This document shows positions 1 through 64,000 of a DNA stretch of 64,000 nucleotides, in pieces. The stretch is taken from NCBI RefSeq assembly GCF_947496995.1, contig NZ_CANMFD010000001.1, forward strand, positions 802,692-866,691. Direction: 5' to 3'. The notes beneath the pieces were generated by a model. That model had not been told where the DNA came from. It saw nothing but the letters and a program-made list of their open reading frames with translations, and ran no database searches. Source of the DNA: an uncultured Roseibium sp. Lineage in GTDB: Bacteria; Pseudomonadota; Alphaproteobacteria; Rhizobiales; Stappiaceae. The translations under genes were made by a program, and so were the position numbers. Positions within the stretch are counted from its first letter, which is position 1. Each line of letters opens with the position of its first letter.

Positions 1-85
1 AAATAGGGAAAATCGCCATGTGAAATCCGGTATTGTAGGGGAATGTAATGCCCAGGTCTCCCATGGTGCTGTTTTGGAGGTTTCC

Positions 86-3000
86 ATGATTTCTGCCGCT
101 GCCCCCACCTCTGCTTCTGTGACGCCGATCGACAATGCGGAACTGATGCCGTTCCGCGCCGCCTATGCGCCCGATGACAGGGTGCTGATCGAGGCGTTGC
201 TGAAGGAGGCGGCGGGCGATCCGGTGGTGGAAAAACTGATCGACCAGCGCGCACGCGGCTATATTCAGGACATGCGCGCGGTTCAGGTTGGTCTCGGCGG
301 TGTGGAAGACTTCATGCGCGAGTTCGGTCTGACGACGCGCGAAGGTCTGGCGATGATGGTTCTGGCCGAAGCTCTGCTGCGCGTGCCGGACGCCGTGACT
401 GCAGACAAGCTGATCGAGGACAAGCTGGCGGCCGCCCGGTTCGACGATCCGTCCTCCGGCCACAAGTCCGATACCTGGCTGGTGTCGGCCTCCTCATGGG
501 CGCTGGGGATCACTTCCCGGCTTCTGCACCCGGGCGACACACCGCAGAGCGTTCTTTCCAGCCTGGTCAAGCGCATGGGAATGCCGACGGTGCGCCTGGC
601 GACCCGCAAGGCGATGCACCTGCTCGGACACCAGTTCGTGCTTGGCGAAACCATTCAGAAGGCGCTGGATCGTGCCAAGACCCAGGAAGCCAAGGGGTAT
701 CGGTACTCCTACGACATGCTCGGGGAGGGCGCGCGCACGGCCGCAGACGCCGAGCGTTATTTCCAGTCCTATGCAAAAGCCATCGAGGCGATCGGCAAGG
801 CCGCGGGCGACAAGCAGCTGCCGGACCGGCCGGGCATTTCGGTTAAACTCTCGGCCCTTCACCCACGCTACCAGGCGGTTCAAGGGGAACGGGTGCGCGA
901 CGAATTGCTGCCGAAGCTGCGCGAGCTGGTGCAGATGGCTCGGGACCGCGATCTCAACTTCACCATCGATGCCGAAGAAGCCGACCGTCTCGAAATCTCT
1001 CTCGACGTGATCGCAGCCCTGCTTGACGATCCGGTCACGAAAGACTGGGAGGGCTTCGGTCTGGCGGTGCAGGCCTACCAGAAACGCAGCCCGGAGGTCA
1101 TCGACTGGCTGGTGGATGCCGCCCGCAAGACAGGCCGCAGAATGATGGTGCGCCTGGTAAAAGGCGCCTACTGGGATACGGAAATCAAGCACGCCCAGGA
1201 AAACGGCGCCGACGGATACCCGGTCTTCTCCCGCAAGGCGGCGACCGATCTTGCCTATCTTTGCTGTGCGAAGCGCATGCTGGCGGCCCGGGACGTGCTT
1301 TATCCGCAGTTCGCGACGCATAATGCCCTGACCGTCGCCCAGATCATCGAGCTATCGGGAAATGTCGCGGAAGGCTACGAATTTCAGCGCCTGCATGGCA
1401 TGGGCGAAAGCCTCTACAAGTCGGTCTGCGAGCGTGACGGGTTCCCGTGCCGCATCTATGCTCCGGTCGGTGGGCACAAGGACCTGCTTGCCTATCTCGT
1501 CCGCCGCTTGCTGGAAAACGGTGCCAACTCCTCTTTCGTCACCATCGTGGGCGACGCCTCGGTTCCTGTCCGGGATCTGCTGAAACGTCCTGCGAGAATT
1601 CTCGAAAACGGCGATCATGCGATCAACCGGTCGATACCGCTGCCCGCAGACCTTTACGGAGAGAGCCGCCGCAATTCGAAGGGCCTTGAGTTCGGCTGTT
1701 CGGCGGAACGCAATGCGCTGGTGACGGGCATGGCCGCGTTCACCGCGCCGTTTACCGAAGCCGGTCCGCTCGGTACGGGCCTGTCCGCATCGGGCGACGC
1801 CCATCCGGTCTTTGCGCCGATGGACGGCAGTACGAAGGTCAGCACGGTTCGCTTCGCGGATGTGGAGACCGCGCGAAAGGCCGTCGACGTCGCGCTGAAA
1901 GGGTTCGAGACCTGGTCGCGCCGGCCGGTCAACGAGCGTGCCGCCGCGCTGGACAGGCTCGGCGACCTTCTGGAGGAAAACCGCGACCGGCTGATGGCAA
2001 TTCTGGCGATGGAGGGCGGCAAATGCCTGACCGATGGCATTGCGGAGATCCGTGAAGCGGTCGATTTCTGCCGCTATTACGCCGGCGAAGCCCGCAAGCT
2101 TTTCGGGGAAGGGGAGTTGATGCCCGGGCCGACCGGCGAGGAAAACCGCTACCGCCATCGCGGGCGCGGTGTGTTCGTCTGCATTTCGCCGTGGAATTTC
2201 CCGCTGGCGATCTTTCTGGGCCAGGTCAGCGCTGCGCTTGTCGCCGGCAATGCCGTGGTGGCCAAGCCCGCCGAGCAGACGCCGCTGATTGCCTTCGAGA
2301 CCGCAAAACTGATGCATATGGCCGGCATTCCCGAAGATGCCTTCCTGCTGGTGCCCGGCGAAGGCGACATTGGCGCCGCGCTGACCTCTCATCCCGCCGT
2401 GGCCGGCGTCGCCTTTACCGGATCGACGGAAACCGCCTGGGCGATCAACCGGACGCTTGCCGCCAAGAATGGCCCGATCGTACCGTTGATCGCCGAAACC
2501 GGCGGCATCAACGCCATGCTGGTCGATGCGACCGCTTTGCCGGAACAGGTCTGCGACGATGTCATGATGTCGGCTTTCCGCTCCGCCGGGCAGCGCTGCT
2601 CGGCCCTGCGGCTTCTCTATGTTCAGGAAGACGTTGCCGACCCTCTGCTGCGGATGCTGGAAGGCGCCGCGAAAGAGCTGAAACTGGATGACCCGCGCCT
2701 GCCGTCCACCGATATCGGTCCGGTCATCGATGAGGAGGCCCGCGATGCTATTGTTGCCCATATCGATGACATGCGGGAAAGCCAGACCCTGCGCTATGCC
2801 GGCGAGACGCCTTCGGGACCACTCGCCAATGGCTCATGGGTAGCTCCGCATATCATCGAGCTGGATACTTCCGGCGCCCTGACACGCGAGGTCTTCGGGC
2901 CCGTCCTGCATGTTGTGCGCTACCAGGCGAAGGACATCGACAAGGTCCTCGATCAGATCGCCGCCACCGGTTACGGCCTGACGCTCGGTGTCCACAGCCG

Positions 3001-3241
3001 CATCGACGCGACGGTCAAGAAGGTCGTCGACCGGCTGTCCGTCGGCAATGTCTATGTCAACCGCAACACCATCGGCGCAGTCGTTGGCACCCAGCCCTTC
3101 GGCGGCTCCGGCCTCTCCGGCACCGGCCCGAAGGCAGGCGGCCCGGCCTACCTCACACGATTTGCCCTCGAACAGGTCGTCTCGATCAACACGGCCGCCG
3201 CCGGCGGCAACGCCAGCCTGGTGGCTGCGTCCGACGATTGA
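86..3241 (+). CDS. putA: Bifunctional proline dehydrogenase / L-glutamate gamma-semialdehyde dehydrogenase
   Basis: Oxidises proline to glutamate in two steps: FAD-dependent proline dehydrogenase, then NAD-dependent semialdehyde dehydrogenase. The PRODH half carries RLVKGAYWDTEIK near residue 355 and the later GGHKDLLAYLVRR segment. The ALDH half has SPWNFP near residue 700, the glutamate of AETGG near 803 and the catalytic cysteine of GQRCSA near 837. I start at the ATG at 86, preceded by TGGAGG at good spacing; an upstream in-frame ATG at 20 has no such signal. At 1051 residues it is the shorter bifunctional type without the N-terminal ribbon-helix-helix DNA-binding domain of trifunctional PutA, so it probably does not repress its own gene. 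It stands alone; only 85 bases upstream are visible, so its regulator cannot be judged. Confidence 0.97.
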   Translation: MISAAAPTSASVTPIDNAELMPFRAAYAPDDRVLIEALLKEAAGDPVVEKLIDQRARGYIQDMRAVQVGLGGVEDFMREFGLTTREGLAMMVLAEALLRVPDAVTADKLIEDKLAAARFDDPSSGHKSDTWLVSASSWALGITSRLLHPGDTPQSVLSSLVKRMGMPTVRLATRKAMHLLGHQFVLGETIQKALDRAKTQEAKGYRYSYDMLGEGARTAADAERYFQSYAKAIEAIGKAAGDKQLPDRPGISVKLSALHPRYQAVQGERVRDELLPKLRELVQMARDRDLNFTIDAEEADRLEISLDVIAALLDDPVTKDWEGFGLAVQAYQKRSPEVIDWLVDAARKTGRRMMVRLVKGAYWDTEIKHAQENGADGYPVFSRKAATDLAYLCCAKRMLAARDVLYPQFATHNALTVAQIIELSGNVAEGYEFQRLHGMGESLYKSVCERDGFPCRIYAPVGGHKDLLAYLVRRLLENGANSSFVTIVGDASVPVRDLLKRPARILENGDHAINRSIPLPADLYGESRRNSKGLEFGCSAERNALVTGMAAFTAPFTEAGPLGTGLSASGDAHPVFAPMDGSTKVSTVRFADVETARKAVDVALKGFETWSRRPVNERAAALDRLGDLLEENRDRLMAILAMEGGKCLTDGIAEIREAVDFCRYYAGEARKLFGEGELMPGPTGEENRYRHRGRGVFVCISPWNFPLAIFLGQVSAALVAGNAVVAKPAEQTPLIAFETAKLMHMAGIPEDAFLLVPGEGDIGAALTSHPAVAGVAFTGSTETAWAINRTLAAKNGPIVPLIAETGGINAMLVDATALPEQVCDDVMMSAFRSAGQRCSALRLLYVQEDVADPLLRMLEGAAKELKLDDPRLPSTDIGPVIDEEARDAIVAHIDDMRESQTLRYAGETPSGPLANGSWVAPHIIELDTSGALTREVFGPVLHVVRYQAKDIDKVLDQIAATGYGLTLGVHSRIDATVKKVVDRLSVGNVYVNRNTIGAVVGTQPFGGSGLSGTGPKAGGPAYLTRFALEQVVSINTAAAGGNASLVAASDD

Positions 3242-3309
3242 GGTGAAACAACGCGGAAGGCGCGGTTCTCGTCCTGTTTCTCTTGTTACTTAAGAGAAGA
3301 GTGTAAATT

Positions 3310-3890
3310 GCGAAGCCGTGATCGGGAAGATCCGCCCGGACCCCCACCCCTAACCCCTCCCCACAAGGGGGAGGGGACTTGCAGCGGCTTGCGACGCGGA
3401 TGACCTCACCGTTTCACAGGGTGAAAGGCGGATAGTGGGCCGCTCCGTTATAGATACCGGCGATCTCTCAAAATGCCGGAAACATGCCAGGTCACCCGAG
3501 TACCAGTTTCGAAACTCCGGAAAAGCCAGAAACTCGGCCTGATCCCCTTCCCCCTTGTGGGGAAGGGTTAGGGATGGGGGTGAACGGCGAAGCCGTAATC
3601 CGGAAGATCTGTCTGGCCCCCCCCCACCCCTGACCCCTCCCCACAAGGAAGAGGGGGACTTGCAGCGGCTTGCAACATGGATGAGGGAGGCCTTTCACAG
3701 GATGTAAGACGGATAGTGGGCTTCTCCGTTCCGGCTATCTATCCGGCGCCGGTGATTCCGCGGATCTTTGGAAAATTGCGTCACCCTCCGGATGCCGGTT
3801 TGAAGAATGCGGAAAAGCCAGAAACTCAGCCTGAGCCCCTTCCCCCTTGTGGGAAAGGGTTAGGGATGGGGGTAAACGGCGCAGCCGTAT
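3310..3890. repeat. Two tandem copies of an intergenic repeat (about 280 bp) with inverted arms
   Basis: This gap between putA and hrpB holds no convincing gene. Two similar units lie head to tail. In unit 1 a left arm at 3341-3376 (CCCCCACCCCTAACCCC...) is matched in reverse complement by a right arm at 3544-3580; in unit 2 the arms are at 3621-3657 and 3836-3872. The segment GCGAAGCCGT occurs at 3310 and again near 3587, with a relative (GCGCAGCCGT) near 3880, so the periodicity extends beyond the arms. The inner parts share GACTTGCAGCGGCTTGC and AAAAGCCAGAAACTC. It resembles a family of dispersed, foldable intergenic repeats; whether it is mobile cannot be told from one locus. Confidence 0.8.
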
Positions 3891-3910
3891 CAGAAGCCAG
3901 GCCTCCAACC

Positions 3911-6382
3911 TTAACTGCCCCGCGGTTTCACTCGCCGTGTCGCCTCGGCAATGGTCGGGTCGTCCGGCCAGGGGTGTCTCGGATAGCGTCCCTTCATGTC
4001 CGCCTTCACGTCCGACCAGGACCCCGCCCAGAAACCGGGCAGATCCCGGGTGATCTGGATCGGGCGCTGGGCGGGGGAGAGCAGTTCCAGGATAAGCGGC
4101 AGCCTGCCGCCGCAGACGCTGGGGTGTTCCTTGAGGCCGAAGAGTTCCTGCACGCGGATCGACAGCGTCGGACCGGCCGCCGCACCATAATCTATCGGCA
4201 CCCGGCTTCCCGTGGGTGCGGTGAAATGCGACGGGGCGAGTGCGTCGAGCTGTGCGGTGGCGTCATAGGGCAGCAGGGCCGACAAGGCTGTCCCGAGCAG
4301 GCCGGCGTCGATCGCGGAGACGCTGCTGCAGCCTGCCAGAAAGGGCTCAAGCCAGGTTTCCAGGCTTTCAGTCAGCGCCCCGTCCGAAAGATCCGGCAGA
4401 TCGGCCGCGCCGTTGTCGCGGGTGTAGGCAACGCGCCTGCGCAGTCGCTCCTGGTCCTTGTTCCACGGAAGTCTCGCGACGCCACGGCGACGAATTTCCG
4501 CGGTGAGCGCTCTTGCAATGGCCTCGGGGTCGGCAGCCTTGACCGGCACGGACTGAAGCTCGACGGCCTTGTAGCGCCGCACGCGCCGCGCCTTGAGGGC
4601 TCCGTCGCCGGTGAACTGAACCTCTTCCTCTTCGACGATATCCGGGGCGAAAAGCTCTTCGATCTCGGTCCTGGTGATCGGGGCGCAAAGCTGGATGCGG
4701 CCGCTGGCCGCCTTGCCCTGGATGTCGGCCACGGTCAGGAAGGGCTCAGCCGCAAGTCCGTGCGAAGGCTCAAGCTCGGCCCCTCGGCCGTTGGCGAGGC
4801 GGAAACGGCCGGTCTGGCCGCGGGCTTGCGCGATACGATCCGGATAGGCGAGCGCCAGCAGCATGCCGGCGCTTTCGACATCGACTTCGCGGCCGGAACC
4901 ATGGGCCTGTTTCAACCAGCGTTCGGCAAGACTGCGGCCATCCCTTGCCCGTTGGCTCTTGTCGTGACGAAGCGCCTGCAGGCGGACGCGGATGTCCGGA
5001 TCGCGCCCGCCGAGGCCGGGTTCCGAGAGAAGCAGGGCGATCAGCGCGGCTGTGTGACCGAGGTTCTGTTTCGCGCCTTCCAGCACCATATGCGCGAGCC
5101 TCGGGTGCAGGGGAAGATCCGCGAGCGCCTTGCCTTGCCCGGTCAGTCGTCCCGCGGCGTCGAGCGCATGCAGGTCCTGCAGCAGCGTCTTGGCTTCCGC
5201 CCAGGCGGCGCGTGGCGGGGGATCGGCGAAGGAAAGACTGTCCGGATCGCCGGTGCCCCAGGCGGCCAGATCCAGAACGAGGCCGGTGAGATCGGCTTCC
5301 AGGATTTCCGGCGTTTCCGATTGCGGCAGGGCAACGGTCTGGGCTTCGTCCCACAGCCTGTAGCAGACACCGGCTTCCGTCCGGCCGGCGCGGCCGCGCC
5401 GCTGGGCGGCGGAAGCGCGCGACACGCGCACGGTTTCCAGCCGGGTCAGGCCGGTTTGCGGCTCGTATCTCGGCACGCGCGCCAACCCGCTGTCGATGAC
5501 CACGCGGACGCCCTCGATGGTCAGCGAGGTCTGCGCGATGGCGCTGGCAAGAACGATCTTGCGCGTGCCCGGCTGCGCGGGGCGGATCGCCTCGTCCTGC
5601 GCCCTGGCATCGAGACCGCCGTAAAGGGGGGCGATGACGCAGTCGCCGGGAACCTTCCCGGCGAGCAGTTCTGCAGTGCGCCGGATCTCGCCCTGGCCGG
5701 GCAGGAAAACCAGAAGCGAGCCGCTGTCAGCGTCGATGGACTGATGGATGGCGCGGGCAACCTGCGGCTCGATGCGCGTGTTCGGCGTGCGGCCGAGATA
5801 GCGGGTCTCGACGGGAAAGCTTCGCCCCTTGCTTTCTATCACCGGGGCATCGCCCAGGAGGGTCGATATTCCCGCCGCGTCCAGTGTTGCCGACATCGGC
5901 AGAAGGCGGAGATCTTCGCGCAGGGCCGACTGTACGTCGAGGGCAAGCGCCAGACCCAGATCGCCGTCGAGTGAGCGCTCGTGGAATTCGTCGAACAGGA
6001 CGGCGGCAACACCGGTCAGCTCCGGGTCGTTCAGGATGAGACGGGTGAAGACACCTTCGGTGATCACCTCGATCCGGGTGCGGGCGCTGACTTTGTTTTC
6101 CATGCGCACCCGGTAGCCAACGGTTTCGCCGACACGCTCACCCAGTTCTCCTGCCATGCGCCGGGCAGCGGCCCGGGCGGCGAGGCGCCTTGGTTCCAGC
6201 ACGAGGATCTTGCCGTCCTGCCGCCAGGGCGCACCCAGAAGCGCGAGCGGAACACGCGTGGTCTTGCCGGCGCCGGGTTCGGCCACCAGAACCGCGTTGG
6301 CGCTTCTGTCCAGCGTGTCGAGAAGGGCCTCAAGGACGCCGTCAATCGGCAGGGGGGCGGCGAAGGCGGGAACGCTCACCAT
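3911..6382 (-). CDS. hrpB: ATP-dependent RNA helicase HrpB (DEAH-box type)
   Basis: Superfamily 2 helicase of the HrpB family, an NTP-dependent nucleic-acid helicase of poorly defined cellular role. Visible motifs are Walker A EPGAGKTT with the lysine at residue 40, motif II DEFHERS near residue 130 (DEFH in place of DEAH, common in HrpB), motif III SATLD, and motif VI QRRGRAGR; the remainder is the helicase-associated and HrpB C-terminal region. The ATG at 6382 lies five bases after the glk stop codon, giving 823 residues, normal for HrpB. An in-frame start at 6439 would overlap glk and is less likely. It is the last gene of an mgsA-glk-hrpB operon and is probably translated by reinitiation, because no clear Shine-Dalgarno is seen. 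Confidence 0.93.
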   Translation of the reverse strand: MVSVPAFAAPLPIDGVLEALLDTLDRSANAVLVAEPGAGKTTRVPLALLGAPWRQDGKILVLEPRRLAARAAARRMAGELGERVGETVGYRVRMENKVSARTRIEVITEGVFTRLILNDPELTGVAAVLFDEFHERSLDGDLGLALALDVQSALREDLRLLPMSATLDAAGISTLLGDAPVIESKGRSFPVETRYLGRTPNTRIEPQVARAIHQSIDADSGSLLVFLPGQGEIRRTAELLAGKVPGDCVIAPLYGGLDARAQDEAIRPAQPGTRKIVLASAIAQTSLTIEGVRVVIDSGLARVPRYEPQTGLTRLETVRVSRASAAQRRGRAGRTEAGVCYRLWDEAQTVALPQSETPEILEADLTGLVLDLAAWGTGDPDSLSFADPPPRAAWAEAKTLLQDLHALDAAGRLTGQGKALADLPLHPRLAHMVLEGAKQNLGHTAALIALLLSEPGLGGRDPDIRVRLQALRHDKSQRARDGRSLAERWLKQAHGSGREVDVESAGMLLALAYPDRIAQARGQTGRFRLANGRGAELEPSHGLAAEPFLTVADIQGKAASGRIQLCAPITRTEIEELFAPDIVEEEEVQFTGDGALKARRVRRYKAVELQSVPVKAADPEAIARALTAEIRRRGVARLPWNKDQERLRRRVAYTRDNGAADLPDLSDGALTESLETWLEPFLAGCSSVSAIDAGLLGTALSALLPYDATAQLDALAPSHFTAPTGSRVPIDYGAAAGPTLSIRVQELFGLKEHPSVCGGRLPLILELLSPAQRPIQITRDLPGFWAGSWSDVKADMKGRYPRHPWPDDPTIAEATRRVKPRGS

Positions 6383-6386
6383 TGCA

Positions 6387-7421
6387 TCAGGTCTGCGAAG
6401 CAGCACTCTTCCAATGCCGGCCCTGCATGTCGACGGCAAAGGCGTCCGGGGTCTTGGCGAAGGCCACCAGACCTTCCAGCGCCGGGTTCGGGTGACGAAC
6501 GATGAAGGTCGGGATCTTGGCCATCAGCGCCTCGTGCGGCGCTTTTGCCTCGAAGGCGGCGCGAAACCCGCCGTCGGTCAGGAAGCGGGTGATCCGGGGC
6601 GTGATGCCGCCGGTCAGATAGACCCCGCCCCGTGCGAGCACGGTGAGCGCCAGATCTCCGGCGACCCGGCCGAGGCAGCGCACGAACACTTCCAGGGTCT
6701 TGACCGCGACGGGGTCGTTGTCCTTCGCGGCGGCAGTGATACTGGACGGCGTTTCGAAAGCGCGCTCGTTGCGCATATGCAGGGCAACCGCCCGTGCCAG
6801 GCGCGGCAGACCCGTTCCGCTCAGGATCTGCTCGGCCCCGAGACGGCCGCCGACCCTTTCGATATGCGGCCAGATCTCGAAATCCTCCGGCGTCACCGGG
6901 CCGAGCTCGACATGCCCGCCTTCTCCGGGAACGGGAATCCAGGTGTCGGCAGCGTGGATCATCGCGGCTGCACCGAGTCCCGTGCCCGGGCCAAGCACGA
7001 ATTTCGCGGTGGCATCGCGGATTTCACCCGGTCCGATCTGCTCGACATCGCCGCCGCTGTAGGCCGGAAGCGCCAGCGCCTGGGCTTCGAAGTCATTCAG
7101 AACAACGACTTGCTGCAGGCCGAGGTCGGCTATCATCTTCAGGGGTTCGATCACCCACGCGGCGTTGGTCAGCGGGATGACATCGCCGGTCACCGGTCCG
7201 GCCACGGCAATGATCGCGGTTCTGGGTGTGAAATTCGTCCCCGGCAGGACCGCGTTGCGGATCGCCGATGAAATGTCCGGATGACCGGCGGTCGCCGTCT
7301 TTCCGCACATGCGGGTCGGGGCGTCCGGCCCGTCGACCAGTGCAAACCGGGCGTTGGTGCCACCGATGTCGGCCACAAGAACAGGATAGGCAAAGGAGTT
7401 TTTGGGTGCCTGAAGATTCAT
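6387..7421 (-). CDS. glk: Glucokinase
   Basis: Phosphorylates glucose to glucose-6-phosphate with ATP in the cytoplasm. The N-terminal phosphate-binding motif [11 protein letters not shown] starts at residue 18. [31 protein letters not shown] and a C-terminal [10 protein letters not shown] follow in the order typical of the bacterial Glk (hexokinase-fold) family, and 344 residues is close to the usual length. The start codon overlaps the mgsA stop by four bases, so the two are translationally coupled; hrpB follows five bases after the stop. Pairing with methylglyoxal synthase suggests linked control of sugar entry and triose-phosphate overflow. Confidence 0.95.
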
Positions 7422-7849
7422 GATGCGAAGGCACTCACTTCCGGGGTCTGGGAGCTTGTCTTGAGGCCGGTCAGACGGGCTGAACGCAGCAGAATGTCCG
7501 CCGTTGACGGATTAAGCGCCATCGGCAGGTCGTAGACAAGCGCCAGCCGCATCAGGGCTTTCACATCGACATCATGCGGCATCGGTGAAAGCGGATCGAC
7601 GAAAAACAGCAGCCCCTGCAGCTTGCCTTCGGCGATCATGGCGCCGATCTGCTGGTCGCCGCCCAGAGGGCCGCTCTTCAGCCGGGTAATCTCCAGACCG
7701 GGGCAGGCTTCCTGTATGCGTCCACCGGTCGTCCCGGTCCCCACGAGGTTGAAATCCTCCAGCTTGTCGAGGTGCCGCCGGGCAAATTCAACCATGGCAT
7801 CCTTTTTGGCATCATGCGCGATGAGCGCGAGCGTAGGCTTGGAGGGCAT
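7418..7849 (-). CDS. mgsA: Methylglyoxal synthase
   Basis: Converts dihydroxyacetone phosphate to methylglyoxal and phosphate, the entry to the methylglyoxal bypass of glycolysis. The 143-residue protein shows the family signature: an N-terminal histidine and aspartate (H12, D13), the loop [13 protein letters not shown] with the catalytic aspartate at residue 65, and [14 protein letters not shown]. The ATG is preceded by GAGGATCG. It is the first gene of the mgsA-glk-hrpB operon. A palindrome at 7902-7911 lies about 52 bases upstream and may be an operator. Confidence 0.95.
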
Positions 7850-7901
7850 CGACGATCCTCTATCTGCGAAAACAACGGCGGCCGGATGTATTTAGCCGCT
7901 C

Positions 7902-7911
7902 AAAGCGCTTT
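7902..7911. promoter_or_regulatory. Palindrome AAAGCGCTTT upstream of mgsA, possible LacI-type operator
   Basis: A perfect 10-base palindrome with a central CG, of the form bound by many LacI-family sugar regulators (wider consensus TGAAAGCGCTTTCA; here TCAAAGCGCTTTAG). It sits just upstream of the mgsA-glk-hrpB operon. A second palindrome, TATACGTATA, is at 7933-7942. Assignment as an operator is inference. Confidence 0.35.
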
Positions 7912-8004
7912 AGGCAAAGGAAGATGGGAACTTATACGTATATTGCAGAAGGAAAAGACCCGGACCATCGAAAGCGGCAGTGGAAGTGTCTCGAGCCGCA
8001 ATGC

Positions 8005-8035
8005 AAAAACGCCGCGCTCCGGCAAGGAACGCGGC
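8005..8035 (-). terminator. Rho-independent terminator after the DUF1194 gene
   Basis: Read on the minus strand, GCCGCG and CGCGGC arms (8030-8035 and 8011-8016) enclose a loop and are followed by GTTTTTG. It lies about 30 bases past the stop at 8063 and separates this gene from the mgsA operon. Confidence 0.75.
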
Positions 8036-8062
8036 GGGAAGCTTAAGGAGAAGAAGCAGCTC

Positions 8063-8914
8063 TCAGTCGAACAGGTTGCAGCGGATCGGTTCGCGGCCGG
8101 CAACCTTGTGCACCTGGGCTCCGTGTTGAGGCAGCGTCAGCCCGGCAATCTCCATCACCAGCTTCATGCGGATCGCGTCGGCAAAGCCCTCCTGAGAGCG
8201 CACCGGAATGGCGAAGGACCCCGGGCCACCGATCACGCAATCCTCGTAATAGTGGTCGAGATTGAGCATGGCCTGCCAGGTGTTCTTGTTGGACTTCATC
8301 ATCAGCGGCAGCCCGTTGATGGTTACGCCCGCAGCCACCATCCGGTCGCGCATTTCCGTCACCGAACCACCCTGGTTGTTCGGGCCGTCGCCGGAAATGT
8401 CGATGACCTGGCGAAGGCCCGTATACTGGTTGTTCTGAACCAGCTGAACGGATTTCTCGAGTGCGGAGGCGATAGATGTGCGCTGGACCTGCCGCAGGGG
8501 GGCTTCGGCGATCTTGGATGCAAAATGAGAGGCCGAGCCCGCATCCCGGATGACGGTCCAGTCGGCAACGATGAAATGCTCATCGACCCCGCCCCATTCC
8601 ATATAGGTCACCGCCACACGGCCGATCGGACCGACCTGAATGGCGTCGAGGAACTCCCGGGAGGTCAGGGCGGCGACGTAGCCGGCGCGTTGGACTTCCT
8701 GTTCTTCGGTATCCATGGACTGGGAAATGTCGACGGCCAGAACGAGTTCCACGTCCACTTCGCTGGCCGGATCATACACAAATTGCGATGAGGCAATCAG
8801 AGCCGAACGGTAATCCCGCGCGACTGAAGGTGCGGTGAGCATAAAGACCGCACAGAAAAGAAACAGTAATTTCGTAAACGCTGGTGCACACAGTTTTGGA
8901 ATGCCGAGACGCAT
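8063..8914 (-). CDS. Secreted DUF1194 / von Willebrand factor A-domain protein
   Basis: A 283-residue exported protein of the DUF1194 family. Residues 1-32 form a signal peptide (basic start, hydrophobic LLFLFCAVFMLTAPSVA, cleavage near VARD). A VWA-like fold follows with the metal-binding motif DISQS at residues 62-66 and ISGDGPNNQGG later. Members are usually annotated only as DUF1194; a metal-dependent adhesion or binding role is inferred from the fold. The start ATG at 8914 has a strong AAGGAG seven bases upstream. The gene is monocistronic, ending in a terminator at 8005-8035. The upstream region is shared with the divergently read regulator at 9490. Confidence 0.9.
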   Translation of the reverse strand: MRLGIPKLCAPAFTKLLFLFCAVFMLTAPSVARDYRSALIASSQFVYDPASEVDVELVLAVDISQSMDTEEQEVQRAGYVAALTSREFLDAIQVGPIGRVAVTYMEWGGVDEHFIVADWTVIRDAGSASHFASKIAEAPLRQVQRTSIASALEKSVQLVQNNQYTGLRQVIDISGDGPNNQGGSVTEMRDRMVAAGVTINGLPLMMKSNKNTWQAMLNLDHYYEDCVIGGPGSFAIPVRSQEGFADAIRMKLVMEIAGLTLPQHGAQVHKVAGREPIRCNLFD

Positions 8915-9159
8915 TGTTTTTCTCCTTACGTCAGCCTTGCGGCTGGGTGGTTACGTCTCCCCGGACTATTTTGTTTTTGTATTTCTTTGCTTTTCGTTCC
9001 TTGTGATTCTTACGTAGGCACGTCGAATGCCTATGTTGAGCCTGGTAATTTACTTAGCAAGCTACATGCCAAACGTAGCGGAATGGAATTTGGCTGGCAA
9101 AATCAAATGCGCACGGAGTGCATGTTATACACAGATAGGGATAAAATGCCGGATTACCA

Positions 9160-9172
9160 GGCAGAAATTGCC
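9160..9172. promoter_or_regulatory. Inverted repeat GGCAGAAATTGCC, candidate operator
   Basis: A near-perfect palindrome with GGCA and TGCC ends, 41 bases from a closely similar perfect palindrome at 9201. Two such sites about four helical turns apart upstream of a SorC/DeoR-type regulator fit autoregulation by an oligomeric repressor. No binding consensus could be checked. Confidence 0.35.
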
Positions 9173-9200
9173 GCCTTCCGCCGTTTCACGGCAAATGTCC

Positions 9201-9213
9201 GGCAAAATTTGCC
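9201..9213. promoter_or_regulatory. Perfect palindrome GGCAAAATTTGCC, candidate operator
   Basis: A perfect 13-base palindrome (GGCAAA-A-TTTGCC), preceded by CGGCAAATGTCC, which repeats one half-site. It partners the site at 9160-9172 in front of the nucleoside-operon regulator. Confidence 0.4.
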
Positions 9214-9489
9214 GAATTCGCTTATCTGCTGTGCAGATCGTAAAATTGCCTGAAAAAGCATCACGTGTCCGAAAAATCGGCAGCTTTTTCAGTTGACGTC
9301 GGCGTTGCGGCTGGTCATGATCTGAAGAAATCCTCACTTGGTGAAGAAATTTTCAGGCGACGCAATTCGAGAATCGCCTGGCAAAAACAAAAAAGCTTCG
9401 AAACGAAGCAAGGCGTGAGCGGCGGTGATCGGAATTCGGACGTGTTTCCGGTCATGCGGGCTGTTTTCAGGGGAAGGTGTCGAGGCGGA

Positions 9490-10473
9490 ATGCAGGTGCG
9501 CGACGACGACTGGACATCGCATATGGCCATCCGGGCGGCCTGGCTTTCCTTCGTGGGTGGCCGGACGCAGGGAGAGATCGCCTCTCAGCTCGGGGTGTCG
9601 CCGGCAAAGGTCCATCGCCTGATCGCTCATGCCCAGAAAGCCGGATACGTGAAGTTCCAGGTCGATGGGCGGCCGATGGAATGCCTCAATCTGGAAAATG
9701 AACTCACCGGTCACTTCCACCTGACGAATTGCATCGTCGCTCCGGATCTCGGCGGCGGCGACGATGACAGTGCTGTGCGGGCGGTTGCCGCTTCCGGGGC
9801 GCAGTTCCTTGCGGCTCTCCTGAGTGGATCGAACCTCACCCGGCTTGGGGTCGGCATGGGGCGCACGCTCACGGCCACCGTCGAGGCGCTGCCGAAAATC
9901 GCCCGCCCGGATCTGGAGATCATGTCGATCTGCGGGTCGCTGACGCGGACACTTGCCGCCAACCCCTATGATATCATCCAGAAGATGCAGGAACGCACCG
10001 GCGGGGTCGGTTATTACCTGCCAGTGCCGTATTTTGCCGAAAACCGCCACGAGAAGGCGATGTTCCTGACCCAGCGCAGCGTGCAGGATCTCATGGCGCG
10101 CGCTGGTGAATCCGATGCCTTCCTCGTTGGTATCGGTTCGGTGGAGAACGAAGGCCACCTGGTGCGGCGTGGGATGATTTCGAAGCAGGAACAGGAAGAA
10201 TTGCTGTCAGTCGGCGCCGTCTGTGATTTGATGGGCCGGTTCTTGACGCTTGACGGAAAACTGGCGCCCGATACGCTCGGCGATTGTGCCGTCGGGCTGC
10301 ACTTCGACGAAGTGCGTGGCAGCCGCGTGATTGCGCTGGTGGGCGGGGAAAGCAAGGTGGATGCCACACTTGCAGCCCTGCGCACCGGTGTCATTACCGA
10401 CCTGGTGACCGACGAGACCCTCGCGAGGGCTCTGAGCACACGGGCCGGATTGCAACTGGCACAGTCCGCATGA
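9490..10473 (+). CDS. SorC/DeoR-type sugar-binding transcriptional regulator
   Basis: Cytoplasmic regulator of 327 residues. An N-terminal helix-turn-helix (GRTQGEIASQLGVSPAKVHRLIAHAQ, about residues 23-48) is followed by the SorC-type sugar-phosphate-binding domain with VGMGRTLTATVEALP and the C-terminal AVGLHFDE...LVGGESK segment. The ATG at 9490 follows GAGGCGG; an in-frame extension to 9265 would add 75 residues of non-family sequence. Position directly upstream of the nucleoside transporter and deo genes suggests it is the local repressor, sensing a pentose phosphate such as deoxyribose-5-phosphate or ribose-5-phosphate. That effector is inferred from DeoR-type relatives. Confidence 0.9.
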   Translation: MQVRDDDWTSHMAIRAAWLSFVGGRTQGEIASQLGVSPAKVHRLIAHAQKAGYVKFQVDGRPMECLNLENELTGHFHLTNCIVAPDLGGGDDDSAVRAVAASGAQFLAALLSGSNLTRLGVGMGRTLTATVEALPKIARPDLEIMSICGSLTRTLAANPYDIIQKMQERTGGVGYYLPVPYFAENRHEKAMFLTQRSVQDLMARAGESDAFLVGIGSVENEGHLVRRGMISKQEQEELLSVGAVCDLMGRFLTLDGKLAPDTLGDCAVGLHFDEVRGSRVIALVGGESKVDATLAALRTGVITDLVTDETLARALSTRAGLQLAQSA

Positions 10474-10540
10474 CGCGGCTGGGCCACGAGGGGAAACGGG
10501 TCGGCCGAAGGCAGGCCCCCGCATGTCGGAGGACATACAC

Positions 10541-11542
10541 GTGAAAAAGTTTCTAACCATCGGCACGGCGCTTGCCGGACTGGCCTTGTCGGCCATGAGC
10601 GCGGCAGCGGCGGATATCCAGCCGGCCGTTCTCTACGATCTGGGCGGCCGTTTCGACAAGTCGTTCAACGAAGGTGCGTATAACGGCGCTGAAAAGTTCA
10701 AGGAAGACAACGGCGTCGAATACCGGGATTTCGAAATCCAGAACGACAGCCAGCGTGAACAGGCGCTGCGCAACTTCGCCAAGCGCGGCATGAACCCGAT
10801 CGTTGCCATCGGCTTCTCCCAGGCCAACGCGGTGGAAAAGGTCGCCAAGGAATTTCCGGACACCCAGTTCGCCATCGTCGACATGGTCGTCGACCTGCCG
10901 AACGTGCGGTCCATTCTCTTCAAGGAACACGAAGGCTCCTATATCGTCGGCATGATGGCGGCGATGTCCTCCAAGACCGGCAAGGTCGGTTTCGTCGGCG
11001 GCATGGACATTCCGCTGATCAGCAAATTCTCCTGCGGTTACAAGCAGGGCGTGCTGGCCGTGAATCCCGACGCTGAAGTCTTCGAAAACATGACCGGGAC
11101 CACGGGCGCTGCCTGGAACGACCCTGTGAAGGGTGGCGAACTGGCCAAGTCCCAGTTCGACCGTGGCGCGGACGTCGTCTACCACGCGGCCGGTGGCACC
11201 GGAATTGGCGTGCTGCAGGCGGCTGCCGACAGTGGCAAGCTTGGCATTGGCGTTGACAGCAACCAGAACGGCCTGCATCCCGGTTCCGTTCTGACCTCCA
11301 TGCTGAAACGCGTCGATATCGCCGTCTATCAGGCATTTGAAGACGCGCAGAACGACGCGTGGACGTCCGGCTTCGAGGTTCTCGGATTGAAAGAGGGCGG
11401 TGTCGACTGGGCTCTGGACGACAACAATGCTCCTCTCGTTTCCGACGAGATGAAGGCTGCTGTCGAAGAAGCGACCCAGAAGATCATCTCCGGCGAAATC
11501 GAAGTGCATGACTACATGGCCGATCAGGCCTGCCCGGTCTGA
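10541..11542 (+). CDS. BMP-family ABC transporter substrate-binding protein (nucleoside type), first copy
   Basis: Periplasmic binding protein of the basic membrane protein family, which binds nucleosides for ABC import. I place the start at GTG 10541: CGGAGGA lies seven bases upstream, and translation gives a clean signal peptide (KKFLTIGTALAGLALSAMSAAAA, cleavage before ADIQP). The ATG at 10523 would put the ribosome site inside the gene. The mature protein has GGRFDKSFNEGAYNG, VDMVVDLPNVRS, GFVGGMDIP and AAGGTGIGVLQAA, all typical of BMP proteins. It is closely related to the next gene; the pair is a tandem duplication. A strong hairpin follows at 11571-11606, which could raise the level of this binding protein relative to downstream genes. 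Confidence 0.93.
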   Translation: MKKFLTIGTALAGLALSAMSAAAADIQPAVLYDLGGRFDKSFNEGAYNGAEKFKEDNGVEYRDFEIQNDSQREQALRNFAKRGMNPIVAIGFSQANAVEKVAKEFPDTQFAIVDMVVDLPNVRSILFKEHEGSYIVGMMAAMSSKTGKVGFVGGMDIPLISKFSCGYKQGVLAVNPDAEVFENMTGTTGAAWNDPVKGGELAKSQFDRGADVVYHAAGGTGIGVLQAAADSGKLGIGVDSNQNGLHPGSVLTSMLKRVDIAVYQAFEDAQNDAWTSGFEVLGLKEGGVDWALDDNNAPLVSDEMKAAVEEATQKIISGEIEVHDYMADQACPV

Positions 11543-11570
11543 GGCAAGCTCAGATCCGCACATAAGAACC

Positions 11571-11606
11571 GGCCTGCCTTCACGGACAATCGCGTGAAGG
11601 CAGGCC
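11571..11606 (+). other. Intercistronic hairpin between the two BMP genes
   Basis: A perfect 14-base stem (GGCCTGCCTTCACG paired with CGTGAAGGCAGGCC) closes an eight-base loop. No run of T follows at once, so it looks more like an mRNA 3'-end stabiliser or a partial terminator than a full stop. Such hairpins are known after binding-protein genes in ABC operons. Confidence 0.7.
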
Positions 11607-11702
11607 GATCGATCTCGAAGTTTCAAAAATATCCTGTCCGTGTTCATCCGGATGCGGAAGACACGGGGAATGTCTGCCGCCGGGCAGGTTGAGGGGGACC
11701 GA

Positions 11703-12698
11703 ATGATCCGATTCACGTCTGTCGTCTTCTCTACGGCGATCGCCACCGTGCTCGCCGCGGCCACAGCCTTTGCCGAACCAGCGATCGTCTATTCCGTCGG
11801 CGGCAAGTTCGATGGCTCCTTCAACGAAAGCGCCTATACCGGTGTGAAGCGGTTTCAGGACGAGACCGGCAGCCCGGTCCGCGAGTTCGAGCTGGAGCGC
11901 GATGCCCAGAGCCTGCAGGCGTTACGGAATTTTGCCAGTCGCGGTTTTGAGCCGGTCGTCGTCATCGGCTTCAATCAGGCCAACGCCCTTACCCAGACGG
12001 CCCCGAATTTTCCGGAGACGGATTTTACCATCGTCGACATGGTCGTCGACGAGCCGAATGTTCGCTCCTACGTTTTCCAGGAGCAGGAAGGCGCTTATCT
12101 CGCCGGCCTGCTCGCGGCCATGGCCTCCAAAAGCGGCACCATCGGTTTTGTCGGCGGTATGGACATCCCGATCATCCGGCGCTTTTTGTGCGGTTACAAG
12201 CAGGGCGCGCTGGACGTCAATCCGGACGTCAGGGTGCTCTTCAACATGACCGGCGACACACCGGCTGCCTTCGCCGATCCGATCCGCGGCGGCGAACTGG
12301 CGACCGTGCAGATACGGCGAGGGGCCGACGTCATCATCCAGGCCGCTGGCGGCACGGGTATCGGTGTCCTGCAAAAGGCGGCCGATGCCGGAATTCTCGG
12401 CATCGGGACCGACAGCAACCAGAACGGCCTGCATCCCGGCAAAGTGCTGACCTCCATTCGCAAGCGTATCGACACTGCGGTCTATGACAGCTTCCTCGCG
12501 GCCCGCAATGGAACCTTCACCCCTGGTATCCGGGTGCTGGGCGTGGCCGATGGTGGTATGGATTGGGTGCTGGACGACAACAACAGGGACCTCATCACGC
12601 CGGAGATGGAAGCGGCTGTGGAGGCGGCGGTCGCGGGTATTTCCGACGGATCCGTCAAGGTGCATGACGTCGTCTCCGAAGGGGCATGTCCTTTTTAG
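11703..12698 (+). CDS. BMP-family ABC transporter substrate-binding protein (nucleoside type), second copy
   Basis: A second periplasmic binding protein of 331 residues. The start at 11703 is preceded by GAGGGGGA and gives a signal peptide (IRFTSVVFSTAIATVLAAATAFA, cleavage before EPAIVY). It shares long blocks with the first copy, including VDMVVD, GFVGGMDIP, CGYKQG, QAAGGTGIGVLQ and DSNQNGLHPG, and both end in a Cys-Pro-hydrophobic tail. Differences lie mostly in surface segments. It may give the same membrane complex a different nucleoside range; this is inference. Confidence 0.92.
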   Translation: MIRFTSVVFSTAIATVLAAATAFAEPAIVYSVGGKFDGSFNESAYTGVKRFQDETGSPVREFELERDAQSLQALRNFASRGFEPVVVIGFNQANALTQTAPNFPETDFTIVDMVVDEPNVRSYVFQEQEGAYLAGLLAAMASKSGTIGFVGGMDIPIIRRFLCGYKQGALDVNPDVRVLFNMTGDTPAAFADPIRGGELATVQIRRGADVIIQAAGGTGIGVLQKAADAGILGIGTDSNQNGLHPGKVLTSIRKRIDTAVYDSFLAARNGTFTPGIRVLGVADGGMDWVLDDNNRDLITPEMEAAVEAAVAGISDGSVKVHDVVSEGACPF

Positions 12699-12746
12699 GC
12701 AACGCGCGTCACGCTGCAGACCGGTAAGATCCGAAGGGGCGAAACA

Positions 12747-12785
12747 ATGACAAAGAAAATCCGTCGGGCCTGGGGGAAGGCATGA
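12747..12785 (+). CDS. Possible 12-codon leader peptide overlapping the ABC ATPase start
   Basis: ATG at 12747 opens a 12-codon frame reading MTKKIRRAWGKA. AAGGGGC lies about six bases upstream, a good ribosome site. Its TGA stop overlaps the ATG of the next gene as ATGA (12782-12785), the same coupling used by larger genes in this operon. The peptide is basic. It could set the expression of the ATPase by translational coupling. A chance frame of this length is possible, so confidence is low. Confidence 0.35.
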   Translation: MTKKIRRAWGKA

Positions 12786-14338
12786 ACGAAACGCCGGCAA
12801 TCGAACTGCGCGGGATCAACAAGAGCTTTGGTCCGGTCCATGCCAACAAGGACATCGACCTTGTGGTGAAGAAGGGGTCCATTCACGGGATCATCGGAGA
12901 GAACGGCGCGGGCAAGTCCACGCTCATGTCGATCCTCTACGGGTTTTACCACGCCGATGACGGCGACATTCTTGTCAACGGCAAGAAGGTCACGATTGCC
13001 GATTCCAAGGCGGCCATCGGCATGGGCATCGGCATGGTGCATCAGCACTTCATGCTGGTCGACAATTTCTCCGTTCTGGAAAACATTGTTCTGGGCGCGG
13101 AAGACAGCGCCATGCTGGCCGGAGGCCTCGACAGGGCGCGCATCGAGCTGAAGCGCCTGGAAGAGGAATATGAACTGCGCGTCGATCCGGACGCGCTCAT
13201 TCAGGACTTGCCTGTCGGCCTTCAGCAGCGGGTGGAAATCCTGAAAGCACTGTACCGCAGCGCCGAGGTCCTGATCCTCGATGAGCCGACCGGAGTTCTG
13301 ACCCCGCCGGAAGCCGATCACCTGTTCAAGATTCTCGAGGTCCTGAAGAACGAAGGCAAGACCATCTTGCTGATCACGCACAAGCTGCGCGAAATCATGG
13401 CCGCGACCGACAGCGTCTCCGTCATGCGCCGCGGTGAAATGGTGGCGACCCGTGAAACCCGCAACACCTCCATGGAAGAACTAGCCGAGCTGATGGTTGG
13501 CCGCAGCGTGCTTCTGCGGGTCGACAAGAAACCGGCCGTGGCCGCGGAGCCGGTCATGCAGGTCGAGAACCTGTCCGTGACCGACCAACGCGGTGTTCAG
13601 GTGGTCAAGGACGTAAGCTTTTCCGTCCGCGCCGGCGAGATTGTCGGCATAGCCGGTGTCTCGGGCAACGGTCAGTCGGAGCTGCTGGAAACGCTCGCCG
13701 GCATTCGCCGGGCGACCGGTGGCACGCTCAGGATCAACGGTGAAACAATCGATCTGGGCACCAGCACTCTGGACGCGGCGGACATGCGGGCAAAAAGCAT
13801 GGGGCACGTCCCGGAAGACCGTCACCGCATGGGTCTGATCAACAGTTTTGCCGAATACGAGAATTCCATTCTCGGCTATCACCGCGATCCTGCCTATTCC
13901 AGCGGTCTTTTGATGAATATTGCCGCCATCAAGGAAAACGCGGTCGCCGAGATCGAAAAATACGACATTCGTCCCCCCAATCCGATGCTCAAGACCGCCA
14001 GTTTTTCCGGGGGCAATCAGCAGAAGATCGTGCTGGCGCGTGAAATCGAACGGGACCCGGACGTGCTGCTGGTCGGCCAGCCGACTCGCGGTGTCGATAT
14101 CGGTGCTATCGAGTTCATTCACAGCCGCCTGGTGGAATTGCGCGATGCCGGCAAGGGTATCCTGCTGGTCTCGGTGGAGCTCGATGAAATCCGCGCGCTT
14201 GCGGACCGGATACTGGTGATGTTTGACGGCAGGATCGTCGGCGAGCGCGGCGCCAACGCGGACGAAGGCGAACTCGGCCTGCTCATGGCGGGTGTTGAGG
14301 ACCAAGCGAAAATGTCTGTAGAAGGAAGCGCCCGATGA
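12782..14338 (+). CDS. Nucleoside/sugar-type ABC transporter ATP-binding protein (two ATPase domains)
   Basis: Cytoplasmic ATPase of 518 residues with two fused nucleotide-binding domains, as in ribose and nucleoside importers. Domain 1 has Walker A GENGAGKST with the lysine at residue 45, a variant signature LPVGLQQRVEI and Walker B LILDEPTG. Domain 2 has a degenerate Walker A (GVSGNGQSE, lacking the GKS), signature FSGGNQQKIVLAREIE and a changed Walker B end, VGQPTRG. That asymmetry is normal in the family, with one hydrolytic site. It overlaps the following permease by four bases and serves the two BMP proteins upstream. Confidence 0.94.
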   Translation: MNETPAIELRGINKSFGPVHANKDIDLVVKKGSIHGIIGENGAGKSTLMSILYGFYHADDGDILVNGKKVTIADSKAAIGMGIGMVHQHFMLVDNFSVLENIVLGAEDSAMLAGGLDRARIELKRLEEEYELRVDPDALIQDLPVGLQQRVEILKALYRSAEVLILDEPTGVLTPPEADHLFKILEVLKNEGKTILLITHKLREIMAATDSVSVMRRGEMVATRETRNTSMEELAELMVGRSVLLRVDKKPAVAAEPVMQVENLSVTDQRGVQVVKDVSFSVRAGEIVGIAGVSGNGQSELLETLAGIRRATGGTLRINGETIDLGTSTLDAADMRAKSMGHVPEDRHRMGLINSFAEYENSILGYHRDPAYSSGLLMNIAAIKENAVAEIEKYDIRPPNPMLKTASFSGGNQQKIVLAREIERDPDVLLVGQPTRGVDIGAIEFIHSRLVELRDAGKGILLVSVELDEIRALADRILVMFDGRIVGERGANADEGELGLLMAGVEDQAKMSVEGSAR

Positions 14339-15441
14339 GTGCCGGTCAGCTCCCGCGCTGGGTCGATTACGGCCTGATCCCGTTCGTCAATCTGGCGGCA
14401 GCCTTTCTGGTGTCCGGCCTTGTGGTCGTCCTGATCGGAGAAAACCCGCTGGAAGCGGTGCGGATCCTGATCTGGGGTTCGCTGGGCTATGGCGAAGGCA
14501 TCGGCTTCACGCTGTTTTACGCCACCAACTTCATCTTTACCGGGCTTGCCGTCGCCGTTGCCTTCCATGCCGGGCTGTTCAACATCGGCGGCGAGGGCCA
14601 GGCCTATATCGGCGGGCTCGGGGTCACCTTCGCCTGTCTTGCCCTCGACCACATCGTGCCATGGTACGTGACGCTGCCTTTCGCGATCATCGGCTCGGCG
14701 CTGATGGGGGCCGCCTGGGCGTTCATCCCCGCCTGGCTGCAGGCGACACGCGGCAGCCATGTGGTCATCACCACAATCATGTTCAACTTCATCGCCTCGT
14801 CGCTGATGGTCTATCTGCTCAACAGCGCGCTGAAGAAACCGGGCTCCATGCAGCCGGAAACACGAACGTTCGAGGCGGGCGGCCGGTTGCCGTTCCTGAA
14901 CGACGTCTTTCCTTCCTTCGGCTTCGGCTATGCTCCGGTGAACCTGTCCCTGTTCGTCGCACTCGCAGCCTGCGTCCTGATCTGGCTGCTGATCTGGCGG
15001 ACGAAGCTCGGCTTTGAAATCCGCTCCTTCGGCGCCAACGCGACGGCGGCCGTCTATGCCGGTATTTCACCCGTGCGCACCATCGTCATCACCATGCTGA
15101 TTTCCGGCGGGCTTGCGGGCATGATGGCGATCAACGAGATCATGGGATCGCAGCACCGCCTGTTGATCGATTTTGTCGCCGGCTACGGCTTTGTCGGCAT
15201 CGCGGTGGCCCTGATGGGACGAGCGCATCCGGTCGGTATCGTTCTGGCGGCGATCCTGTTCGGCATGCTCTACCAGGGGGGCGCGGAGCTGTCCTTCGAA
15301 ATGCCGAACATCACCCGCGACATGATCATTGTCATCCAGGGCCTGGTCATCCTGTTTGCCGGCGCGCTTGAACACATGTTCCGGCCGGCCATCACCGCGT
15401 TGTTCATGCCTTCACAGGCGCATGCGGCGGAGGAGGCGTAA
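14335..15441 (+). CDS. Nucleoside-type ABC transporter permease, subunit 1
   Basis: Inner-membrane protein of 368 residues with about eight to ten hydrophobic segments. It has the BPD_transp_2 family traits, such as FNIGGEGQAYIGG and the late SGGLAGMMAINEIMGSQHRL and GFVGIAVALMGRAHP. It overlaps the ATPase by ATGA and the second permease begins two bases after its stop. It should pair with that protein as a heterodimer forming the nucleoside channel. Confidence 0.93.
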   Translation: MSAGQLPRWVDYGLIPFVNLAAAFLVSGLVVVLIGENPLEAVRILIWGSLGYGEGIGFTLFYATNFIFTGLAVAVAFHAGLFNIGGEGQAYIGGLGVTFACLALDHIVPWYVTLPFAIIGSALMGAAWAFIPAWLQATRGSHVVITTIMFNFIASSLMVYLLNSALKKPGSMQPETRTFEAGGRLPFLNDVFPSFGFGYAPVNLSLFVALAACVLIWLLIWRTKLGFEIRSFGANATAAVYAGISPVRTIVITMLISGGLAGMMAINEIMGSQHRLLIDFVAGYGFVGIAVALMGRAHPVGIVLAAILFGMLYQGGAELSFEMPNITRDMIIVIQGLVILFAGALEHMFRPAITALFMPSQAHAAEEA

Positions 15442-15443
15442 TC

Positions 15444-16412
15444 ATGTTCGAGACCCTCATCCTTATCCTCGATTCCACCGTCCGCCTGTCGACGCCGCTG
15501 CTGCTGGCCTGTCTTGCCGGGCTTTATTCCGAGCGCTCGGGCGTTGTCGATATCGGCCTGGAAGGCAAGATGCTCGGGGCCGCCTTTGGTGCCGGAGCCG
15601 TCGCCTATGTCACGGCAAACGCCTGGCTTGGCCTGTTGGCCGGCATCGGCGTGTCCGTTGCGCTGGGCCTGCTGCATGGCTTCGCCTCGATCAGCAATCG
15701 CGGCAACCAGATCGTATCCGGCGTGGCCATCAACTTTCTGGCGGCCGGCCTCACGGCGCTGCTCGGCCAGACATGGTTCCGCCAGGGGGGACGAACTCCG
15801 GCCCTGCCCGAGGGGGGCCGGTTCAGGGATATCGTCTGGCCATATGCCGAACAATTACGCGACGTACCGGTGATCGGGCCGCTCTACAGCGAGCTTCTGT
15901 CCGGGCACAATATCCTCGTCTATGCCGGGTTCATTGCCGTTCCGCTGACATGGTGGGTGCTGTTCCGGACCCGCTTCGGTCTGCGGCTGCGTGCCGTTGG
16001 CGAAAATCCGGCAGCCGTCGACACAGCGGGGATCTCGGTCGCCTGGCTGCGGTACCGTGCGGTGATCGCCTGCGGCATTCTCTGCGGCTTCGCGGGGGCC
16101 TATCTGTCGATCGCGCAAGGGGCTGGCTTCGGCGTCAACATGACGGCGGGCAAGGGCTTCATTGCGCTGGCGGCGCTCATCTTTGCCAAGTGGCGGCCAG
16201 CCAGCGCGATGTTCGCCTGCCTGCTCTTCGGCTTCCTCGACGCGGTGGCCATCCGCATGCAGGGCCAGGAGGTCCCCGGCATCGGCGAGATCCCGGTTCA
16301 GTTCTTCCAGGCGCTGCCCTATATCCTGACGGTCATCCTGCTTGCCGGCTTCATCGGCAAGGCGGTGCCGCCGAAAGCCGCCGGAATTCCGTATCTGAAG
16401 GAACGGTCATGA
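15444..16412 (+). CDS. Nucleoside-type ABC transporter permease, subunit 2
   Basis: Inner-membrane protein of 322 residues of the BPD_transp_2 family. It starts with a hydrophobic helix, then CLAGLYSERSGVVDIGLEGKMLGAAFGA, and later ISVAWLRYRAVIACGILCGFAGAYLSIAQGAGFG, where the coupling-helix region is expected. A GGAGGAGG ribosome site precedes the ATG. Its stop overlaps the start of cdd as ATGA, so transport and deamination are directly coupled. Confidence 0.93.
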   Translation: MFETLILILDSTVRLSTPLLLACLAGLYSERSGVVDIGLEGKMLGAAFGAGAVAYVTANAWLGLLAGIGVSVALGLLHGFASISNRGNQIVSGVAINFLAAGLTALLGQTWFRQGGRTPALPEGGRFRDIVWPYAEQLRDVPVIGPLYSELLSGHNILVYAGFIAVPLTWWVLFRTRFGLRLRAVGENPAAVDTAGISVAWLRYRAVIACGILCGFAGAYLSIAQGAGFGVNMTAGKGFIALAALIFAKWRPASAMFACLLFGFLDAVAIRMQGQEVPGIGEIPVQFFQALPYILTVILLAGFIGKAVPPKAAGIPYLKERS

Positions 16413-16819
16413 GCGATCTGGACAAGCTCTTCGAAGCGGCCCGGGCGGTGCGCGAAAAGGCCTATGCGCCTTATTCAAACTTCCTGGTCGGCGCTGCTCT
16501 GCGCACTCCGGATGGCAGCGTCTTCACCGGCTGCAATGTCGAGAACGCGTCTTACCCGGTCAGCGTCTGCGCCGAGGGCGGGGCGGTCGGCGCCATGATC
16601 GCGGCCGGCTATCGCGAGATCGCGGAAGCCGTTGTCATCGGCGATGCGGCCCTGTGCACGCCCTGCGGCATGTGCCGCCAGCGGCTTAAGGAATTCGCCA
16701 CGGACGATCTGATCGTCCATGTTGCGGACTTGAACGGTATCCGCCGCAGCTTCACCATGGACGAACTGCTGCCGGCAGCGTTCGAACTGGATTACACGAC
16801 AAATAACAGGAAGGACTGA
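16409..16819 (+). CDS. cdd: Cytidine deaminase
   Basis: Deaminates cytidine and deoxycytidine to uridine and deoxyuridine. The 136-residue protein has the zinc-binding set of small tetrameric enzymes: C54 with E56 in VCAEGGAV, and C86 and C89 in TPCGMCRQ. FTGCNVENASYP is the substrate loop. The start ATG overlaps the permease stop by four bases; the reading frame stays open far upstream but that part is only the permease in another frame. The next gene follows six bases after the stop. Confidence 0.95.
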   Translation: MSDLDKLFEAARAVREKAYAPYSNFLVGAALRTPDGSVFTGCNVENASYPVSVCAEGGAVGAMIAAGYREIAEAVVIGDAALCTPCGMCRQRLKEFATDDLIVHVADLNGIRRSFTMDELLPAAFELDYTTNNRKD

Positions 16820-16825
16820 CCCTCG

Positions 16826-17635
16826 ATGAGCGGTTATGGCCATGAATGCGCGGAAATCGTCCGCGCCGCCCGCAAAGGTTCCTACAAGATCGGCATGATA
16901 CTCGGCTCAGGCCTCGGCGCGCTGGCCGAGGAGGTCGAGGATGCGGTCCGCATTCCTTATACCCATCTGACCGAATTCCCGGTCTCCACCGTAACCTCCC
17001 ATTCCAGTGAACTTGTGGCCGGCACGCTGGCCGGTGTTCCCGTGGTGATCCTGTCCGGCCGTGCCCATTATTATGAAACTGGCGACCCGTCGGTCATGCG
17101 CACGCCCGTCGAGACCCTGAAGGAGCTCGGCTGCGAGATTCTTCTGGCGACCAACGCGGCCGGCTCCCTGCGCGAAGAGGTGGCGCCGGGCTCGCCGATG
17201 CTGATCCGCGATCACATCAACTGGTCCGGCAAGAACCCGCTGATCGGCGAGGAGAACGAGAAACGCTTTCTGGACATGAGCGCTGCTTATGATCCCGAGC
17301 TGCGGGAAGCCATGAAGAAGGCTGCGGCGGAAACCGGCGATCCGATTGCCGAAGGTGTCTACATGTGGTTCTCGGGCCCTTCCTTCGAAACGCCGGCGGA
17401 AATTCGCATGGCGAAGCTGCTGGGTGCGGATGCTGTCGGCATGTCCACCGTTCCGGAAGTCATCATGGCCCGGTTCATGGGTCTCAGGGTTGCGGCCATG
17501 TCGATCGTCACCAACTACGGGGCAGGCATGCAGACCCATGCGCTTTCCCACGACGAGACCAAATCCGTCGCGCTGCAGGGCATGGAGCGCATGAAAGAGC
17601 TGGTAAGGGCATTCGTGAAGGAGGTCGGGGAATGA
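16826..17635 (+). CDS. punA: Purine nucleoside phosphorylase (trimeric class I)
   Basis: Phosphorolyses purine nucleosides to free base and (deoxy)ribose-1-phosphate. The 269 residues include MILGSGLGALAEEV (phosphate-binding), GRAHYYETGDP, LLATNAAGSL, SGPSFETPAEIRM and GMSTVPEVIMAR, all characteristic of the low-molecular-mass trimeric family. It lies between cdd and deoC, sharing ATGA with deoC. Its sugar phosphate product feeds deoB and deoC. Confidence 0.94.
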   Translation: MSGYGHECAEIVRAARKGSYKIGMILGSGLGALAEEVEDAVRIPYTHLTEFPVSTVTSHSSELVAGTLAGVPVVILSGRAHYYETGDPSVMRTPVETLKELGCEILLATNAAGSLREEVAPGSPMLIRDHINWSGKNPLIGEENEKRFLDMSAAYDPELREAMKKAAAETGDPIAEGVYMWFSGPSFETPAEIRMAKLLGADAVGMSTVPEVIMARFMGLRVAAMSIVTNYGAGMQTHALSHDETKSVALQGMERMKELVRAFVKEVGE

Positions 17636-18408
17636 GTGACACGGTCGAAAACGCAAAACGCGCCCTCGGGCTGATCGATCTGACCAACCTCAACGAGGAT
17701 TGCACCGCCGCCGATATCACCGCGCTGAGCGTCCGCACCGTGACGGATCACGGGTCGGTCGCCGCCGTCTGCGTCTGGCCGCGTTTCGTCGCGCAGGCAG
17801 CACAGGAGCTGAAGGGAACCGGCGTCAAGGTCGCCACCGTCGTGAATTTTCCGGCAGGTGATGACGACACCAATACCATTGTCGCCCAGACGAAACAGGC
17901 GCTGGACGATGGCGCCGACGAGATTGACCTGGTGATGAATTACAAGGCCTTCACGGCGGGGCGGAAGGGATATGCCGAAGAGCAGATCATCCGCGTCAAG
18001 GCCGTGATCCCGGAGCCTGCGATCCTGAAGGTGATCCTGGAAACCGGGGAGATCGGCGATCCGCTGCTGATCCATGCCGCTTCCAATGTGGCGATCTCCG
18101 CCGGAGCCGATTTCATCAAGACTTCCACGGGAAAGGTCGCCGTCAATGCGACGCTCGAGGCCGCCGAAATCATGCTGACCGCCATCGAGGAGGCGCGCCG
18201 CGACAACGCTGAACGCGTCATCGGGTTCAAGCCCGCTGGCGGCATCAGGACGAGTGAGGATGCAGCGTCCTATCTGGCGCTCGCGGACCGGATCATGGGT
18301 CACAATTGGGCGTCGGCGTCCACATTCCGCTTCGGCGCAAGCGGCCTTCTGGATGCGTTGATCGCTACGATCGAGGGCAAGGACCCGACGGCCGGCCAGA
18401 GCTATTGA
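17632..18408 (+). CDS. deoC: Deoxyribose-phosphate aldolase
   Basis: Class I aldolase cleaving 2-deoxyribose-5-phosphate to glyceraldehyde-3-phosphate and acetaldehyde. The Schiff-base lysine is K163 in FIKTSTGKV, and the second active-site lysine is K200 in GFKPAGGI. LCV-like VAAVCVWPRFV and ATVVNFPAG near the N-terminus match the family. The start at 17632 overlaps the phosphorylase stop by four bases and gives 258 residues, the normal length. Confidence 0.96.
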   Translation: MSDTVENAKRALGLIDLTNLNEDCTAADITALSVRTVTDHGSVAAVCVWPRFVAQAAQELKGTGVKVATVVNFPAGDDDTNTIVAQTKQALDDGADEIDLVMNYKAFTAGRKGYAEEQIIRVKAVIPEPAILKVILETGEIGDPLLIHAASNVAISAGADFIKTSTGKVAVNATLEAAEIMLTAIEEARRDNAERVIGFKPAGGIRTSEDAASYLALADRIMGHNWASASTFRFGASGLLDALIATIEGKDPTAGQSY

Positions 18409-18454
18409 AGCTGAAACAGGGCTTCTGAAAAATGTTGCCACGAGGATACCAAGC

Positions 18455-19771
18455 ATGCTGCCGCAGGAACTGATCCGCAAGAAGCGCGACGGGGGAACAC
18501 TCGACGCCGCGGAGATCGCTTTTTTCGTCAAGGGGCTGGCCGACGGATCGGTCACCGAGGGACAGGTAGCGGCCCTGGCCATGGCCGTCTTTTTCAAGGG
18601 ATTGAACGTAGACGAACGCGTAGCCCTGACGCTTGCCATGCGCGACAGCGGCGATGTCATGAACTGGTCCGGTATCGACGCGCCGGTTCTCGACAAGCAC
18701 TCCACCGGCGGCGTCGGGGACAACGTCTCCCTGATGCTCGCCCCGGCGCTTGCCGCCTGCGGCGCAGCCGTACCGATGATCTCCGGCCGCGGCCTCGGCC
18801 ATACCGGCGGCACGCTGGACAAGTTCGACAGTATCCCCGGTTACCAGACCCAGCCGGACAACGCGCTGTTCAAGAAGGTGGTCAAGGAGATCGGCTGCGC
18901 CGTCATCGGCCAGACGGGCAATCTGGCCCCCGCCGACAAGCGCTTCTACGGCATCCGTGACGTGACCGGCACCGTAGAGAGCATTGATCTCATCACCGCT
19001 TCCATCCTGTCGAAAAAATTGTCGGCAGGCCTGCAGGGCCTGGTGCTGGACGTCAAATGGGGCACAGGCGCCTTCATGGCGACGCTGGAGGAAGCCCGCG
19101 CTCTGGCGGAAAGCCTCGTTCAGGTGGCCAACGGCGCCGGTCTCAAGACCACAGCCCTGTTGACGGACATGAACGAACCGCTGGCCTCCGCTGCCGGCAA
19201 CGCGGTCGAGATGCAGAACGCGGTGGATTTCCTCAAAGGGACTGCCATCGACAACCGCCTGTGGGACGTGACGGTTGCCCAGGGCGGCGAATTGCTCGCC
19301 ACCGGCGGTATCGCCGCGACAGCCGAATCTGGTGAAGAGATGATGCGCCAAGCGTTTCAAAGCGGCAAGGCAGCGGAAAAATTCGCGCAGATGGTCGAAG
19401 CGCTGGGCGGTCCGGCCGACTTCATGGAAAAAGCCGAACTCTACCTCGCAAAGGCCCCTGTCGAAGCGCCTGTCTATGCCGATCACGACGGCGTGGTCAC
19501 GGGTGTGGATGCCCGGGCGGTCGGCGTGGCCGTGGTCGCGCTGGGCGGCGGCCGCAAGGCCGCTTCGGATGTGATCGATCCGGCTGTCGGACTGACCAGT
19601 CTGGCCGGTGTCGGCAACACGGTTGACGCGGATGCGCCACTGGCGATCGTTCATGCAAGATCCGAGGAAGACGCGGAAGCGGCGGCGAGCGCTCTGCGCC
19701 GGGCCTACACCCTTGGCTCGGCGGCAGATGTCGTCGACCGGCCCATCGTCGCCGGCCGCATCGCACCGTAA
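18455..19771 (+). CDS. deoA: Thymidine phosphorylase
   Basis: Phosphorolyses thymidine and deoxyuridine to the free base and 2-deoxyribose-1-phosphate. The 438-residue protein has the signature KHSTGGVGDNVSLMLAP at about residues 80-96, ISGRGLGHTGGTLDKFDSIPG, and VKWGTGAFM, in the order of the thymidine/pyrimidine phosphorylase family. GAGGA lies upstream of the ATG. It is separated from deoC by 46 bases and from deoB by 82 bases containing a short hairpin. Confidence 0.96.
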   Translation: MLPQELIRKKRDGGTLDAAEIAFFVKGLADGSVTEGQVAALAMAVFFKGLNVDERVALTLAMRDSGDVMNWSGIDAPVLDKHSTGGVGDNVSLMLAPALAACGAAVPMISGRGLGHTGGTLDKFDSIPGYQTQPDNALFKKVVKEIGCAVIGQTGNLAPADKRFYGIRDVTGTVESIDLITASILSKKLSAGLQGLVLDVKWGTGAFMATLEEARALAESLVQVANGAGLKTTALLTDMNEPLASAAGNAVEMQNAVDFLKGTAIDNRLWDVTVAQGGELLATGGIAATAESGEEMMRQAFQSGKAAEKFAQMVEALGGPADFMEKAELYLAKAPVEAPVYADHDGVVTGVDARAVGVAVVALGGGRKAASDVIDPAVGLTSLAGVGNTVDADAPLAIVHARSEEDAEAAASALRRAYTLGSAADVVDRPIVAGRIAP

Positions 19772-19785
19772 GCTACGAACTTGTG

Positions 19786-19804
19786 CCGGGACCGCAGGTC
19801 CCGG
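19786..19804 (+). other. Short hairpin between deoA and deoB
   Basis: CCGGGACC pairs perfectly with GGTCCCGG across a three-base loop. No T run follows. It may be an mRNA processing or stability element within the operon. Confidence 0.4.
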
Positions 19805-19853
19805 TGCCCATCCGGCATGAAGCCGGGATTAGAAAAAATTTGAGGAGATGCCC

Positions 19854-21074
19854 ATGCCCCGTGCAATCCTGTGCGTGCTGGACAGTTTCGGCATTGGCGG
19901 CGCGGAGGATGCGGACGCCTTTGGCGATGCCGGGTCCGATACTCTGGGCCATATCGCCGAGAAATGCGCGTCCGGCCTGGCGGATCGGGAGGGGTTGCGC
20001 AGCGGCCCCTTGTCGGTTCCCAACATGGACCGGCTCGGTCTTGGTGCGGCCAGCAAGCTGTCGACCGGCAGGGACGTGCCGGGTCTGGACTTCGCAGGCG
20101 ACCCGCAAGGGCTCTGGGGCTATGCGGCGGAAGTGTCCAACGGCAAGGACACGCCGTCCGGCCACTGGGAAATCGCCGGTGTGCCCGTCCGCTTCGACTG
20201 GGGTTATTTCCCCAAGACGATCCCGACCTTTCCGAGTGAACTGATCGATAGGATCAAGGACAAGGCGGGACTGGACGGCATCCTCGGTGACAAGCACGCG
20301 TCCGGTACGGAGATCATCGCCGAGCTCGGCGAGGAGCATCTCAGGTCGGGCAAACCGATCTTCTATACGTCAGCGGACTCGGTCATACAGATTGCCGCCC
20401 ACGAAGAGCACTTCGGCCTGGAACGGCTGTATGATCTTTGTGAGATCACCCGCGAATTCGCCGATCCCTATAATATCGGCCGCGTCATCGCCCGGCCGTT
20501 CACCGGGGAAACGGCCGCAACCTTCGTCCGTACGCCCAACCGGCGGGACTATTCGGTGCTGCCGCCGGAGCCGACACTGCTTGACCGGCTGACCCAGGCC
20601 GGCCGCACTGTCTACGGCGTCGGCAAGATCTCCGACATCTTCGCCCATCAGGGGGTTTCGAAGGTTCTCAAAGGCGCCGGCAACGACGCGCTTTTCGAAA
20701 AGACCCTCGAAGCCATGCAGCAGGCCGGGGACGGCGATCTGGTCTTCGCCAATTTCATCGATTTCGATTCGCTTTACGGTCACCGCCGGGACGTTCCGGG
20801 CTATGCCGCCGCCCTGGAACACTTCGATCGTCAGCTGCCCGAACTGCTTGCCGGTTTGCGGGAGGGAGACCTGCTGATCCTGACGGCCGATCATGGCTGC
20901 GATCCGACGTGGAAGGGCACCGATCACACGCGCGAGCATGTCCCTGTCATCGCGACAGGCCCCGGTATCGCTGGCAGATCCGTCGGCGGACGGAAAACCT
21001 TTGCCGATATCGGCGAGAGCGTCGCCGATCATCTGGGCATAGCCCGGGGCCTCCACGGTGAGAGTTTTCTTTAG
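19854..21074 (+). CDS. deoB: Phosphopentomutase
   Basis: Interconverts (deoxy)ribose-1-phosphate and (deoxy)ribose-5-phosphate; a metal-dependent alkaline-phosphatase-superfamily enzyme. The N-terminal metal site is in [24 protein letters not shown] follows, and late in the protein come GHRRD and [22 protein letters not shown], where the aspartates and histidines bind the two metal ions. I prefer the ATG at 19854 over 19848, because GAGGAG directly abuts the latter and is well spaced for the former. It gives 406 residues. It joins the phosphorolysis steps to deoC and to the pentose phosphate pathway. Confidence 0.95.
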
Positions 21075-21186
21075 CTCGGGGACTCAGGCACAATAGGGCA
21101 CTGAGCCGGTACTTTCCAAAGGGTGTGGCTCGCCACACCGGGAACGGCACACCTGCCATTCATTCACGATCGAGGACCCGCCGCAC

Positions 21187-22194
21187 ATGAGCGATCCCAT
21201 CACGGTTCCGAAAGCCGAACTGCACTGCCACATTGAGGGCGCGGCTCCGCCGAGCCTGGTCAAGCGGCTGGCGGACAAGCATGGCATGGACGTGTCGAAA
21301 GTGCTGGATGGCAACGGCAAGTATGTCTGGTCCGACTTCACCACATTTCTGAAGGCCTATGACACGGCAAGCGCCGTGTTCAGGACCCCCGCCGACTATG
21401 CCATCCTGGCGGAAACCTATTTCCGCATGCTGGCCGCCGAGGGCGCCATCTACGGCGAAATCTTCATTTCTCCCGATCATGCCCAGGCGACGGGTCTCTC
21501 CTACCGCTCCTATGTCGAAGGCTTGTCCGCCGGGATCGAGCGGGCCAAGAACGATACCGCCATCGAAGGCCGGATGATCGCGGTCGGAGTGCGTCATTTC
21601 GGGTCCGCGGCGGTGGAACGCGTCATCAAGGAGGTGATTGCCAATCCCAATCCCCTGGTGACCGGTTTCGGTCTTGCAGGCGACGAGCGCTCGGGCCATC
21701 CCGCCAACTTTTCCAAGGCCTTCCGCATGGCGGCGGAAGCCGGGCTCGGCACGACGGCCCATGCCGGCGAATTCGGCGGTCCGGACAGCGTCACCGCAGC
21801 GCTGGAATTCCTGCGCGTCAAGCGTATCGGGCACGGCGTGCGTGCCATCGAGGACAAGGAACTCGTCAAGCGGTTGGCCGACGAGGAGATCGTGCTGGAG
21901 GTCTGTCCCGGCTCCAATGTGTCGCTGGGCGTCTATACCCATCTGCGCTTCCATCCGGTGAACATGCTGCGCCGGCAAGGCGTGAAGGTGACCCTCAACT
22001 CCGACGATCCGCCGTTCTTCGGCACCACGCTCGGCAAGGAATATTCCTCCGTCTCCGAAACATTCGGCTGGACGTTCGACGACCAGATGGAGGTCACTCG
22101 CACGGCCATCGAGGCGGCATTTTGCGACGAGCCGACGCGAAACCGCCTGCTGGTCCGGCTGGACAGCGCGGTGCAGAAGCCGGTTGAGGGATAG
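21187..22194 (+). CDS. add: Adenosine deaminase
   Basis: Deaminates adenosine and deoxyadenosine to inosine and deoxyinosine. Zinc ligands H13 and H15 are in ELHCHIEG. TAHAGEFGG in the middle supplies a zinc-binding histidine and the proton-donating glutamate lies nearby, RIGHGVRA contributes the catalytic histidine, and LNSDDPPFFGT near the C-terminus the final aspartates. At 335 residues it is a typical bacterial Add. It follows deoB by 112 bases, a gap containing the small hairpin GGTGTGGC/GCCACACC at 21122-21139. Confidence 0.95.
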   Translation: MSDPITVPKAELHCHIEGAAPPSLVKRLADKHGMDVSKVLDGNGKYVWSDFTTFLKAYDTASAVFRTPADYAILAETYFRMLAAEGAIYGEIFISPDHAQATGLSYRSYVEGLSAGIERAKNDTAIEGRMIAVGVRHFGSAAVERVIKEVIANPNPLVTGFGLAGDERSGHPANFSKAFRMAAEAGLGTTAHAGEFGGPDSVTAALEFLRVKRIGHGVRAIEDKELVKRLADEEIVLEVCPGSNVSLGVYTHLRFHPVNMLRRQGVKVTLNSDDPPFFGTTLGKEYSSVSETFGWTFDDQMEVTRTAIEAAFCDEPTRNRLLVRLDSAVQKPVEG

Positions 22195-22263
22195 GTCCCG
22201 AAGACGCCCTGGCCCTTCCGGGCAAGGGTGGCTGGGTCGCATTGAAGAGGAAGAGAGAGCCCC

Positions 22264-23520
22264 TCAGATATCCCCGCCCGTCTCGTCCACTTCCGTTCTC
22301 GGGTCGAGCACGACCGTTTCCGGCGTTGTTGTCTGGGCAGTCGTCAGGACAGGCAGGAAGTCCGATTTGTCTTCCGTCTTGACCGGCGCGCGCTGGCTTA
22401 TGCGCCAGATGGCAAACAGCATCATGGAAAGATGGGCCGCGGCGGTTACCTGGAAGAGGGCGCCCGGATAGGTGAAGGTCATCAGGCCGGACGCCATCAG
22501 CGGTCCGACCATCGTGCCCGTTCCGAAGATCAGCAGCAACCCGCCGCTGATGCGCAGGAAGTCTCCCGGTTCCGCGTGGTCGCTGGCATGGGCGACGATC
22601 ACCGGATACATGGAATAGATGATGCCGCCGAAGGCCGCGATCAGCAGGATCGTGATCACCGAATCGTTGCCGCCGATCAGCGACAGGCTGGAGCCGAACG
22701 ACATGGCGGCGACCGCGAGGCCGACGAGCACAAGCCGCCGGTCCAGCCGGTCCGACAGCATGCCGACCGGGATCTGCACCATGGCGCCCGCCAGAAGCGC
22801 AAGGCTCATCATGATGGCGATTTCAGGGATATCGAGTCCGATATGCCGGCCGTAGACGGCGCCGAGCGTACCGAAGGAGCCGTTGGAAACACCGACCATG
22901 AAAACAGCGACCACCGCGATCGGCGAGTTGCGCCACAGCTGTTTGGGATCGAGTTTCGCCTGCGTCAACGGCTGCGGGGAAGCGGCTGTCGAGAGCGCTG
23001 TCGGCAACAGCGACAGGGAATAGATAATGGAACCGAGAACGAAGAAGAAATAGCCGCTCGCGGACCCGAGCGTGAGCAGCATCTGGCCGGCGGTTGTCGC
23101 CGCCAGATTGATCATCGTGTAAAGGCCGAAGATCCGTCCCCGGGTTTCGGATGTGGACCGCTCGTTGAGCCAGCTTTCCACGATCATCGCCGCGCCGGAA
23201 AAGCAGAACCCGGAAATCGCTCTCAGCACGATCCAGACGGCGGCATCGATGAACAGCAGGTTCAGCAGAACAGTGATCGCCGCAAGTGAGGCCAGCGCCC
23301 CGAAGGACCGCACATGCCCGACCCGCTTGACGATAACCGGAACGGCGAGACAGCCGCTCATGAAACCGAGCGCCCATCCGGCTCCCAGAAGGCCCAGCGA
23401 GGCATCGGAAAATCCTTGCGCCAGACCGGCCAGCGGCAACAGCAGGCCATGCAGGCCGCCTGCCAGCAAAAGCAGGCCTGATCCGGCGAGAAGGGCGGCG
23501 ATCGAAACGACGGAGGACAT
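22264..23520 (-). CDS. MFS transporter (YcaD-like)
   Basis: Inner-membrane protein of 418 residues with twelve predicted hydrophobic segments in two halves and a cytoplasmic C-tail. The first loop has the MFS motif-like VIVKRVGHVRSFG, and SFWLNERSTSETRGRIFG-like residues (ESWLNERSTSETRGR) after helix 4 match the YcaD-like family of unknown substrate. It is convergent with add and divergent from the URC4 gene, so it splits the plus-strand nucleoside genes. A base or nucleoside cargo is a guess from context only. Confidence 0.85.
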   Translation of the reverse strand: MSSVVSIAALLAGSGLLLLAGGLHGLLLPLAGLAQGFSDASLGLLGAGWALGFMSGCLAVPVIVKRVGHVRSFGALASLAAITVLLNLLFIDAAVWIVLRAISGFCFSGAAMIVESWLNERSTSETRGRIFGLYTMINLAATTAGQMLLTLGSASGYFFFVLGSIIYSLSLLPTALSTAASPQPLTQAKLDPKQLWRNSPIAVVAVFMVGVSNGSFGTLGAVYGRHIGLDIPEIAIMMSLALLAGAMVQIPVGMLSDRLDRRLVLVGLAVAAMSFGSSLSLIGGNDSVITILLIAAFGGIIYSMYPVIVAHASDHAEPGDFLRISGGLLLIFGTGTMVGPLMASGLMTFTYPGALFQVTAAAHLSMMLFAIWRISQRAPVKTEDKSDFLPVLTTAQTTTPETVVLDPRTEVDETGGDI

Positions 23521-23678
23521 GAAATTTCCAGTTGGGGCGATTGTCGGTGCGGGGTTTCATACAGCTGAATGATGATCAATGACGAACCCGTTTGACAAGT
23601 TTATGGTGGAAAGCCACACCAAACATGTCTTTTCAAGGTGCTGCCCGCAGCGACGCTGCCCGTCTCCCGCTTTCCGGA

Positions 23679-24929
23679 ATGTTTTTGATGAATTCTTCTG
23701 TCTCACCTTTGACCTTTTTCCAGCCGAGCGAAGTGCGGCGCCAGGCGCACCGGTTTCTCGATCTGGCGCAGGCAGGCACGCTTGCCCATGTGCGGGTCGA
23801 TCTAGCGAAGCTGGCGGACGCGCTGGTCACGGTTCTGGAGACCACCCGGAAGACCTATCCCGATTTCCAGATCCCGCCCTATGGCATCTGGCGGGACTTC
23901 GAAACCGGTGGTATCGACCGCTGGGGCGCGATGGCAAGTGCCCGCAATTTTGAAACCGCCGAAGACATGCTGGCGGCAGCAACGGATCTTGCGGTGCTCG
24001 GCGCTTTCATGAAGACCCGGCATCCGCAAGACTGGACATTCGAAGACCGGATGACGGGGACCGTTGCGACGGGCAGGCAGGCATCGGCTCTCGCCGCTTT
24101 TCACATGTTCGCCGCCGGCTCTTTTTCTGCCGAGATGACGGACCCCTACCGTGTCGATGCCGAGACCCTTATCCGGCTCGACAAAGAGGAGCTTGCCTTC
24201 GGCCTGCAATGGGATCCGGAGGGTGATGCCGAATTGCTGGAAGACATGCAGCGGCATCTCAAGCGTCTGGGAGAAGCGCTTGCGCTGCGTCCCGACCTGT
24301 TTTCCGAAGGGGATACCACCCGGCCCGGCCTAGTGGCCACGCGTCTGGCAAAAGACAGCGACGGCACTGTCAGTGCCGGAAAGCTTCTCGATCACCTGCT
24401 GGAAGCGCTCGCTCCGGTCTGGGACGGCGGAGCGCAGGAAGGCGAGATTGCCCTTGGGGACAGCTTTGCCCATTCCGCTCTGCCCGATGATGATGCGGCA
24501 AGTGCCGTGCCCTTCCATCTGGCCGCCCAGGAAATGGTCTACGCCCTTGTCGAACCTTTTGCCTGGGCCGGGCTGGAAATTGCCGGTCTTGAGGACCTGA
24601 CGCCCCCGGCCGACGAAATTCATGCCGCGCTGTTCGTCCATACCGGCGTATTGGAGGTCAGAACCGCCGCTGGTGCCCTGACTTTTCAGGAAGAGCAGGA
24701 CCGCATGGTCGAACTGCGCGCCGTCAGTTCCGCGTTGACGGATCAATTGGCGGAGCTGTTGCGCGGCGAACTTGGGGTTCCTGTGGATCAGTTGCCGCTC
24801 ACCTGCATCCTTGAAGGCGGCACGCATCGGGCCGGGCGGCGGATACTGGAAGACGACGCGGGCGAGTTGGGCAATCTCGAAAGATTTATGAACCCGGGGT
24901 CTGTTTTTTGGTTGCCGTTCGGGGCATAG
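23679..24929 (+). CDS. URC4/DUF1688 family protein (uracil catabolism)
   Basis: Belongs to the URC4/urg3 (DUF1688) family, which acts in the reductive-independent URC route of uracil breakdown in fungi and some bacteria. Its exact chemistry is not settled. Family-like segments are VRRQAHRFLDLA near the start, PPYGIWRDFETGG, DRW and the C-terminal LEGGTHRAGRRI. The start is uncertain: ATGs at 23679 and 23688 precede the conserved region, and the frame runs open to a TTG at 23592. The downstream gene is upp, a pairing known for URC loci, where uracil phosphoribosyltransferase makes the pathway intermediate. The usual third gene, a GTP cyclohydrolase II-like URC1, is not in this window. Confidence 0.85.
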   Translation: MFLMNSSVSPLTFFQPSEVRRQAHRFLDLAQAGTLAHVRVDLAKLADALVTVLETTRKTYPDFQIPPYGIWRDFETGGIDRWGAMASARNFETAEDMLAAATDLAVLGAFMKTRHPQDWTFEDRMTGTVATGRQASALAAFHMFAAGSFSAEMTDPYRVDAETLIRLDKEELAFGLQWDPEGDAELLEDMQRHLKRLGEALALRPDLFSEGDTTRPGLVATRLAKDSDGTVSAGKLLDHLLEALAPVWDGGAQEGEIALGDSFAHSALPDDDAASAVPFHLAAQEMVYALVEPFAWAGLEIAGLEDLTPPADEIHAALFVHTGVLEVRTAAGALTFQEEQDRMVELRAVSSALTDQLAELLRGELGVPVDQLPLTCILEGGTHRAGRRILEDDAGELGNLERFMNPGSVFWLPFGA

Positions 24930-25002
24930 GTCCCGAACATGAAAATTCATTGAGGCCGGTCCGGATCGTACGGACCCAGACTTGAACAAAAGAGAGGCAG
25001 AT

Positions 25003-25632
25003 ATGTCCGGAGCCAACGTCATCAGCCACCCGCTGGTCCAGCACAAACTGAGCATCATGCGTGACAAGAGCACGTCCACCCAGGGCTTCAGGCGTCTTCT
25101 GCGCGAGATCTCCACGCTGCTGTGCTACGAGGTGACCCGGGATCTGCCGCTGGTTCGCCAGACCATCGAGACGCCGGTCGCTGAAATGCAGGCGCCGACG
25201 CTTGCGGGCAAGAAGCTTGTCTTCGCCTCTGTTCTCAGGGCGGGCAACGGCCTTCTGGAGGGCATGCTGGATCTGGTCCCCTCGGCACGCGTCGCCCATA
25301 TCGGCCTTTACCGGGACCCGGAAACCCTCCAGCCGGTCGAATATTATTTCAAGGCTCCGGAAGATCTGCACGAGCGTCTGGTGATCGTCGTGGACCCGAT
25401 GCTGGCCACCGCCAATTCCGCCATCGCCGCCATCCAGAAACTGAAGGAGCGCGGTGCCAACAATATTCGTTTCCTGTGCCTGCTGGCGGCTCCGGAAGGC
25501 GTTGCGAAATTCAACCAGATGCATCCGGATGTGCCGATCTTCACGGCCTCGATCGACGAGAAGCTCAACGAAAAGGGTTACATCGTTCCAGGTCTCGGCG
25601 ATGCGGGCGATCGGATGTACGGCACGAAATAG
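25003..25632 (+). CDS. upp: Uracil phosphoribosyltransferase
   Basis: Converts uracil and PRPP to UMP. The 209-residue protein has [15 protein letters not shown] for the flexible loop region, the PRPP-binding loop [12 protein letters not shown] near residue 128, and the uracil-binding C-terminal [18 protein letters not shown]. The ATG at 25003 has GAGAGG eight bases upstream; a TTG at 24982 is less likely. Lying right after the URC4 gene, it can serve both salvage and the URC route, and its substrate is made by cdd plus phosphorolysis upstream. Confidence 0.96.
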
Positions 25633-25770
25633 TCCGCCTGGCGCAGGGCCGGAGATATTCGCCCTGCGCCGGTGTGACACGGTTTCTGCGCCTTCAGGCA
25701 AGGGCTTTTGCGCCAGTTCCGGGCGGCAGGGTCATCTGCTTCCTGGCAAATTGAGAACAAGGACCACGGC

Positions 25771-26670
25771 ATGATCACCGTATTCGGCTCCATCAACCTC
25801 GACCTCGTCGTTTCCGTTCCGCGGCTGCCGAAGGCTGGGGAGACAGTCAGTGGTCCGGACCACCAGTCCTTCGCCGGTGGGAAGGGCGCGAACCAGGCGC
25901 TGGCAGCCAGCCGGGCCGGAGCTGCGGTAAAGATGGTCGGAGCGGTCGGGCGCGACGCCTTTGCGGTCCCGGCTCTTGCCAATCTGCGGGAAGCGGGCAT
26001 CGACCTGTCGGATGTCCGGGAACTGGATGGCGCAACCGGCCTTGCCCTGATCGGTATCGATCCCTCCGGAGAAAACCAGATCATTGTCGCCAGCGGCACC
26101 AATGCGCGTGTCGAGGCCGACTGGCTGGATGACACTCTTACCGACGCCCATGTCCTGATGCTTCAGGGAGAAGCCCCTTATGAGGAAACCATCCGGGCTA
26201 TGGGACTTGCGCGCGGGGCAGGGGCATCCGTTTTCTGGAACCCGGCTCCCGTACCGACGGGCAATCCGGGCACCGGGCTTGACGCGGTCAACACGCTGGT
26301 GGTGAACGAAAGCGAAGCGGCGTTGTTAGCTGGCGGTCTTGGCATCGCGGGCGGCGTGGAATCCTTTCTGGACAATGTCGTCAGGCCTGGACGGGCCGTG
26401 GTCGTGACCCTCGGCTCCGAGGGTGTTGCCGCCGCCAATGGCAACGACCGGTTCCGGTTCGCATCGCCCTCTGTCGATGCGGTGGACACCACCGGTGCGG
26501 GAGACGCCTTTTGCGGCGCTCTTGCGGCGGCGCTCGACCTTGGCCAGCCGTTCGAGAGGGCGCTCAGGGAAGGGGTCGCCGCAGGCGCTCTTGCCTGTAC
26601 CGTGACAGGCGCCCAGTCCAGCGCGCCGATGAAGGCGGATATCGCCCGCCTTGCGGATCAAATCGCCTGA
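25771..26670 (+). CDS. rbsK: Ribokinase
   Basis: PfkB-family kinase phosphorylating ribose to ribose-5-phosphate. The N-terminal signature GGKGANQALAA starts near residue 37. The C-terminal signature DTTGAGDAFCGALAA lies near residue 238 with the catalytic aspartate in GAGDAF. AAGGA precedes the ATG at 25771; the frame extends to 25708 without a good start. It ends the nucleoside island and would recapture ribose released by hydrolysis. A deoxyribose specificity cannot be excluded from the sequence. Confidence 0.92.
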   Translation: MITVFGSINLDLVVSVPRLPKAGETVSGPDHQSFAGGKGANQALAASRAGAAVKMVGAVGRDAFAVPALANLREAGIDLSDVRELDGATGLALIGIDPSGENQIIVASGTNARVEADWLDDTLTDAHVLMLQGEAPYEETIRAMGLARGAGASVFWNPAPVPTGNPGTGLDAVNTLVVNESEAALLAGGLGIAGGVESFLDNVVRPGRAVVVTLGSEGVAAANGNDRFRFASPSVDAVDTTGAGDAFCGALAAALDLGQPFERALREGVAAGALACTVTGAQSSAPMKADIARLADQIA

Positions 26671-26754
26671 GACGGTTTTCGGACCGCGGTTTTACAGGCC
26701 GCTAAGGAAACTCTGCTATGCCAGCGGCATCTCGCTCTGAAGGGTCGGCCGGGC

Positions 26755-27273
26755 ATGTGGCGGTTTTTGGTGATTTTGTTGGTCTGCGTTGCGATCGCAC
26801 CGTTTTTGCCGGGAGTGATCGAGAGCGGTCTGAAGAGACTGGCCGATCGTGAAGCACCTTCAGCCGTCAGCGAAAGCGCAAGCGAAGCAGAGGGTGGCGG
26901 CGGGCGGACACACCGCATTTCGGCAGACCCTCAAGGGCATTTTATCGCCGAGGTCCGCCTGAACGGCCGCTTTGTCGAGATGCTGGTGGATACCGGGGCC
27001 ACATTGACCGCGCTGCCTCGGTCTCTGGCTGAAGATATCGGCATTTTTCTACAGGAAGCCGACTTCAAATATCCGGTCCATACCGCCAACGGCACTGCCT
27101 TGGGCGCCAAGGCGACAATCGACCGTTTGAGCATCGGTGACATACGCTTCACGAACGTGAATGCACTGGTGATGAAAGACCAAAGTCTGGGGAACCCGCT
27201 GCTGGGTATGTCCGTTCTCAACAAGCTGAGAAAGTTTGACATGTCCGAGGGCACCCTTGTACTTATTCAGTAG
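26755..27273 (+). CDS. Retropepsin-like aspartic protease (TIGR02281 type)
   Basis: A 172-residue membrane-anchored protein. Residues 1-20 form one hydrophobic helix (FLVILLVCVAIAPFLPGV) and the rest is a single retropepsin-like domain with the active-site triad VDTGAT at about residues 78-83 and the closing LLGMSVLNKL. Proteins of this clan AA family are common in alphaproteobacteria and largely uncharacterised; they should dimerise to be active. It stands alone between rbsK and the phosphomannomutase gene. Confidence 0.88.
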   Translation: MWRFLVILLVCVAIAPFLPGVIESGLKRLADREAPSAVSESASEAEGGGGRTHRISADPQGHFIAEVRLNGRFVEMLVDTGATLTALPRSLAEDIGIFLQEADFKYPVHTANGTALGAKATIDRLSIGDIRFTNVNALVMKDQSLGNPLLGMSVLNKLRKFDMSEGTLVLIQ

Positions 27274-27344
27274 AAAAATACTTTTGGCGTTCTCCGGGAT
27301 CTGTCTTTTCAGCAGGATCCATCTTTTCAAATTGAGAGGCTTGC

Positions 27345-28844
27345 ATGTTCCCCAAACCGTTACCGAGTCTGAGCCCGAATACATTCGAATATGAATCGTT
27401 TCCGATGGTAAAAGCGACCGGTTTCCGGGAATACGACGCCCGCTGGCTGTTCGAAAAGGAAATCAACCTGATGGGGATGCAGGCGCTCGGCATGGGCATC
27501 GGCACTCTCATTCATGAACGCGGTGTGCGCCCGGATATTGTGGTCGGTCACGATTTCCGCAGCTATTCGTCTTCCATCAAGATGGCGGTCGTCAACGGCC
27601 TTCTGGCAGCCGGCATCAATGTCCATGATATCGGTCTGGCGCTGTCGCCCATGGCCTATTTCGCCCAGTTCGCCCTGGATGTTCCCGCAGTCGCTATGAT
27701 CACCGCCTCCCACAACGACAACGGCTGGACCGGCGTCAAGATGGGCATCGACCGCCCGATGACCTTCGGTCCCGACGAAATGGGACGCCTGAAGGAAATC
27801 GTGCTCGAGGCGGCCTTCGATCTGAAGGGCGGCGGCAGCTACCGCTTCGTGGACGGGTTCCCCGAGATCTATTTCAAGGACCTGACCGACCGCGCGAAAC
27901 TGAAGCGCCCGATCAAGATCGTCGCGGCCTGCGGCAACGGCACGGCAGGTGCGTTCGCTCCGAAAATCCTGGAAGCGCTCGGCGCCGAGGTCATCCCGCT
28001 TGATGCGGACCTCGATCACAGCTTCCCGAACTACAATCCGAACCCGGAAGACATGAAAATGCTGCATGCGCTCCGGGACAAGGTCCTGGAAGTCGGCGCG
28101 GAAGTCGGCCTCGGCTTTGACGGCGATGGCGACCGCTGCGGCGTTGTCGACAACGAGGGCGAGGAGATTTTCGCCGACAAGGTAGGGGTGATGCTCGCCC
28201 GCGACATCTCCGCTCTCTATCCCGGCAGCCAGTTTGTCGTCGACGTGAAATCGACCGGTCTCTTCAACACCGATCCGGTGCTTCAGGCAAACGGTGCCAA
28301 GACGGACTATTTCAAGACCGGCCATTCCTATATCAAGCGCCGGGTCAACGAACTGGACGCGATTGTCGGCTTCGAAAAGTCGGGCCACTATTTCTTCAAC
28401 AAGCCGATCGGCCGCGGTTACGACGACGGCCTCGTCTCCGCCATCGCGATCCTCGACATGCTCGACCGCAACCCGGACAAGACGATGGCCGATCTCCGCC
28501 GGGATCTTCCCAAGACCTGGGGCTCGCCGACCATGGCACCGAAATGCGCCGACGAGGTCAAATACGATGTGGTCGACAGGGTGGTTGCCCGGTTCCAGGA
28601 CATGAAGGCGAAGGGCGAGACAGTCGCCGGCCAGTCAATTTCCGACCTGATCACGGTCAACGGCGTCCGGGTGGTTGCCGAAGACGGTACCTGGGGACTG
28701 GTGCGCGCCTCTTCCAACAAGCCGGAACTGGTCGTGGTTGTCGAGAGCCCGGTCTCCGAGGCGCGGCTGCACGAAATGTTCAAGGCGGTGGACGGCGTGC
28801 TGCGCGAGAACTCCGAAGTCGGCGACTACAATCAGACGCTTTAA
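27345..28844 (+). CDS. Phosphomannomutase / phosphoglucomutase
   Basis: Interconverts hexose-6- and hexose-1-phosphates for sugar nucleotide and polysaccharide synthesis. The phosphoserine loop TASHNDNGWTGVKMG is near residue 119, the Mg-binding loop GFDGDGDRCGVVD near 258, the sugar-binding GFEKSGHYFF near 345, and the phosphate-binding RASSNKPELVV near the C-terminus. At 499 residues it matches the larger alphaproteobacterial enzymes. GAGAGG precedes the ATG. Mannose versus glucose preference cannot be told from the motif alone. Confidence 0.9.
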   Translation: MFPKPLPSLSPNTFEYESFPMVKATGFREYDARWLFEKEINLMGMQALGMGIGTLIHERGVRPDIVVGHDFRSYSSSIKMAVVNGLLAAGINVHDIGLALSPMAYFAQFALDVPAVAMITASHNDNGWTGVKMGIDRPMTFGPDEMGRLKEIVLEAAFDLKGGGSYRFVDGFPEIYFKDLTDRAKLKRPIKIVAACGNGTAGAFAPKILEALGAEVIPLDADLDHSFPNYNPNPEDMKMLHALRDKVLEVGAEVGLGFDGDGDRCGVVDNEGEEIFADKVGVMLARDISALYPGSQFVVDVKSTGLFNTDPVLQANGAKTDYFKTGHSYIKRRVNELDAIVGFEKSGHYFFNKPIGRGYDDGLVSAIAILDMLDRNPDKTMADLRRDLPKTWGSPTMAPKCADEVKYDVVDRVVARFQDMKAKGETVAGQSISDLITVNGVRVVAEDGTWGLVRASSNKPELVVVVESPVSEARLHEMFKAVDGVLRENSEVGDYNQTL

Positions 28845-28925
28845 CGTCAGGGATATCAGCGAAGGGCGCGGAACCCCCGCCGCCCTCCGCCCATATATCC
28901 GCACAGTTTCTCATCGGAGAATTTC

Positions 28926-29924
28926 ATGATCAGGGATTTCGGTGTGCTGCCCGATGGCACGAAGGTGCAGGAGGTGACACTGAAGAAAGGCGCGCTGGAA
29001 GCCTCTGTTCTGACCTTCGGTGCGATCATCCGTGATCTGAAGGTGGACGGGCAAAGCGTCGTTCTCGGGTTCGAGGATCTGCAAAGCTACCTCGATCATC
29101 CCAACTACTTCGGTGCGATTGTCGGGCGCTGCGCCAACAGGATCGCCGCCGGCAGCATGACGATCGACGGAACGCGTTATCAGCTTGACCGCAACGACGG
29201 GGGGCTCAACCATCTTCATGGCGGATCGGACGGGTTCTTCAACCGGGTCTGGCAGTTGGAGCAGCACGACAAGGCCAGCATCCTTTTGAAGCTGGTTTCC
29301 GAAGATGGCGACATGGGCTATCCCGGCCGCGTCGAGGCTCTGCTGCGCTACACGCTGACGGGAACCGGTGCGCTGCGGGTGAAGATCACCGCGGTCACGG
29401 ACAGGACAACGCCAGTCAATCTGACCCAGCACAGCTATTTCAATCTCGATGGCAGCAGCACGATTCTCGATCACACGCTTGAGATCGCAGCGGAAACCTA
29501 TCTTCCGGTCGACGATCAACTGATCCCGACCGGCGAAATCCGCAAGGTCGAATGGACGCCGTATGATTTTCAGGGTGGCCGCAAGATCCGCCGCAAGCCA
29601 GGCGAGGAAGATGTGATCTTCGATCACAATTTCTGTCTCTCCGCGCAGGCCCAAGAGACCGTTCAATTCGCTGCCGCTCTTGAAGACGGCGCCGGAGAGC
29701 GGCGGATGGAGGTCTGGACGACCGAGCCCGGCGTGCAATTCTATGACGCCGGCATGCTCGATGTCCCGGCTCCGGGGCTTGGCGGAAAGCCCTACGGTCG
29801 CCACGCCGGCCTCTGCCTGGAAGCTCAGCGCTGGCCCGACAGCGTCAACCGCGAAGGCTTTACAAGTGTGTTGTTAAGGCCTTTGGAAACCTATAGTCAC
29901 GTTACGGAATACCGTTTTTCCTGA
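28926..29924 (+). CDS. galM: Aldose 1-epimerase (mutarotase)
   Basis: Interconverts alpha and beta anomers of hexoses. The 332-residue protein has GRCANRIAAG, LNHLHGG with the first active-site histidine, NLTQHSYFNLDG with the catalytic histidine near residue 169, and CLEAQRWPDS with the catalytic glutamate near 297. CGGAG lies seven bases upstream of the ATG. It follows the phosphomutase by 81 bases and is probably co-transcribed with it. Confidence 0.94.
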   Translation: MIRDFGVLPDGTKVQEVTLKKGALEASVLTFGAIIRDLKVDGQSVVLGFEDLQSYLDHPNYFGAIVGRCANRIAAGSMTIDGTRYQLDRNDGGLNHLHGGSDGFFNRVWQLEQHDKASILLKLVSEDGDMGYPGRVEALLRYTLTGTGALRVKITAVTDRTTPVNLTQHSYFNLDGSSTILDHTLEIAAETYLPVDDQLIPTGEIRKVEWTPYDFQGGRKIRRKPGEEDVIFDHNFCLSAQAQETVQFAAALEDGAGERRMEVWTTEPGVQFYDAGMLDVPAPGLGGKPYGRHAGLCLEAQRWPDSVNREGFTSVLLRPLETYSHVTEYRFS

Positions 29925-29979
29925 AATGGTTTAAATTGGCCGGGTGGCTTGAGGCAGTAATGGAACTGGGGGCAGGCTT

Positions 29980-31008
29980 GTGAAGACGGTTTTTTCAGAG
30001 ACCCAGCTTGCGCACGCACCGACGCAGGAAATTTCCGACGGAGAGCTGAAGCCGGCCGTGGAGATACCGGCCAGGGCTGAAATGGTGCTGCAAACCCTCA
30101 AGGACCGGCAGGTTGGCGATATCATCGCCCCGGAGGAATTTCCCCTTCGCAGTATCCAGCGCGTCCACTCCCCCGACTACGTCGCCTTCCTGGAAAATTT
30201 CTGGCCGATGTGGACAGCCGCAGGGCGTTCCGGTGAGGCCTTTCCTTTCGTGTGGCCTATTCGCTCCCTCAGGGTGGATACGCAGATCAATCACATCGAC
30301 GGTCTTCTCGGACGCTACTCGATGGATGCCGGCACACCGCTGGGGGCGCATACCTATGAGGCGGCGCGGGCGTCAGCCGATACCGCGCTGACGGCAGCTC
30401 AACTGCTGTTGGATGGCGAGAAATCCGCCTTCGCGTTATGCCGCCCTCCCGGCCATCACGCAGGCTTCGACTTTCTGGGCGGGTATTGCTTCTTCAACAA
30501 CGCCGGCGTGGCAGCTCAGCATCTGCGCGACAACGGGCTGAACAGGATTGCCATCCTGGATGTGGACTATCATCACGGCAACGGCACCCAGGCGCTGTTC
30601 TATGACCGGCCGGACATTCTGTTCCTGTCCATACATGCCGATCCGAAGGACGAATATCCCTATTACTTGGGCTACGCGGACGAGACCGGTGAACATGCGG
30701 GAACCGGATTCACCCGCAACTGGCCCTTGCCGCTCGGCACAACCTGGGACTCCTATTCCCCGGCGCTCGAAGAAGCCTGCCGATGGCTTCTGGTCTACAA
30801 GCCCGAGGCGATGGTCGTCTCCCTGGGGCTCGATTGCTTCGAAGGCGATCCCATTTCCGGGTTCAAATTCAAGAGCGAGGATTATCTCCGCCTTGGAGAG
30901 CGCCTCGCGAAGGTCGGTGTGCCGACCATGTTCGTGCTGGAAGGCGGTTATGCCGTCGATGCGCTCGGCACCAATTGCGTCAATGTCCTTGAAGGTTTTT
31001 CCGGCTGA
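29980..31008 (+). CDS. Histone deacetylase family protein, probable acetylpolyamine amidohydrolase
   Basis: A zinc-dependent amidohydrolase of the arginase/deacetylase fold, 342 residues. It has the paired histidines of RPPGHHAGFDFLGGYCFFNNAG near residue 154, the zinc-binding aspartate and histidine of LDVDYHHGNGTQALFY near 193, and the late glycine motif LEGGYAVDALG. Length and motifs fit bacterial acetylpolyamine amidohydrolases, which remove acetyl groups from acetylated polyamines; the substrate is inferred. It starts with GTG at 29980, behind GGGGGCAGG. Confidence 0.9.
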   Translation: MKTVFSETQLAHAPTQEISDGELKPAVEIPARAEMVLQTLKDRQVGDIIAPEEFPLRSIQRVHSPDYVAFLENFWPMWTAAGRSGEAFPFVWPIRSLRVDTQINHIDGLLGRYSMDAGTPLGAHTYEAARASADTALTAAQLLLDGEKSAFALCRPPGHHAGFDFLGGYCFFNNAGVAAQHLRDNGLNRIAILDVDYHHGNGTQALFYDRPDILFLSIHADPKDEYPYYLGYADETGEHAGTGFTRNWPLPLGTTWDSYSPALEEACRWLLVYKPEAMVVSLGLDCFEGDPISGFKFKSEDYLRLGERLAKVGVPTMFVLEGGYAVDALGTNCVNVLEGFSG

Positions 31009-31034
31009 GGAATGGAGACTGACAAGGTCGTCCG

Positions 31035-31655
31035 TCAGCCGGCGAGCAGGCCCAACCCGATCAGCTCGCTGCGCAGACCGTCAGCGCCCTTGAAGTGATG
31101 TGCGCGCATTCCGATCTTGCGGGCCGCATCCACATTGGGCCGGGAATCGTCAATGAATAAGCACCTTTGCGCATCGAGCCTGTTCCGCTTCAAGAGGATC
31201 TCGTAAATCCTTGGATCAGGTTTGATCAGCTTTTCCTCCCCGGAGACGACGACATCCAGAAAACTGGTTTTCAGGAAGGGAAACCGTGTCCGGGCCTCGC
31301 TGAACTTCTCGGTTGAAAAATTCGTGATGGCATAGAGCGGCACAGCGCGCTCCCTGAGCTGGGCCAGAATGTTGCTGGTGCCCGGAATTTCACCCGGGAC
31401 CATCTCGTGCCAGCGGCGGTCGTAGGCGGTGATCAGCTCTGCCTTGTCCGGATGCTGGCGCGACAGCGTCTCCACGGCTTCGCTCCACGAGCGGCCGAGA
31501 TCCTGCTGCTCGTTCCACTTCGCCGAACAGATCGTCTCCAGGAATGTCTTCCGCTCGAGCGGATCGGGAATGAGCTGTCGATACAGATACTCGGGGTCCC
31601 ATTCGATCAGGACATTTCCTATATCGAAGACTACGGTCGTGATAAGATCGCTCAT
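31035..31655 (-). CDS. HAD-superfamily phosphatase (YihX-like)
   Basis: A 206-residue haloacid dehalogenase-type hydrolase. Motif I is FDIGNVLIEW with the nucleophile D11, motif II is ITNFS, motif III the lysine of KLIKPDPRIY, and motif IV FIDDSRPNVDAA. A helical cap lies between motifs I and II. The start at 31655 has GGAGCAG upstream; an in-frame extension to 31712 is unlikely. The substrate is unknown; relatives include sugar-1-phosphatases. It is convergent with the preceding gene and divergent from the PhnD-like gene. Confidence 0.88.
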   Translation of the reverse strand: MSDLITTVVFDIGNVLIEWDPEYLYRQLIPDPLERKTFLETICSAKWNEQQDLGRSWSEAVETLSRQHPDKAELITAYDRRWHEMVPGEIPGTSNILAQLRERAVPLYAITNFSTEKFSEARTRFPFLKTSFLDVVVSGEEKLIKPDPRIYEILLKRNRLDAQRCLFIDDSRPNVDAARKIGMRAHHFKGADGLRSELIGLGLLAG

Positions 31656-31679
31656 GAACTGCTCCGGCGTTGCTGATGG

Positions 31680-32681
31680 ATGGATGCAGACAGACAGGAA
31701 AAGAATTTGCAAGTCGTCTCAGAAGCTTATGTCGGATTTGTGGCCCTGCTGAAAAACTGCGCCCGGTTGATTCTCCTGGCCTTGCCGCTGTTTTGGCTGC
31801 CGCTGACAGCACTTGCGCAGGACAACGTCGACATGCCCGACAGGCTGCGCCTCGGTGTCATCGTCGCCGCCGACGAAGCTGCGCGCGAGCGGGTGGAGCC
31901 GTTCCGGCTGGCGCTGGAGGAAATCGCCGACCTGCCGGTGGATCTGTTCCTGCTGCAGTCAATGGGCGAGGCGGTCGAGGCGATTGCTTCGGGCAGGATC
32001 GACTACGTTCGACTGTCGCCGTCCGCCTACGCGGCCGCGCATGCGTTGTGTGCGTGCGTGGAGCCGCTTGTGACCGCCGGCCCGGATGATTTTCCCGCCC
32101 GCTTCTACGCCATCCTTGTCGCGAGACGCGGCCCGGAAAAGACGTCGCTCGCGGATCTTGCCGGCACCCGGCTGGCGGTGGGCTCCAGACAGGCCGTGAC
32201 CGGATACCGGGTGCCCCTCGCCAATCTTGCCGCGGACGGCATAAACGCGCGCGCGCATTTCGGCGCGCTTGTCGAAGTCCAGGATCCCGTGGAGGGGTTG
32301 AAAGCAGTGCTCGACGGCCGGCTGAAGTCTTCGCTTGCCTGGTCCACACTCGCCGGAGAGGCCAAGACCGGCTATACCGCCGGCACGCTCAATGATTATT
32401 ACGTCGCCGGCCGACCGGGGTTCAAGGATCTCGAAATCGTCTGGCGGTCCCCGCCGATCCCCTATTCCGCGCACAGCCTGCGCACGGATTTGCCCGATGC
32501 CCTGAAACGGCGCGTGCGCGCCGGACTGATGGACCTGCGCCGGGAGGCGCCGGATGCCTATCTGGCCATCGAACCGGATCTGCCGGGTGGTTTCGAACCC
32601 GTGGTGCATGGGGATTACCGGCCGGTCCTGAGGACCTATGACGAGGAATTCACGGCGCTTCTCGACCCTTCCGGAGGATAG
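31680..32681 (+). CDS. PhnD/SsuA/transferrin-like periplasmic binding protein, orphan
   Basis: A 333-residue exported protein of the PhnD-type family that binds phosphonate, phosphite or similar anions. A hydrophobic signal segment (ARLILLALPLFWLPLTALA) ends near residue 47. The mature part has LRLGVIV, GRIDYVRLSPSAYA, LAGTRLAVGSRQAVTGYRVP and AWSTLAG, the usual alternating domain pattern. The long N-terminus suggests that a GTG at 31740 may be the real start. No ABC permease or ATPase lies near it, so it may be an orphan binding or sensory protein. Confidence 0.8.
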   Translation: MDADRQEKNLQVVSEAYVGFVALLKNCARLILLALPLFWLPLTALAQDNVDMPDRLRLGVIVAADEAARERVEPFRLALEEIADLPVDLFLLQSMGEAVEAIASGRIDYVRLSPSAYAAAHALCACVEPLVTAGPDDFPARFYAILVARRGPEKTSLADLAGTRLAVGSRQAVTGYRVPLANLAADGINARAHFGALVEVQDPVEGLKAVLDGRLKSSLAWSTLAGEAKTGYTAGTLNDYYVAGRPGFKDLEIVWRSPPIPYSAHSLRTDLPDALKRRVRAGLMDLRREAPDAYLAIEPDLPGGFEPVVHGDYRPVLRTYDEEFTALLDPSGG

Positions 32682-32684
32682 AGG

Positions 32685-33869
32685 TCAGGCGGAAACCGCT
32701 TCGGAACTCAGCAGCTTTTCGGTATGCCGGCGGATCATTTCCTCTTCGTTGGTCGGTATGACCAGCACAGATGCCCGCGAGGTGTCCGCTGAAATCTCTT
32801 CGGCCCCGGACTGGTTCTTCGCCTCGTCGGCCGTCAGTCCGAGCCATTCGAGATCCGAACAGACCTTGCGGCGGACAAGGGCGGAATTTTCACCGATGCC
32901 ACCGGTGAAGACCAGTGTATCCAGCCCGCCGAGCACCGCCGCCATCGCACCGAGTTCCCTGCGGATGCGGAAGACGAAATAGTCGATAGCTTCGGCCGCC
33001 TCCGGCGCGTCGCTCTGCGTGAGGGTGCGCATGTCCTGGCTGATGCCGGAAAGGCCCTTCAGACCCGACTCCTTGTAAAGCAGATCGGAAATCTCTTCAG
33101 CGGTCATGCCCTTCGCGGTGAGAAGATAAAGCACCACACCGGGATCGAGCTGGCCGCAACGCGTGCCCATCGGCAGACCGTCCAGGGCGGTGAATCCCAT
33201 CGTCGAGCCGATGCTCTGTCCATTGCTTACGGCGCACATGGAAGCGCCGTTGCCCAGATGCGCCACCACCAGCTTGCCGGCATAAACGTCCGGTCGGGCC
33301 TGTTTCAGATAGGCGCAGATATATTCATAGGAGAGACCGTGAAACCCGTAGCGGCGCACACCTTCCTCGTAAAGTGAGCGGGGCAGGGCGAATGTGTCGT
33401 TCACCCAGGGATGATTGCGGTGAAACGAGGTATCGAAACAGGCACTCTGCAAGGCTTTCGGGAAGGCGGCGCAGGCTGCTTCGATGCCCGCCAGATTATG
33501 CGGCTGGTGCAGCGGCGCAAGCGGCTCGAGCCTCCTGAGTTCCGTCATGACCTCGCCGGTAATCCGCACCGGAGCCGTCAGGGAAACGCCGCCGTGGACC
33601 ACCCGGTGTCCGACCGCATCCACGTCCTGACCGCCCAGTTCCTGTTCCAGGCTTGGCAGTAGCGCATCGAGCGCCGCTGCGTGGGTCCTGCCTTCTGCGG
33701 GTGTAAGGTCCCTGTCGACCCTTGTGTCCGAGACGTGCGATCTCAGCGAAATATGCGGCTGCGCGCCGAGACCGGAAATCTGTCCCTTGAGCTGGACGGC
33801 GTCCCCCGAAAACAACGTGAACTTGATGGAGGACGAACCGGAATTCAGAACCAGAATGACCGGGGCCAT
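32685..33869 (-). CDS. ackA: Acetate kinase
   Basis: Interconverts acetyl phosphate plus ADP with acetate plus ATP. The 394-residue protein carries signature 1 LVLNSGSSSIKF at the N-terminus, HRVVHGG, the catalytic arginine-containing CFDTSFHRNHP, GFHGLSYEY, HLGNGASMCAV and the late FTGGIGENSALVR. The ATG at 33869 is preceded by AAGGGG at seven bases; a GTG at 33875 overlaps the upstream stop but is too near that signal. It follows the MaoC-PTA gene as a two-gene operon, so acetyl-CoA (or another acyl-CoA) can be converted to ATP and acid. Confidence 0.96.
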   Translation of the reverse strand: MAPVILVLNSGSSSIKFTLFSGDAVQLKGQISGLGAQPHISLRSHVSDTRVDRDLTPAEGRTHAAALDALLPSLEQELGGQDVDAVGHRVVHGGVSLTAPVRITGEVMTELRRLEPLAPLHQPHNLAGIEAACAAFPKALQSACFDTSFHRNHPWVNDTFALPRSLYEEGVRRYGFHGLSYEYICAYLKQARPDVYAGKLVVAHLGNGASMCAVSNGQSIGSTMGFTALDGLPMGTRCGQLDPGVVLYLLTAKGMTAEEISDLLYKESGLKGLSGISQDMRTLTQSDAPEAAEAIDYFVFRIRRELGAMAAVLGGLDTLVFTGGIGENSALVRRKVCSDLEWLGLTADEAKNQSGAEEISADTSRASVLVIPTNEEEMIRRHTEKLLSSEAVSA

Positions 33870-33871
33870 GA

Positions 33872-35284
33872 TCACACCCCTTCGCGATCGAACACTCCGG
33901 CCGGAGCGCCGGTCGCCTGCCAGTGCTTGAAAAGAAGCGCAAGCGCGCAGGATGCAAGCCGCGCGCGACTGTCGTCGGCCCGACTGGTGAGCATGACCGG
34001 AACCTTGGCGCCGATCACCAGCCCGGAGGATTCTGCGTGGGCGATGAACGTCAGTTCCTTTGCCAGCATGTTGCCCGATTCCAGATTCGGAACGATCAGC
34101 ACTTCCGCGTGGCCGGCGACCAGCGACGTGATCCCTTTGGAGCGGGCCGCCTGGACATCGATCGCGTTGTCCATGGCCAGCGGACCATCGACGATCCCCC
34201 CTGTTATCTGGCCGCGTTCGGCCATCTTGGACAGGATTGCAGCGTCCAGACTGGAGGGGATTGCCGGGTTCACGGTTTCGATGGCCGACAGGATACCGAC
34301 CCGGGGGGTCTCAAGACCGAGCGCCAGGGCAAGGTCGATGGCGTTCTGCGTGATATCAACCTTGGTGTTGAGGTCCGGCGAAATGTTTATGGCGGCATCG
34401 GAGATCAGGACAGGTGTCTTGCGGCCGGGGATATCCATGACGAAGACATGACTGATGCGCCGCCGGGTTCTTAGCCCGCCGTCCGCCTTGACCACGTGAT
34501 GAAGCAAGTGATCGGTGTGAAGATGGCCCTTCATGATGGCTTCGACCCGGCCCTCGTGAACCATGGCGACGGCACGCCCGGCGGCCTCGGTCTCATCCTC
34601 GATGTCGATCAGTTCGAAGGCATCGAGGTCCTCGCCCAGATCCTCGGCAGCCTTGTCGATCCGCGCTCTTGCGCCGATGAGGATCGGCCGGATCAGACCC
34701 TCCCGGGCCGCCATGAGCGCACCTTCGAGCGAATTGGTGTCGTCCGGGGCAACGACCGCGGTCGACAGGGGCGGCAGGGCTCTCGCCAGCTCTATCATCC
34801 TGTTAAAGTGCCGGTGCCGCTGAACGAGGATGGCAGGCAGATTGCTGGAATCGAATTCGATTGTCTCGGTCGGGGCTGCTACTTCCGCGACCCCTTCGAC
34901 CAGACGTGTGCCGTCGCCGCGCGTCACCGAGAGATCGAAGACGACGATGTTGCCCGGATGTTTTTCCTTGGCGGTGACCTTCACATGGAGCTTGTCGCCG
35001 ACGGCTGCGCCCTCCAGGAAGCGGAACGACTGCGATTTGTACACCGTGCCGGGCCCGGGAAGTATGTTCCCCAGGACCGCAGCCGCCAGGCCGCCCACCC
35101 ACATGGCGGGAGCGACCGGCTTGTCGATATGGCCGTCTCCGGTCCAGTCCGTATCCGGCAGGTGAATCGGATTGTGATTTCCGGAGGCATGCGCATAGAC
35201 CAGAAGATCGTTGGAGGAACACTCCCGGACGATCTCCGCCGTATCGCCTACGGTAATCTGCTCATAAGTCTTGTTCGTCGCCAT
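33872..35284 (-). CDS. MaoC-like hydratase / phosphate acetyltransferase fusion
   Basis: A 470-residue fusion of the type annotated as bifunctional enoyl-CoA hydratase/phosphate acetyltransferase. Residues 5-140 form a MaoC-type hot-dog domain with YAHASGNHNPIHLPD, the (R)-hydratase motif. Residues about 160-460 form a PTA/PTB transferase domain with PILIGARARI, KGHLHTDHLLHHVV, FVMDIPGRKTPVLISDAAINISPDL and GGIVDGPLAMDNAI. The start at 35284 is chosen because AGGGG lies upstream, although the frame is open to 35329. The neighbour ackA supplies the kinase step. Whether the acyl group is acetyl, propionyl or butyryl is not clear. Confidence 0.9.
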   Translation of the reverse strand: MATNKTYEQITVGDTAEIVRECSSNDLLVYAHASGNHNPIHLPDTDWTGDGHIDKPVAPAMWVGGLAAAVLGNILPGPGTVYKSQSFRFLEGAAVGDKLHVKVTAKEKHPGNIVVFDLSVTRGDGTRLVEGVAEVAAPTETIEFDSSNLPAILVQRHRHFNRMIELARALPPLSTAVVAPDDTNSLEGALMAAREGLIRPILIGARARIDKAAEDLGEDLDAFELIDIEDETEAAGRAVAMVHEGRVEAIMKGHLHTDHLLHHVVKADGGLRTRRRISHVFVMDIPGRKTPVLISDAAINISPDLNTKVDITQNAIDLALALGLETPRVGILSAIETVNPAIPSSLDAAILSKMAERGQITGGIVDGPLAMDNAIDVQAARSKGITSLVAGHAEVLIVPNLESGNMLAKELTFIAHAESSGLVIGAKVPVMLTSRADDSRARLASCALALLFKHWQATGAPAGVFDREGV

Positions 35285-35400
35285 CGGCTTGGGAACCCCT
35301 GACTGGAAATCCATATTGCATTGCAGCAATCGTGAAGGACCGTAGCCGTATTATACGACGGATCAAATACGGGAGAGTTACTATGACGTGCGGGAACGCC

Positions 35401-35979
35401 TCAGCAGTCGCTGCAATTCACCGTGTTGGCCAGGCGCGGCCGCAAATAGAAGATGTCTTTCAGGGTGTAATTGGCGAGGCGGGGGAAGGTCTCGGTAAAA
35501 AGCCCCGAAAACGGTGGCGTATATACAAGCGTGCTTTCGGCGATGACGATCGAGGTGAGCGGGGCCGCGACCGTCTCAGGCAAGACGACCGGTGGGGCGG
35601 CTCCCTCGTCCCAGGCGTTGCTCTTGTTGCTATAACTCCAGTCGACGATTGGATCGCCGTCTTCGTCGAAGGTGACGCTTGAAATGATGGTCTCGAGAGT
35701 GTCGTCCGGATATGGGTCGAGGATCTTTTCGCCGAGGGCGAGGATGTCATCGAGTTCAGCGGTCGTGAGGGTCTGTGCCTGCGCGACCAGGTCGGTTGTC
35801 GAGTTGGCGATGCGGCTGACCTTCCGGTCGGCGTTGATCGCTCCTGAAAGTTCCGTCATTCCGATCAGGATAACCAGCATGAAAGGCAGGATAAGCGCGA
35901 ATTCCGTCGCCGAGACGCCGCGCCTGTCCCGCCAGAGCCCGTTCAGCTGCCTGGAAATTCTGCGAGCCGGCCGGATCAT
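35401..35979 (-). CDS. TadE-like pseudopilin / pilus assembly protein
   Basis: A 192-residue protein with a short basic N-terminus, then the prepilin-like junction RRGVSATEFALILPFMLVILIGMTEL, in which processing after glycine leaves a glutamate at position +5. One transmembrane helix follows and the rest is periplasmic, ending in a cysteine pair (NCSDC). This is the TadE-like layout. The start at 35979 lies four bases after the stop of the next TadE-like gene upstream. The two genes form an operon on the strand opposite to the main pilus genes. Confidence 0.85.
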   Translation of the reverse strand: MIRPARRISRQLNGLWRDRRGVSATEFALILPFMLVILIGMTELSGAINADRKVSRIANSTTDLVAQAQTLTTAELDDILALGEKILDPYPDDTLETIISSVTFDEDGDPIVDWSYSNKSNAWDEGAAPPVVLPETVAAPLTSIVIAESTLVYTPPFSGLFTETFPRLANYTLKDIFYLRPRLANTVNCSDC

Positions 35980-35983
35980 GGAC

Positions 35984-36535
35984 CTATTCCCAAGGTTCAT
36001 TTCGAAATACCAGAGTTGATGTCAGATGACGTACACCGCCGCGATCTTCAGGGTAAAGCTCGAGGTTGGACATCATCATCGGCCATCTGTAAATCACGTT
36101 CATGACCACGATATCGCTGGCCTCTCCGGTCACGAATTGCAGATCGTCTCGAACATTGCCCTCGTCGTCGTAGAGGCTTTGAGCCGCATTTGCCGCAGCG
36201 AAACTGTCCACGGAGACGACTTCGACGGACATCCTGTTGGCATCGCAGATGAATGTCGGCAGGAAACCGCAGATCTGGTTCCTGAACTCGTCTGGAGTGA
36301 ACGTGCCTTCCTGGGCCTGACCCGTCCTGATCATTCTCGCAGCGCTGACGACCGCGTCATCGACCATACGGTTGACCACCAGCACAAGACCGACTTCCAT
36401 GATGCCGATCGACAGGACAAAGAACGGAATGCCGATCATGGCAAATTCAATCGCGGTCGCGCCGCTGTCATCCTTGAGCAGCGACCGGCGTCTCTTGCGT
36501 CTGAATGGCCAGAAAGGCCTGATCCTGCCGCGCAT
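35984..36535 (-). CDS. TadE family pseudopilin
   Basis: A 183-residue protein with a strongly basic N-terminus (RRKRRRS), the prepilin-like DDSGATAIEFAMIGIPFFVLSIGIMEVG and a periplasmic C-terminal part. The G-ATAIEF junction matches that of the Flp pilin in this locus and should be cut by the same prepilin peptidase, CpaA/TadV. It is the first of two TadE-like genes. A longer TadG with a VWA domain is not seen here. Confidence 0.88.
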   Translation of the reverse strand: MRGRIRPFWPFRRKRRRSLLKDDSGATAIEFAMIGIPFFVLSIGIMEVGLVLVVNRMVDDAVVSAARMIRTGQAQEGTFTPDEFRNQICGFLPTFICDANRMSVEVVSVDSFAAANAAQSLYDDEGNVRDDLQFVTGEASDIVVMNVIYRWPMMMSNLELYPEDRGGVRHLTSTLVFRNEPWE

Positions 36536-36628
36536 CGGGAGTTCGCTCCACAGACCGTTTGGATCGACAGGACTTCAACCGGAATCGATTGGAGCGCCAA
36601 AAGTCGATCGATTATGAAATGTTCAAGC

Positions 36629-37093
36629 CTATTTGCCGCCGCCGGCCGCTTCCAGTGCGAGGCCATTCCGGGCCGTTGCCTGTTCGGCGGCTTCGTTGAA
36701 GGCGTCTACGTCATCGCCAAGGCGAAGCGTCGGCTCGCACATCGGATGGCAGGAAAGGGTTTCCCGCTCCACCTTCCGATAAACCGAGACGATATCGTTT
36801 TCCGAAGCGCGCACGGTAATTTCCTCGTCCACGATCGGCTTGTTGTCGGCATCCAGGATGACGAGGTTGGTGGTGCCATAGCTCTTGCCGGTAATGACGA
36901 CCGTGTTCTTGTCGAACATGGCGACGTCGGCGATGAAGGGATTGCCGACGATGACTGCGGAAGCGCCATCTTCGATACGGAACACCTTGGCACGATCGAC
37001 GGTTACCATGACCGGTCCGTCCTGCGCCATCGCTGCGCTTGCCTGAAACGCGAACACAAGCACGCCAGTCCATCTGATCAGGTTCGAAAACAT
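36629..37093 (-). CDS. Secretin N-domain-only protein (pilus assembly protein N-terminal domain)
   Basis: A 154-residue exported protein. Residues 1-22 are a signal peptide (IRWTGVLVFAFQASAAMA). The mature part has VTVDRAKVFRIEDGASAVIVGNPFIADVAMFDKNTVVITGKSYGTTNLVILD, which resembles the N-terminal domain of the CpaC secretin at 39551, but the protein stops before any secretin channel domain. ERETLSCHPMCEPTLRLG follows, with two cysteines that could bond. Start choice: the ATG at 37093 gives a clean signal peptide; a GTG at 37117 is possible. It is divergent from the pilin gene. Confidence 0.82.
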   Translation of the reverse strand: MFSNLIRWTGVLVFAFQASAAMAQDGPVMVTVDRAKVFRIEDGASAVIVGNPFIADVAMFDKNTVVITGKSYGTTNLVILDADNKPIVDEEITVRASENDIVSVYRKVERETLSCHPMCEPTLRLGDDVDAFNEAAEQATARNGLALEAAGGGK

Positions 37094-37619
37094 GCTTATG
37101 AGTACTCCATATGCCACTTTACCTGCGAGATCATGCCGTAGACGTAGTGAACGATCTGCTAACGCCCGGCGGCAAGATCAGTAAAACGGCATCTTTGCGG
37201 TATCCGAGTTGTCGCGCAGGGCAGAGGTGTATTCACCGCGCAAACCGAACATTTGAATTGCATCGAACGGGTGGGAAACGAAGGCTTGTCTGAATACTGC
37301 GCAATGAAAAATCTCCAAACTTCTAGTATATATTGAAAGACAGGATAGTAAGGCTCTCAGAAGTTATAAGGAAAAGAGGGAAATATGAGAATTTCAAAGA
37401 AATTTCCATATTTATATTAAATTATCACATCGTATTAATTAAAAATTATCTATACTTTTTGTTAACTATAGTCAACTTTCCCTACGATTCAATGGTAGTA
37501 AAAGGTAAATTTAACTGCTTGGAAATCTATTTATTCTAGGTTCGCTCCATGTCCAATTGGACCCGAATAAGATCCAGCGGACTTGAAGCTGTCAGTTCTT
37601 TGGTACTTGGAGCAAACAT
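37094..37619. promoter_or_regulatory. AT-rich divergent regulatory gap upstream of the Flp pilin gene
   Basis: About 525 bases without a convincing gene. The stretch 37260-37560 is far richer in A+T than the rest of the window, with TTAA-containing segments such as GTTAACTATAGTCAAC at 37461-37476. This is the usual character of an alphaproteobacterial pilin promoter region; CtrA control of pilin genes is known in Caulobacter, but spacing here does not match its consensus exactly. An open frame at 37333-37539 is judged to be chance. Confidence 0.5.
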
Positions 37620-37811
37620 ATGAAAAATCTTCTGAAACGCTTCGTCAACGACGAATCCGGCGCAACTGCAATCGAATATGGTCTGATCGCGGGCCTTCTT
37701 TCTATCGTGATCATTGGTGCCGTTGCGGCGACCGGTGGATCGCTTACCGATTTGTTCGGTCGTATTTCCGGTCAGCTCGATGCCGCCGGTGTGGCAGAAG
37801 CCACCGAATAA
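37620..37811 (+). CDS. Flp family type IVb pilin
   Basis: The major pilus subunit, 63 residues. The short leader ends in DESG, and the mature protein begins ATAIEYGLIAGLLSIVIIGAV, the Flp motif with glutamate at +5 and tyrosine at +6 followed by one hydrophobic helix. CpaA/TadV should cut and methylate it. GGAG precedes the ATG. A stabilising hairpin and a strong terminator follow, so the pilin is made from its own abundant short transcript. Confidence 0.95.
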   Translation: MKNLLKRFVNDESGATAIEYGLIAGLLSIVIIGAVAATGGSLTDLFGRISGQLDAAGVAEATE

Positions 37812-37823
37812 TACAGTCTGACT

Positions 37824-37841
37824 GCCGGGGGATACCCCGGC
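37824..37841 (+). other. Hairpin after the pilin stop codon
   Basis: GCCGGGG pairs perfectly with CCCCGGC across the loop GATA, just upstream of the terminator. Likely protects the 3' end of the pilin mRNA. Confidence 0.5.
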
Positions 37842-37856
37842 CAGTCCATCGTAAAG

Positions 37857-37886
37857 AAAACGGGCAGCCTGCTGCCCGTTTTTTTT
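37857..37886 (+). terminator. Rho-independent terminator of the pilin gene
   Basis: AAAACGGGCAG and CTGCCCGTTTT form an eleven-base stem with a four-base loop, followed by eight T. This is the clearest terminator in the window. Confidence 0.92.
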
Positions 37887-38028
37887 GTGCGTCGACGTGT
37901 TTTCCGCGCGCGCTCTTTTTGAAAGCGCATGCTCTCGATGACCAGGGCACTCCTGCCGGGCATCGGTAAAAAATTAACAATCGGTCTCTAAAATTCCGCG
38001 GGATAACTAAAGACTGAGCGGAAGCCCG

Positions 38029-38544
38029 ATGATCGAAGCGGCCATTCTAGTGATTTTCCCGATGCTCGTTGCCTTTGGCGGCGCGTCGGACCTGTTGACG
38101 ATGACGATCCGCAACAGGGTGTCTGTTCTCCTGATCGCCGGTTTCGCCGGTCTTGCGCTTGCAACGGGTCTTCCCTTGAGCGGTTGGGGAATGCATGCGC
38201 TGGGTCTGCTTGTGGTCTTTCCCGTCTGCTTCGGATTTTTCGCTGCCGGCTGGATGGGTGGAGGCGACGTTAAGTTCATCAGCGCCATTGCCTTGTGGAT
38301 CGGACTGACGCCGGAACTCGGTGTTTTTGTATTACTCGTCGCTTTTTTTGGAATGCTGCTTACCTTCGCGCTCCTGTTCGTCCGCAAATTCGAGGTGGTG
38401 CCCACGGTCCTTGCGACACAGGACTGGTTCGCCCGCCTTCATGACCGAAAGGGCGGCATCCCTTATGGCATCGCGATCGCGGTCGCCGGTCTGAAGATAT
38501 ATCCCTCCACCGAGTGGTTCCAGCTGGCCGCTCAGGGCATCTAG
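38029..38544 (+). CDS. cpaA: Prepilin peptidase CpaA/TadV
   Basis: Inner-membrane aspartic peptidase that cleaves the leader of the Flp pilin and TadE-like proteins. The 171 residues have about five hydrophobic helices. The catalytic aspartates are in GGASDLLTMTIRN (near residue 21) and in the GGGDVK motif (near residue 80). It is the short form without the methyltransferase domain, normal for Tad systems. It follows the pilin terminator, so it needs its own promoter. Confidence 0.93.
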   Translation: MIEAAILVIFPMLVAFGGASDLLTMTIRNRVSVLLIAGFAGLALATGLPLSGWGMHALGLLVVFPVCFGFFAAGWMGGGDVKFISAIALWIGLTPELGVFVLLVAFFGMLLTFALLFVRKFEVVPTVLATQDWFARLHDRKGGIPYGIAIAVAGLKIYPSTEWFQLAAQGI

Positions 38545-38629
38545 ACCACACTTGAGTATTTATATTTTCAGCCGTTATGCCGCTGGTTATTCGCAAAATG
38601 CGATAGATTTAAGAAATCATTCAGTAAAG

Positions 38630-38671
38630 TTAATGGATATTAACCAAAATCATCTAGATCTGGTTAACCAT
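38630..38671 (+). promoter_or_regulatory. TTAACC-rich region upstream of cpaB, possible CtrA sites
   Basis: TTAATGGATATTAACC at 38630-38645 and GGTTAACCAT at 38662-38671 lie upstream of the cpaB-tadC operon. They resemble CtrA half-sites (TTAACCAT), but the pair has six rather than seven bases between the TTAA boxes. TTGACT at 38675 may be a -35 box. The assignment is inference. Confidence 0.35.
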
Positions 38672-38741
38672 GTTTTGACTAATTACCCCTCATCCTAGGT
38701 TTGAATGGTGCATCTGCGCACAGGATTATTGGGTATAGGTC

Positions 38742-39512
38742 ATGAAATTCGCTCGACTTTTAGTACTGGCAGTAGCCGTGGCTGCAGGTTTTCTGGCTTT
38801 CCGAATGGTCATGATGTCCGGCGGAAATGAAGCCGAACCGCAAACCGCGCAGGCGCCGGCCGTTGAGCGAAAACAGGCTCAGGTCCTGGTGGCCGCAAAG
38901 GATATTCAGCTCGGCGGAAAATTGCAGGCGGAAGATATGTCCTGGTCGCCGTGGCCTGAAGACGTGATTCCCAAGGGCGCAGTCACCAAAAAGGCTTCTC
39001 CCGCAGCGGACAAGGAGCATGTGGGCCAGATCGCTCGAACTCCGATTTTCGCCGGTGAGCCGATTCGCCCGGAACGTCTGATCAGCACGGACAAGGGCTT
39101 CATGTCCTCCATTCTACCGAAGGGAAAACGCGCCAGCGCGGTAAGCGTTGAAGCGGAAACCACGGCGGGTGGCTTCATTCTGCCCGGTGACAAGGTTGAT
39201 CTCATCCTCACGCGCAGATCTGACGACGGAGCAAGCAGCGAAACGATTCTGGAGAATATCCGCGTACTGGCGATCGACACGACCACTGCGGGCGAACAGG
39301 ACAAGAAAAGCCTCTCGCCCAAGAAGACCGCAACCCTGGAACTGACACTGCCTCAGTCGGAGATCGTGGCGCAGGCACAGCAGATCGGGACGATTTCCCT
39401 GGCCTTGCGCAGCGCCCAGGATTCCGCCGACGACGCAGCACCGGAAAACGATCAGCGCCGCGGCATGAGCTACGTGAAATATGGCGTGACCAGCAAGTCG
39501 GATAGGCAATGA
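38742..39512 (+). CDS. cpaB: Flp pilus assembly protein CpaB/RcpC
   Basis: Periplasmic Tad component of 256 residues with one N-terminal membrane helix (LLVLAVAVAAGFLAFRMV) and an SAF-type domain (VLVAAKDIQLGGKLQAEDM, then GEPIRPERL), followed by the RcpC/CpaB domain with VSVEAETTAGGFILPGDKVDLILT. It is thought to help the secretin. It is the first gene of the long cpaB-tadC operon. Its stop overlaps an in-frame ATG of cpaC at 39509. Confidence 0.94.
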   Translation: MKFARLLVLAVAVAAGFLAFRMVMMSGGNEAEPQTAQAPAVERKQAQVLVAAKDIQLGGKLQAEDMSWSPWPEDVIPKGAVTKKASPAADKEHVGQIARTPIFAGEPIRPERLISTDKGFMSSILPKGKRASAVSVEAETTAGGFILPGDKVDLILTRRSDDGASSETILENIRVLAIDTTTAGEQDKKSLSPKKTATLELTLPQSEIVAQAQQIGTISLALRSAQDSADDAAPENDQRRGMSYVKYGVTSKSDRQ

Positions 39513-39550
39513 CACGGGTAATCACAAGAAAGTTCAGCGCAAGGGGCGCG

Positions 39551-40960
39551 ATGATGAACCAGCTTAAGAAGTTCATGGCAGTCTCGGCGTTCGTTGTTGC
39601 GGCACTGACCATGACGGCGCCGTTCGCCGTGGCCGAGGGCAATTTCCCGAGTCAGGTTCACATCGCCGCCGGAGAACGGGCGAGCGGACGGATCCTGAAT
39701 GTCGGCGTCGGCCGGTCGGTCGTTGTCAATCTGGCAGAAGATGCGGCCGATGTGCTCGTGTCCAATCCGGAGATAGCCGATGCCGTTCTGCGAACGCCGC
39801 GTCGGATCTTCATCATAGGAAACACGGCCGGCCAGTCCCGGGTTGTCTTTTTCAGCCGCAGCGGCCGTGAACTGGCGAGCTTTGATCTGAGGGTCGAAAG
39901 AGACACCTCCGATATGACCCGGATCATCCGCAAGTTGATCCCGGGCTCGAACATATTCGCCGAATCCGTCAATGGCAGCGTCATCCTGAGCGGCACCGCG
40001 AAGAGCACCATCGAAGCCCAGCAGGCTGCGGATATCGCGGCAAAGTTCCAAGGCACCGGCAGTGCCGAGGACGTCGTCAACCTGATCTCCGTCGAGGGCA
40101 AGGATCAGGTGCATCTGAAAGTAACCGTGGCGGAAGTCGAACGCTCGGTCATCAAGCAGCTCGGGGTCCAGTTTTCCGGTTCTATCGGCGTGGGGAATTT
40201 CACGCCCTTCGGACAGAACCTGCCGGACTTTCCGGTAAACCCGACCATCGTCAACCAGGCGGTCGCCGGCTTCGGCTTTGCCAGCGGCGCCACCAGTCTG
40301 GCTGCCCAGGTGGAAGCCTTGCAGCGGGACGGCGTGATCAGGACCCTGGCGGAACCGACCCTGACGGCCATAACCGGTGAGAACGCAAGCTTTCTTGCGG
40401 GTGGCGAATTTCCGATCCCGATCGCCCAGGACGACGGAGAAGTAACCGTCGAGTTCAAGAAATTCGGTGTGGGACTCGATTTCACTCCCGTGGTGCTGTC
40501 CGGCGGACGCATCAGCCTCAGGGTCAAGACGGAAGTGAGCGAGCTCAGCAATGACGGTGCGGTTTCGGCGGGCGGGATCACGATCTCCGCGCTGAAGGTC
40601 CGCCGCGCGGAATCGACCATGGAACTGCCTTCGGGCGGCACGCTGGTCATGGCTGGCCTCCTGAAGGAGTCCTATCAGCAGGCGGTCGACGGTGTGCCGG
40701 GTCTGATGCAGATCCCGATCCTCGGCGCCCTGTTCAAAAGCCGCGACTTCCTGCGCAAGCAGACGGAACTCACGGTCTTCGTGACGCCCTATGTGGTTCA
40801 GCCAGTCGCCGCTCAGAAACTGGTGCGGCCGGACAAGAACTTCCTGCCGCCATCTGATGCGGAAACGATTTTCCTGAACCGGCTCAACAAGATCTTCAGC
40901 CCGGCCGGTGATGCGGTCGAAGGCACCTATCACGGCCAGGTCGGCTTTATCTACAAGTGA
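39551..40960 (+). CDS. cpaC: Pilus secretin CpaC/RcpA
   Basis: Outer-membrane channel through which the Flp pilus leaves the cell. A signal peptide (LKKFMAVSAFVVAALTMTAPFAVA) leads to the N-terminal pilus domain (ERASGRILNVGVGRSVVVNL), a BON-type segment (NIFAESVNGSVILSGTAKS) and the C-terminal secretin domain with PTLTAITGENASFLAGGEFPIP and VPGLMQIPILGALF. Start choice: ATGs at 39551 and 39554 follow AAGGGG and give the best signal peptide; the ATG at 39509 overlaps the cpaB stop and would add 14 residues. Confidence 0.94.
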   Translation: MMNQLKKFMAVSAFVVAALTMTAPFAVAEGNFPSQVHIAAGERASGRILNVGVGRSVVVNLAEDAADVLVSNPEIADAVLRTPRRIFIIGNTAGQSRVVFFSRSGRELASFDLRVERDTSDMTRIIRKLIPGSNIFAESVNGSVILSGTAKSTIEAQQAADIAAKFQGTGSAEDVVNLISVEGKDQVHLKVTVAEVERSVIKQLGVQFSGSIGVGNFTPFGQNLPDFPVNPTIVNQAVAGFGFASGATSLAAQVEALQRDGVIRTLAEPTLTAITGENASFLAGGEFPIPIAQDDGEVTVEFKKFGVGLDFTPVVLSGGRISLRVKTEVSELSNDGAVSAGGITISALKVRRAESTMELPSGGTLVMAGLLKESYQQAVDGVPGLMQIPILGALFKSRDFLRKQTELTVFVTPYVVQPVAAQKLVRPDKNFLPPSDAETIFLNRLNKIFSPAGDAVEGTYHGQVGFIYK

Positions 40961-40970
40961 GGACGGACGG

Positions 40971-41681
40971 ATGAATACCTACAATACGGTCCGGGTTGCC
41001 GCAGCCTCCAGATCCGCCCTTGTCTTGCTGGGATGCCTGGTGATGGCCGGCTGCCAGGGTGCGCAAACTCAAAGCCAGATTCTGGCGTCCAACGACTACC
41101 GGCTGCGCCACCCGATTGTCATCACCGAGGAACCGGAAACCCTTGACCTGCCGATCGGCCGCAACACGCGCCGGCTTTACGGTCCGGTCGAAGGTACGGT
41201 CACGGCGTTTGCGATAGATAGCCGCCGCAAGGGCGACGGCAATGTGGAAATCCTTGTTCCCTCCGGCGGAGCGAATGAATCCGCCGTTCATGCGGTTACC
41301 GGCAACATACGCACGGCGTTGCAGCGCGGCGGTCTCGGCCGCTCGCAGATCAGCACGCGCACCTATGCGGTCAACGACCCGACGGCCGATGCCCCGATCC
41401 GGCTCTCCTACGCGAGGATGCAGGCGACTGCCGGTCCTTGTGGTAACTGGCCGAAGAACATCGGCGGCGGATTTGGCGAAAACATCGAATACGAGAATTT
41501 CGGCTGTGCCACTCAGTCCAACCTCGCTGCAATGGTTGAAAACCCGTCCGACCTGCTGACGCCGAGAGCGATGACGCCGGCCGACCAGAGACGGAGGGCG
41601 GTTGTCATCGAGAACTACAGAAAAGGTGACGTGACATCCGGGGAATATCAGGAAGGCGTCGGCGCCGAGGTCTCTGAATAG
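40971..41681 (+). CDS. cpaD: Pilus biogenesis lipoprotein CpaD
   Basis: Outer-membrane lipoprotein of 236 residues with a lipobox LVMAGC near residue 28. The mature part has YRLRHPIVITEEPETLDLPIG, the CpaD family start, and later AGPCGNWPKNIGG and NFGCATQSNLAAMVENPSDLL. It probably assists secretin assembly. The ATG at 40971 follows GAGGACGG, ten bases after the cpaC stop. Confidence 0.93.
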   Translation: MNTYNTVRVAAASRSALVLLGCLVMAGCQGAQTQSQILASNDYRLRHPIVITEEPETLDLPIGRNTRRLYGPVEGTVTAFAIDSRRKGDGNVEILVPSGGANESAVHAVTGNIRTALQRGGLGRSQISTRTYAVNDPTADAPIRLSYARMQATAGPCGNWPKNIGGGFGENIEYENFGCATQSNLAAMVENPSDLLTPRAMTPADQRRRAVVIENYRKGDVTSGEYQEGVGAEVSE

Positions 41682-41689
41682 GTGAAGAT

Positions 41690-42997
41690 ATGAGTATTAA
41701 CCCAGACTTGAGTGAGATGGCCGGCCATTTGGATACCATGTCGTTGCCTGACGAACAGCAGTTCGCCATTAACGACGAGGCCATCCAGATCGGCCCGATT
41801 CCGCGCATCACGATTCACGGGTTTTTCCTGAACGACGCATCCATGCGCATCGCGGAAGCGGCGATGGAAGACCGCCGGCTGGCCAAGGCTCATCTGAAGC
41901 TCGACAAGGGCGGAATTCCGGCCGCAATCGAGATCTTCTCACAAGCGCCGACACCGAACCTGATCATCGTGGAGACGGCGGGCGACAAGGAAGATCTCAT
42001 TGCCAGTCTAGATAACCTGGCCGAATATTGTGATGCCGGTACAAAGGTGATTGTCGTCGGTGACGTCAACGATGTCACGCTCTACCGGGATCTGATCGCC
42101 CGGGGCGTCAGCGAATATCTGATCACTCCGATCAGCGTTCTGCAATTGATCGCCTCGGTCGGAACCCTTTACGCCAGTCCGGAAGCGGAACCTCTCGGTC
42201 GGACGATTGCTTTCTACGGCGTGAAAGGCGGCTGCGGCGCATCGACAATCGCACACAACGGCGCCTGGTCGCTTGCGCGCTGCTTCGAGAGCGAAGTCAT
42301 TGTCTCCGACCTGGATCTGCCCTTCGGTACGGCTGGCCTGGACTACAATCAGGACCCGTTGCAGGGCGTTTTCGAAGCCGTGTCCTCGCCCGAACGCCTG
42401 GACGAGACCTATCTGGATCGCATCCTGACCAAATGCAGCGATCACCTCAGCCTGCTTGCTGCGCCGGCAACACTGGAGCGGACCTACGACCAGAACGAAA
42501 AGTCGTTCGAACTGCTCCTTGAGACCATGCGGGCAACCGTGCCTCATGTGGTGCTGGACCTGCCCCATGCCTGGAACGCGTGGATCAGGAACACGCTGCT
42601 GAATGTCGATGAGATCGTGATGGTTGCGGAGCCGGACCTGGCCAACCTTCGGAATGCCAAGAACGCCGCCGACATGTTGAAGCAGATGCGGCCGAACGAC
42701 CGTCCGCCGCATCTGATCATGAACAAGGTCAACATGCCCAAGAGGCCGGAAATCAAGCCGGATGAATTTGCCGGAGCGCTCGGACTGACGGTTCAGGCGT
42801 CGATCCCTTTCGAACCGCACCTCTTCGGCACCGCGGCCAACAACGGCCAGATGATCGCCGAACTGGATGGCAAGCATGCCATCACGCACATGTTCGATGA
42901 TCTGGCCCAGTCCGTTTCGGGCAAGGCGCAGCCGAGCAGACCCGCCAGGTCGAGCCTTGGCGGCCTGTTGTCGAAGCTGAAACGCAGGGCCGGCTGA
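41690..42997 (+). CDS. cpaE: Pilus assembly ATPase-like protein CpaE/TadZ
   Basis: A 435-residue MinD/ParA-like protein that places the Tad machine in the cell. The N-terminal half is a receiver-like domain without obvious phosphorylation site context (LIIVETAGDKEDLI, TKVIVVGDVNDVTLYRDLIARGVSEYLITP). The C-terminal half has the deviant Walker A VKGGCGASTIAHN, then VSDLDLPFGTAGLDYNQD. The C-tail is basic. It lies between cpaD and cpaF in the usual order. Confidence 0.93.
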   Translation: MSINPDLSEMAGHLDTMSLPDEQQFAINDEAIQIGPIPRITIHGFFLNDASMRIAEAAMEDRRLAKAHLKLDKGGIPAAIEIFSQAPTPNLIIVETAGDKEDLIASLDNLAEYCDAGTKVIVVGDVNDVTLYRDLIARGVSEYLITPISVLQLIASVGTLYASPEAEPLGRTIAFYGVKGGCGASTIAHNGAWSLARCFESEVIVSDLDLPFGTAGLDYNQDPLQGVFEAVSSPERLDETYLDRILTKCSDHLSLLAAPATLERTYDQNEKSFELLLETMRATVPHVVLDLPHAWNAWIRNTLLNVDEIVMVAEPDLANLRNAKNAADMLKQMRPNDRPPHLIMNKVNMPKRPEIKPDEFAGALGLTVQASIPFEPHLFGTAANNGQMIAELDGKHAITHMFDDLAQSVSGKAQPSRPARSSLGGLLSKLKRRAG

Positions 42998-43027
42998 CCG
43001 GTTCTTGAACGGAGCAGATAGTTCGTT

Positions 43028-44566
43028 ATGTTTGGAAGACGTGGCAGTTCATCGTCCGGAGTACGGACAGTCAGACCGGCAGACGTGCCGGGGCTGCAGG
43101 ATGCGCCTGCGCCGGACGAAGACGACAGCCGTGCGGAAGCCCCCGTCCCGCAGCCGCCCGTTCAAAGTGAGCCTGAAAAAGCAGCAGTTGCTGCCCCGCC
43201 GCCCGCAGCAACGTCACCGGCTCCGGGACAGGCGCAGGAAACCGTGCAACCGGCTCCGGCTCCCCGCAAGAAGAACAGCGAATATTACGAGACCAAGGCG
43301 CAGATCTTCAACGCGCTGGTGGAAGCGATCGACCTGTCGCAGCTCGCCCGTCTCGATGCGGAAGATGCCCGCGACGAGATCCGCGATGTGGTCAATGACA
43401 TCATCGCCCTCAAGAATGTCGTCATGTCGATTTCCGAGCAGGAAGATCTGCTCGAGGACATCTGCAACGACGTGCTCGGCTACGGTCCGCTGGAGCCTCT
43501 GCTGGCCCGCGACGACATCGCCGACATCATGGTGAACGGCGCTCACACGGTCTATATCGAGACCGAAGGCAAGGTTGAACAGACCGCCGTGTCCTTCCGC
43601 GACAATGCCCAGCTGATGAACATCTGCCAGCGCATCGTGAGCCAGGTTGGCCGGCGTGTCGATGAATCCAGTCCTATCTGTGACGCGCGCCTGCCCGACG
43701 GCTCGCGCGTCAACGTCATCGCACCGCCCCTGTCTATCGACGGGCCGGCACTCACCATCCGGAAATTCAAACGCGACAAGCTGACCCTCGATCAGCTGGT
43801 GAGATTCGGATCGATCACGCCGGAAGGTTCGACGATCCTTCAGATCATCGGGCGCTCTCGCTGTAATGTTCTGATTTCCGGCGGTACCGGCTCGGGCAAG
43901 ACGACGCTGCTGAACTGCCTGACGGCCTTTATCGACCATACTGAACGCGTCATCACGTGCGAGGATTCCGCCGAGCTTCAGCTCCAGCAGCCGCATGTGG
44001 TCCGCCTCGAGACACGCCCGCCCAACCTTGAAGGCGAGGGCGAGATCACCATGCGCGACCTGGTGAAGAACTGCCTGCGTATGCGCCCTGAGCGGATTAT
44101 CGTCGGCGAGGTGCGCGGACCCGAAGCGTTCGACCTTCTGCAGGCGATGAACACGGGCCATGACGGCTCCATGGGCACGCTGCACGCCAACTCGCCCCGC
44201 GAGGCTTTGTCCAGGCTTGAATCGATGATCACCATGGGCGGGTTCTCGTTGCCCTCCAGAACCCTCCGCGAAATGATCGTCTCCTCCATCGACGTGGTGG
44301 TGCAGGCTGCCCGCCTGCGCGACGGTTCCCGGCGGATCACCCATGTCACCGAGGTCATGGGCATGGAAGGCGACGTCATCACCACCCAGGACGTCTTCCT
44401 GTACGACATGGTCGGCGAGGACGCGAACGGCCGGATTATCGGTCGGCACCGCTCCACCGGCATCGGCCGGCCGAGATTCTGGGAACGCGCACGTTACTTC
44501 GGCGAGGAAGCCCGTTTGGCTCAGGCTCTGGATGCGTCAGAGATGCCCGAATACGTAGCGGATTGA
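43028..44566 (+). CDS. cpaF: Tad secretion ATPase CpaF/TadA
   Basis: Cytoplasmic hexameric ATPase driving pilus assembly. Residues 20-85 are a proline- and alanine-rich linker of low complexity. The T2SSE-type core has an N-terminal helical part (FNALVEAIDLSQLARLD), Walker A ISGGTGSGKTTLLN near residue 285, the Asp box VITCEDSAELQLQQPHVVRLETRPPN, Walker B RPERIIVGEVRGPEA and the His box TGHDGSMGTLHANSPREALSRLE. All catalytic motifs are intact. Confidence 0.96.
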   Translation: MFGRRGSSSSGVRTVRPADVPGLQDAPAPDEDDSRAEAPVPQPPVQSEPEKAAVAAPPPAATSPAPGQAQETVQPAPAPRKKNSEYYETKAQIFNALVEAIDLSQLARLDAEDARDEIRDVVNDIIALKNVVMSISEQEDLLEDICNDVLGYGPLEPLLARDDIADIMVNGAHTVYIETEGKVEQTAVSFRDNAQLMNICQRIVSQVGRRVDESSPICDARLPDGSRVNVIAPPLSIDGPALTIRKFKRDKLTLDQLVRFGSITPEGSTILQIIGRSRCNVLISGGTGSGKTTLLNCLTAFIDHTERVITCEDSAELQLQQPHVVRLETRPPNLEGEGEITMRDLVKNCLRMRPERIIVGEVRGPEAFDLLQAMNTGHDGSMGTLHANSPREALSRLESMITMGGFSLPSRTLREMIVSSIDVVVQAARLRDGSRRITHVTEVMGMEGDVITTQDVFLYDMVGEDANGRIIGRHRSTGIGRPRFWERARYFGEEARLAQALDASEMPEYVAD

Positions 44567-44573
44567 GGCACAA

Positions 44574-45593
44574 ATGTCCGGACTTGAAGAACTGCTTACC
44601 CCACAGGTCACCGGCCTTGCCATCGCTCTCCTTGTGATGCTTGCGGTCGGGGGCGTCATTTTCAGCCTGTTCCAGCCGCAGCTGTCGGGCAGCAAACGGC
44701 GCGACCAGAGACTGCAGGCGGTATCCGAGCGTCCGCAGAGTGAAAAGCAGCGCAAGCATTTGCGCGACAATGACCGTCGCCGGCGTTCCATCCAGGACCA
44801 GCTCAAGGACTTTGAGGACCGGCAGAAGGCCAAGCAGCACAAGCAGCAGAAAATTTCCCTGAAAGTCCGCATGGAACAGGCGGGCCTGACCTGGGAAATC
44901 AAGCATTTCATCATCTTCAGCGTTATCTGCGCGCTCGTCTTTCTGGTGATCGGATTTTTTATCAGCGGTAACCTGATTATCATCGCCGCGATGACATTCG
45001 CGGGCGGCCTGGGATTTCCGCGCTGGTACGTGTCCCGCAAGCGCAAGCGCCGGTTCGATGCTTTTTTGAACGAGCTCCCCAACGGAGTGGATATCATCGT
45101 GCGAGGCGTGAAAGCCGGTTTGCCTCTCGGTGACTGTATCAAGGTGGTCGGGCGTGAAGCCCGGGAGCCGGTCGCGACTGAATTCCGCAAGATCTCGGAA
45201 ACCCAGGTAATGGGGATTTCGCTCGCCGAGGCGGTTGGGAAACTGCCGGAACGGGTTCCTGTCGCCGAGGCGAATTTCTTCGCGATCGTTGTCGCCATTC
45301 AGCAGAAAGCAGGTGGTGGCCTTGCTGAAGCGCTCGGCAATCTCTCCAGGGTGCTGCGCGGCCGCAAGGCCATGAAGGGCAAGATCAAGGCTCTGAGTTC
45401 GGAAGCCAAATCGTCCGCCGCGATCATCGGCTCGTTGCCGTTTTTCGTCGGCGGGATCATTTTCCTGATCTCCCCCTCCTACATCATGCTGCTGTTCACG
45501 ACGACCACCGGCAACATCATTATCGCCGGCTGCCTGTTCTGGATGTTCATCGGCATCATGGTCATGCGCGCCATGATCAACTTCGACTTCTGA
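44574..45593 (+). CDS. tadB: Tad inner-membrane platform protein TadB
   Basis: A 339-residue T2SSF-domain membrane protein. An N-terminal helix is followed by a charged cytoplasmic coil (RDQRLQAVSERPQSEKQRKHLRDNDRRRRS), two helices, the T2SSF domain (ELPNGVDIIVRGVKAGLPLGDCIKVVG) and two C-terminal helices. It starts seven bases after the cpaF stop and should form the membrane platform with TadC. Confidence 0.95.
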   Translation: MSGLEELLTPQVTGLAIALLVMLAVGGVIFSLFQPQLSGSKRRDQRLQAVSERPQSEKQRKHLRDNDRRRRSIQDQLKDFEDRQKAKQHKQQKISLKVRMEQAGLTWEIKHFIIFSVICALVFLVIGFFISGNLIIIAAMTFAGGLGFPRWYVSRKRKRRFDAFLNELPNGVDIIVRGVKAGLPLGDCIKVVGREAREPVATEFRKISETQVMGISLAEAVGKLPERVPVAEANFFAIVVAIQQKAGGGLAEALGNLSRVLRGRKAMKGKIKALSSEAKSSAAIIGSLPFFVGGIIFLISPSYIMLLFTTTTGNIIIAGCLFWMFIGIMVMRAMINFDF

Positions 45594-45604
45594 CGAGGGA
45601 CGGC

Positions 45605-46585
45605 ATGAATCTCGATACGATCGCCTCAACCCAGTTCCTGGCGGCAATGCTTGCGATGGTCGCCGTTACAGGGACGATCTTCTCCCTGGTCTGGCCGATG
45701 TTTTCACGCAACGCCCTGAAGACGCGCATGAAGTCGGTTGCCCTTGAACGCGACCAGTTGCGCGCCAGGGAAAGAGCGCGCCTTCTGGAAAACCAGAGCA
45801 ATGCAAGGGCGTCGCTGCGCAATCAGCCGAAGGCGAAGATGAAAAATTTCGTCGACCGGCTGAACCTGAGGGAAATGCTGTCGGACGAAAGCACGGTCGA
45901 ACGCCTGCGCATGGCCGGCTTCCGCGGATCCGCACCGCTTTACTACTTCCTGACGGCACGTATCGCGTTGCCCGGGGTCATTTTCGTCTTCGCGATCACC
46001 TACGCGTTTCTGGTGTTGCCGGCAACGCTTCCGGCCATCACGAAAGTCTGTTTCTGCATCGCGATTGCCGGGCTTGGCGCCTTCGTGCCGAACGTCTATC
46101 TGAAAAACAAGATCGACAAACGTAAGCGGGCGATTCAAAGAGCCTGGCCGGATGCCCTCGATCTCATGCTGATCTGCGTTGAATCGGGGATGTCCATCGA
46201 AGGTGCGTTTCAGCGGGTCGCTGAAGAGGTGGGCATTCAGTCCATCGACCTGGCGGAGGAAATGTCTCTGACCACCGCTGAGCTGTCCTACCTGAGCGAA
46301 CGGCGGCAAGCCTATGAAAACCTGTCAAAGCGCACCGGTGTGGACGGCGTCAAGAACGTCATGATGGCGCTCATTCAGGCGGAACGCTACGGGACGCCGG
46401 TTGGCTCGGCCATTCGCACGATGGCGGACGACACCCGCGACCAGCGCATGCTCATGGCCGAGCAGAAGGCCGCATCGCTGCCGCCGAAACTGACCGTTCC
46501 GATGATCCTGTTCTTCCTGCCTGTGCTGTTTTTCATCATCATGTCTCCCGCGGTTATGCAGGTCATGGATATGGAAGCTTTCTAG
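45605..46585 (+). CDS. tadC: Tad inner-membrane platform protein TadC
   Basis: A 326-residue T2SSF-domain protein with an N-terminal helix, a charged cytoplasmic segment, and the T2SSF domain with WPDALDLMLICVESGMSIEGAFQRVAEEV, followed by AIRTMADDTRDQRMLMAEQKAASLPPKLTVPMIL and a C-terminal helix. It is the last gene of the plus-strand operon; tadD lies next on the opposite strand. Confidence 0.95.
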   Translation: MNLDTIASTQFLAAMLAMVAVTGTIFSLVWPMFSRNALKTRMKSVALERDQLRARERARLLENQSNARASLRNQPKAKMKNFVDRLNLREMLSDESTVERLRMAGFRGSAPLYYFLTARIALPGVIFVFAITYAFLVLPATLPAITKVCFCIAIAGLGAFVPNVYLKNKIDKRKRAIQRAWPDALDLMLICVESGMSIEGAFQRVAEEVGIQSIDLAEEMSLTTAELSYLSERRQAYENLSKRTGVDGVKNVMMALIQAERYGTPVGSAIRTMADDTRDQRMLMAEQKAASLPPKLTVPMILFFLPVLFFIIMSPAVMQVMDMEAF

Positions 46586-46788
46586 GACCAGTGAGTTTTT
46601 AGGATTTCCATTTTCGCTGGACAGACGGCGCATCGAACGGAATCGATTGCGAACTCAACAGCGGGCCCGTTTCAGAAAAACGCGATGTTCCTGGATGAAA
46701 ATCTGAAGGAAATTCCGCACGCGCCTGCGACACATTCGCGACAATGAACGTCGAATTCAGCAGCTCTATGAAACCGTGATGGTTCGTA

Positions 46789-47568
46789 TCAGCCTTGGCG
46801 GTTCTGCATCATGGAGCGCAGATAGGCGATATTCGCCTTCGCCTGCTGGGGGTCGAGTTCGGCCTGGGCCACCTGGATGGCTTCGTCATACTTGCCCTGA
46901 ACGCCGAGAACCAGTGCAAGGTTCTGGCGCACGCGGCTGTCCGCGCCGGGCAGGGCGGCTGCGCGCCGAAGCGTGTATTCCGCGTCCGGAAGTTCATTGG
47001 ACAGGAGATAGGACAGGCCCAGATTGTTGAGCAGGCTCGGATCGTCCGGAGCGATTTTCAGCGCCTGCTTGTAAAGGTTCCGGGCATTCGAGTGTTCACC
47101 CATCTGATCATAGATGGCAGCCTCGGCGGACATCAGCTTCCAGTCGGGCATGTCTGCCTGTTGCGCACGTTTTAGGACGTTGAGAGCTTCCTCGAAACGG
47201 CCGTTCATTGCCAGAACCTTGCCATAGGCCGATGCAACTTCCCGGTCCTTCGGATAGTTGATCACACCCGACCGCAGCACCGCCATGGCTTGCGGTGTCT
47301 GTCCGTTCTGGCTCAGCGCGTTGGCATAACCGAGAATGGCTGCGCGGTTCTTACGGTCCTTCTGATAGGCCTTCGACCATTTGGAAACCGACGAAATGGC
47401 TTCCCGCGAACCGGGCGTCGTGTAGTGGGTTCCATAGGCCGGGGAATGCGTTCCGGTGTTGGACTTGTTGGAAGCGCAGCCGGTTACCAGGACAAGCGCG
47501 GTCATTGCCATCAGCGTCGAGGCGAAACGGGCGCGGCTTGAAAAAGGACGGGTCACGGGCGCATGCAT
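46789..47568 (-). CDS. tadD: TPR lipoprotein TadD
   Basis: A 259-residue lipoprotein with tetratricopeptide repeats. The signal is FASTLMAMTALVLVTGC with a lipobox LVTGC near residue 31. Repeats include AILGYANALSQNGQTPQAMAVLRSG, EVASAYGKVLAMNGRFEEALNVLKRAQ, NARNLYKQALKIAPDDPSLLNNLGLSYLL and later copies. TadD proteins likely act as pilotins for the secretin. The start at 47568 is chosen for the signal; the frame stays open to 47910. It is convergent with tadC. A TTAACC-N9-GGTTAA repeat lies about 54 bases upstream. Confidence 0.9.
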   Translation of the reverse strand: MHAPVTRPFSSRARFASTLMAMTALVLVTGCASNKSNTGTHSPAYGTHYTTPGSREAISSVSKWSKAYQKDRKNRAAILGYANALSQNGQTPQAMAVLRSGVINYPKDREVASAYGKVLAMNGRFEEALNVLKRAQQADMPDWKLMSAEAAIYDQMGEHSNARNLYKQALKIAPDDPSLLNNLGLSYLLSNELPDAEYTLRRAAALPGADSRVRQNLALVLGVQGKYDEAIQVAQAELDPQQAKANIAYLRSMMQNRQG

Positions 47569-47621
47569 CTTCAATATCCTGGGGTCTGCAGCATTTCTTG
47601 GCTTCCAATAGAAATAGATAA

Positions 47622-47642
47622 TTAACCCTAATGCTTGGTTAA
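47622..47642. promoter_or_regulatory. Inverted repeat TTAACC-N9-GGTTAA upstream of tadD
   Basis: Two perfect TTAACC arms face each other between tadD and the aminopeptidase gene. The same hexamer occurs upstream of cpaB, so a shared pilus regulator is possible. Not tested. Confidence 0.4.
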
Positions 47643-47767
47643 GCAGGGTCGCGAATTGCGAGATGACAGGCAACACCGGTGACCTTCCGTCTTCTGCGCA
47701 TATTGCGTCCTGCCGCCGTGGGGCTAATCTGGGCGGCAGCGATTCTTGAAATTTCGGAGTATCTCCC

Positions 47768-49162
47768 GTGCGTGACTGCCTTGTGCGTAAAAGCGATGTT
47801 TCCCGGTCAACCCCCATCATTGCCGTGACCGAGGCCGGTCTCCCGCAGGTGCTGGACGAACTCGGAGACGCGGCGAAAAGCTGGTGTGCTGTGAATGACT
47901 TCACCGCCAAAGCCTCGAGCTTTCAGCTTGTGCCGGGCTTGGGCGGTGCGGGCGCGGCGGTTCTTTTTGCCGTGGAAGAAACCGGCCTGTCTCATCCTTT
48001 CGCGCTTGGCGGGCTGGCGAATGCGCTGCCCGAGGGCGATTACCACCTCGCCGACGGCTTCCCGGACCAGGAGCAGGCCGCGCTCGGCTTTGCGCTCTCT
48101 GCCTATGCGTTCGGGCGTTATCTGGCGTCGCCCGGCAAGAAGCGCCGGCTCGCCGTCGATGACGAGGTGGATCTCGGCCGGCTGCACGTCATTCTGGATG
48201 GCGTTCAGCTCGCCCGGGACCTGATCAACACACCTGCGAACGATCTGGGTCCGGAGGAACTGGCGGCGGCCATCGAAACCCTGTTCGAAAGCCATGGCGG
48301 CAGCGGCAGGATCATTGCCGGTGACGACCTGCTGGAGGAAAATTTCCCGATGGTTCATGCGGTCGGACGGGCGAGTTCGCGCGCGCCGCGCCTTGCGGAT
48401 TTCTCCTGGGGCCGGGAAGGGGATCCGAAGGTGACGCTGGTCGGCAAGGGCGTCATCTTCGATACCGGCGGCCTGAACATCAAACCGGGGGCCTCTATGG
48501 GCCTCATGAAAAAGGACATGGGCGGCGCGGCCAATGTTCTGGGCCTTGCCTCAATGATCATGGCAGCAAACCTCGGCGTGCGTCTGCGGGTGATCGTGCC
48601 CTGTGTTGAAAACTCCATCTCCGGAAATGCCTTCCGGCCGGGGGACATCCTCCCCAGCCGAAAGGGCCTCACGGTCGAAATCGGCAACACGGACGCGGAA
48701 GGCCGCCTGGTCCTTGCCGACGCGCTTGCGCTGGCGGATGAGGAAAATCCGGATCTGTTCGTCGACATGGCGACACTGACAGGGGCCGCGCGCGTTGCAC
48801 TCGGCCCCGATCTGCCCCCTTATTTCACCCATGACGACGATCTGGCTGAAGATATCGCCGTGATGGCGGAAGCCGCCAATGATCCGCTGTGGCGCATGCC
48901 CCTTTGGCAGCCCTACATGAAATATCTCGACAGCAAGGTGGCGGACATCAACCATATCAACACCTCCGGGGCGGGGTTCGCCGGTTCCGTAACGGCGGCG
49001 CTGTTCCTGTCCCGCTTTGTCGAAAATACCGGCAGCTGGGTCCATTTCGATATTTACGGCTGGACACCCATGGACAAGCCGGGAAAACCGGCCGGTGGCG
49101 AGGCGCAGGGGATTCGCTGCCTGTTCGATCTGATTGCGGAGCGTTTTGCGGGCGCACAATAA
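47768..49162 (+). CDS. Leucyl aminopeptidase family protein (M17)
   Basis: A 464-residue dinuclear-metal aminopeptidase. The catalytic domain has VGKGVIFDTGGLNIKPGASMGLMKKDMGGAA (metal-binding lysine and aspartates) and the family signature NTDAEGRLVLADAL. WRMPLWQPYMKYLDSKVADINHIN and HFDIYGW follow. The N-terminal domain is shorter than in PepA and shows ARDLINTPANDLGPEELA. The start is GTG at 47768, with GGAG nine bases upstream. It lies next to a MarR-like and an NlpC/P60 gene; in related genomes the aminopeptidase-NlpC pair is a common arrangement. Confidence 0.92.
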   Translation: MRDCLVRKSDVSRSTPIIAVTEAGLPQVLDELGDAAKSWCAVNDFTAKASSFQLVPGLGGAGAAVLFAVEETGLSHPFALGGLANALPEGDYHLADGFPDQEQAALGFALSAYAFGRYLASPGKKRRLAVDDEVDLGRLHVILDGVQLARDLINTPANDLGPEELAAAIETLFESHGGSGRIIAGDDLLEENFPMVHAVGRASSRAPRLADFSWGREGDPKVTLVGKGVIFDTGGLNIKPGASMGLMKKDMGGAANVLGLASMIMAANLGVRLRVIVPCVENSISGNAFRPGDILPSRKGLTVEIGNTDAEGRLVLADALALADEENPDLFVDMATLTGAARVALGPDLPPYFTHDDDLAEDIAVMAEAANDPLWRMPLWQPYMKYLDSKVADINHINTSGAGFAGSVTAALFLSRFVENTGSWVHFDIYGWTPMDKPGKPAGGEAQGIRCLFDLIAERFAGAQ

Positions 49163-49221
49163 CGGCTCCGAAACGTTTTTGTGTTTCGATGGCCATGAGT
49201 TGGATGGGAACCTGACAATCC

Positions 49222-49572
49222 ATGGCTGTCGAAATACGCGCCTCCCAGGCGTTGAAATTGCTGCATGAGGTGAACCTGGCGCTGGTGCGCGACAGTGAAC
49301 AGGATCTGTCTGCCCGCCAGTTGACGATCCTTCTCACCGTCTATCTCGAACCGCCGCCGCACACGGTTCGCGGCCTTGCGGCAAAGCTGAACGTTACTAA
49401 ACCCGCCATCACCCGCGCGCTCGACACGCTCGGCGGTCTGCGGCTGCTGTCCCGCAAGCGCGACGATGCCGACAAACGCAACGTCATCATCACCCGCACG
49501 GTTGAAGGGGCTCTCCATCTGGAACACCTTGGCGACCTCGTGGTTGAAAAAGCCGCGGAACTGCCACGCTGA
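49222..49572 (+). CDS. MarR-family transcriptional regulator
   Basis: A short winged-helix protein of 116 residues. QLTILLTVYLEPPPHTVRGLAAKLNVTKPAITRALDTLGGLRLLSRKRDDADKRNVIITRT contains the recognition helix and wing typical of MarR. It lacks the longer C-terminal dimerisation helices of full MarR proteins. It sits between an aminopeptidase and an NlpC/P60 hydrolase gene, which it may control; the ligand is unknown. Confidence 0.85.
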   Translation: MAVEIRASQALKLLHEVNLALVRDSEQDLSARQLTILLTVYLEPPPHTVRGLAAKLNVTKPAITRALDTLGGLRLLSRKRDDADKRNVIITRTVEGALHLEHLGDLVVEKAAELPR

Positions 49573-49683
49573 TTTCAGGCCAATTCTGTTTATTTCACCA
49601 GCCTGTGACCTGTAGGATGAGCGCCGTGTCTGCCGGAGACGCTCCTCAGGACAAGCTTCACCATCGGGAAACGAGTGACGACC

Positions 49684-50559
49684 ATGTCCCAGAATTTCGA
49701 CCGCCGCCGTCATCCGGTTCGCCCGGATCTTGCCTCCAGCGATTATGAGGGACTGGCGGATGCCTGCCGCTTCGTCGAGGGCGAAGTCTTTCAGGTGAAA
49801 GCCGACCGTCTCGCGATCCGGCCGGAACCACGTTCGGATCGCCCGATAGACACCGAAGCCCTGTGCGGCGAATGGCTGACCGTCTATGAGCAGACCCCGG
49901 AAGGCTGGGCCTGGGGCCAGCTCGATACGGACGGCTATGTCGGTTGGTTTTCCTCCGATGCCTTGGGTGCCGTGACGGCGGCAACGCACCGGGTCAGGGC
50001 GCTGCGCACCTACCGCTACCCGGCGCCGGATCTGAAATTCCCGCCTCTGGATCTCCTGTCACTCGGATCGCTGGTAACGGTGACCGGCGAGGTGCAAACC
50101 CGTGGATTGACCTATGCACTGCTGAGTGATGGATCGGCGGTGGTGGCAAAACACCTCGTGCCGCTGGACGACCGGGAAGAGGATTGGGTGTGTGTTGCCG
50201 AGGAACTGCTCGGCACGCCCTATCTCTGGGGCGGACGTTCAAGCCTGGGACTGGATTGCTCTGCCCTGGTGCAGCTCGCCGCCCACACCGGCGGTTACGA
50301 CCTGCCGCGCGACAGCGACATGCAGGAAGCCGAAGCCGGGGAGGAAATCCCGCACGGCGATCCGACGGCGCTTCAGCGCGGCGACCTGCTCTTCTGGAAA
50401 GGGCATGTCGGTATTATCGCAGGTTCGGGAAGGTTGCTTCATGCCAACGGCCACACCATGACGGTGGCCTTTGAACCGCTTGGCGAGGCAATCGAACGGA
50501 TTGCGGCAACGGAATGGGGTGCAATCACGCGGGCTCGCCGCCTGCCGGGCAACTCCTGA
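49684..50559 (+). CDS. NlpC/P60 family cysteine peptidase with SH3 domain
   Basis: A 291-residue probable cell wall hydrolase. An N-terminal bacterial SH3-like region (SDRPIDTEALCGEWLTVYEQTPEGWAWGQLDTDGYVGWF, residues 45-90) and a second SH3-like stretch precede the NlpC/P60 domain. The catalytic cysteine is in LGLDCSALVQLA near residue 198, the histidine in GHVGIIAGSGRLLHA, and the third polar residue in ANGHT. There is no signal peptide visible. ATG 49684 or GTG 49675 may start it. A strong terminator follows at 50608. Confidence 0.9.
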   Translation: MSQNFDRRRHPVRPDLASSDYEGLADACRFVEGEVFQVKADRLAIRPEPRSDRPIDTEALCGEWLTVYEQTPEGWAWGQLDTDGYVGWFSSDALGAVTAATHRVRALRTYRYPAPDLKFPPLDLLSLGSLVTVTGEVQTRGLTYALLSDGSAVVAKHLVPLDDREEDWVCVAEELLGTPYLWGGRSSLGLDCSALVQLAAHTGGYDLPRDSDMQEAEAGEEIPHGDPTALQRGDLLFWKGHVGIIAGSGRLLHANGHTMTVAFEPLGEAIERIAATEWGAITRARRLPGNS

Positions 50560-50607
50560 GGGATCGCACCACGCGACTGAAAGGCAAGATGTCCTGCAAA
50601 ACAGAAG

Positions 50608-50641
50608 CGTGCCCGGCGCGGAAACGCCGGACACGTTCTTT
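50608..50641 (+). terminator. Terminator after the NlpC/P60 gene
   Basis: CGTG-C-CCGGCG and CGCCGG-A-CACG form a ten-pair stem with one mismatch and a six-base loop, followed by TTCTTT. Confidence 0.7.
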
Positions 50642-50642
50642 A

Positions 50643-50690
50643 GATCAGCGGGCGTTAAGCCGAAAACGGCTTATCGCCCAAAAGCTGATC
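50643..50690. repeat. Long imperfect hairpin in the intergenic gap
   Basis: GATCAGC-GGGCG-T-TAAGCCG pairs with CGGCTTA-T-CGCCC-(AAAA)-GCTGATC around the loop AAAA. Nineteen pairs form with one mismatch and one four-base bulge. It has no T run on either strand, so termination is uncertain. Confidence 0.6.
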
Positions 50691-50705
50691 GATTCCTTCG
50701 TGTTA

Positions 50706-50969
50706 GGGTACGGACTCATAAAATTATGCTTTCAGGTCGTTCAGAAAACGATTGGTTCCAAGGCGCAAGATCGCAGGAAACCTTTCTGGTTTTCAAGATT
50801 TTGCAACGCCGGAGACAATCGCTTTCTGAACGATCCGAAGGACATCAATCCGGCTGCGAAGCGCCGCGTCAAAGCCTTTGCCCCATGCACCAGCATGGCT
50901 CTTCAGGCTTTTCCTAACTCTTCTTTGCCGGGTTGATGCCTGGAAGTACAATTTTATGAGTCCGTACCC
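50706..50969. mobile_element. MITE-like element with 20-bp inverted repeats and TA target duplication
   Basis: GGGTACGGACTCATAAAATT at 50706-50725 is matched exactly in reverse complement at 50950-50969. The 264-base element is bordered by TA at 50704-50705 and 50970-50971, the target duplication made by IS630/Tc1-type transposases. No complete transposase frame is inside, so it would move only with help from a related full element elsewhere. The inside has moderate GC and no assigned function. Confidence 0.75.
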
Positions 50970-51007
50970 TAGAGCATCGGGCGTTTCTTAAACGCCCGAT
51001 GCTCTAG
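50969..51007. repeat. Perfect 18-bp stem palindrome beside the MITE-like element
   Basis: CTAGAGCATCGGGCGTTT and its exact reverse complement flank a three-base loop. It directly follows the right end of the mobile element and lies nine bases past the stop of the gene at 51017 (minus strand), for which it may serve as transcript end. Similar CTAGAGCATCGGGC palindromes may recur in the genome. Confidence 0.65.
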
Positions 51008-51016
51008 GTGCCGGAT

Positions 51017-51736
51017 TTACTTGATCGCGAGAATGTCGAAATTGCTGACATTCGCGACAACACCGTCGTCCCAACCGCCGGCAACAAGAACCGAAGCTTG
51101 TTCATTCAGCAGGCCCGCCACTTTACCCGCAAAGTGGGCTTCGCGACCGGAGTCGTCGGCGAAGATATCGAAGATCGCGAAGTTGTTTTCGTCGATCTGC
51201 AGCGCAGCCCAGAACAGCGTCTTCGGCTCTGTTTCGGCGACGATGGGCCCGGCTGCTCTCAGCAATGCTGCCAGTTGCTCACTCTGCCCCGGCGCGGCTT
51301 TGAGCTTGACATAAGTGGCTGTCGTTGCGCTGTAGAGATCTGCAGGTGCCTTTACCGACAGCACGTCTGAATTGTTGATATTGGCGACAACGCCCGCATC
51401 CCAGCCTCCCTTGACCAGGGTGCCTGCGTTCTCGTTCAGCGCGCCTGCGACAGCACCGGAAAAATGCGCGTTTCTCGCGTCATCGTCGACGAAGATGTCG
51501 AAAATGGCCAGCGTGTCATCGGCCTGAAGGGCGAACCAGAGCGTGGTTCCAGGTTCGGTCTCTTTCACCAGGGGGGCGGCGCCGGCCAGGAACGCGGCGA
51601 AGGCGTCTGTCTGGCCTTCGGCAGCCGGCATGGTGATATAGCTTGCGGTGTGATCTTTCATGGCGTTTTCCTCAGCGTTTGCGGTGCCGGCGAACAAGGA
51701 CAGTGCGGCGAGTATCTGCAGGATCCGGGTTTTCAT
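51017..51736 (-). CDS. Exported protein with two ABM-like (dimeric alpha/beta barrel) repeats
   Basis: A 239-residue protein with a signal peptide (KTRILQILAALSLFAGTANA). The mature part is two similar units of about 100 residues. Unit 1 has ASYITMPAAEGQTDAFAAFLAGAAPLVKETEPGTTLWFALQADDTLAIFDIFVDDDARNAHFSG; unit 2 has ATYVKLKAAPGQSEQLAALLRAAGPIVAETEPKTLFWAALQIDENNFAIFDIFADDSGREAHFAG. Each ends in GGWD-GVVAN and resembles the antibiotic biosynthesis monooxygenase fold, but enzyme activity is not shown. AGGAG precedes the start at 51736. It is divergent from a LysR gene that may control it. Confidence 0.85.
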   Translation of the reverse strand: MKTRILQILAALSLFAGTANAEENAMKDHTASYITMPAAEGQTDAFAAFLAGAAPLVKETEPGTTLWFALQADDTLAIFDIFVDDDARNAHFSGAVAGALNENAGTLVKGGWDAGVVANINNSDVLSVKAPADLYSATTATYVKLKAAPGQSEQLAALLRAAGPIVAETEPKTLFWAALQIDENNFAIFDIFADDSGREAHFAGKVAGLLNEQASVLVAGGWDDGVVANVSNFDILAIK

Positions 51737-51902
51737 GGTCGCTTCTCCTTCGTGTTTCATCGTTTCAGTTCCGATGCGCTCTTGTCCCACGGCGGGCCGC
51801 CCCGACTCCAATCCCGGATTTCTATTTTACGATAGGCATTGACTATGGAGGCGGATCCGACAAGCTGAAGGTTCCGAAACGCCAGGTCAGCGGGAAACGC
51901 CA

Positions 51903-52769
51903 ATGGAAATGAATCAGGTTCGCTACTTTCTTGCCGTCTGCGAACACCGGAATTTCACCCATGCGGCAAGTGCGTCGAATGTTTCGCAGCCCTCTCTGAC
52001 CGCTGCCATCAAGAAACTGGAAGATGAAATGGGCGGGCCCCTGTTCATCAGGGATCGCGCGGGGTGTCGGCTGACGCCTCTCGGAAAACTTCTGCGCCCA
52101 AGGCTGGAAAGGGTTCAGCAGGAAACACGGGAGGCAAAGGCCGAAGCCGTACGGCATGCGCGGTTGGAGCGTGTCCCGATCAGTATTGGTGTCGGTGAGA
52201 CCATCGGACACAACAGGATTTCCGCAGCGGTGGAGCGGTTCCGAACGCGCCTTCCGCAAGCTGAAATCGAGCTGATTGTCGCTGCGACGGACGATTTGCT
52301 CACAGGGCTGCGCGAGGGAGACTACGACATCGTCGTGACCGCCCGGCAGGTCAGCCCCGAGCTATATCGAATAGATCCACTCTATCGAGAGGAGTATCGT
52401 GTCGTCATCGCGAAGGATCATCCGTTGTGCCAACTGCAGGCCGTGACGCTGGAAACGCTCGCCAACACGAACATGCTGGACCGCCCGAACTGCGAGATGC
52501 GTGACACGCTCCATGCCACCTGCTCGGACCTCGGGCACGTCCTTTACGCCGCTTATCGCTCGAACCGGGTCGACTGGTTGCTGGAGCTCGCACGCCAGGG
52601 GTCTGGTGCCGTGATCCTTCCGGCAACTGCGATCCCGGCCGATCCCGCACTTGAGTCGCGACCAGTCGAAGGGATCGAAATCGCGCGCGAGGTCGTCGCC
52701 CTGCGGTTCCGGCACCAGGCGTCAAGACCTGAAGCCAATCAACTGGTTCAGGAACTTTCCCGAAGTTAG
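51903..52769 (+). CDS. LysR-family transcriptional regulator
   Basis: A 288-residue regulator. The winged HTH is at residues 1-60 (NQVRYFLAVCEHRNFTHAASASNVSQPSLTAAIKKLEDEMGGPLFIRD) and the rest is the two-lobed effector domain (VPISIGVGETIGHNRI, LREGDYDIVVTARQV, YREEYRVVIAKDHPL). It is transcribed divergently from the double-ABM gene across a 166-base gap, the classic LysR arrangement with its target. The effector is unknown. Confidence 0.9.
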   Translation: MEMNQVRYFLAVCEHRNFTHAASASNVSQPSLTAAIKKLEDEMGGPLFIRDRAGCRLTPLGKLLRPRLERVQQETREAKAEAVRHARLERVPISIGVGETIGHNRISAAVERFRTRLPQAEIELIVAATDDLLTGLREGDYDIVVTARQVSPELYRIDPLYREEYRVVIAKDHPLCQLQAVTLETLANTNMLDRPNCEMRDTLHATCSDLGHVLYAAYRSNRVDWLLELARQGSGAVILPATAIPADPALESRPVEGIEIAREVVALRFRHQASRPEANQLVQELSRS

Positions 52770-52921
52770 CTATCTGCGAATTGGGCTCTTTTCAGTCATT
52801 CTGCGCGATGCCGCGACCTGGACAGATCGCTGCTTCTCGGACCAGACTATCCGGGCTCGGTGCCTGATGGCGACGGGCAACGCCTGAAACGGCCATGTTC
52901 CGTGGCCATACTCCCCGAAAA

Positions 52922-53221
52922 TCAGACCGATGCGGCGATGTCCTGCCACAGTGCGTCGGCGTCCCGGGTCTCGGCCGGTTTTCCCGCGCGCCGGAACCAG
53001 TAGGCGGCGTTGCCCGGATCGTTCTCGATCAGGTGGCACAGAGCGTGGATCCAGTCGTGTTCCATGTCGCCTTCACGGCTCTGGCAGATCTCGTGCGCTT
53101 TTTCCCATTCGGGACCGAGTTCCAAACCGCCCTTTTTCAGCCACCACAGTGCTTGCCGGGGAGGTGAGAAATCGGCAGGCGGTTCAGGCAGAGAAAAATC
53201 CATTGGGGTCTGACTGGACAT
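52922..53221 (-). CDS. Small conserved-looking hypothetical protein
   Basis: A 99-residue protein. After a proline-rich N-terminus (MDFSLPEPPADFSPPRQA) comes ALWWLKKGGLELGPEWEKAHEICQSREGDMEHDWIHALCHLIENDPGNAAYWFRRAGK, rich in tryptophan, histidine and acidic residues, with helical periodicity. No function is recognised. CAGGAG lies upstream of the start at 53221. It is cytoplasmic and stands alone. Confidence 0.75.
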   Translation of the reverse strand: MSSQTPMDFSLPEPPADFSPPRQALWWLKKGGLELGPEWEKAHEICQSREGDMEHDWIHALCHLIENDPGNAAYWFRRAGKPAETRDADALWQDIAASV

Positions 53222-53280
53222 GAAACACTCCTGTGTCAGTGCGGGAACCCGGTGCAAGGGCAAGGCCGATTGCCGACGAC

Positions 53281-53320
53281 AAGTCCCGGAAAGTCCTGGA
53301 AAGTCCCGGAAAGTCATTGA
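53281..53320. repeat. Four tandem copies of a 10-bp repeat
   Basis: AAGTCCCGGA, AAGTCCTGGA, AAGTCCCGGA and AAGTCATTGA lie head to tail, between the small hypothetical gene and rmuC. Likely a simple slippage array; the region around it holds no gene. Confidence 0.7.
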
Positions 53321-53365
53321 TGAGCTTTGGGCTGCGCCGGGTGCATGGGTGAGAATTCAAAAATA

Positions 53366-54553
53366 CTACGCTTCCGGCGAAATGGCGAGCGATGGCTCCG
53401 CAGGGGAGGCGTCGTCTTTATCCCCCTGGATATCGCCCAGTTCCAGATCCTCGATCCTGCGGCTGCGTTTGCTGATCTTGTCGGTGGAAATCAGGATCTG
53501 GTCGATATCCTTGTTCGCCTGGGTAAAATGCGATTGCAGCTTGCCGACCCTGTCGTTCAGGCGGCTGACGTCGACGATAAGATGACCGACCTCGGCCTGG
53601 ATCAGGTGCGCCTGCTCGCGCATCTTAGCATCGCGCAGAACGGACTGGATCACCTGAATGGAGAGCATCAGCAGCGACGGGGAGACGATCACCACCCGCG
53701 CGCGATGGGACTTCTGCACCAGATCCTCGAAACTTTCATTGAGTTCGGCGAAGACGCTTTCCGACGGCACGAAGAGGAAGGCCGTATCCTGGGTTTCGCC
53801 GGGGAGCAGGTATTTTTCGCTGATATCCTGAATGTGCTTGGTGAAATCCTTGCGGAACTGGGCCTGGGCGTATTTCAGCTGGTCGTCGCTTTCCGCCTTG
53901 CGCAGCAGGTTGAAGGCCTCAAGGGGAAACTTGGCGTCGATGGCGAGCGAAGGAGCCCCGTTGGGCATGTGGATGAGGCAGTCCGGACGGCTGTTGTTGG
54001 ACAGCACCGCCTGAAAGGAATAGGTGCTCGGCGCCATCTGGTCCTGGACGATCGCTTCCATCCGTCCCTGCCCGAAGGCACCCCGTGTCTGCTTGTTCGA
54101 AAGGATCGCCTGCAACTGCCCGACCTGACCGGACAGGTCGGTAATCGTACGCTGCGCCCGGTCGATGACGGCGAGCCGCTCATGCAGGTGCCGCAATCCA
54201 TCCTGCGTGCGCTTGCTCGTATCGGCCATGGACAGGCCGAGCTTGTGGCCCATGCCATCCAGGCGCTCGTTGACGGAGCGCATCATGTCGGAATGCCGCG
54301 AGCCGAAGACTTCGGCCATGGTCTGCATGCGACCTGTCATCTCACCCTGCGATTTCAGTAGCTGCGACAGATGGCTCTCCAGCTCGTGAATGCGTTCCGT
54401 CGCTGCCGTATCGGCTTCTGCACGCAGCCGGATCTCGCGAATTGTCTTCAGGCCCAGCCAGAAAATCAGGGCAAGCAGCAGCAATCCGCCCGCGATTGCG
54501 GTTTCCAGGACCGTCACGGGACGGCCGCTCAACTCAAACAGGATCTCATTCAT
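53366..54553 (-). CDS. rmuC: DNA recombination protein RmuC
   Basis: A 395-residue membrane-anchored nuclease-like protein that limits rearrangements at inverted repeats in E. coli. An N-terminal helix (VTVLETAIAGGLLLLALIFWLGL) is followed by a coiled coil (residues 40-130) and the RmuC core with KQTRGAFGQGRMEAIV, RPDCLIHMPNGAPSLAIDAKFPLEAF, DTAFLFVPSESVFAEL and SPSLLMLSIQVI. The C-tail is acidic. The start at 54553 gives the normal length; the frame is open to 54688. It is divergent from def. Confidence 0.93.
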   Translation of the reverse strand: MNEILFELSGRPVTVLETAIAGGLLLLALIFWLGLKTIREIRLRAEADTAATERIHELESHLSQLLKSQGEMTGRMQTMAEVFGSRHSDMMRSVNERLDGMGHKLGLSMADTSKRTQDGLRHLHERLAVIDRAQRTITDLSGQVGQLQAILSNKQTRGAFGQGRMEAIVQDQMAPSTYSFQAVLSNNSRPDCLIHMPNGAPSLAIDAKFPLEAFNLLRKAESDDQLKYAQAQFRKDFTKHIQDISEKYLLPGETQDTAFLFVPSESVFAELNESFEDLVQKSHRARVVIVSPSLLMLSIQVIQSVLRDAKMREQAHLIQAEVGHLIVDVSRLNDRVGKLQSHFTQANKDIDQILISTDKISKRSRRIEDLELGDIQGDKDDASPAEPSLAISPEA

Positions 54554-54678
54554 GAAACAAACATAGAACGATTCGGGCCGTGCGCGCATCCGGCGGTCCG
54601 TTGATGACCGTTGAAAACGTAGGGCACACCTGCGTTTTCCGCGTTGACCCGTGCGAAATGATTGCCTATGTGAGGCAA

Positions 54679-55197
54679 ATGACAACACGCCCGATCATCA
54701 CCATTCCCGATCCGGTCCTGCGCGAGGTCTGTGCACCTGTCGAAACAATCGACGACGGGATACGCGCGCTGGCGGACGACATGCTGGATTCCATGTACGA
54801 AGCGCCCGGCATCGGCCTGGCTGCCAGCCAGATCGGTGTCCTGAAGCGCCTGTTCGTTCTGGATGTCTCCAAGGACGAAGAGCCGAAGGCGCCGATGGTC
54901 TTCATCAATCCGCAGATCGTCTGGTCGAGCGACGACACCTCTGTGTACCAGGAAGGCTGTCTGTCGATCCCGGAATATTTCGAGGATGTGGAGCGTCCGG
55001 CCGAGGTCACGGTTCAGTTTCTGAACCGGGAAGGTGCGGAACAGGAAATCAAGGCCGAAGGGCTTCTGGCGACCTGTATCCAGCATGAGCTTGACCATCT
55101 CAACGGGAAACTGTTCATTGACTACCTGTCGAAGCTGAAGCGCGACAGGGTGGTCAAGAAATTTACCAAACAGGCCAAGCTGGCCGGCAAGCTCTAG
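54679..55197 (+). CDS. def: Peptide deformylase
   Basis: Removes the formyl group from the N-terminal methionine of new proteins. The 172-residue enzyme has all three motifs: [18 protein letters not shown] (metal-binding cysteine) and QHELDHLNG (HEXXH with metal-binding histidines). The ATG at 54679 follows TGAGGCAA; in-frame ATGs at 54604, 54658 and 54580 would add unlikely sequence. It lies 859 bases before fmt, its functional partner, with a MarC-family gene in between. Confidence 0.96.
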
Positions 55198-55269
55198 GGT
55201 TCGTAGCCTTGGGTCCGCAGACCCTGGGTCCGTGACTTGAAGTTGTTGAATTGCTGAAGGGGGGCATTC

Positions 55270-55902
55270 ATGGATCAGGCCTTGTTCCTGAAAATCTTCG
55301 CTGCGCTCTTTGCGATCATGAACCCGATCGCCAATCTGCCGGTGTTCCTGTCTATGACTGCGGACCGCGGGGCGGGGTATGAACGCAAGGTCGCTTTCAC
55401 CCTGCTGATCAGCTTGTCCCTCGGCGCGATCTTTATCGGGGTGACGGGGGATGCGGTCCTGAAGGTCTTCGGCATCAGCCTGGATGCCTTCCGCCTCGCC
55501 GGCGGGTTTCTGATCCTCCTGATCGCCCTCAACCTCATCTCCGGGGAAAAGAGCAAGGCTCATCACGGAAGTGAAGAAGAGCGCCAGAATGTCGACGAAC
55601 AGGACAATCCTGCGATCTACCCGCTGACGGTTCCAATCCTCCTTGGTCCCGGAACCATATCCACCATGATCATCTACCGGGGGCGGGTGACCGACACGCC
55701 GCAGGAGATCGCTTATATCGCCGGGGTCGCCGCCGCGATTGCCGTTCTGGTCGCCACCTTTTTTGCCGCTCCCTTCCTGTCGCGGTTTCTCGGCCAGACA
55801 TCGACCAGCGTGATGAGCCGCCTGATGGGCATGATCCTGGCAGCCATTGCCATGGAAATGATGGTCAGCAGCCTGAAGGTGCTGTTGCCGGGACTGGCTT
55901 GA
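55270..55902 (+). CDS. MarC family membrane protein (UPF0056)
   Basis: A 210-residue inner-membrane protein with six predicted helices. FAIMNPIANLPVFLSMT near the N-terminus and PLTVPILLGPGTISTMI in the middle are the family hallmarks. The function is unclear; despite the name, MarC is not established as a drug exporter. A loop of charged residues (SGEKSKAHHGSEEERQNVDEQDN) separates the halves. It lies between def and fmt on the same strand. Confidence 0.9.
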   Translation: MDQALFLKIFAALFAIMNPIANLPVFLSMTADRGAGYERKVAFTLLISLSLGAIFIGVTGDAVLKVFGISLDAFRLAGGFLILLIALNLISGEKSKAHHGSEEERQNVDEQDNPAIYPLTVPILLGPGTISTMIIYRGRVTDTPQEIAYIAGVAAAIAVLVATFFAAPFLSRFLGQTSTSVMSRLMGMILAAIAMEMMVSSLKVLLPGLA

Positions 55903-56061
55903 ACGACAGATCTGAATTGACGCCGAAGCTCATCGCGAGAACGCGCTGAGCGCTGACTCTGCGATAGGTCGCAATCTCCGGATCACCCCGCCCAGTACCC
56001 TTGCAAGCCACGGCCCGAGGCGCAATAAGGGGGCAAATTCCACAAACCGCTCAGGAGCGTC

Positions 56062-57000
56062 ATGTCCCTTCGCGTTGTTTTTATGGGCACCCCGGATTTC
56101 TCGGTGCCGACCCTGATGGAAATCGTCGGGCACGGGCACGAGGTCGTCGCCTGTTACTGCCAGCCGCCGCGTCCGGCGGGACGGGGCATGGATCTCCGCA
56201 AGTCACCGGTTCACGAGGCCGCCGAATCCTTCGGCATTCCGGTATTCACGCCGAAGAGCCTCAAGGGCGGGGCGGAACAGGCGGAGTTCGCGGCACTGGA
56301 CGCGGATGTGGCGGTGGTGGTCGCCTACGGCCTTCTGCTGCCCAGGGTCATTCTGGACGCCCCGCGCGAAGGCTGTCTCAATCTTCATGCCTCCATTCTC
56401 CCCCGCTGGCGCGGCGCGGCGCCGATCAACAGGGCGATCATGGCGGGCGACCGCGAAACGGCGGTTCAGGTCATGCGCATGGAGGAAGGTCTGGATACCG
56501 GGCCTGTCTGCATGTCGGAAACCGTCGCCATCGGCGAGGACATGACCGCTGGTGAACTTCACGACCGGCTTTCCGCACTCGGCGGCGACCTGATGGTCCG
56601 CGCCCTGGCGGCCTTGTCTCGCGGCGCTCTCGGCGAGCAGCCGCAGGCCGAAGAGGGCGCGACTTACGCCGCAAAGCTTTCCAAGCAGGAAACCCACATT
56701 GACTGGAACAGACCTGCGCAGGAAGTGCATAACCACATCCGCGGCCTTTCCCCGTTTCCCGGCGCCTGGTGCGAGATGACGCTTGGCGGAAAGCCGGAGC
56801 GTGTGAAAATCCTGCGCAGCACCCTGGCCCAGGGCCAGGGGGCTCACGGAACAGTACTGGACACGGCCCATGGCCCGGTCATTGCCTGCGCCACAGGTGC
56901 AGTGCGTCTCGATCAGGTCCAGCGGGCCGGCAAGAAACCGATGAGCGGCATGGATTTCCTGCGCGGGACTTCCCTTCCTGACGGCACGGTTCTGGAATAG
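56062..57000 (+). CDS. fmt: Methionyl-tRNA formyltransferase
   Basis: Formylates initiator Met-tRNA with 10-formyltetrahydrofolate. The 312-residue protein has the N-terminal [15 protein letters not shown], the catalytic region [26 protein letters not shown] with the asparagine and histidine of NLHAS, and the aspartate of GLDTGPV. The C-terminal tRNA-binding domain ([24 protein letters not shown]) follows. CAGGAG precedes the ATG. The downstream GNAT gene and truA follow in a tight run. Confidence 0.96.
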
Positions 57001-57020
57001 GATCGATGCAGGAGAGATCG

Positions 57021-57560
57021 ATGACCAATGCTGCCGGCACGCCCAATCTGACATTCAGGGATGTCACGTCCGAGGACGAAGCTGTTGTGAAGGACCTTCT
57101 GGAAGCGGCATTTCCGTCCGACATGGAGGCCCGTCTTGTCCACAAGCTGCGCCATTGCGGCGCGCTGGTGCTTGAGCAGGTGGCTGTGGACGGTCAGGGC
57201 GATGTGCAGGGCCACGTTGCCTATAGCCGTGTGACGCCGGCGGCCATCGGCCGCGCACAGGGCCTGCAGGTCGCGTGCCTTGCACCGGTAGCGGTCTGGC
57301 CGGACCGGCAGCGCACCGGCATCGGCTCGGCGCTGATCACCGCGTCGTTGCAAAAACTCAAGGGCCTGGGCGAGGATCTGGTGCTGGTGCTCGGTTATCC
57401 GGGCTATTATCCGCGGTTCGGCTTCGACCCTGTTCTGGCGCGCAAGGTTCAGGGCCCCTATGCCGGCGACGCCTTCATGGCGCTTGCATTGACGGAGGCG
57501 GGCAGCCGCGATCTGCCCATAGAGGTGGCATTCGCCACGCCGTTTGAAGAATTCGAGTAA
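57021..57560 (+). CDS. GNAT family N-acetyltransferase
   Basis: A 179-residue acetyltransferase. The acetyl-CoA-binding motif A is LAPVAVWPDRQRTGIGSALITASLQ, with a following GYPGYYPRFGFDPV that is typical of the predicted N-acetyltransferase YhbS subgroup. The substrate is unknown. The ATG at 57021 has AGGAGA six bases upstream; a second ATG at 57006 lies before that signal. Its stop codon shares one base with the start of truA, so the two are co-translated. Confidence 0.9.
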   Translation: MTNAAGTPNLTFRDVTSEDEAVVKDLLEAAFPSDMEARLVHKLRHCGALVLEQVAVDGQGDVQGHVAYSRVTPAAIGRAQGLQVACLAPVAVWPDRQRTGIGSALITASLQKLKGLGEDLVLVLGYPGYYPRFGFDPVLARKVQGPYAGDAFMALALTEAGSRDLPIEVAFATPFEEFE

Positions 57561-58381
57561 TGCCGCGATACAAGCTGACGGTGGAATATGACGGCCGGCC
57601 GTTCTGCGGCTGGCAGCGCCAGAGCAACGGACCGTCCGTTCAGGCGGTGATCGAGCGCGCCCTGAAATCCTTTTCCGGGGAAGACGTGACGATCGGCGGG
57701 GCCGGGCGCACGGATACCGGCGTTCATGCGACCGGGCAGGTCTGCCATGCGGATCTGTCGAAATCCTGGCCTGCCAGGACGGTCATGGGGGCGGTGAATT
57801 TCTATTGCCTGCCCGATCCGGTCGTCATTCTCGATGCGGAGGAAATGCATGAGGGTTTCGATGCCCGCTTTTCCGCGATTCGCCGGTCCTACCAGTATCG
57901 TATTCACAATCGTCTCGCGTCGCTGACCTATCAGCGCGGTCTGGCCTGGCATGTGAAAACGGATCTCGATGCCGAAGCCATGCACGCCGCGGCGCAGGAA
58001 TTCGTCGGCCATCACGATTTTACCACCTTCCGCCACACCCGCTGTCAGGCCAAAAGCCCGGAAAAGACGCTGGAGCATTTTTCCGTTCGACGGGAGGGCG
58101 AATTCGTCATCGCCGAATGTTCCTCCCGCTCGTTCCTGCACAACCAGGTCCGCTCCATGGTGGGATCCCTGCGCCTGGTGGGCGAGGGTAAATGGGGGCC
58201 GGGCGACATCACAAAGGCTCTACAGGCCCGCGACCGCACCGCCTGCGGCCCGGTCGCCCCGTCTGACGGGCTGTATCTCACCCGCGTCGATTACCGCCCG
58301 GTGGAGGTTGATCTGGCGGAGTGGAAAGACAAGCAGGCGCGCAAGACCGTGCCGGCTGTCGAGGAGAACGGGGAGGCGTAA
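57560..58381 (+). CDS. truA: tRNA pseudouridine synthase A
   Basis: Makes pseudouridine at positions 38-40 of tRNA anticodon stems. The 273-residue protein has YKLTVEYDGRPFCGWQRQ, the catalytic aspartate in GAGRTDTGVHATGQVCH (near residue 57), RRSYQYRI and SFLHNQVRSMVGSLRLVGEGKW. It overlaps the GNAT stop by one base. It closes the translation-related cluster def, fmt, truA. Confidence 0.96.
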   Translation: MPRYKLTVEYDGRPFCGWQRQSNGPSVQAVIERALKSFSGEDVTIGGAGRTDTGVHATGQVCHADLSKSWPARTVMGAVNFYCLPDPVVILDAEEMHEGFDARFSAIRRSYQYRIHNRLASLTYQRGLAWHVKTDLDAEAMHAAAQEFVGHHDFTTFRHTRCQAKSPEKTLEHFSVRREGEFVIAECSSRSFLHNQVRSMVGSLRLVGEGKWGPGDITKALQARDRTACGPVAPSDGLYLTRVDYRPVEVDLAEWKDKQARKTVPAVEENGEA

Positions 58382-58715
58382 GCCGTTCCCTCTTGGAAGC
58401 GTCCCTCAGTCAGCACGCCGGAATTCCGGGACCCGGGACCCGGGACGCGCGGTCTCTCTCGCAGAGCTGGTTCTGGCACTTCTCGAATCACGGCATTTCA
58501 GCCGCCAATCCTGATTGTTGGAACAGCCGTGTCGGACGTGCTCCGGCACCCGTTGCAAGCAGCTACGGGAACGCTCGAAAGCGACGAATTTCCGCCAATT
58601 GTGGGGCTGCAATCCCATGCGGCCTGACGCGTTTTCAGATGGCTCTCAAAAGCGGCCTCACCTTGTGAAGCGGAGCGGCGGGTCAAAAAATTAGACACTT
58701 GTACAAATGGACTCG

Positions 58716-58744
58716 TTGACAAAAATACGCCTGGAGTCTAAATG
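58716..58744 (+). promoter_or_regulatory. Possible porin promoter
   Basis: A perfect -35 box TTGACA is followed after 17 bases by TAAATG, a weak -10 match. A start here would give a leader of about 380 bases before the porin ATG. Other promoters nearer the gene are possible. Confidence 0.3.
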
Positions 58745-59044
58745 TTCGTCATGGTCAATTTTACGTCCCTCGAGTGCGAAGGTGCGTTCACTGCCACGGA
58801 AAGCAGCGTATGAACTAAAGTAAAAAATACATTCAACGATGTACTCAATCTGGTTTAACTCTGGGGCTGAAGCCGTTGCCCGGAGCGCTGGGTGTTGTAA
58901 AAAGCCAATAAAAACAAAGTGTTGTAAAAATACTACTCGGAAGTTGAATGTAGTTGGTTGATACGCAAAGGGCTTGATTGTCAGGATGAAAATTGGAAGA
59001 ACGTAAGTAGGCAAGGAAGTAGAAGAAAACTAAATCTAAAAATT

Positions 59045-59068
59045 ACAAATCAGTTTACTCTGATTTGT
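59045..59068 (+). other. Hairpin in the porin leader
   Basis: ACAAATCAG pairs exactly with CTGATTTGT around TTTACT, about 60 bases before the porin ATG. A stabilising or sRNA-responsive element is a reasonable guess. Confidence 0.5.
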
Positions 59069-59129
59069 GGTGGGGTTGAGTATTGTTCTCTCTTTATTGC
59101 TTATATGAACGTAAAATTGGAGAATAAAG

Positions 59130-60293
59130 ATGAAACTCAAGAGCTTGATGCTCGGCGCTGCAGCAGCTGCTGCCGCTACCACCGCCCAGGCAGCCGATCT
59201 TCCGGTTGCTCCGGAGCCGGTCGATTACGTTCGCGTCTGTGACGCTTACGGTGCACGCTTCTACTACATCCCGGGCACCGAAACCTGCCTCCGCGTTGGC
59301 GGCCGTGTTCGTACCCAGATCGTAGCCAATAACGTTCTGGAAGACGGCAACTGGTCTGACCGCGATTCTGACGGTTACTCCTGGCTGGCTCGTGGTTACC
59401 TGTACCTTGACGCTCGCACGGCTACCGAATTCGGCACGCTGCGCACCTATGTCTCCATGTACGGCAACTCCACAAATGGCGACGCTTCCGGCTTCGAAAT
59501 GGACAACGCCTACATCCAGTGGGGCGGCCTGACAGCTGGTCGTCTGACTTCGAACTTCGACATCTTCACCGGTCAGGCCTTCATCGGTGTTGTCGATCGT
59601 GACTGGTCGGACGTGACCGTGAACCAGGTTGCTTACACTGCAGCTTTCGGCAACGGTTTCTCCGCAACCATCGCTATTGAAGACCGTTCCAGCCGTGAAG
59701 CTACCGGTTCCGCAGCAGGCGGCGGCGTAGTGAACTACGGCGGCACACGTGCTCCGGACGTCGTTGCTGCTCTCGGCATCTCCCAGGGTTGGGGTTCCGC
59801 ACAGCTGTCCGGTGTTCTGCACCAGGTTTACCCGGATGCAGCTGCTAACGGCGGCAACAACGGCGGCGAAGACGAAATGGGCTTTGCAGTCGGCGGTGGC
59901 GTAGTCGTTAACCTGCCGATGGTTACCCCGGGTTCGAACATCTTCTTCCAGGGTTTCTACGGCGACGGCGCAATGGCCTACATCTCCACCTTCGGTGGTG
60001 TTGCAGACAGCAACGGTTCGGGCGACACCTCCACAGGTTACTCCCTCTCCGCTGGTGCCTTCATTCAGGCAACTTCGACCATCGGTCTCGCACTCGACGG
60101 TTCTTACCTCGACGTTGACGCAGCCGCTGGCCTGAACGATGTGACCCGTTATGCAATCGACGGTTCCGTACAGTGGGAGCCGGTCTCCGGTTTCGTAATG
60201 GGTGCTGATGTTGGTTACGCCAACACCGACTACGACGTCACTGGCGACACCGACGAACTCCTCTTCGGTGTTCGTATGCAGCGGACGTTCTGA
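59130..60293 (+). CDS. Porin (alphaproteobacterial Omp2/Porin_2 family)
   Basis: Major outer-membrane beta-barrel of 387 residues. The signal peptide is residues 1-21 (cleavage after TTAQA), and the mature start DLPVAPEPVDYVRVCDAYGARFYYIPGTETCLRVGGRVRTQ with two cysteines is typical of the Porin_2 family. Alternating beta strands follow, and the protein ends in a phenylalanine (MQRTF), the usual signal for barrel assembly. Codons such as GTT, GCT and GGT are used more than in neighbours, as in highly expressed genes. GGAG precedes the ATG. It has its own terminator at 60351-60378. Confidence 0.94.
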   Translation: MKLKSLMLGAAAAAAATTAQAADLPVAPEPVDYVRVCDAYGARFYYIPGTETCLRVGGRVRTQIVANNVLEDGNWSDRDSDGYSWLARGYLYLDARTATEFGTLRTYVSMYGNSTNGDASGFEMDNAYIQWGGLTAGRLTSNFDIFTGQAFIGVVDRDWSDVTVNQVAYTAAFGNGFSATIAIEDRSSREATGSAAGGGVVNYGGTRAPDVVAALGISQGWGSAQLSGVLHQVYPDAAANGGNNGGEDEMGFAVGGGVVVNLPMVTPGSNIFFQGFYGDGAMAYISTFGGVADSNGSGDTSTGYSLSAGAFIQATSTIGLALDGSYLDVDAAAGLNDVTRYAIDGSVQWEPVSGFVMGADVGYANTDYDVTGDTDELLFGVRMQRTF

Positions 60294-60350
60294 TCCCTGA
60301 CCAGTTAACTGGCTGCGGTCACTGACCTCCTTGACCTCCAGTCGGTCAAC

Positions 60351-60378
60351 GGCCCGGCAGACTCCAATCTGCCGGGCC
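60351..60378. terminator. Terminator between porin and TetR genes
   Basis: GGCCCGGCAGA and TCTGCCGGGCC form a perfect eleven-base stem around CTCCAA. It lies between the convergent porin and TetR genes and may stop transcripts from both sides, though no long T run follows. Confidence 0.65.
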
Positions 60379-60446
60379 GTCCCCATTACAGACCTGACCG
60401 AAGCCTTCCGGGCGGGCGAGAGACGGTCGCGCGAGAATGGAAGCTG

Positions 60447-61004
60447 TTAATCGACGCTGTTCAAGACAAGTTGCCGCAGTGCTCGATAGGACCGGTGCAC
60501 CTGATCGATGTCCACCGCATACTTCTTCCACTGCTCGAATGAGAATCTGATGAAATCGCAAAGGTCATCAAATTCCACATTTTCAAGACGCATGCGATTC
60601 TTGTACGGCTCGAGCAAATCGGCGATGACGCTGTTGTAAATTTTAATGATATTGTTTTTTTTATCTTGAGACATTTCTTCGGTAGCTTGAAGAATTTCTT
60701 TCCGGTGAGGAATGGTCATGATGATCTTGCACGGCTCAAGTGTAAGAAAATTGAAGGCCACATCCAGACGATCGCCGAGATCGTCAAGAGCAGCGCATTG
60801 CCTTGAGATGGCGCAAGCCGACTGCTGGGCGCGATGTTCGAGTGCGCCGTAAATCAGTTCTTCCTTGCCGTCATATGCATTGTAGATCGATTGCCGCGCA
60901 ACGCCTGCAGCGGTCGCAATCTCACTCATGGTGGTTTTCTTCACCCCATAGTGAGCAAAAAGCTCCAAAGCTGTTTCGACAATCTTGATATTACGTTCAT
61001 TCAT
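60447..61004 (-). CDS. TetR-family transcriptional regulator
   Basis: A 185-residue repressor. The HTH lies at the N-terminus (IVETALELFAHYGVKKTTMSEIATAAGVARQSIYNAYDGKEELIYGAL, residues 9-56); the rest is a helical ligand-binding domain. There is no Shine-Dalgarno before the ATG, and a promoter (TTGACA-N17-TATCAA on the minus strand) ends only six bases before it, so the mRNA may be leaderless. A GTTACC-N20-GGTAAC repeat spans this promoter. The gene it controls besides itself is not evident; the porin is convergent. Confidence 0.9.
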   Translation of the reverse strand: MNERNIKIVETALELFAHYGVKKTTMSEIATAAGVARQSIYNAYDGKEELIYGALEHRAQQSACAISRQCAALDDLGDRLDVAFNFLTLEPCKIIMTIPHRKEILQATEEMSQDKKNNIIKIYNSVIADLLEPYKNRMRLENVEFDDLCDFIRFSFEQWKKYAVDIDQVHRSYRALRQLVLNSVD

Positions 61005-61010
61005 ACTTAT

Positions 61011-61050
61011 TTGATAGGGTTACCGTCAGGCGTTGTCAATTTCAGGTAAC
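61011..61050 (-). promoter_or_regulatory. Promoter and operator-like repeat of the TetR gene
   Basis: On the minus strand a perfect -35 TTGACA (61039-61034), a 17-base spacer and TATCAA (61016-61011) form a good promoter. GTTACC at 61019-61024 and GGTAAC at 61045-61050 face each other across it, as expected for autorepression. The likely start of transcription falls at or within a base or two of the ATG at 61004. Confidence 0.55.
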
Positions 61051-61269
61051 AACTTCGAGAGTGGTAATATTCAAGAAAGCGCCGGTCTGCGAACTCTGCT
61101 CGGCAGTTTCATCAAATTGAGTTTTCTCTCAATTGCGTCCAGACAAAAGAAATACCGCCAAAATGCTGGACCTTATTGCTTCCGGCCCCGGCGCGGATCC
61201 TGGGTGTCCGGCTAAGCAAAGTCACGGTATTCTTCGTCGCCACTTGTGAGCCCAACACCCTGGTGCGCT

Positions 61270-62100
61270 CTACCTCCGGTGTTCCTGAGGTATCACCACA
61301 CATTTCCTGTAAAGATGCCAGGTCGTATGGCCCAGTATAGGCAGGGTGACGACAAGCCCGATAAAGGCCGGAATCATCGAGACGATCAGAACCGCCGTGA
61401 CCGTGAACGCCCATCCGATCATCGGCACAGGGGACTTCACCACGGCGCGGACGCTGGTAATCATCGCGGTGATGAAATCGCGGTCTTCTTCCAGCAGCAG
61501 CGGGAAGGAAATCACCGTCAGCGAGAACAGGATCAGCGACAGCACCGCGCCGACCACATGGCCGACGGCCAGGAACATCAGTCCCTCCGGCGTACTGATC
61601 ACCTCGTTCAGGAATTCCTGGAACGATGCGAAGGAGCGAAAGCCCAGGAAAAGGGCGAGCAGCAGACGCACCTGATACATCCACATGATCTGGATGAAGA
61701 GAACCACGAAGGCCATCCAGGACAGTTCCCGGCTTTTCTGCGCCCACATGGTTCCGAAGATTTTCGACCAGGACAGAGCTTCGCCCGTGTTCAACCGGCG
61801 GCTGACCTCGTAGAGGCCAACCGCTGCGAACGGACCGATCAGCACGAAACCGGCGGCAGCCGGGTAGGACAGGTAGCTCATGTTGAGTGCGGCGGCACTG
61901 AGGACGACGAACAGGCCGCCGAGCGCGAAGACCGCACCGATGCACAAACCATAGACCGGAGCGCGGCGAAAATCGGCCAGGCCGGCGGCCAGGGCGTCGA
62001 TGACATCGTTGACGCTGATCGTGTTGACCTGCGGCATGGGCCGGATGCCGTCACCGGCCGGAGTTCCGGTGCTCATCGGGGCCGTATTGTTCTCGTCCAT
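61270..62100 (-). CDS. DUF2189 family membrane protein
   Basis: A 276-residue inner-membrane protein with six predicted helices. After an N-terminal soluble part (VNTISVNDVIDALAAGLADFRRAPVYGLCIGAVFALGG), helices pair as in the DUF2189 family; EVSRRLNTGEALSW and PLLLEEDRDFITAMITSVRAV are conserved-type loops. The function is unknown. ATG 62100 follows GGGAGGAAG. It lies downstream of the MscS gene, from which it is separated by a terminator-like hairpin. Confidence 0.85.
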   Translation of the reverse strand: MDENNTAPMSTGTPAGDGIRPMPQVNTISVNDVIDALAAGLADFRRAPVYGLCIGAVFALGGLFVVLSAAALNMSYLSYPAAAGFVLIGPFAAVGLYEVSRRLNTGEALSWSKIFGTMWAQKSRELSWMAFVVLFIQIMWMYQVRLLLALFLGFRSFASFQEFLNEVISTPEGLMFLAVGHVVGAVLSLILFSLTVISFPLLLEEDRDFITAMITSVRAVVKSPVPMIGWAFTVTAVLIVSMIPAFIGLVVTLPILGHTTWHLYRKCVVIPQEHRR

Positions 62101-62115
62101 CCGCCAGCTTCCTCC

Positions 62116-62144
62116 CAAAAGCGGCCTGCCTCGCGCAGGCAGGC
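62116..62144 (-). terminator. Terminator-like hairpin between MscS and DUF2189 genes
   Basis: On the minus strand GCCTGCCT and AGGCAGGC form an eight-base stem with a five-base loop, followed by CGCTTTTGG. It sits just upstream of the ribosome site of the DUF2189 gene, so it may reduce read-through from the channel gene. Confidence 0.55.
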
Positions 62145-62215
62145 AATCTTAGCCGGGAAAATCAGGGCTGTTCAATGCGGAGAAGGACTTATACGAGCCT
62201 AACCTGAGACGAGCG

Positions 62216-64000
62216 CTATCCTCCTGCCGGTTTAGGCGCACTAACCGATTCCGCCGCGGCCGCTGCGATCTGTTGCTTCTGCTCATTATCGAGCTTTGTG
62301 TTGTCCGGCATATGCACGCGCACTTCCTTGCGCGCGAACTGGATGCCGTTTTCCTCGAATGCCTGCTGGACGCGCTTGTAGATTTCCTTGCGCATGCCGA
62401 ACTGCTTGCCGGGCTTGGTGGTGAACTTGCCGCGCACAACGATGCCGACATCGTCGACATCGGCAACGCCCTGACCCTTGAAGGGCGCCAGGATGTCGTC
62501 CTTGAACTCATCCATCTCCATGATCTCCTGGCCGATCTTCTTGAAGAGCTTGCGGACCTTTTCGACATCCGTATCGAACGGCACCGTGAACTTGAGCTTC
62601 ATGATCACCCAGTCGCGGGAGAGGTTGGTGAGTTTGGGGATCTCGCCATAGGGCACGATGTGAACGGCGCCCCTTGTGCCGCGCAGTTGCAGCGAACGGA
62701 TCGAGATTTTCTCGATGGAGCCCATGGTTCCGTCTGCATCGATGAATTCACCCAGGCGGAAGGCATCGTCCATCAGGAAGAAAATGCCTGAGACCACATC
62801 GCGGACCAGGGTCTGCGCACCGAAACCGACCGCCAGGCCGATGACGCCGGCCCCGGCCAGAAGCGGGGTGATGTTGACGCCGAGCTGGCTGAGCGCCAGC
62901 AGCACCGTGAGCGTCAGAATGGTGATCTGCGAGATCACGCGGATCAGCGGCAGGATCGTTGCAAGGCGGGACTTGCCGGCACCACCCATTTCCGCGTCGT
63001 CGTCCTCGTTCGCCACTGGCGGAGAATCCTTGGCGAGCTGATGGGCGACCCAGAGATTGATGATCTCCCAGGCAAGATACCCGGCTGCGAGGATCAGGAG
63101 CAGGATGACGGTGTGCCTGGCGACGGTTGTTTCACCGTCACCACCGATCGCCAGCAGGTTCAGGCCGTAGATGCGTCCGATTGCCAGGATCAGGAAGGCG
63201 ACGAGAGCGACGCGGGCGATCCGCACATAGCTGTGCCGGGACTGACGGTGGGCGGCTTCCGCCACCGGGCCTTCCCCCTGCTTCGGAGGGATGATGTGCG
63301 AGACGATACCGCGCGCCATCGTGTCGAGGAACGGCGCGAATACGACAAGGATGATGACCGCGAAGGAGCGGGTCGCTGTCAGGGTCTCGATGCCCATGCT
63401 TACGGAAAATTGCACCAGCAGCCAGTTGAAAACGATGAACGCCATGGAGAAGTAGGGCCAGAAACTGGCCATGCGTTCCAACCCGCTGGTCGGCTCCTTT
63501 TCGTCTCCCAGAATGATGTTGGTCAACCCGCGCCGGGCCTTCCACAGAACCGCGACGATCCAGGCGTTTACCGCGAAACTGACAAAAAACCGGAACGTTT
63601 CGCCGATGGTCTCACCCGCATCGCGAATGACAATGCCCAGGAAGAAGGAAATGCCGACAAAGGCGAACAGCATTGTGAAATTGCGGTAGAGCGATTTGGC
63701 GGTGTGATCGTCCGCCGTGACCAGACGCAGTTCTGGCCGGTGCGGGGCAAGCGCGAAGCGCAAGAGAGCCGCGATCAGCCGGGGCAGGAAGACAATCCAG
63801 AACACGGCCTGAAAGGCGACGGTTTTGACCTGCGGATCGACAAGGAAGATCCGGCCCACCACAAGGGCGACGACCGCGAAGACGATCAGGCCGCCAAGAT
63901 CGAGACCGGCCCGGGTCGAGACCATCTTGACGGTCTCGTAAAGACTTGTCGGAGAGTGGCTGCGCAGACTGGCCCGTCTGGAGGCAGCCAGCCGGTTCAC
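62216..64000 (-). CDS. MscS-family mechanosensitive ion channel (5' end beyond the window)
   Basis: At least 594 residues of a membrane channel of the MscS superfamily. Many helices precede the pore: the region ITPLLAGAGVIGLAVGFGAQTLVRDVVSGIFFLMDDAFRLGEFIDADGTMGSIEKISIRSLQLRGTRGAVHIVPYGEIPKLTNLSRDW is the classic pore helix and beta domain, near residues 380-470 of the visible part. A C-terminal cytoplasmic domain and an alanine-rich tail follow. The frame is open to the last base; a GTG at 64000 is in frame, but the protein most likely begins upstream, outside the window. Confidence 0.9.
   Translation of the reverse strand: MNRLAASRRASLRSHSPTSLYETVKMVSTRAGLDLGGLIVFAVVALVVGRIFLVDPQVKTVAFQAVFWIVFLPRLIAALLRFALAPHRPELRLVTADDHTAKSLYRNFTMLFAFVGISFFLGIVIRDAGETIGETFRFFVSFAVNAWIVAVLWKARRGLTNIILGDEKEPTSGLERMASFWPYFSMAFIVFNWLLVQFSVSMGIETLTATRSFAVIILVVFAPFLDTMARGIVSHIIPPKQGEGPVAEAAHRQSRHSYVRIARVALVAFLILAIGRIYGLNLLAIGGDGETTVARHTVILLLILAAGYLAWEIINLWVAHQLAKDSPPVANEDDDAEMGGAGKSRLATILPLIRVISQITILTLTVLLALSQLGVNITPLLAGAGVIGLAVGFGAQTLVRDVVSGIFFLMDDAFRLGEFIDADGTMGSIEKISIRSLQLRGTRGAVHIVPYGEIPKLTNLSRDWVIMKLKFTVPFDTDVEKVRKLFKKIGQEIMEMDEFKDDILAPFKGQGVADVDDVGIVVRGKFTTKPGKQFGMRKEIYKRVQQAFEENGIQFARKEVRVHMPDNTKLDNEQKQQIAAAAAESVSAPKPAGG

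Follow-up and report, generated by a model that had tools for sequence, protein, structure and literature searches.

MITEs are commonly regarded as passive copies whose ends are their defining feature. A short, repeat-ended locus in the genome of an uncultured Roseibium sp. raises the question of what such an element is, what moves it, and whether its interior does anything. The stretch of DNA analyzed, hereafter the window, comprises 64,000 nucleotides (contig NZ_CANMFD010000001.1, positions 802,692 to 866,691, forward strand).

A TA-flanked element with exact inverted ends

The TA-flanked element spans 264 bp (50706–50969) and carries GGGTACGGACTCATAAAATT at one end and its exact reverse complement at the other. 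The TA of its target duplication is found at 50704–50705, where the target TTAG represents a YTAR site, and again at 50970–50971. Perfect 20-bp inverted repeats that are flanked by TA and lie 100–600 bp apart occur once in the window and in none of 100 dinucleotide shuffles. The length, ends, and flanks given in an initial annotation of this DNA are confirmed; a second perfect-repeat match at 14 bp is the same 264-bp element counted from its inner TA. The inverted repeat runs on to 33 nt per side (TA included) with 91% complementarity. The annotated lack of a transposase frame likewise holds, as the frames crossing the element have stops that differ between copies. A constant length divisible by three had hinted at a protein; however, a coding sequence was ruled out by these differing stops and by the lack of a three-base periodicity in column variability (10 representatives, p = 0.56).

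Copies and empty sites

The genome that contains the window harbors 12 full-length copies of 92–100% identity, in addition to fragments and self-matches of the inverted ends. Each of the 12 full copies occupies a YTAR site and is flanked by TA on either side; by eye, no relatedness is apparent among their flanking sequences. Six predicted empty-site sequences were searched in six relatives and the matches were aligned, yielding four informative sites. Two of them, the L004 site in G011 and the L012 site in G020, are clean empty sites that contain one TA; the L006 site in G011 and the L008 site in G020 are likewise empty and contain one TA, but differ in other ways close by. In G020, the element occupies the L006 site. 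For the other two sites, the six relatives provided no match (L002) or a match in part (L011). For the relatives L177, L173, and L179, which gave no usable alignment, the spans of the match were taken. At the window site, for which an empty TA at 50704 had been proposed as a check, the element is indeed absent from G011, but ~100 bp of neighboring hairpin sequence are missing too, and the site is therefore not a clean empty one. The initial annotation had allowed for a chance or regulatory inverted repeat if no other copies and no empty-site strain turned up; instead, 12 copies and empty sites in sister species exist. The element is hence a mobile, non-autonomous transposable element, a MITE as annotated, with 12 full copies and with single-TA empty sites for four copies other than that of the window.

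The L008 site is variable in a further respect, being occupied by the 264-bp form in the own genome and by a 158-bp version in G011. The latter is best fitted by one 106-nt deletion after position 31 that comprises exactly arm 1 and the junction hairpin of the fold described below, which suggests that the hairpin arm was lost in place. Versions of 158 bp were observed at L187 and L097 in G011 and at L013 in the own genome (C5:419239–419396).

A covariance model of the element (R1) has matches in 79 of 297 genomes and in 52 of 122 genera of the order Hyphomicrobiales, counts that are lower bounds owing to stricter filters and to the scoring of about six candidates per genome. TA is present on both sides of 51 of 80 related elements identified as covariance-model matches, 49 of these 51 being located at YTAR; TA is found on one side only in 25 of the 80 and on neither side in 4. 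Plasmid searches returned no match for the window element, for one relative, or for the 54-base arm tip, and one weak match for another relative (Phyllobacterium, 71%). The 54-base tip had no match in a phage search, and one viral contig contains the exact tip motif.

A Y-shaped fold conserved across genera

Folded alone, the window copy reaches −138 kcal/mol (z = −12.8 as RNA, −10.4 as DNA), and the whole 264 bp folds, beyond the inverted ends alone. The predicted fold is a Y, composed of an outer stem formed by the two ends and of two hairpin arms. On the plus strand, the left end (50706–50736) comprises the 20-bp exact terminal inverted repeat (50706–50725) and its extension, and provides one half of the outer stem; the other half is formed by the right end (50939–50969), where the extension precedes the 20-bp exact repeat at 50950–50969. 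Arm 1 is a hairpin with internal loops (50737–50833), at the tip of which (50773–50797) the motif GCAGGAAACC-loop-GGTTTTCAAG includes a conserved G-T (G-U) pair. A mini hairpin, CCGAAGG (50835–50841), marks the three-way junction and is followed by arm 2 (50843–50938), a more variable hairpin.

Subfamilies within the genus share an ungapped identity of 0.44–0.56 with each other, with length kept at 264 bp, and 75 of 80 model matches measure 261–265 bp. Motif starts are similarly constant among 35 elements: the tip motif begins at position 68 in 32 of them, a second motif at 130 in 27, and a third at 161 in 29. RNAalifold analysis of 25 aligned elements identified 89 pairs, 65 of which show changes on both sides. 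Paired cells amount to 92.9% compared with 73.6% upon shuffling, and the covariation score of 0.529 compares with 0.188 for shuffled alignments and at most 0.143 with partners slid. The Y fold was recovered de novo in 64 of 67 elements outside model building, these having been picked with the covariance model at E up to 1e-35, and in none of 1005 shuffles. Mean pairwise identity is highest in upper arm 1 (0.74), followed by the two ends (0.68 and 0.67) and the junction (0.63), and amounts to 0.47–0.51 elsewhere; in these alignments, it is the pairing rather than the sequence that is kept over most of the body. The converse picture, in which the ends vary and the body stays, was rejected on these same region identities.

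As pairing and length are kept across many genera, the fold itself probably does something. We consider it very likely, judging from these models, that the body is under selection for its fold and has a corresponding, putative function. Because nearly every base is paired, insertions and deletions would disrupt the fold, and this would account for the constant length.

Strand asymmetry in arm 1

Covariation among active copies could reflect the needs of a DNA palindrome alone. G-T and A-C appositions were counted in an alignment fitted to the covariance model (A4), in which each place contributed a single row and poorly paired columns were left out; the count was made at three identity cuts. 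At the 90% cut, 15 pairs in middle and upper arm 1 contain more G-T than A-C and no pair shows the opposite, whereas the end stem comprises 12 G-T-rich and 9 A-C-rich pairs and the base of arm 1 displays no G-T excess (2 pairs versus 4). The bias in middle and upper arm 1 amounts to 11 versus 0 pairs at the 70% cut and to 9 versus 1 at 60%, alongside 8 versus 3 and 4 versus 0 in the stem; the contrast between arm 1 and stem thus fades as rows are thinned because the stem also leans to G-T, and upper arm 1 on its own drops to 3 versus 1 at the stricter identity cuts.

Arm 2 leans to A-C at the 90% cut, with 5 G-T-rich versus 12 A-C-rich pairs (15 versus 45 cells). Along 50843–50938 in A4, A-C hence exceeds G-T on the strand that reads arm 1 first, as if the opposite strand folded.

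These counts bear on a reading of the body as a palindromic DNA scaffold only, in which the transposase or the replication machinery would need cruciform-prone DNA and no RNA or single-stranded DNA (ssDNA) motif would be recognized. Such a scaffold would be in line with the strong DNA fold, with the about balanced G-T and A-C of the end stem at the 90% cut, and with the G011 version of 158 bp at the L008 site, which is devoid of arm 1 and the junction hairpin, as from hairpin loss in replication. It would not account for the one-sided G-T excess in middle and upper arm 1, for the strongly conserved and asymmetric tip, whose G-T pair is present in 52 of 57 rows, or for the occurrence of this tip in other phyla with different ends, and we regard it as a rather doubtful explanation.

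G-T wobbles suit a folded strand, and the excess in arm 1 therefore points to selection on one strand. On this sequence evidence we lean towards a single, folded strand as the form in which at least middle and upper arm 1 works; it would be RNA, or else ssDNA during replication or transposition. RNA is tentatively the form we would name, and ssDNA is a fainter possibility. A host or element factor would recognize the arm 1 tip, and this would serve the spread of the element itself, not the neighboring gene.

The tip motif outside the order

Among the matches listed, the exact tip motif is present in Roseibium, Stappia, Nitratireductor, Hongsoonwoonella, Tepidamorphus, Anderseniella, and others, and outside the order in Saprospiraceae and Ruminococcaceae. 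One Saprospiraceae genome harbors 54 exact tip motifs, and eight further genomes (outside the order or with no given taxon) harbor 1–6 each, compared with none in 11 of 11 genomes for the reversed tip pattern used as a control. The tip matches L240, L242, L253, L277, and L290 look like chance, with no matching hairpin by eye. In other phyla, the hairpins with the tip motif are multicopy and have ends that differ from one another.

Hairpins outside the order with different ends and the same tip comprise L227, L262, L287, L289, L255, L269, L267, L222, L223, and L226, and belong to Bacillota, Saprospiraceae, and one MAG. Some of them, e.g., L267, also have AAGGC and AACGC beside the tip.

A speculative extension of the preferred reading is that the arm 1 hairpin, characterized by asymmetric loops and a GCAGGAAACC/GGTTTTCAA tip, might be a recognized RNA or ssDNA device that spans phyla and aids the spread of various non-autonomous elements, whichever transposase moves them. 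Its carriers would, equally speculatively, be the 264-bp Y elements in Hyphomicrobiales and single hairpins of very roughly 110–180 bp in Saprospiraceae, Ruminococcaceae, and others.

Insertion at stop codons

Element sides coincide with stop codons in 57 of 162 cases, compared with 354 of 2634 control YTAR sites; part of this enrichment is gene avoidance, because the control includes sites inside genes. As the element starts with G after TA, landing in a TAG or TAA stop codon would restore TAG, and stop-codon insertions would be cheap for this reason. No orientation bias was detected with respect to the gene that provides the stop codon, with 30 sense and 26 antisense insertions among 56 of the 57 stop-codon sides (the ambiguous L291 being left out), and a service to the neighboring gene is therefore unlikely. 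Inside the element, a promoter-like match at 50925–50952 agrees in 9 of 12 letters, with 0.4 such matches expected in the 801 bases scanned.

This bears on the question of whether the element is a domesticated regulatory or 3′-end RNA element, the gene-end copies of which would be kept because their hairpins terminate or protect host transcripts. The enrichment at stop codons, the very stable RNA fold, and the position of the window copy between two converging reading frames (genes inferred from ORFs) would all be compatible with such a role. Against this, sense and antisense copies are about equally frequent, sites are polymorphic between species, and a consensus scan identified no terminator-like site inside the element, rendering domestication at gene ends improbable. 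A mobile element whose folded body would serve its own spread remains our preferred reading.

Candidate transposases

Within the order, DUF4096-type insertion sequences (IS) are members of the IS5 family (NF033580; PF13340 and PF01609). IS711 likewise falls in this family, in its IS427 group. End pairs were readable in 17 of 48 DUF4096-type loci. In nine of these 17 readable elements at least one end fits GGN5GACYCAWW, with a register relative to TA that matches that of the 264-bp element, whereas eight differ. The nine fitting IS measure 833–840 bp, with two frames in L335 and L336, and their ends agree with element ends in 12–13 of 18 letters on average, compared with 6 of 18 for interior 18-mers. 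The best end match within one genome reaches 16 of 18 (G082), and the best between genomes 17 of 18, linking the IS of G124 with an element of its congener G216, although the local match between IS and element in G124 is 12 of 18. Overall, IS and element ends agree in 10.29 of 18 letters within the same genome (n = 17) and in 10.34 between different genomes (n = 289), and for the nine fitting IS alone in 13.0 versus 12.1 of 18. Ends do not track the local IS, because same-genome pairs agree no better than others.

No IS with exactly the element's ends was found, including in the own genome, where both the single DUF4096 IS and the four DDE_Tnp_1 genes have other ends; the proposed check for the same ends around a transposase gene thus found none among these. 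Among the matches listed, end pairs lie ~264 bp apart by eye and no IS-sized gap indicates an autonomous copy with the same ends. DUF4096 was not detected in 6 of 32 element-bearing genomes (G012, G068, G178, G147, G077, and G119). G012 and G068 contain at least 50 and at least 77 element ends, respectively, yet no match to a DUF4096 or DDE_3 transposase. The interiors of nine IS compared share at most one weak 22-bp stretch with element interiors, and the element therefore does not resemble an internal deletion of these IS. We propose as the likely helper an IS5-family transposase (IS427/IS711 type), which would bind the ends in trans and insert the element; our confidence in this candidate would be higher if the ends did not lack a match to local IS.

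The IS630/Tc1 type assigned in the initial annotation, which would make the element an IS630/Tc1-mariner-derived MITE, is highly improbable: the TA duplication is in line with the label but cannot separate IS630 from IS5/IS427-type elements, and although IS630-type genes are present in the own genome (two places), G029, and G018, no DDE_3 match was found in four of seven genomes searched (G012, G068, G032, and G064), the 11 DDE_3 loci yielded three end pairs starting with TA followed by GAGC, two others at the floor of 13 of 18, and six without a readable pair, none of which resembles GGGTACGGAC, and both the YTAR sites and the GGN5GACYCAWW ends are in keeping with IS5-type elements from the same order.

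The 264-bp element had further been described as the only clear mobile trace in the window, which does not hold, as a 33-bp palindrome between two TAs (GAGCATCGGGCG...CGCCCGATGCTC) adjoins it at 50972–51004. In its first six letters, this palindrome is identical to the ends (TA followed by GAGCATTTCCC) of L366, the IS630-type element of the own genome, and the IS630 label may for this reason fit the palindrome better. Similar sequences are found elsewhere in the genome and genus. A preference for GAGC palindromes next to the element was not established from few cases (7 of 167 sides versus 28 of 2960 control sites).

Relation to known systems

Collectively, we favor a MITE superfamily of IS5 type with a selected, folded body of putative function as the probable nature of the element. 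Because interior pairing and length are kept while much of the sequence changes, the role of the interior of a non-autonomous element becomes open to direct testing. Binding of the tip by a factor, if it occurs, would uncover a stage in how bacterial palindromic repeats spread for which we came across no description. The covariance model furthermore lets a common repeat be annotated.

Rfam 15 yielded sub-threshold miRNA matches only for the window element, and two matches for 13 related loci, both away from the element or motif places. In the literature, searched mostly in open papers, we found neither the tip motif nor a Y-folding element of 264 bp described; novelty is thereby not proven.

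Ordinary MITEs derive from an IS by internal deletion or consist of a pair of IS ends, and to our knowledge they have no conserved body, unlike the element described here, the body of which is conserved in pairing and length across genera. We likewise know of no REP elements with terminal inverted repeats or a TA duplication. REP elements, 20–40 bp in length and associated with TnpA-REP (PMC8266576, PMC3733652), are similar in that, in the cited passages, they are palindromic repeats thought to be spread in trans. QMITE2 of Coxiella is similar in its terminal repeats and in the predicted stable fold of its transcript, but has direct repeats of 7–9 bp instead of TA, and the cited part of its description does not mention a fold conserved across genera (PMC10969869). 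The Bru-RS of Brucella, palindromic repeats of 103–118 bp (PMC2267715, PMC2266754), are, as described there in part, closer to the element, being intergenic, from the same order, and associated with a YTAR-targeting IS; compared by description only, they reach less than half its length. That IS, IS711/IS6501 of Brucella, is described in the passages cited as 842 bp long, with 20-bp imperfect repeats, two overlapping frames, and TA duplication at YTAR (PMC2266754), which resembles both the nine fitting IS of 833–840 bp, with their two frames in L335 and L336, and the location of the element at YTAR. Paracoccus IS5/IS427 elements, for which the cited excerpt reports mostly 2-bp duplications (PMC3281130), share with IS711 the build of the order's fitting IS. 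Our best reading is that the kind of element, a MITE, is known, and that what would be new is a MITE superfamily in which dozens of genera keep the pairing and length of a folded body.
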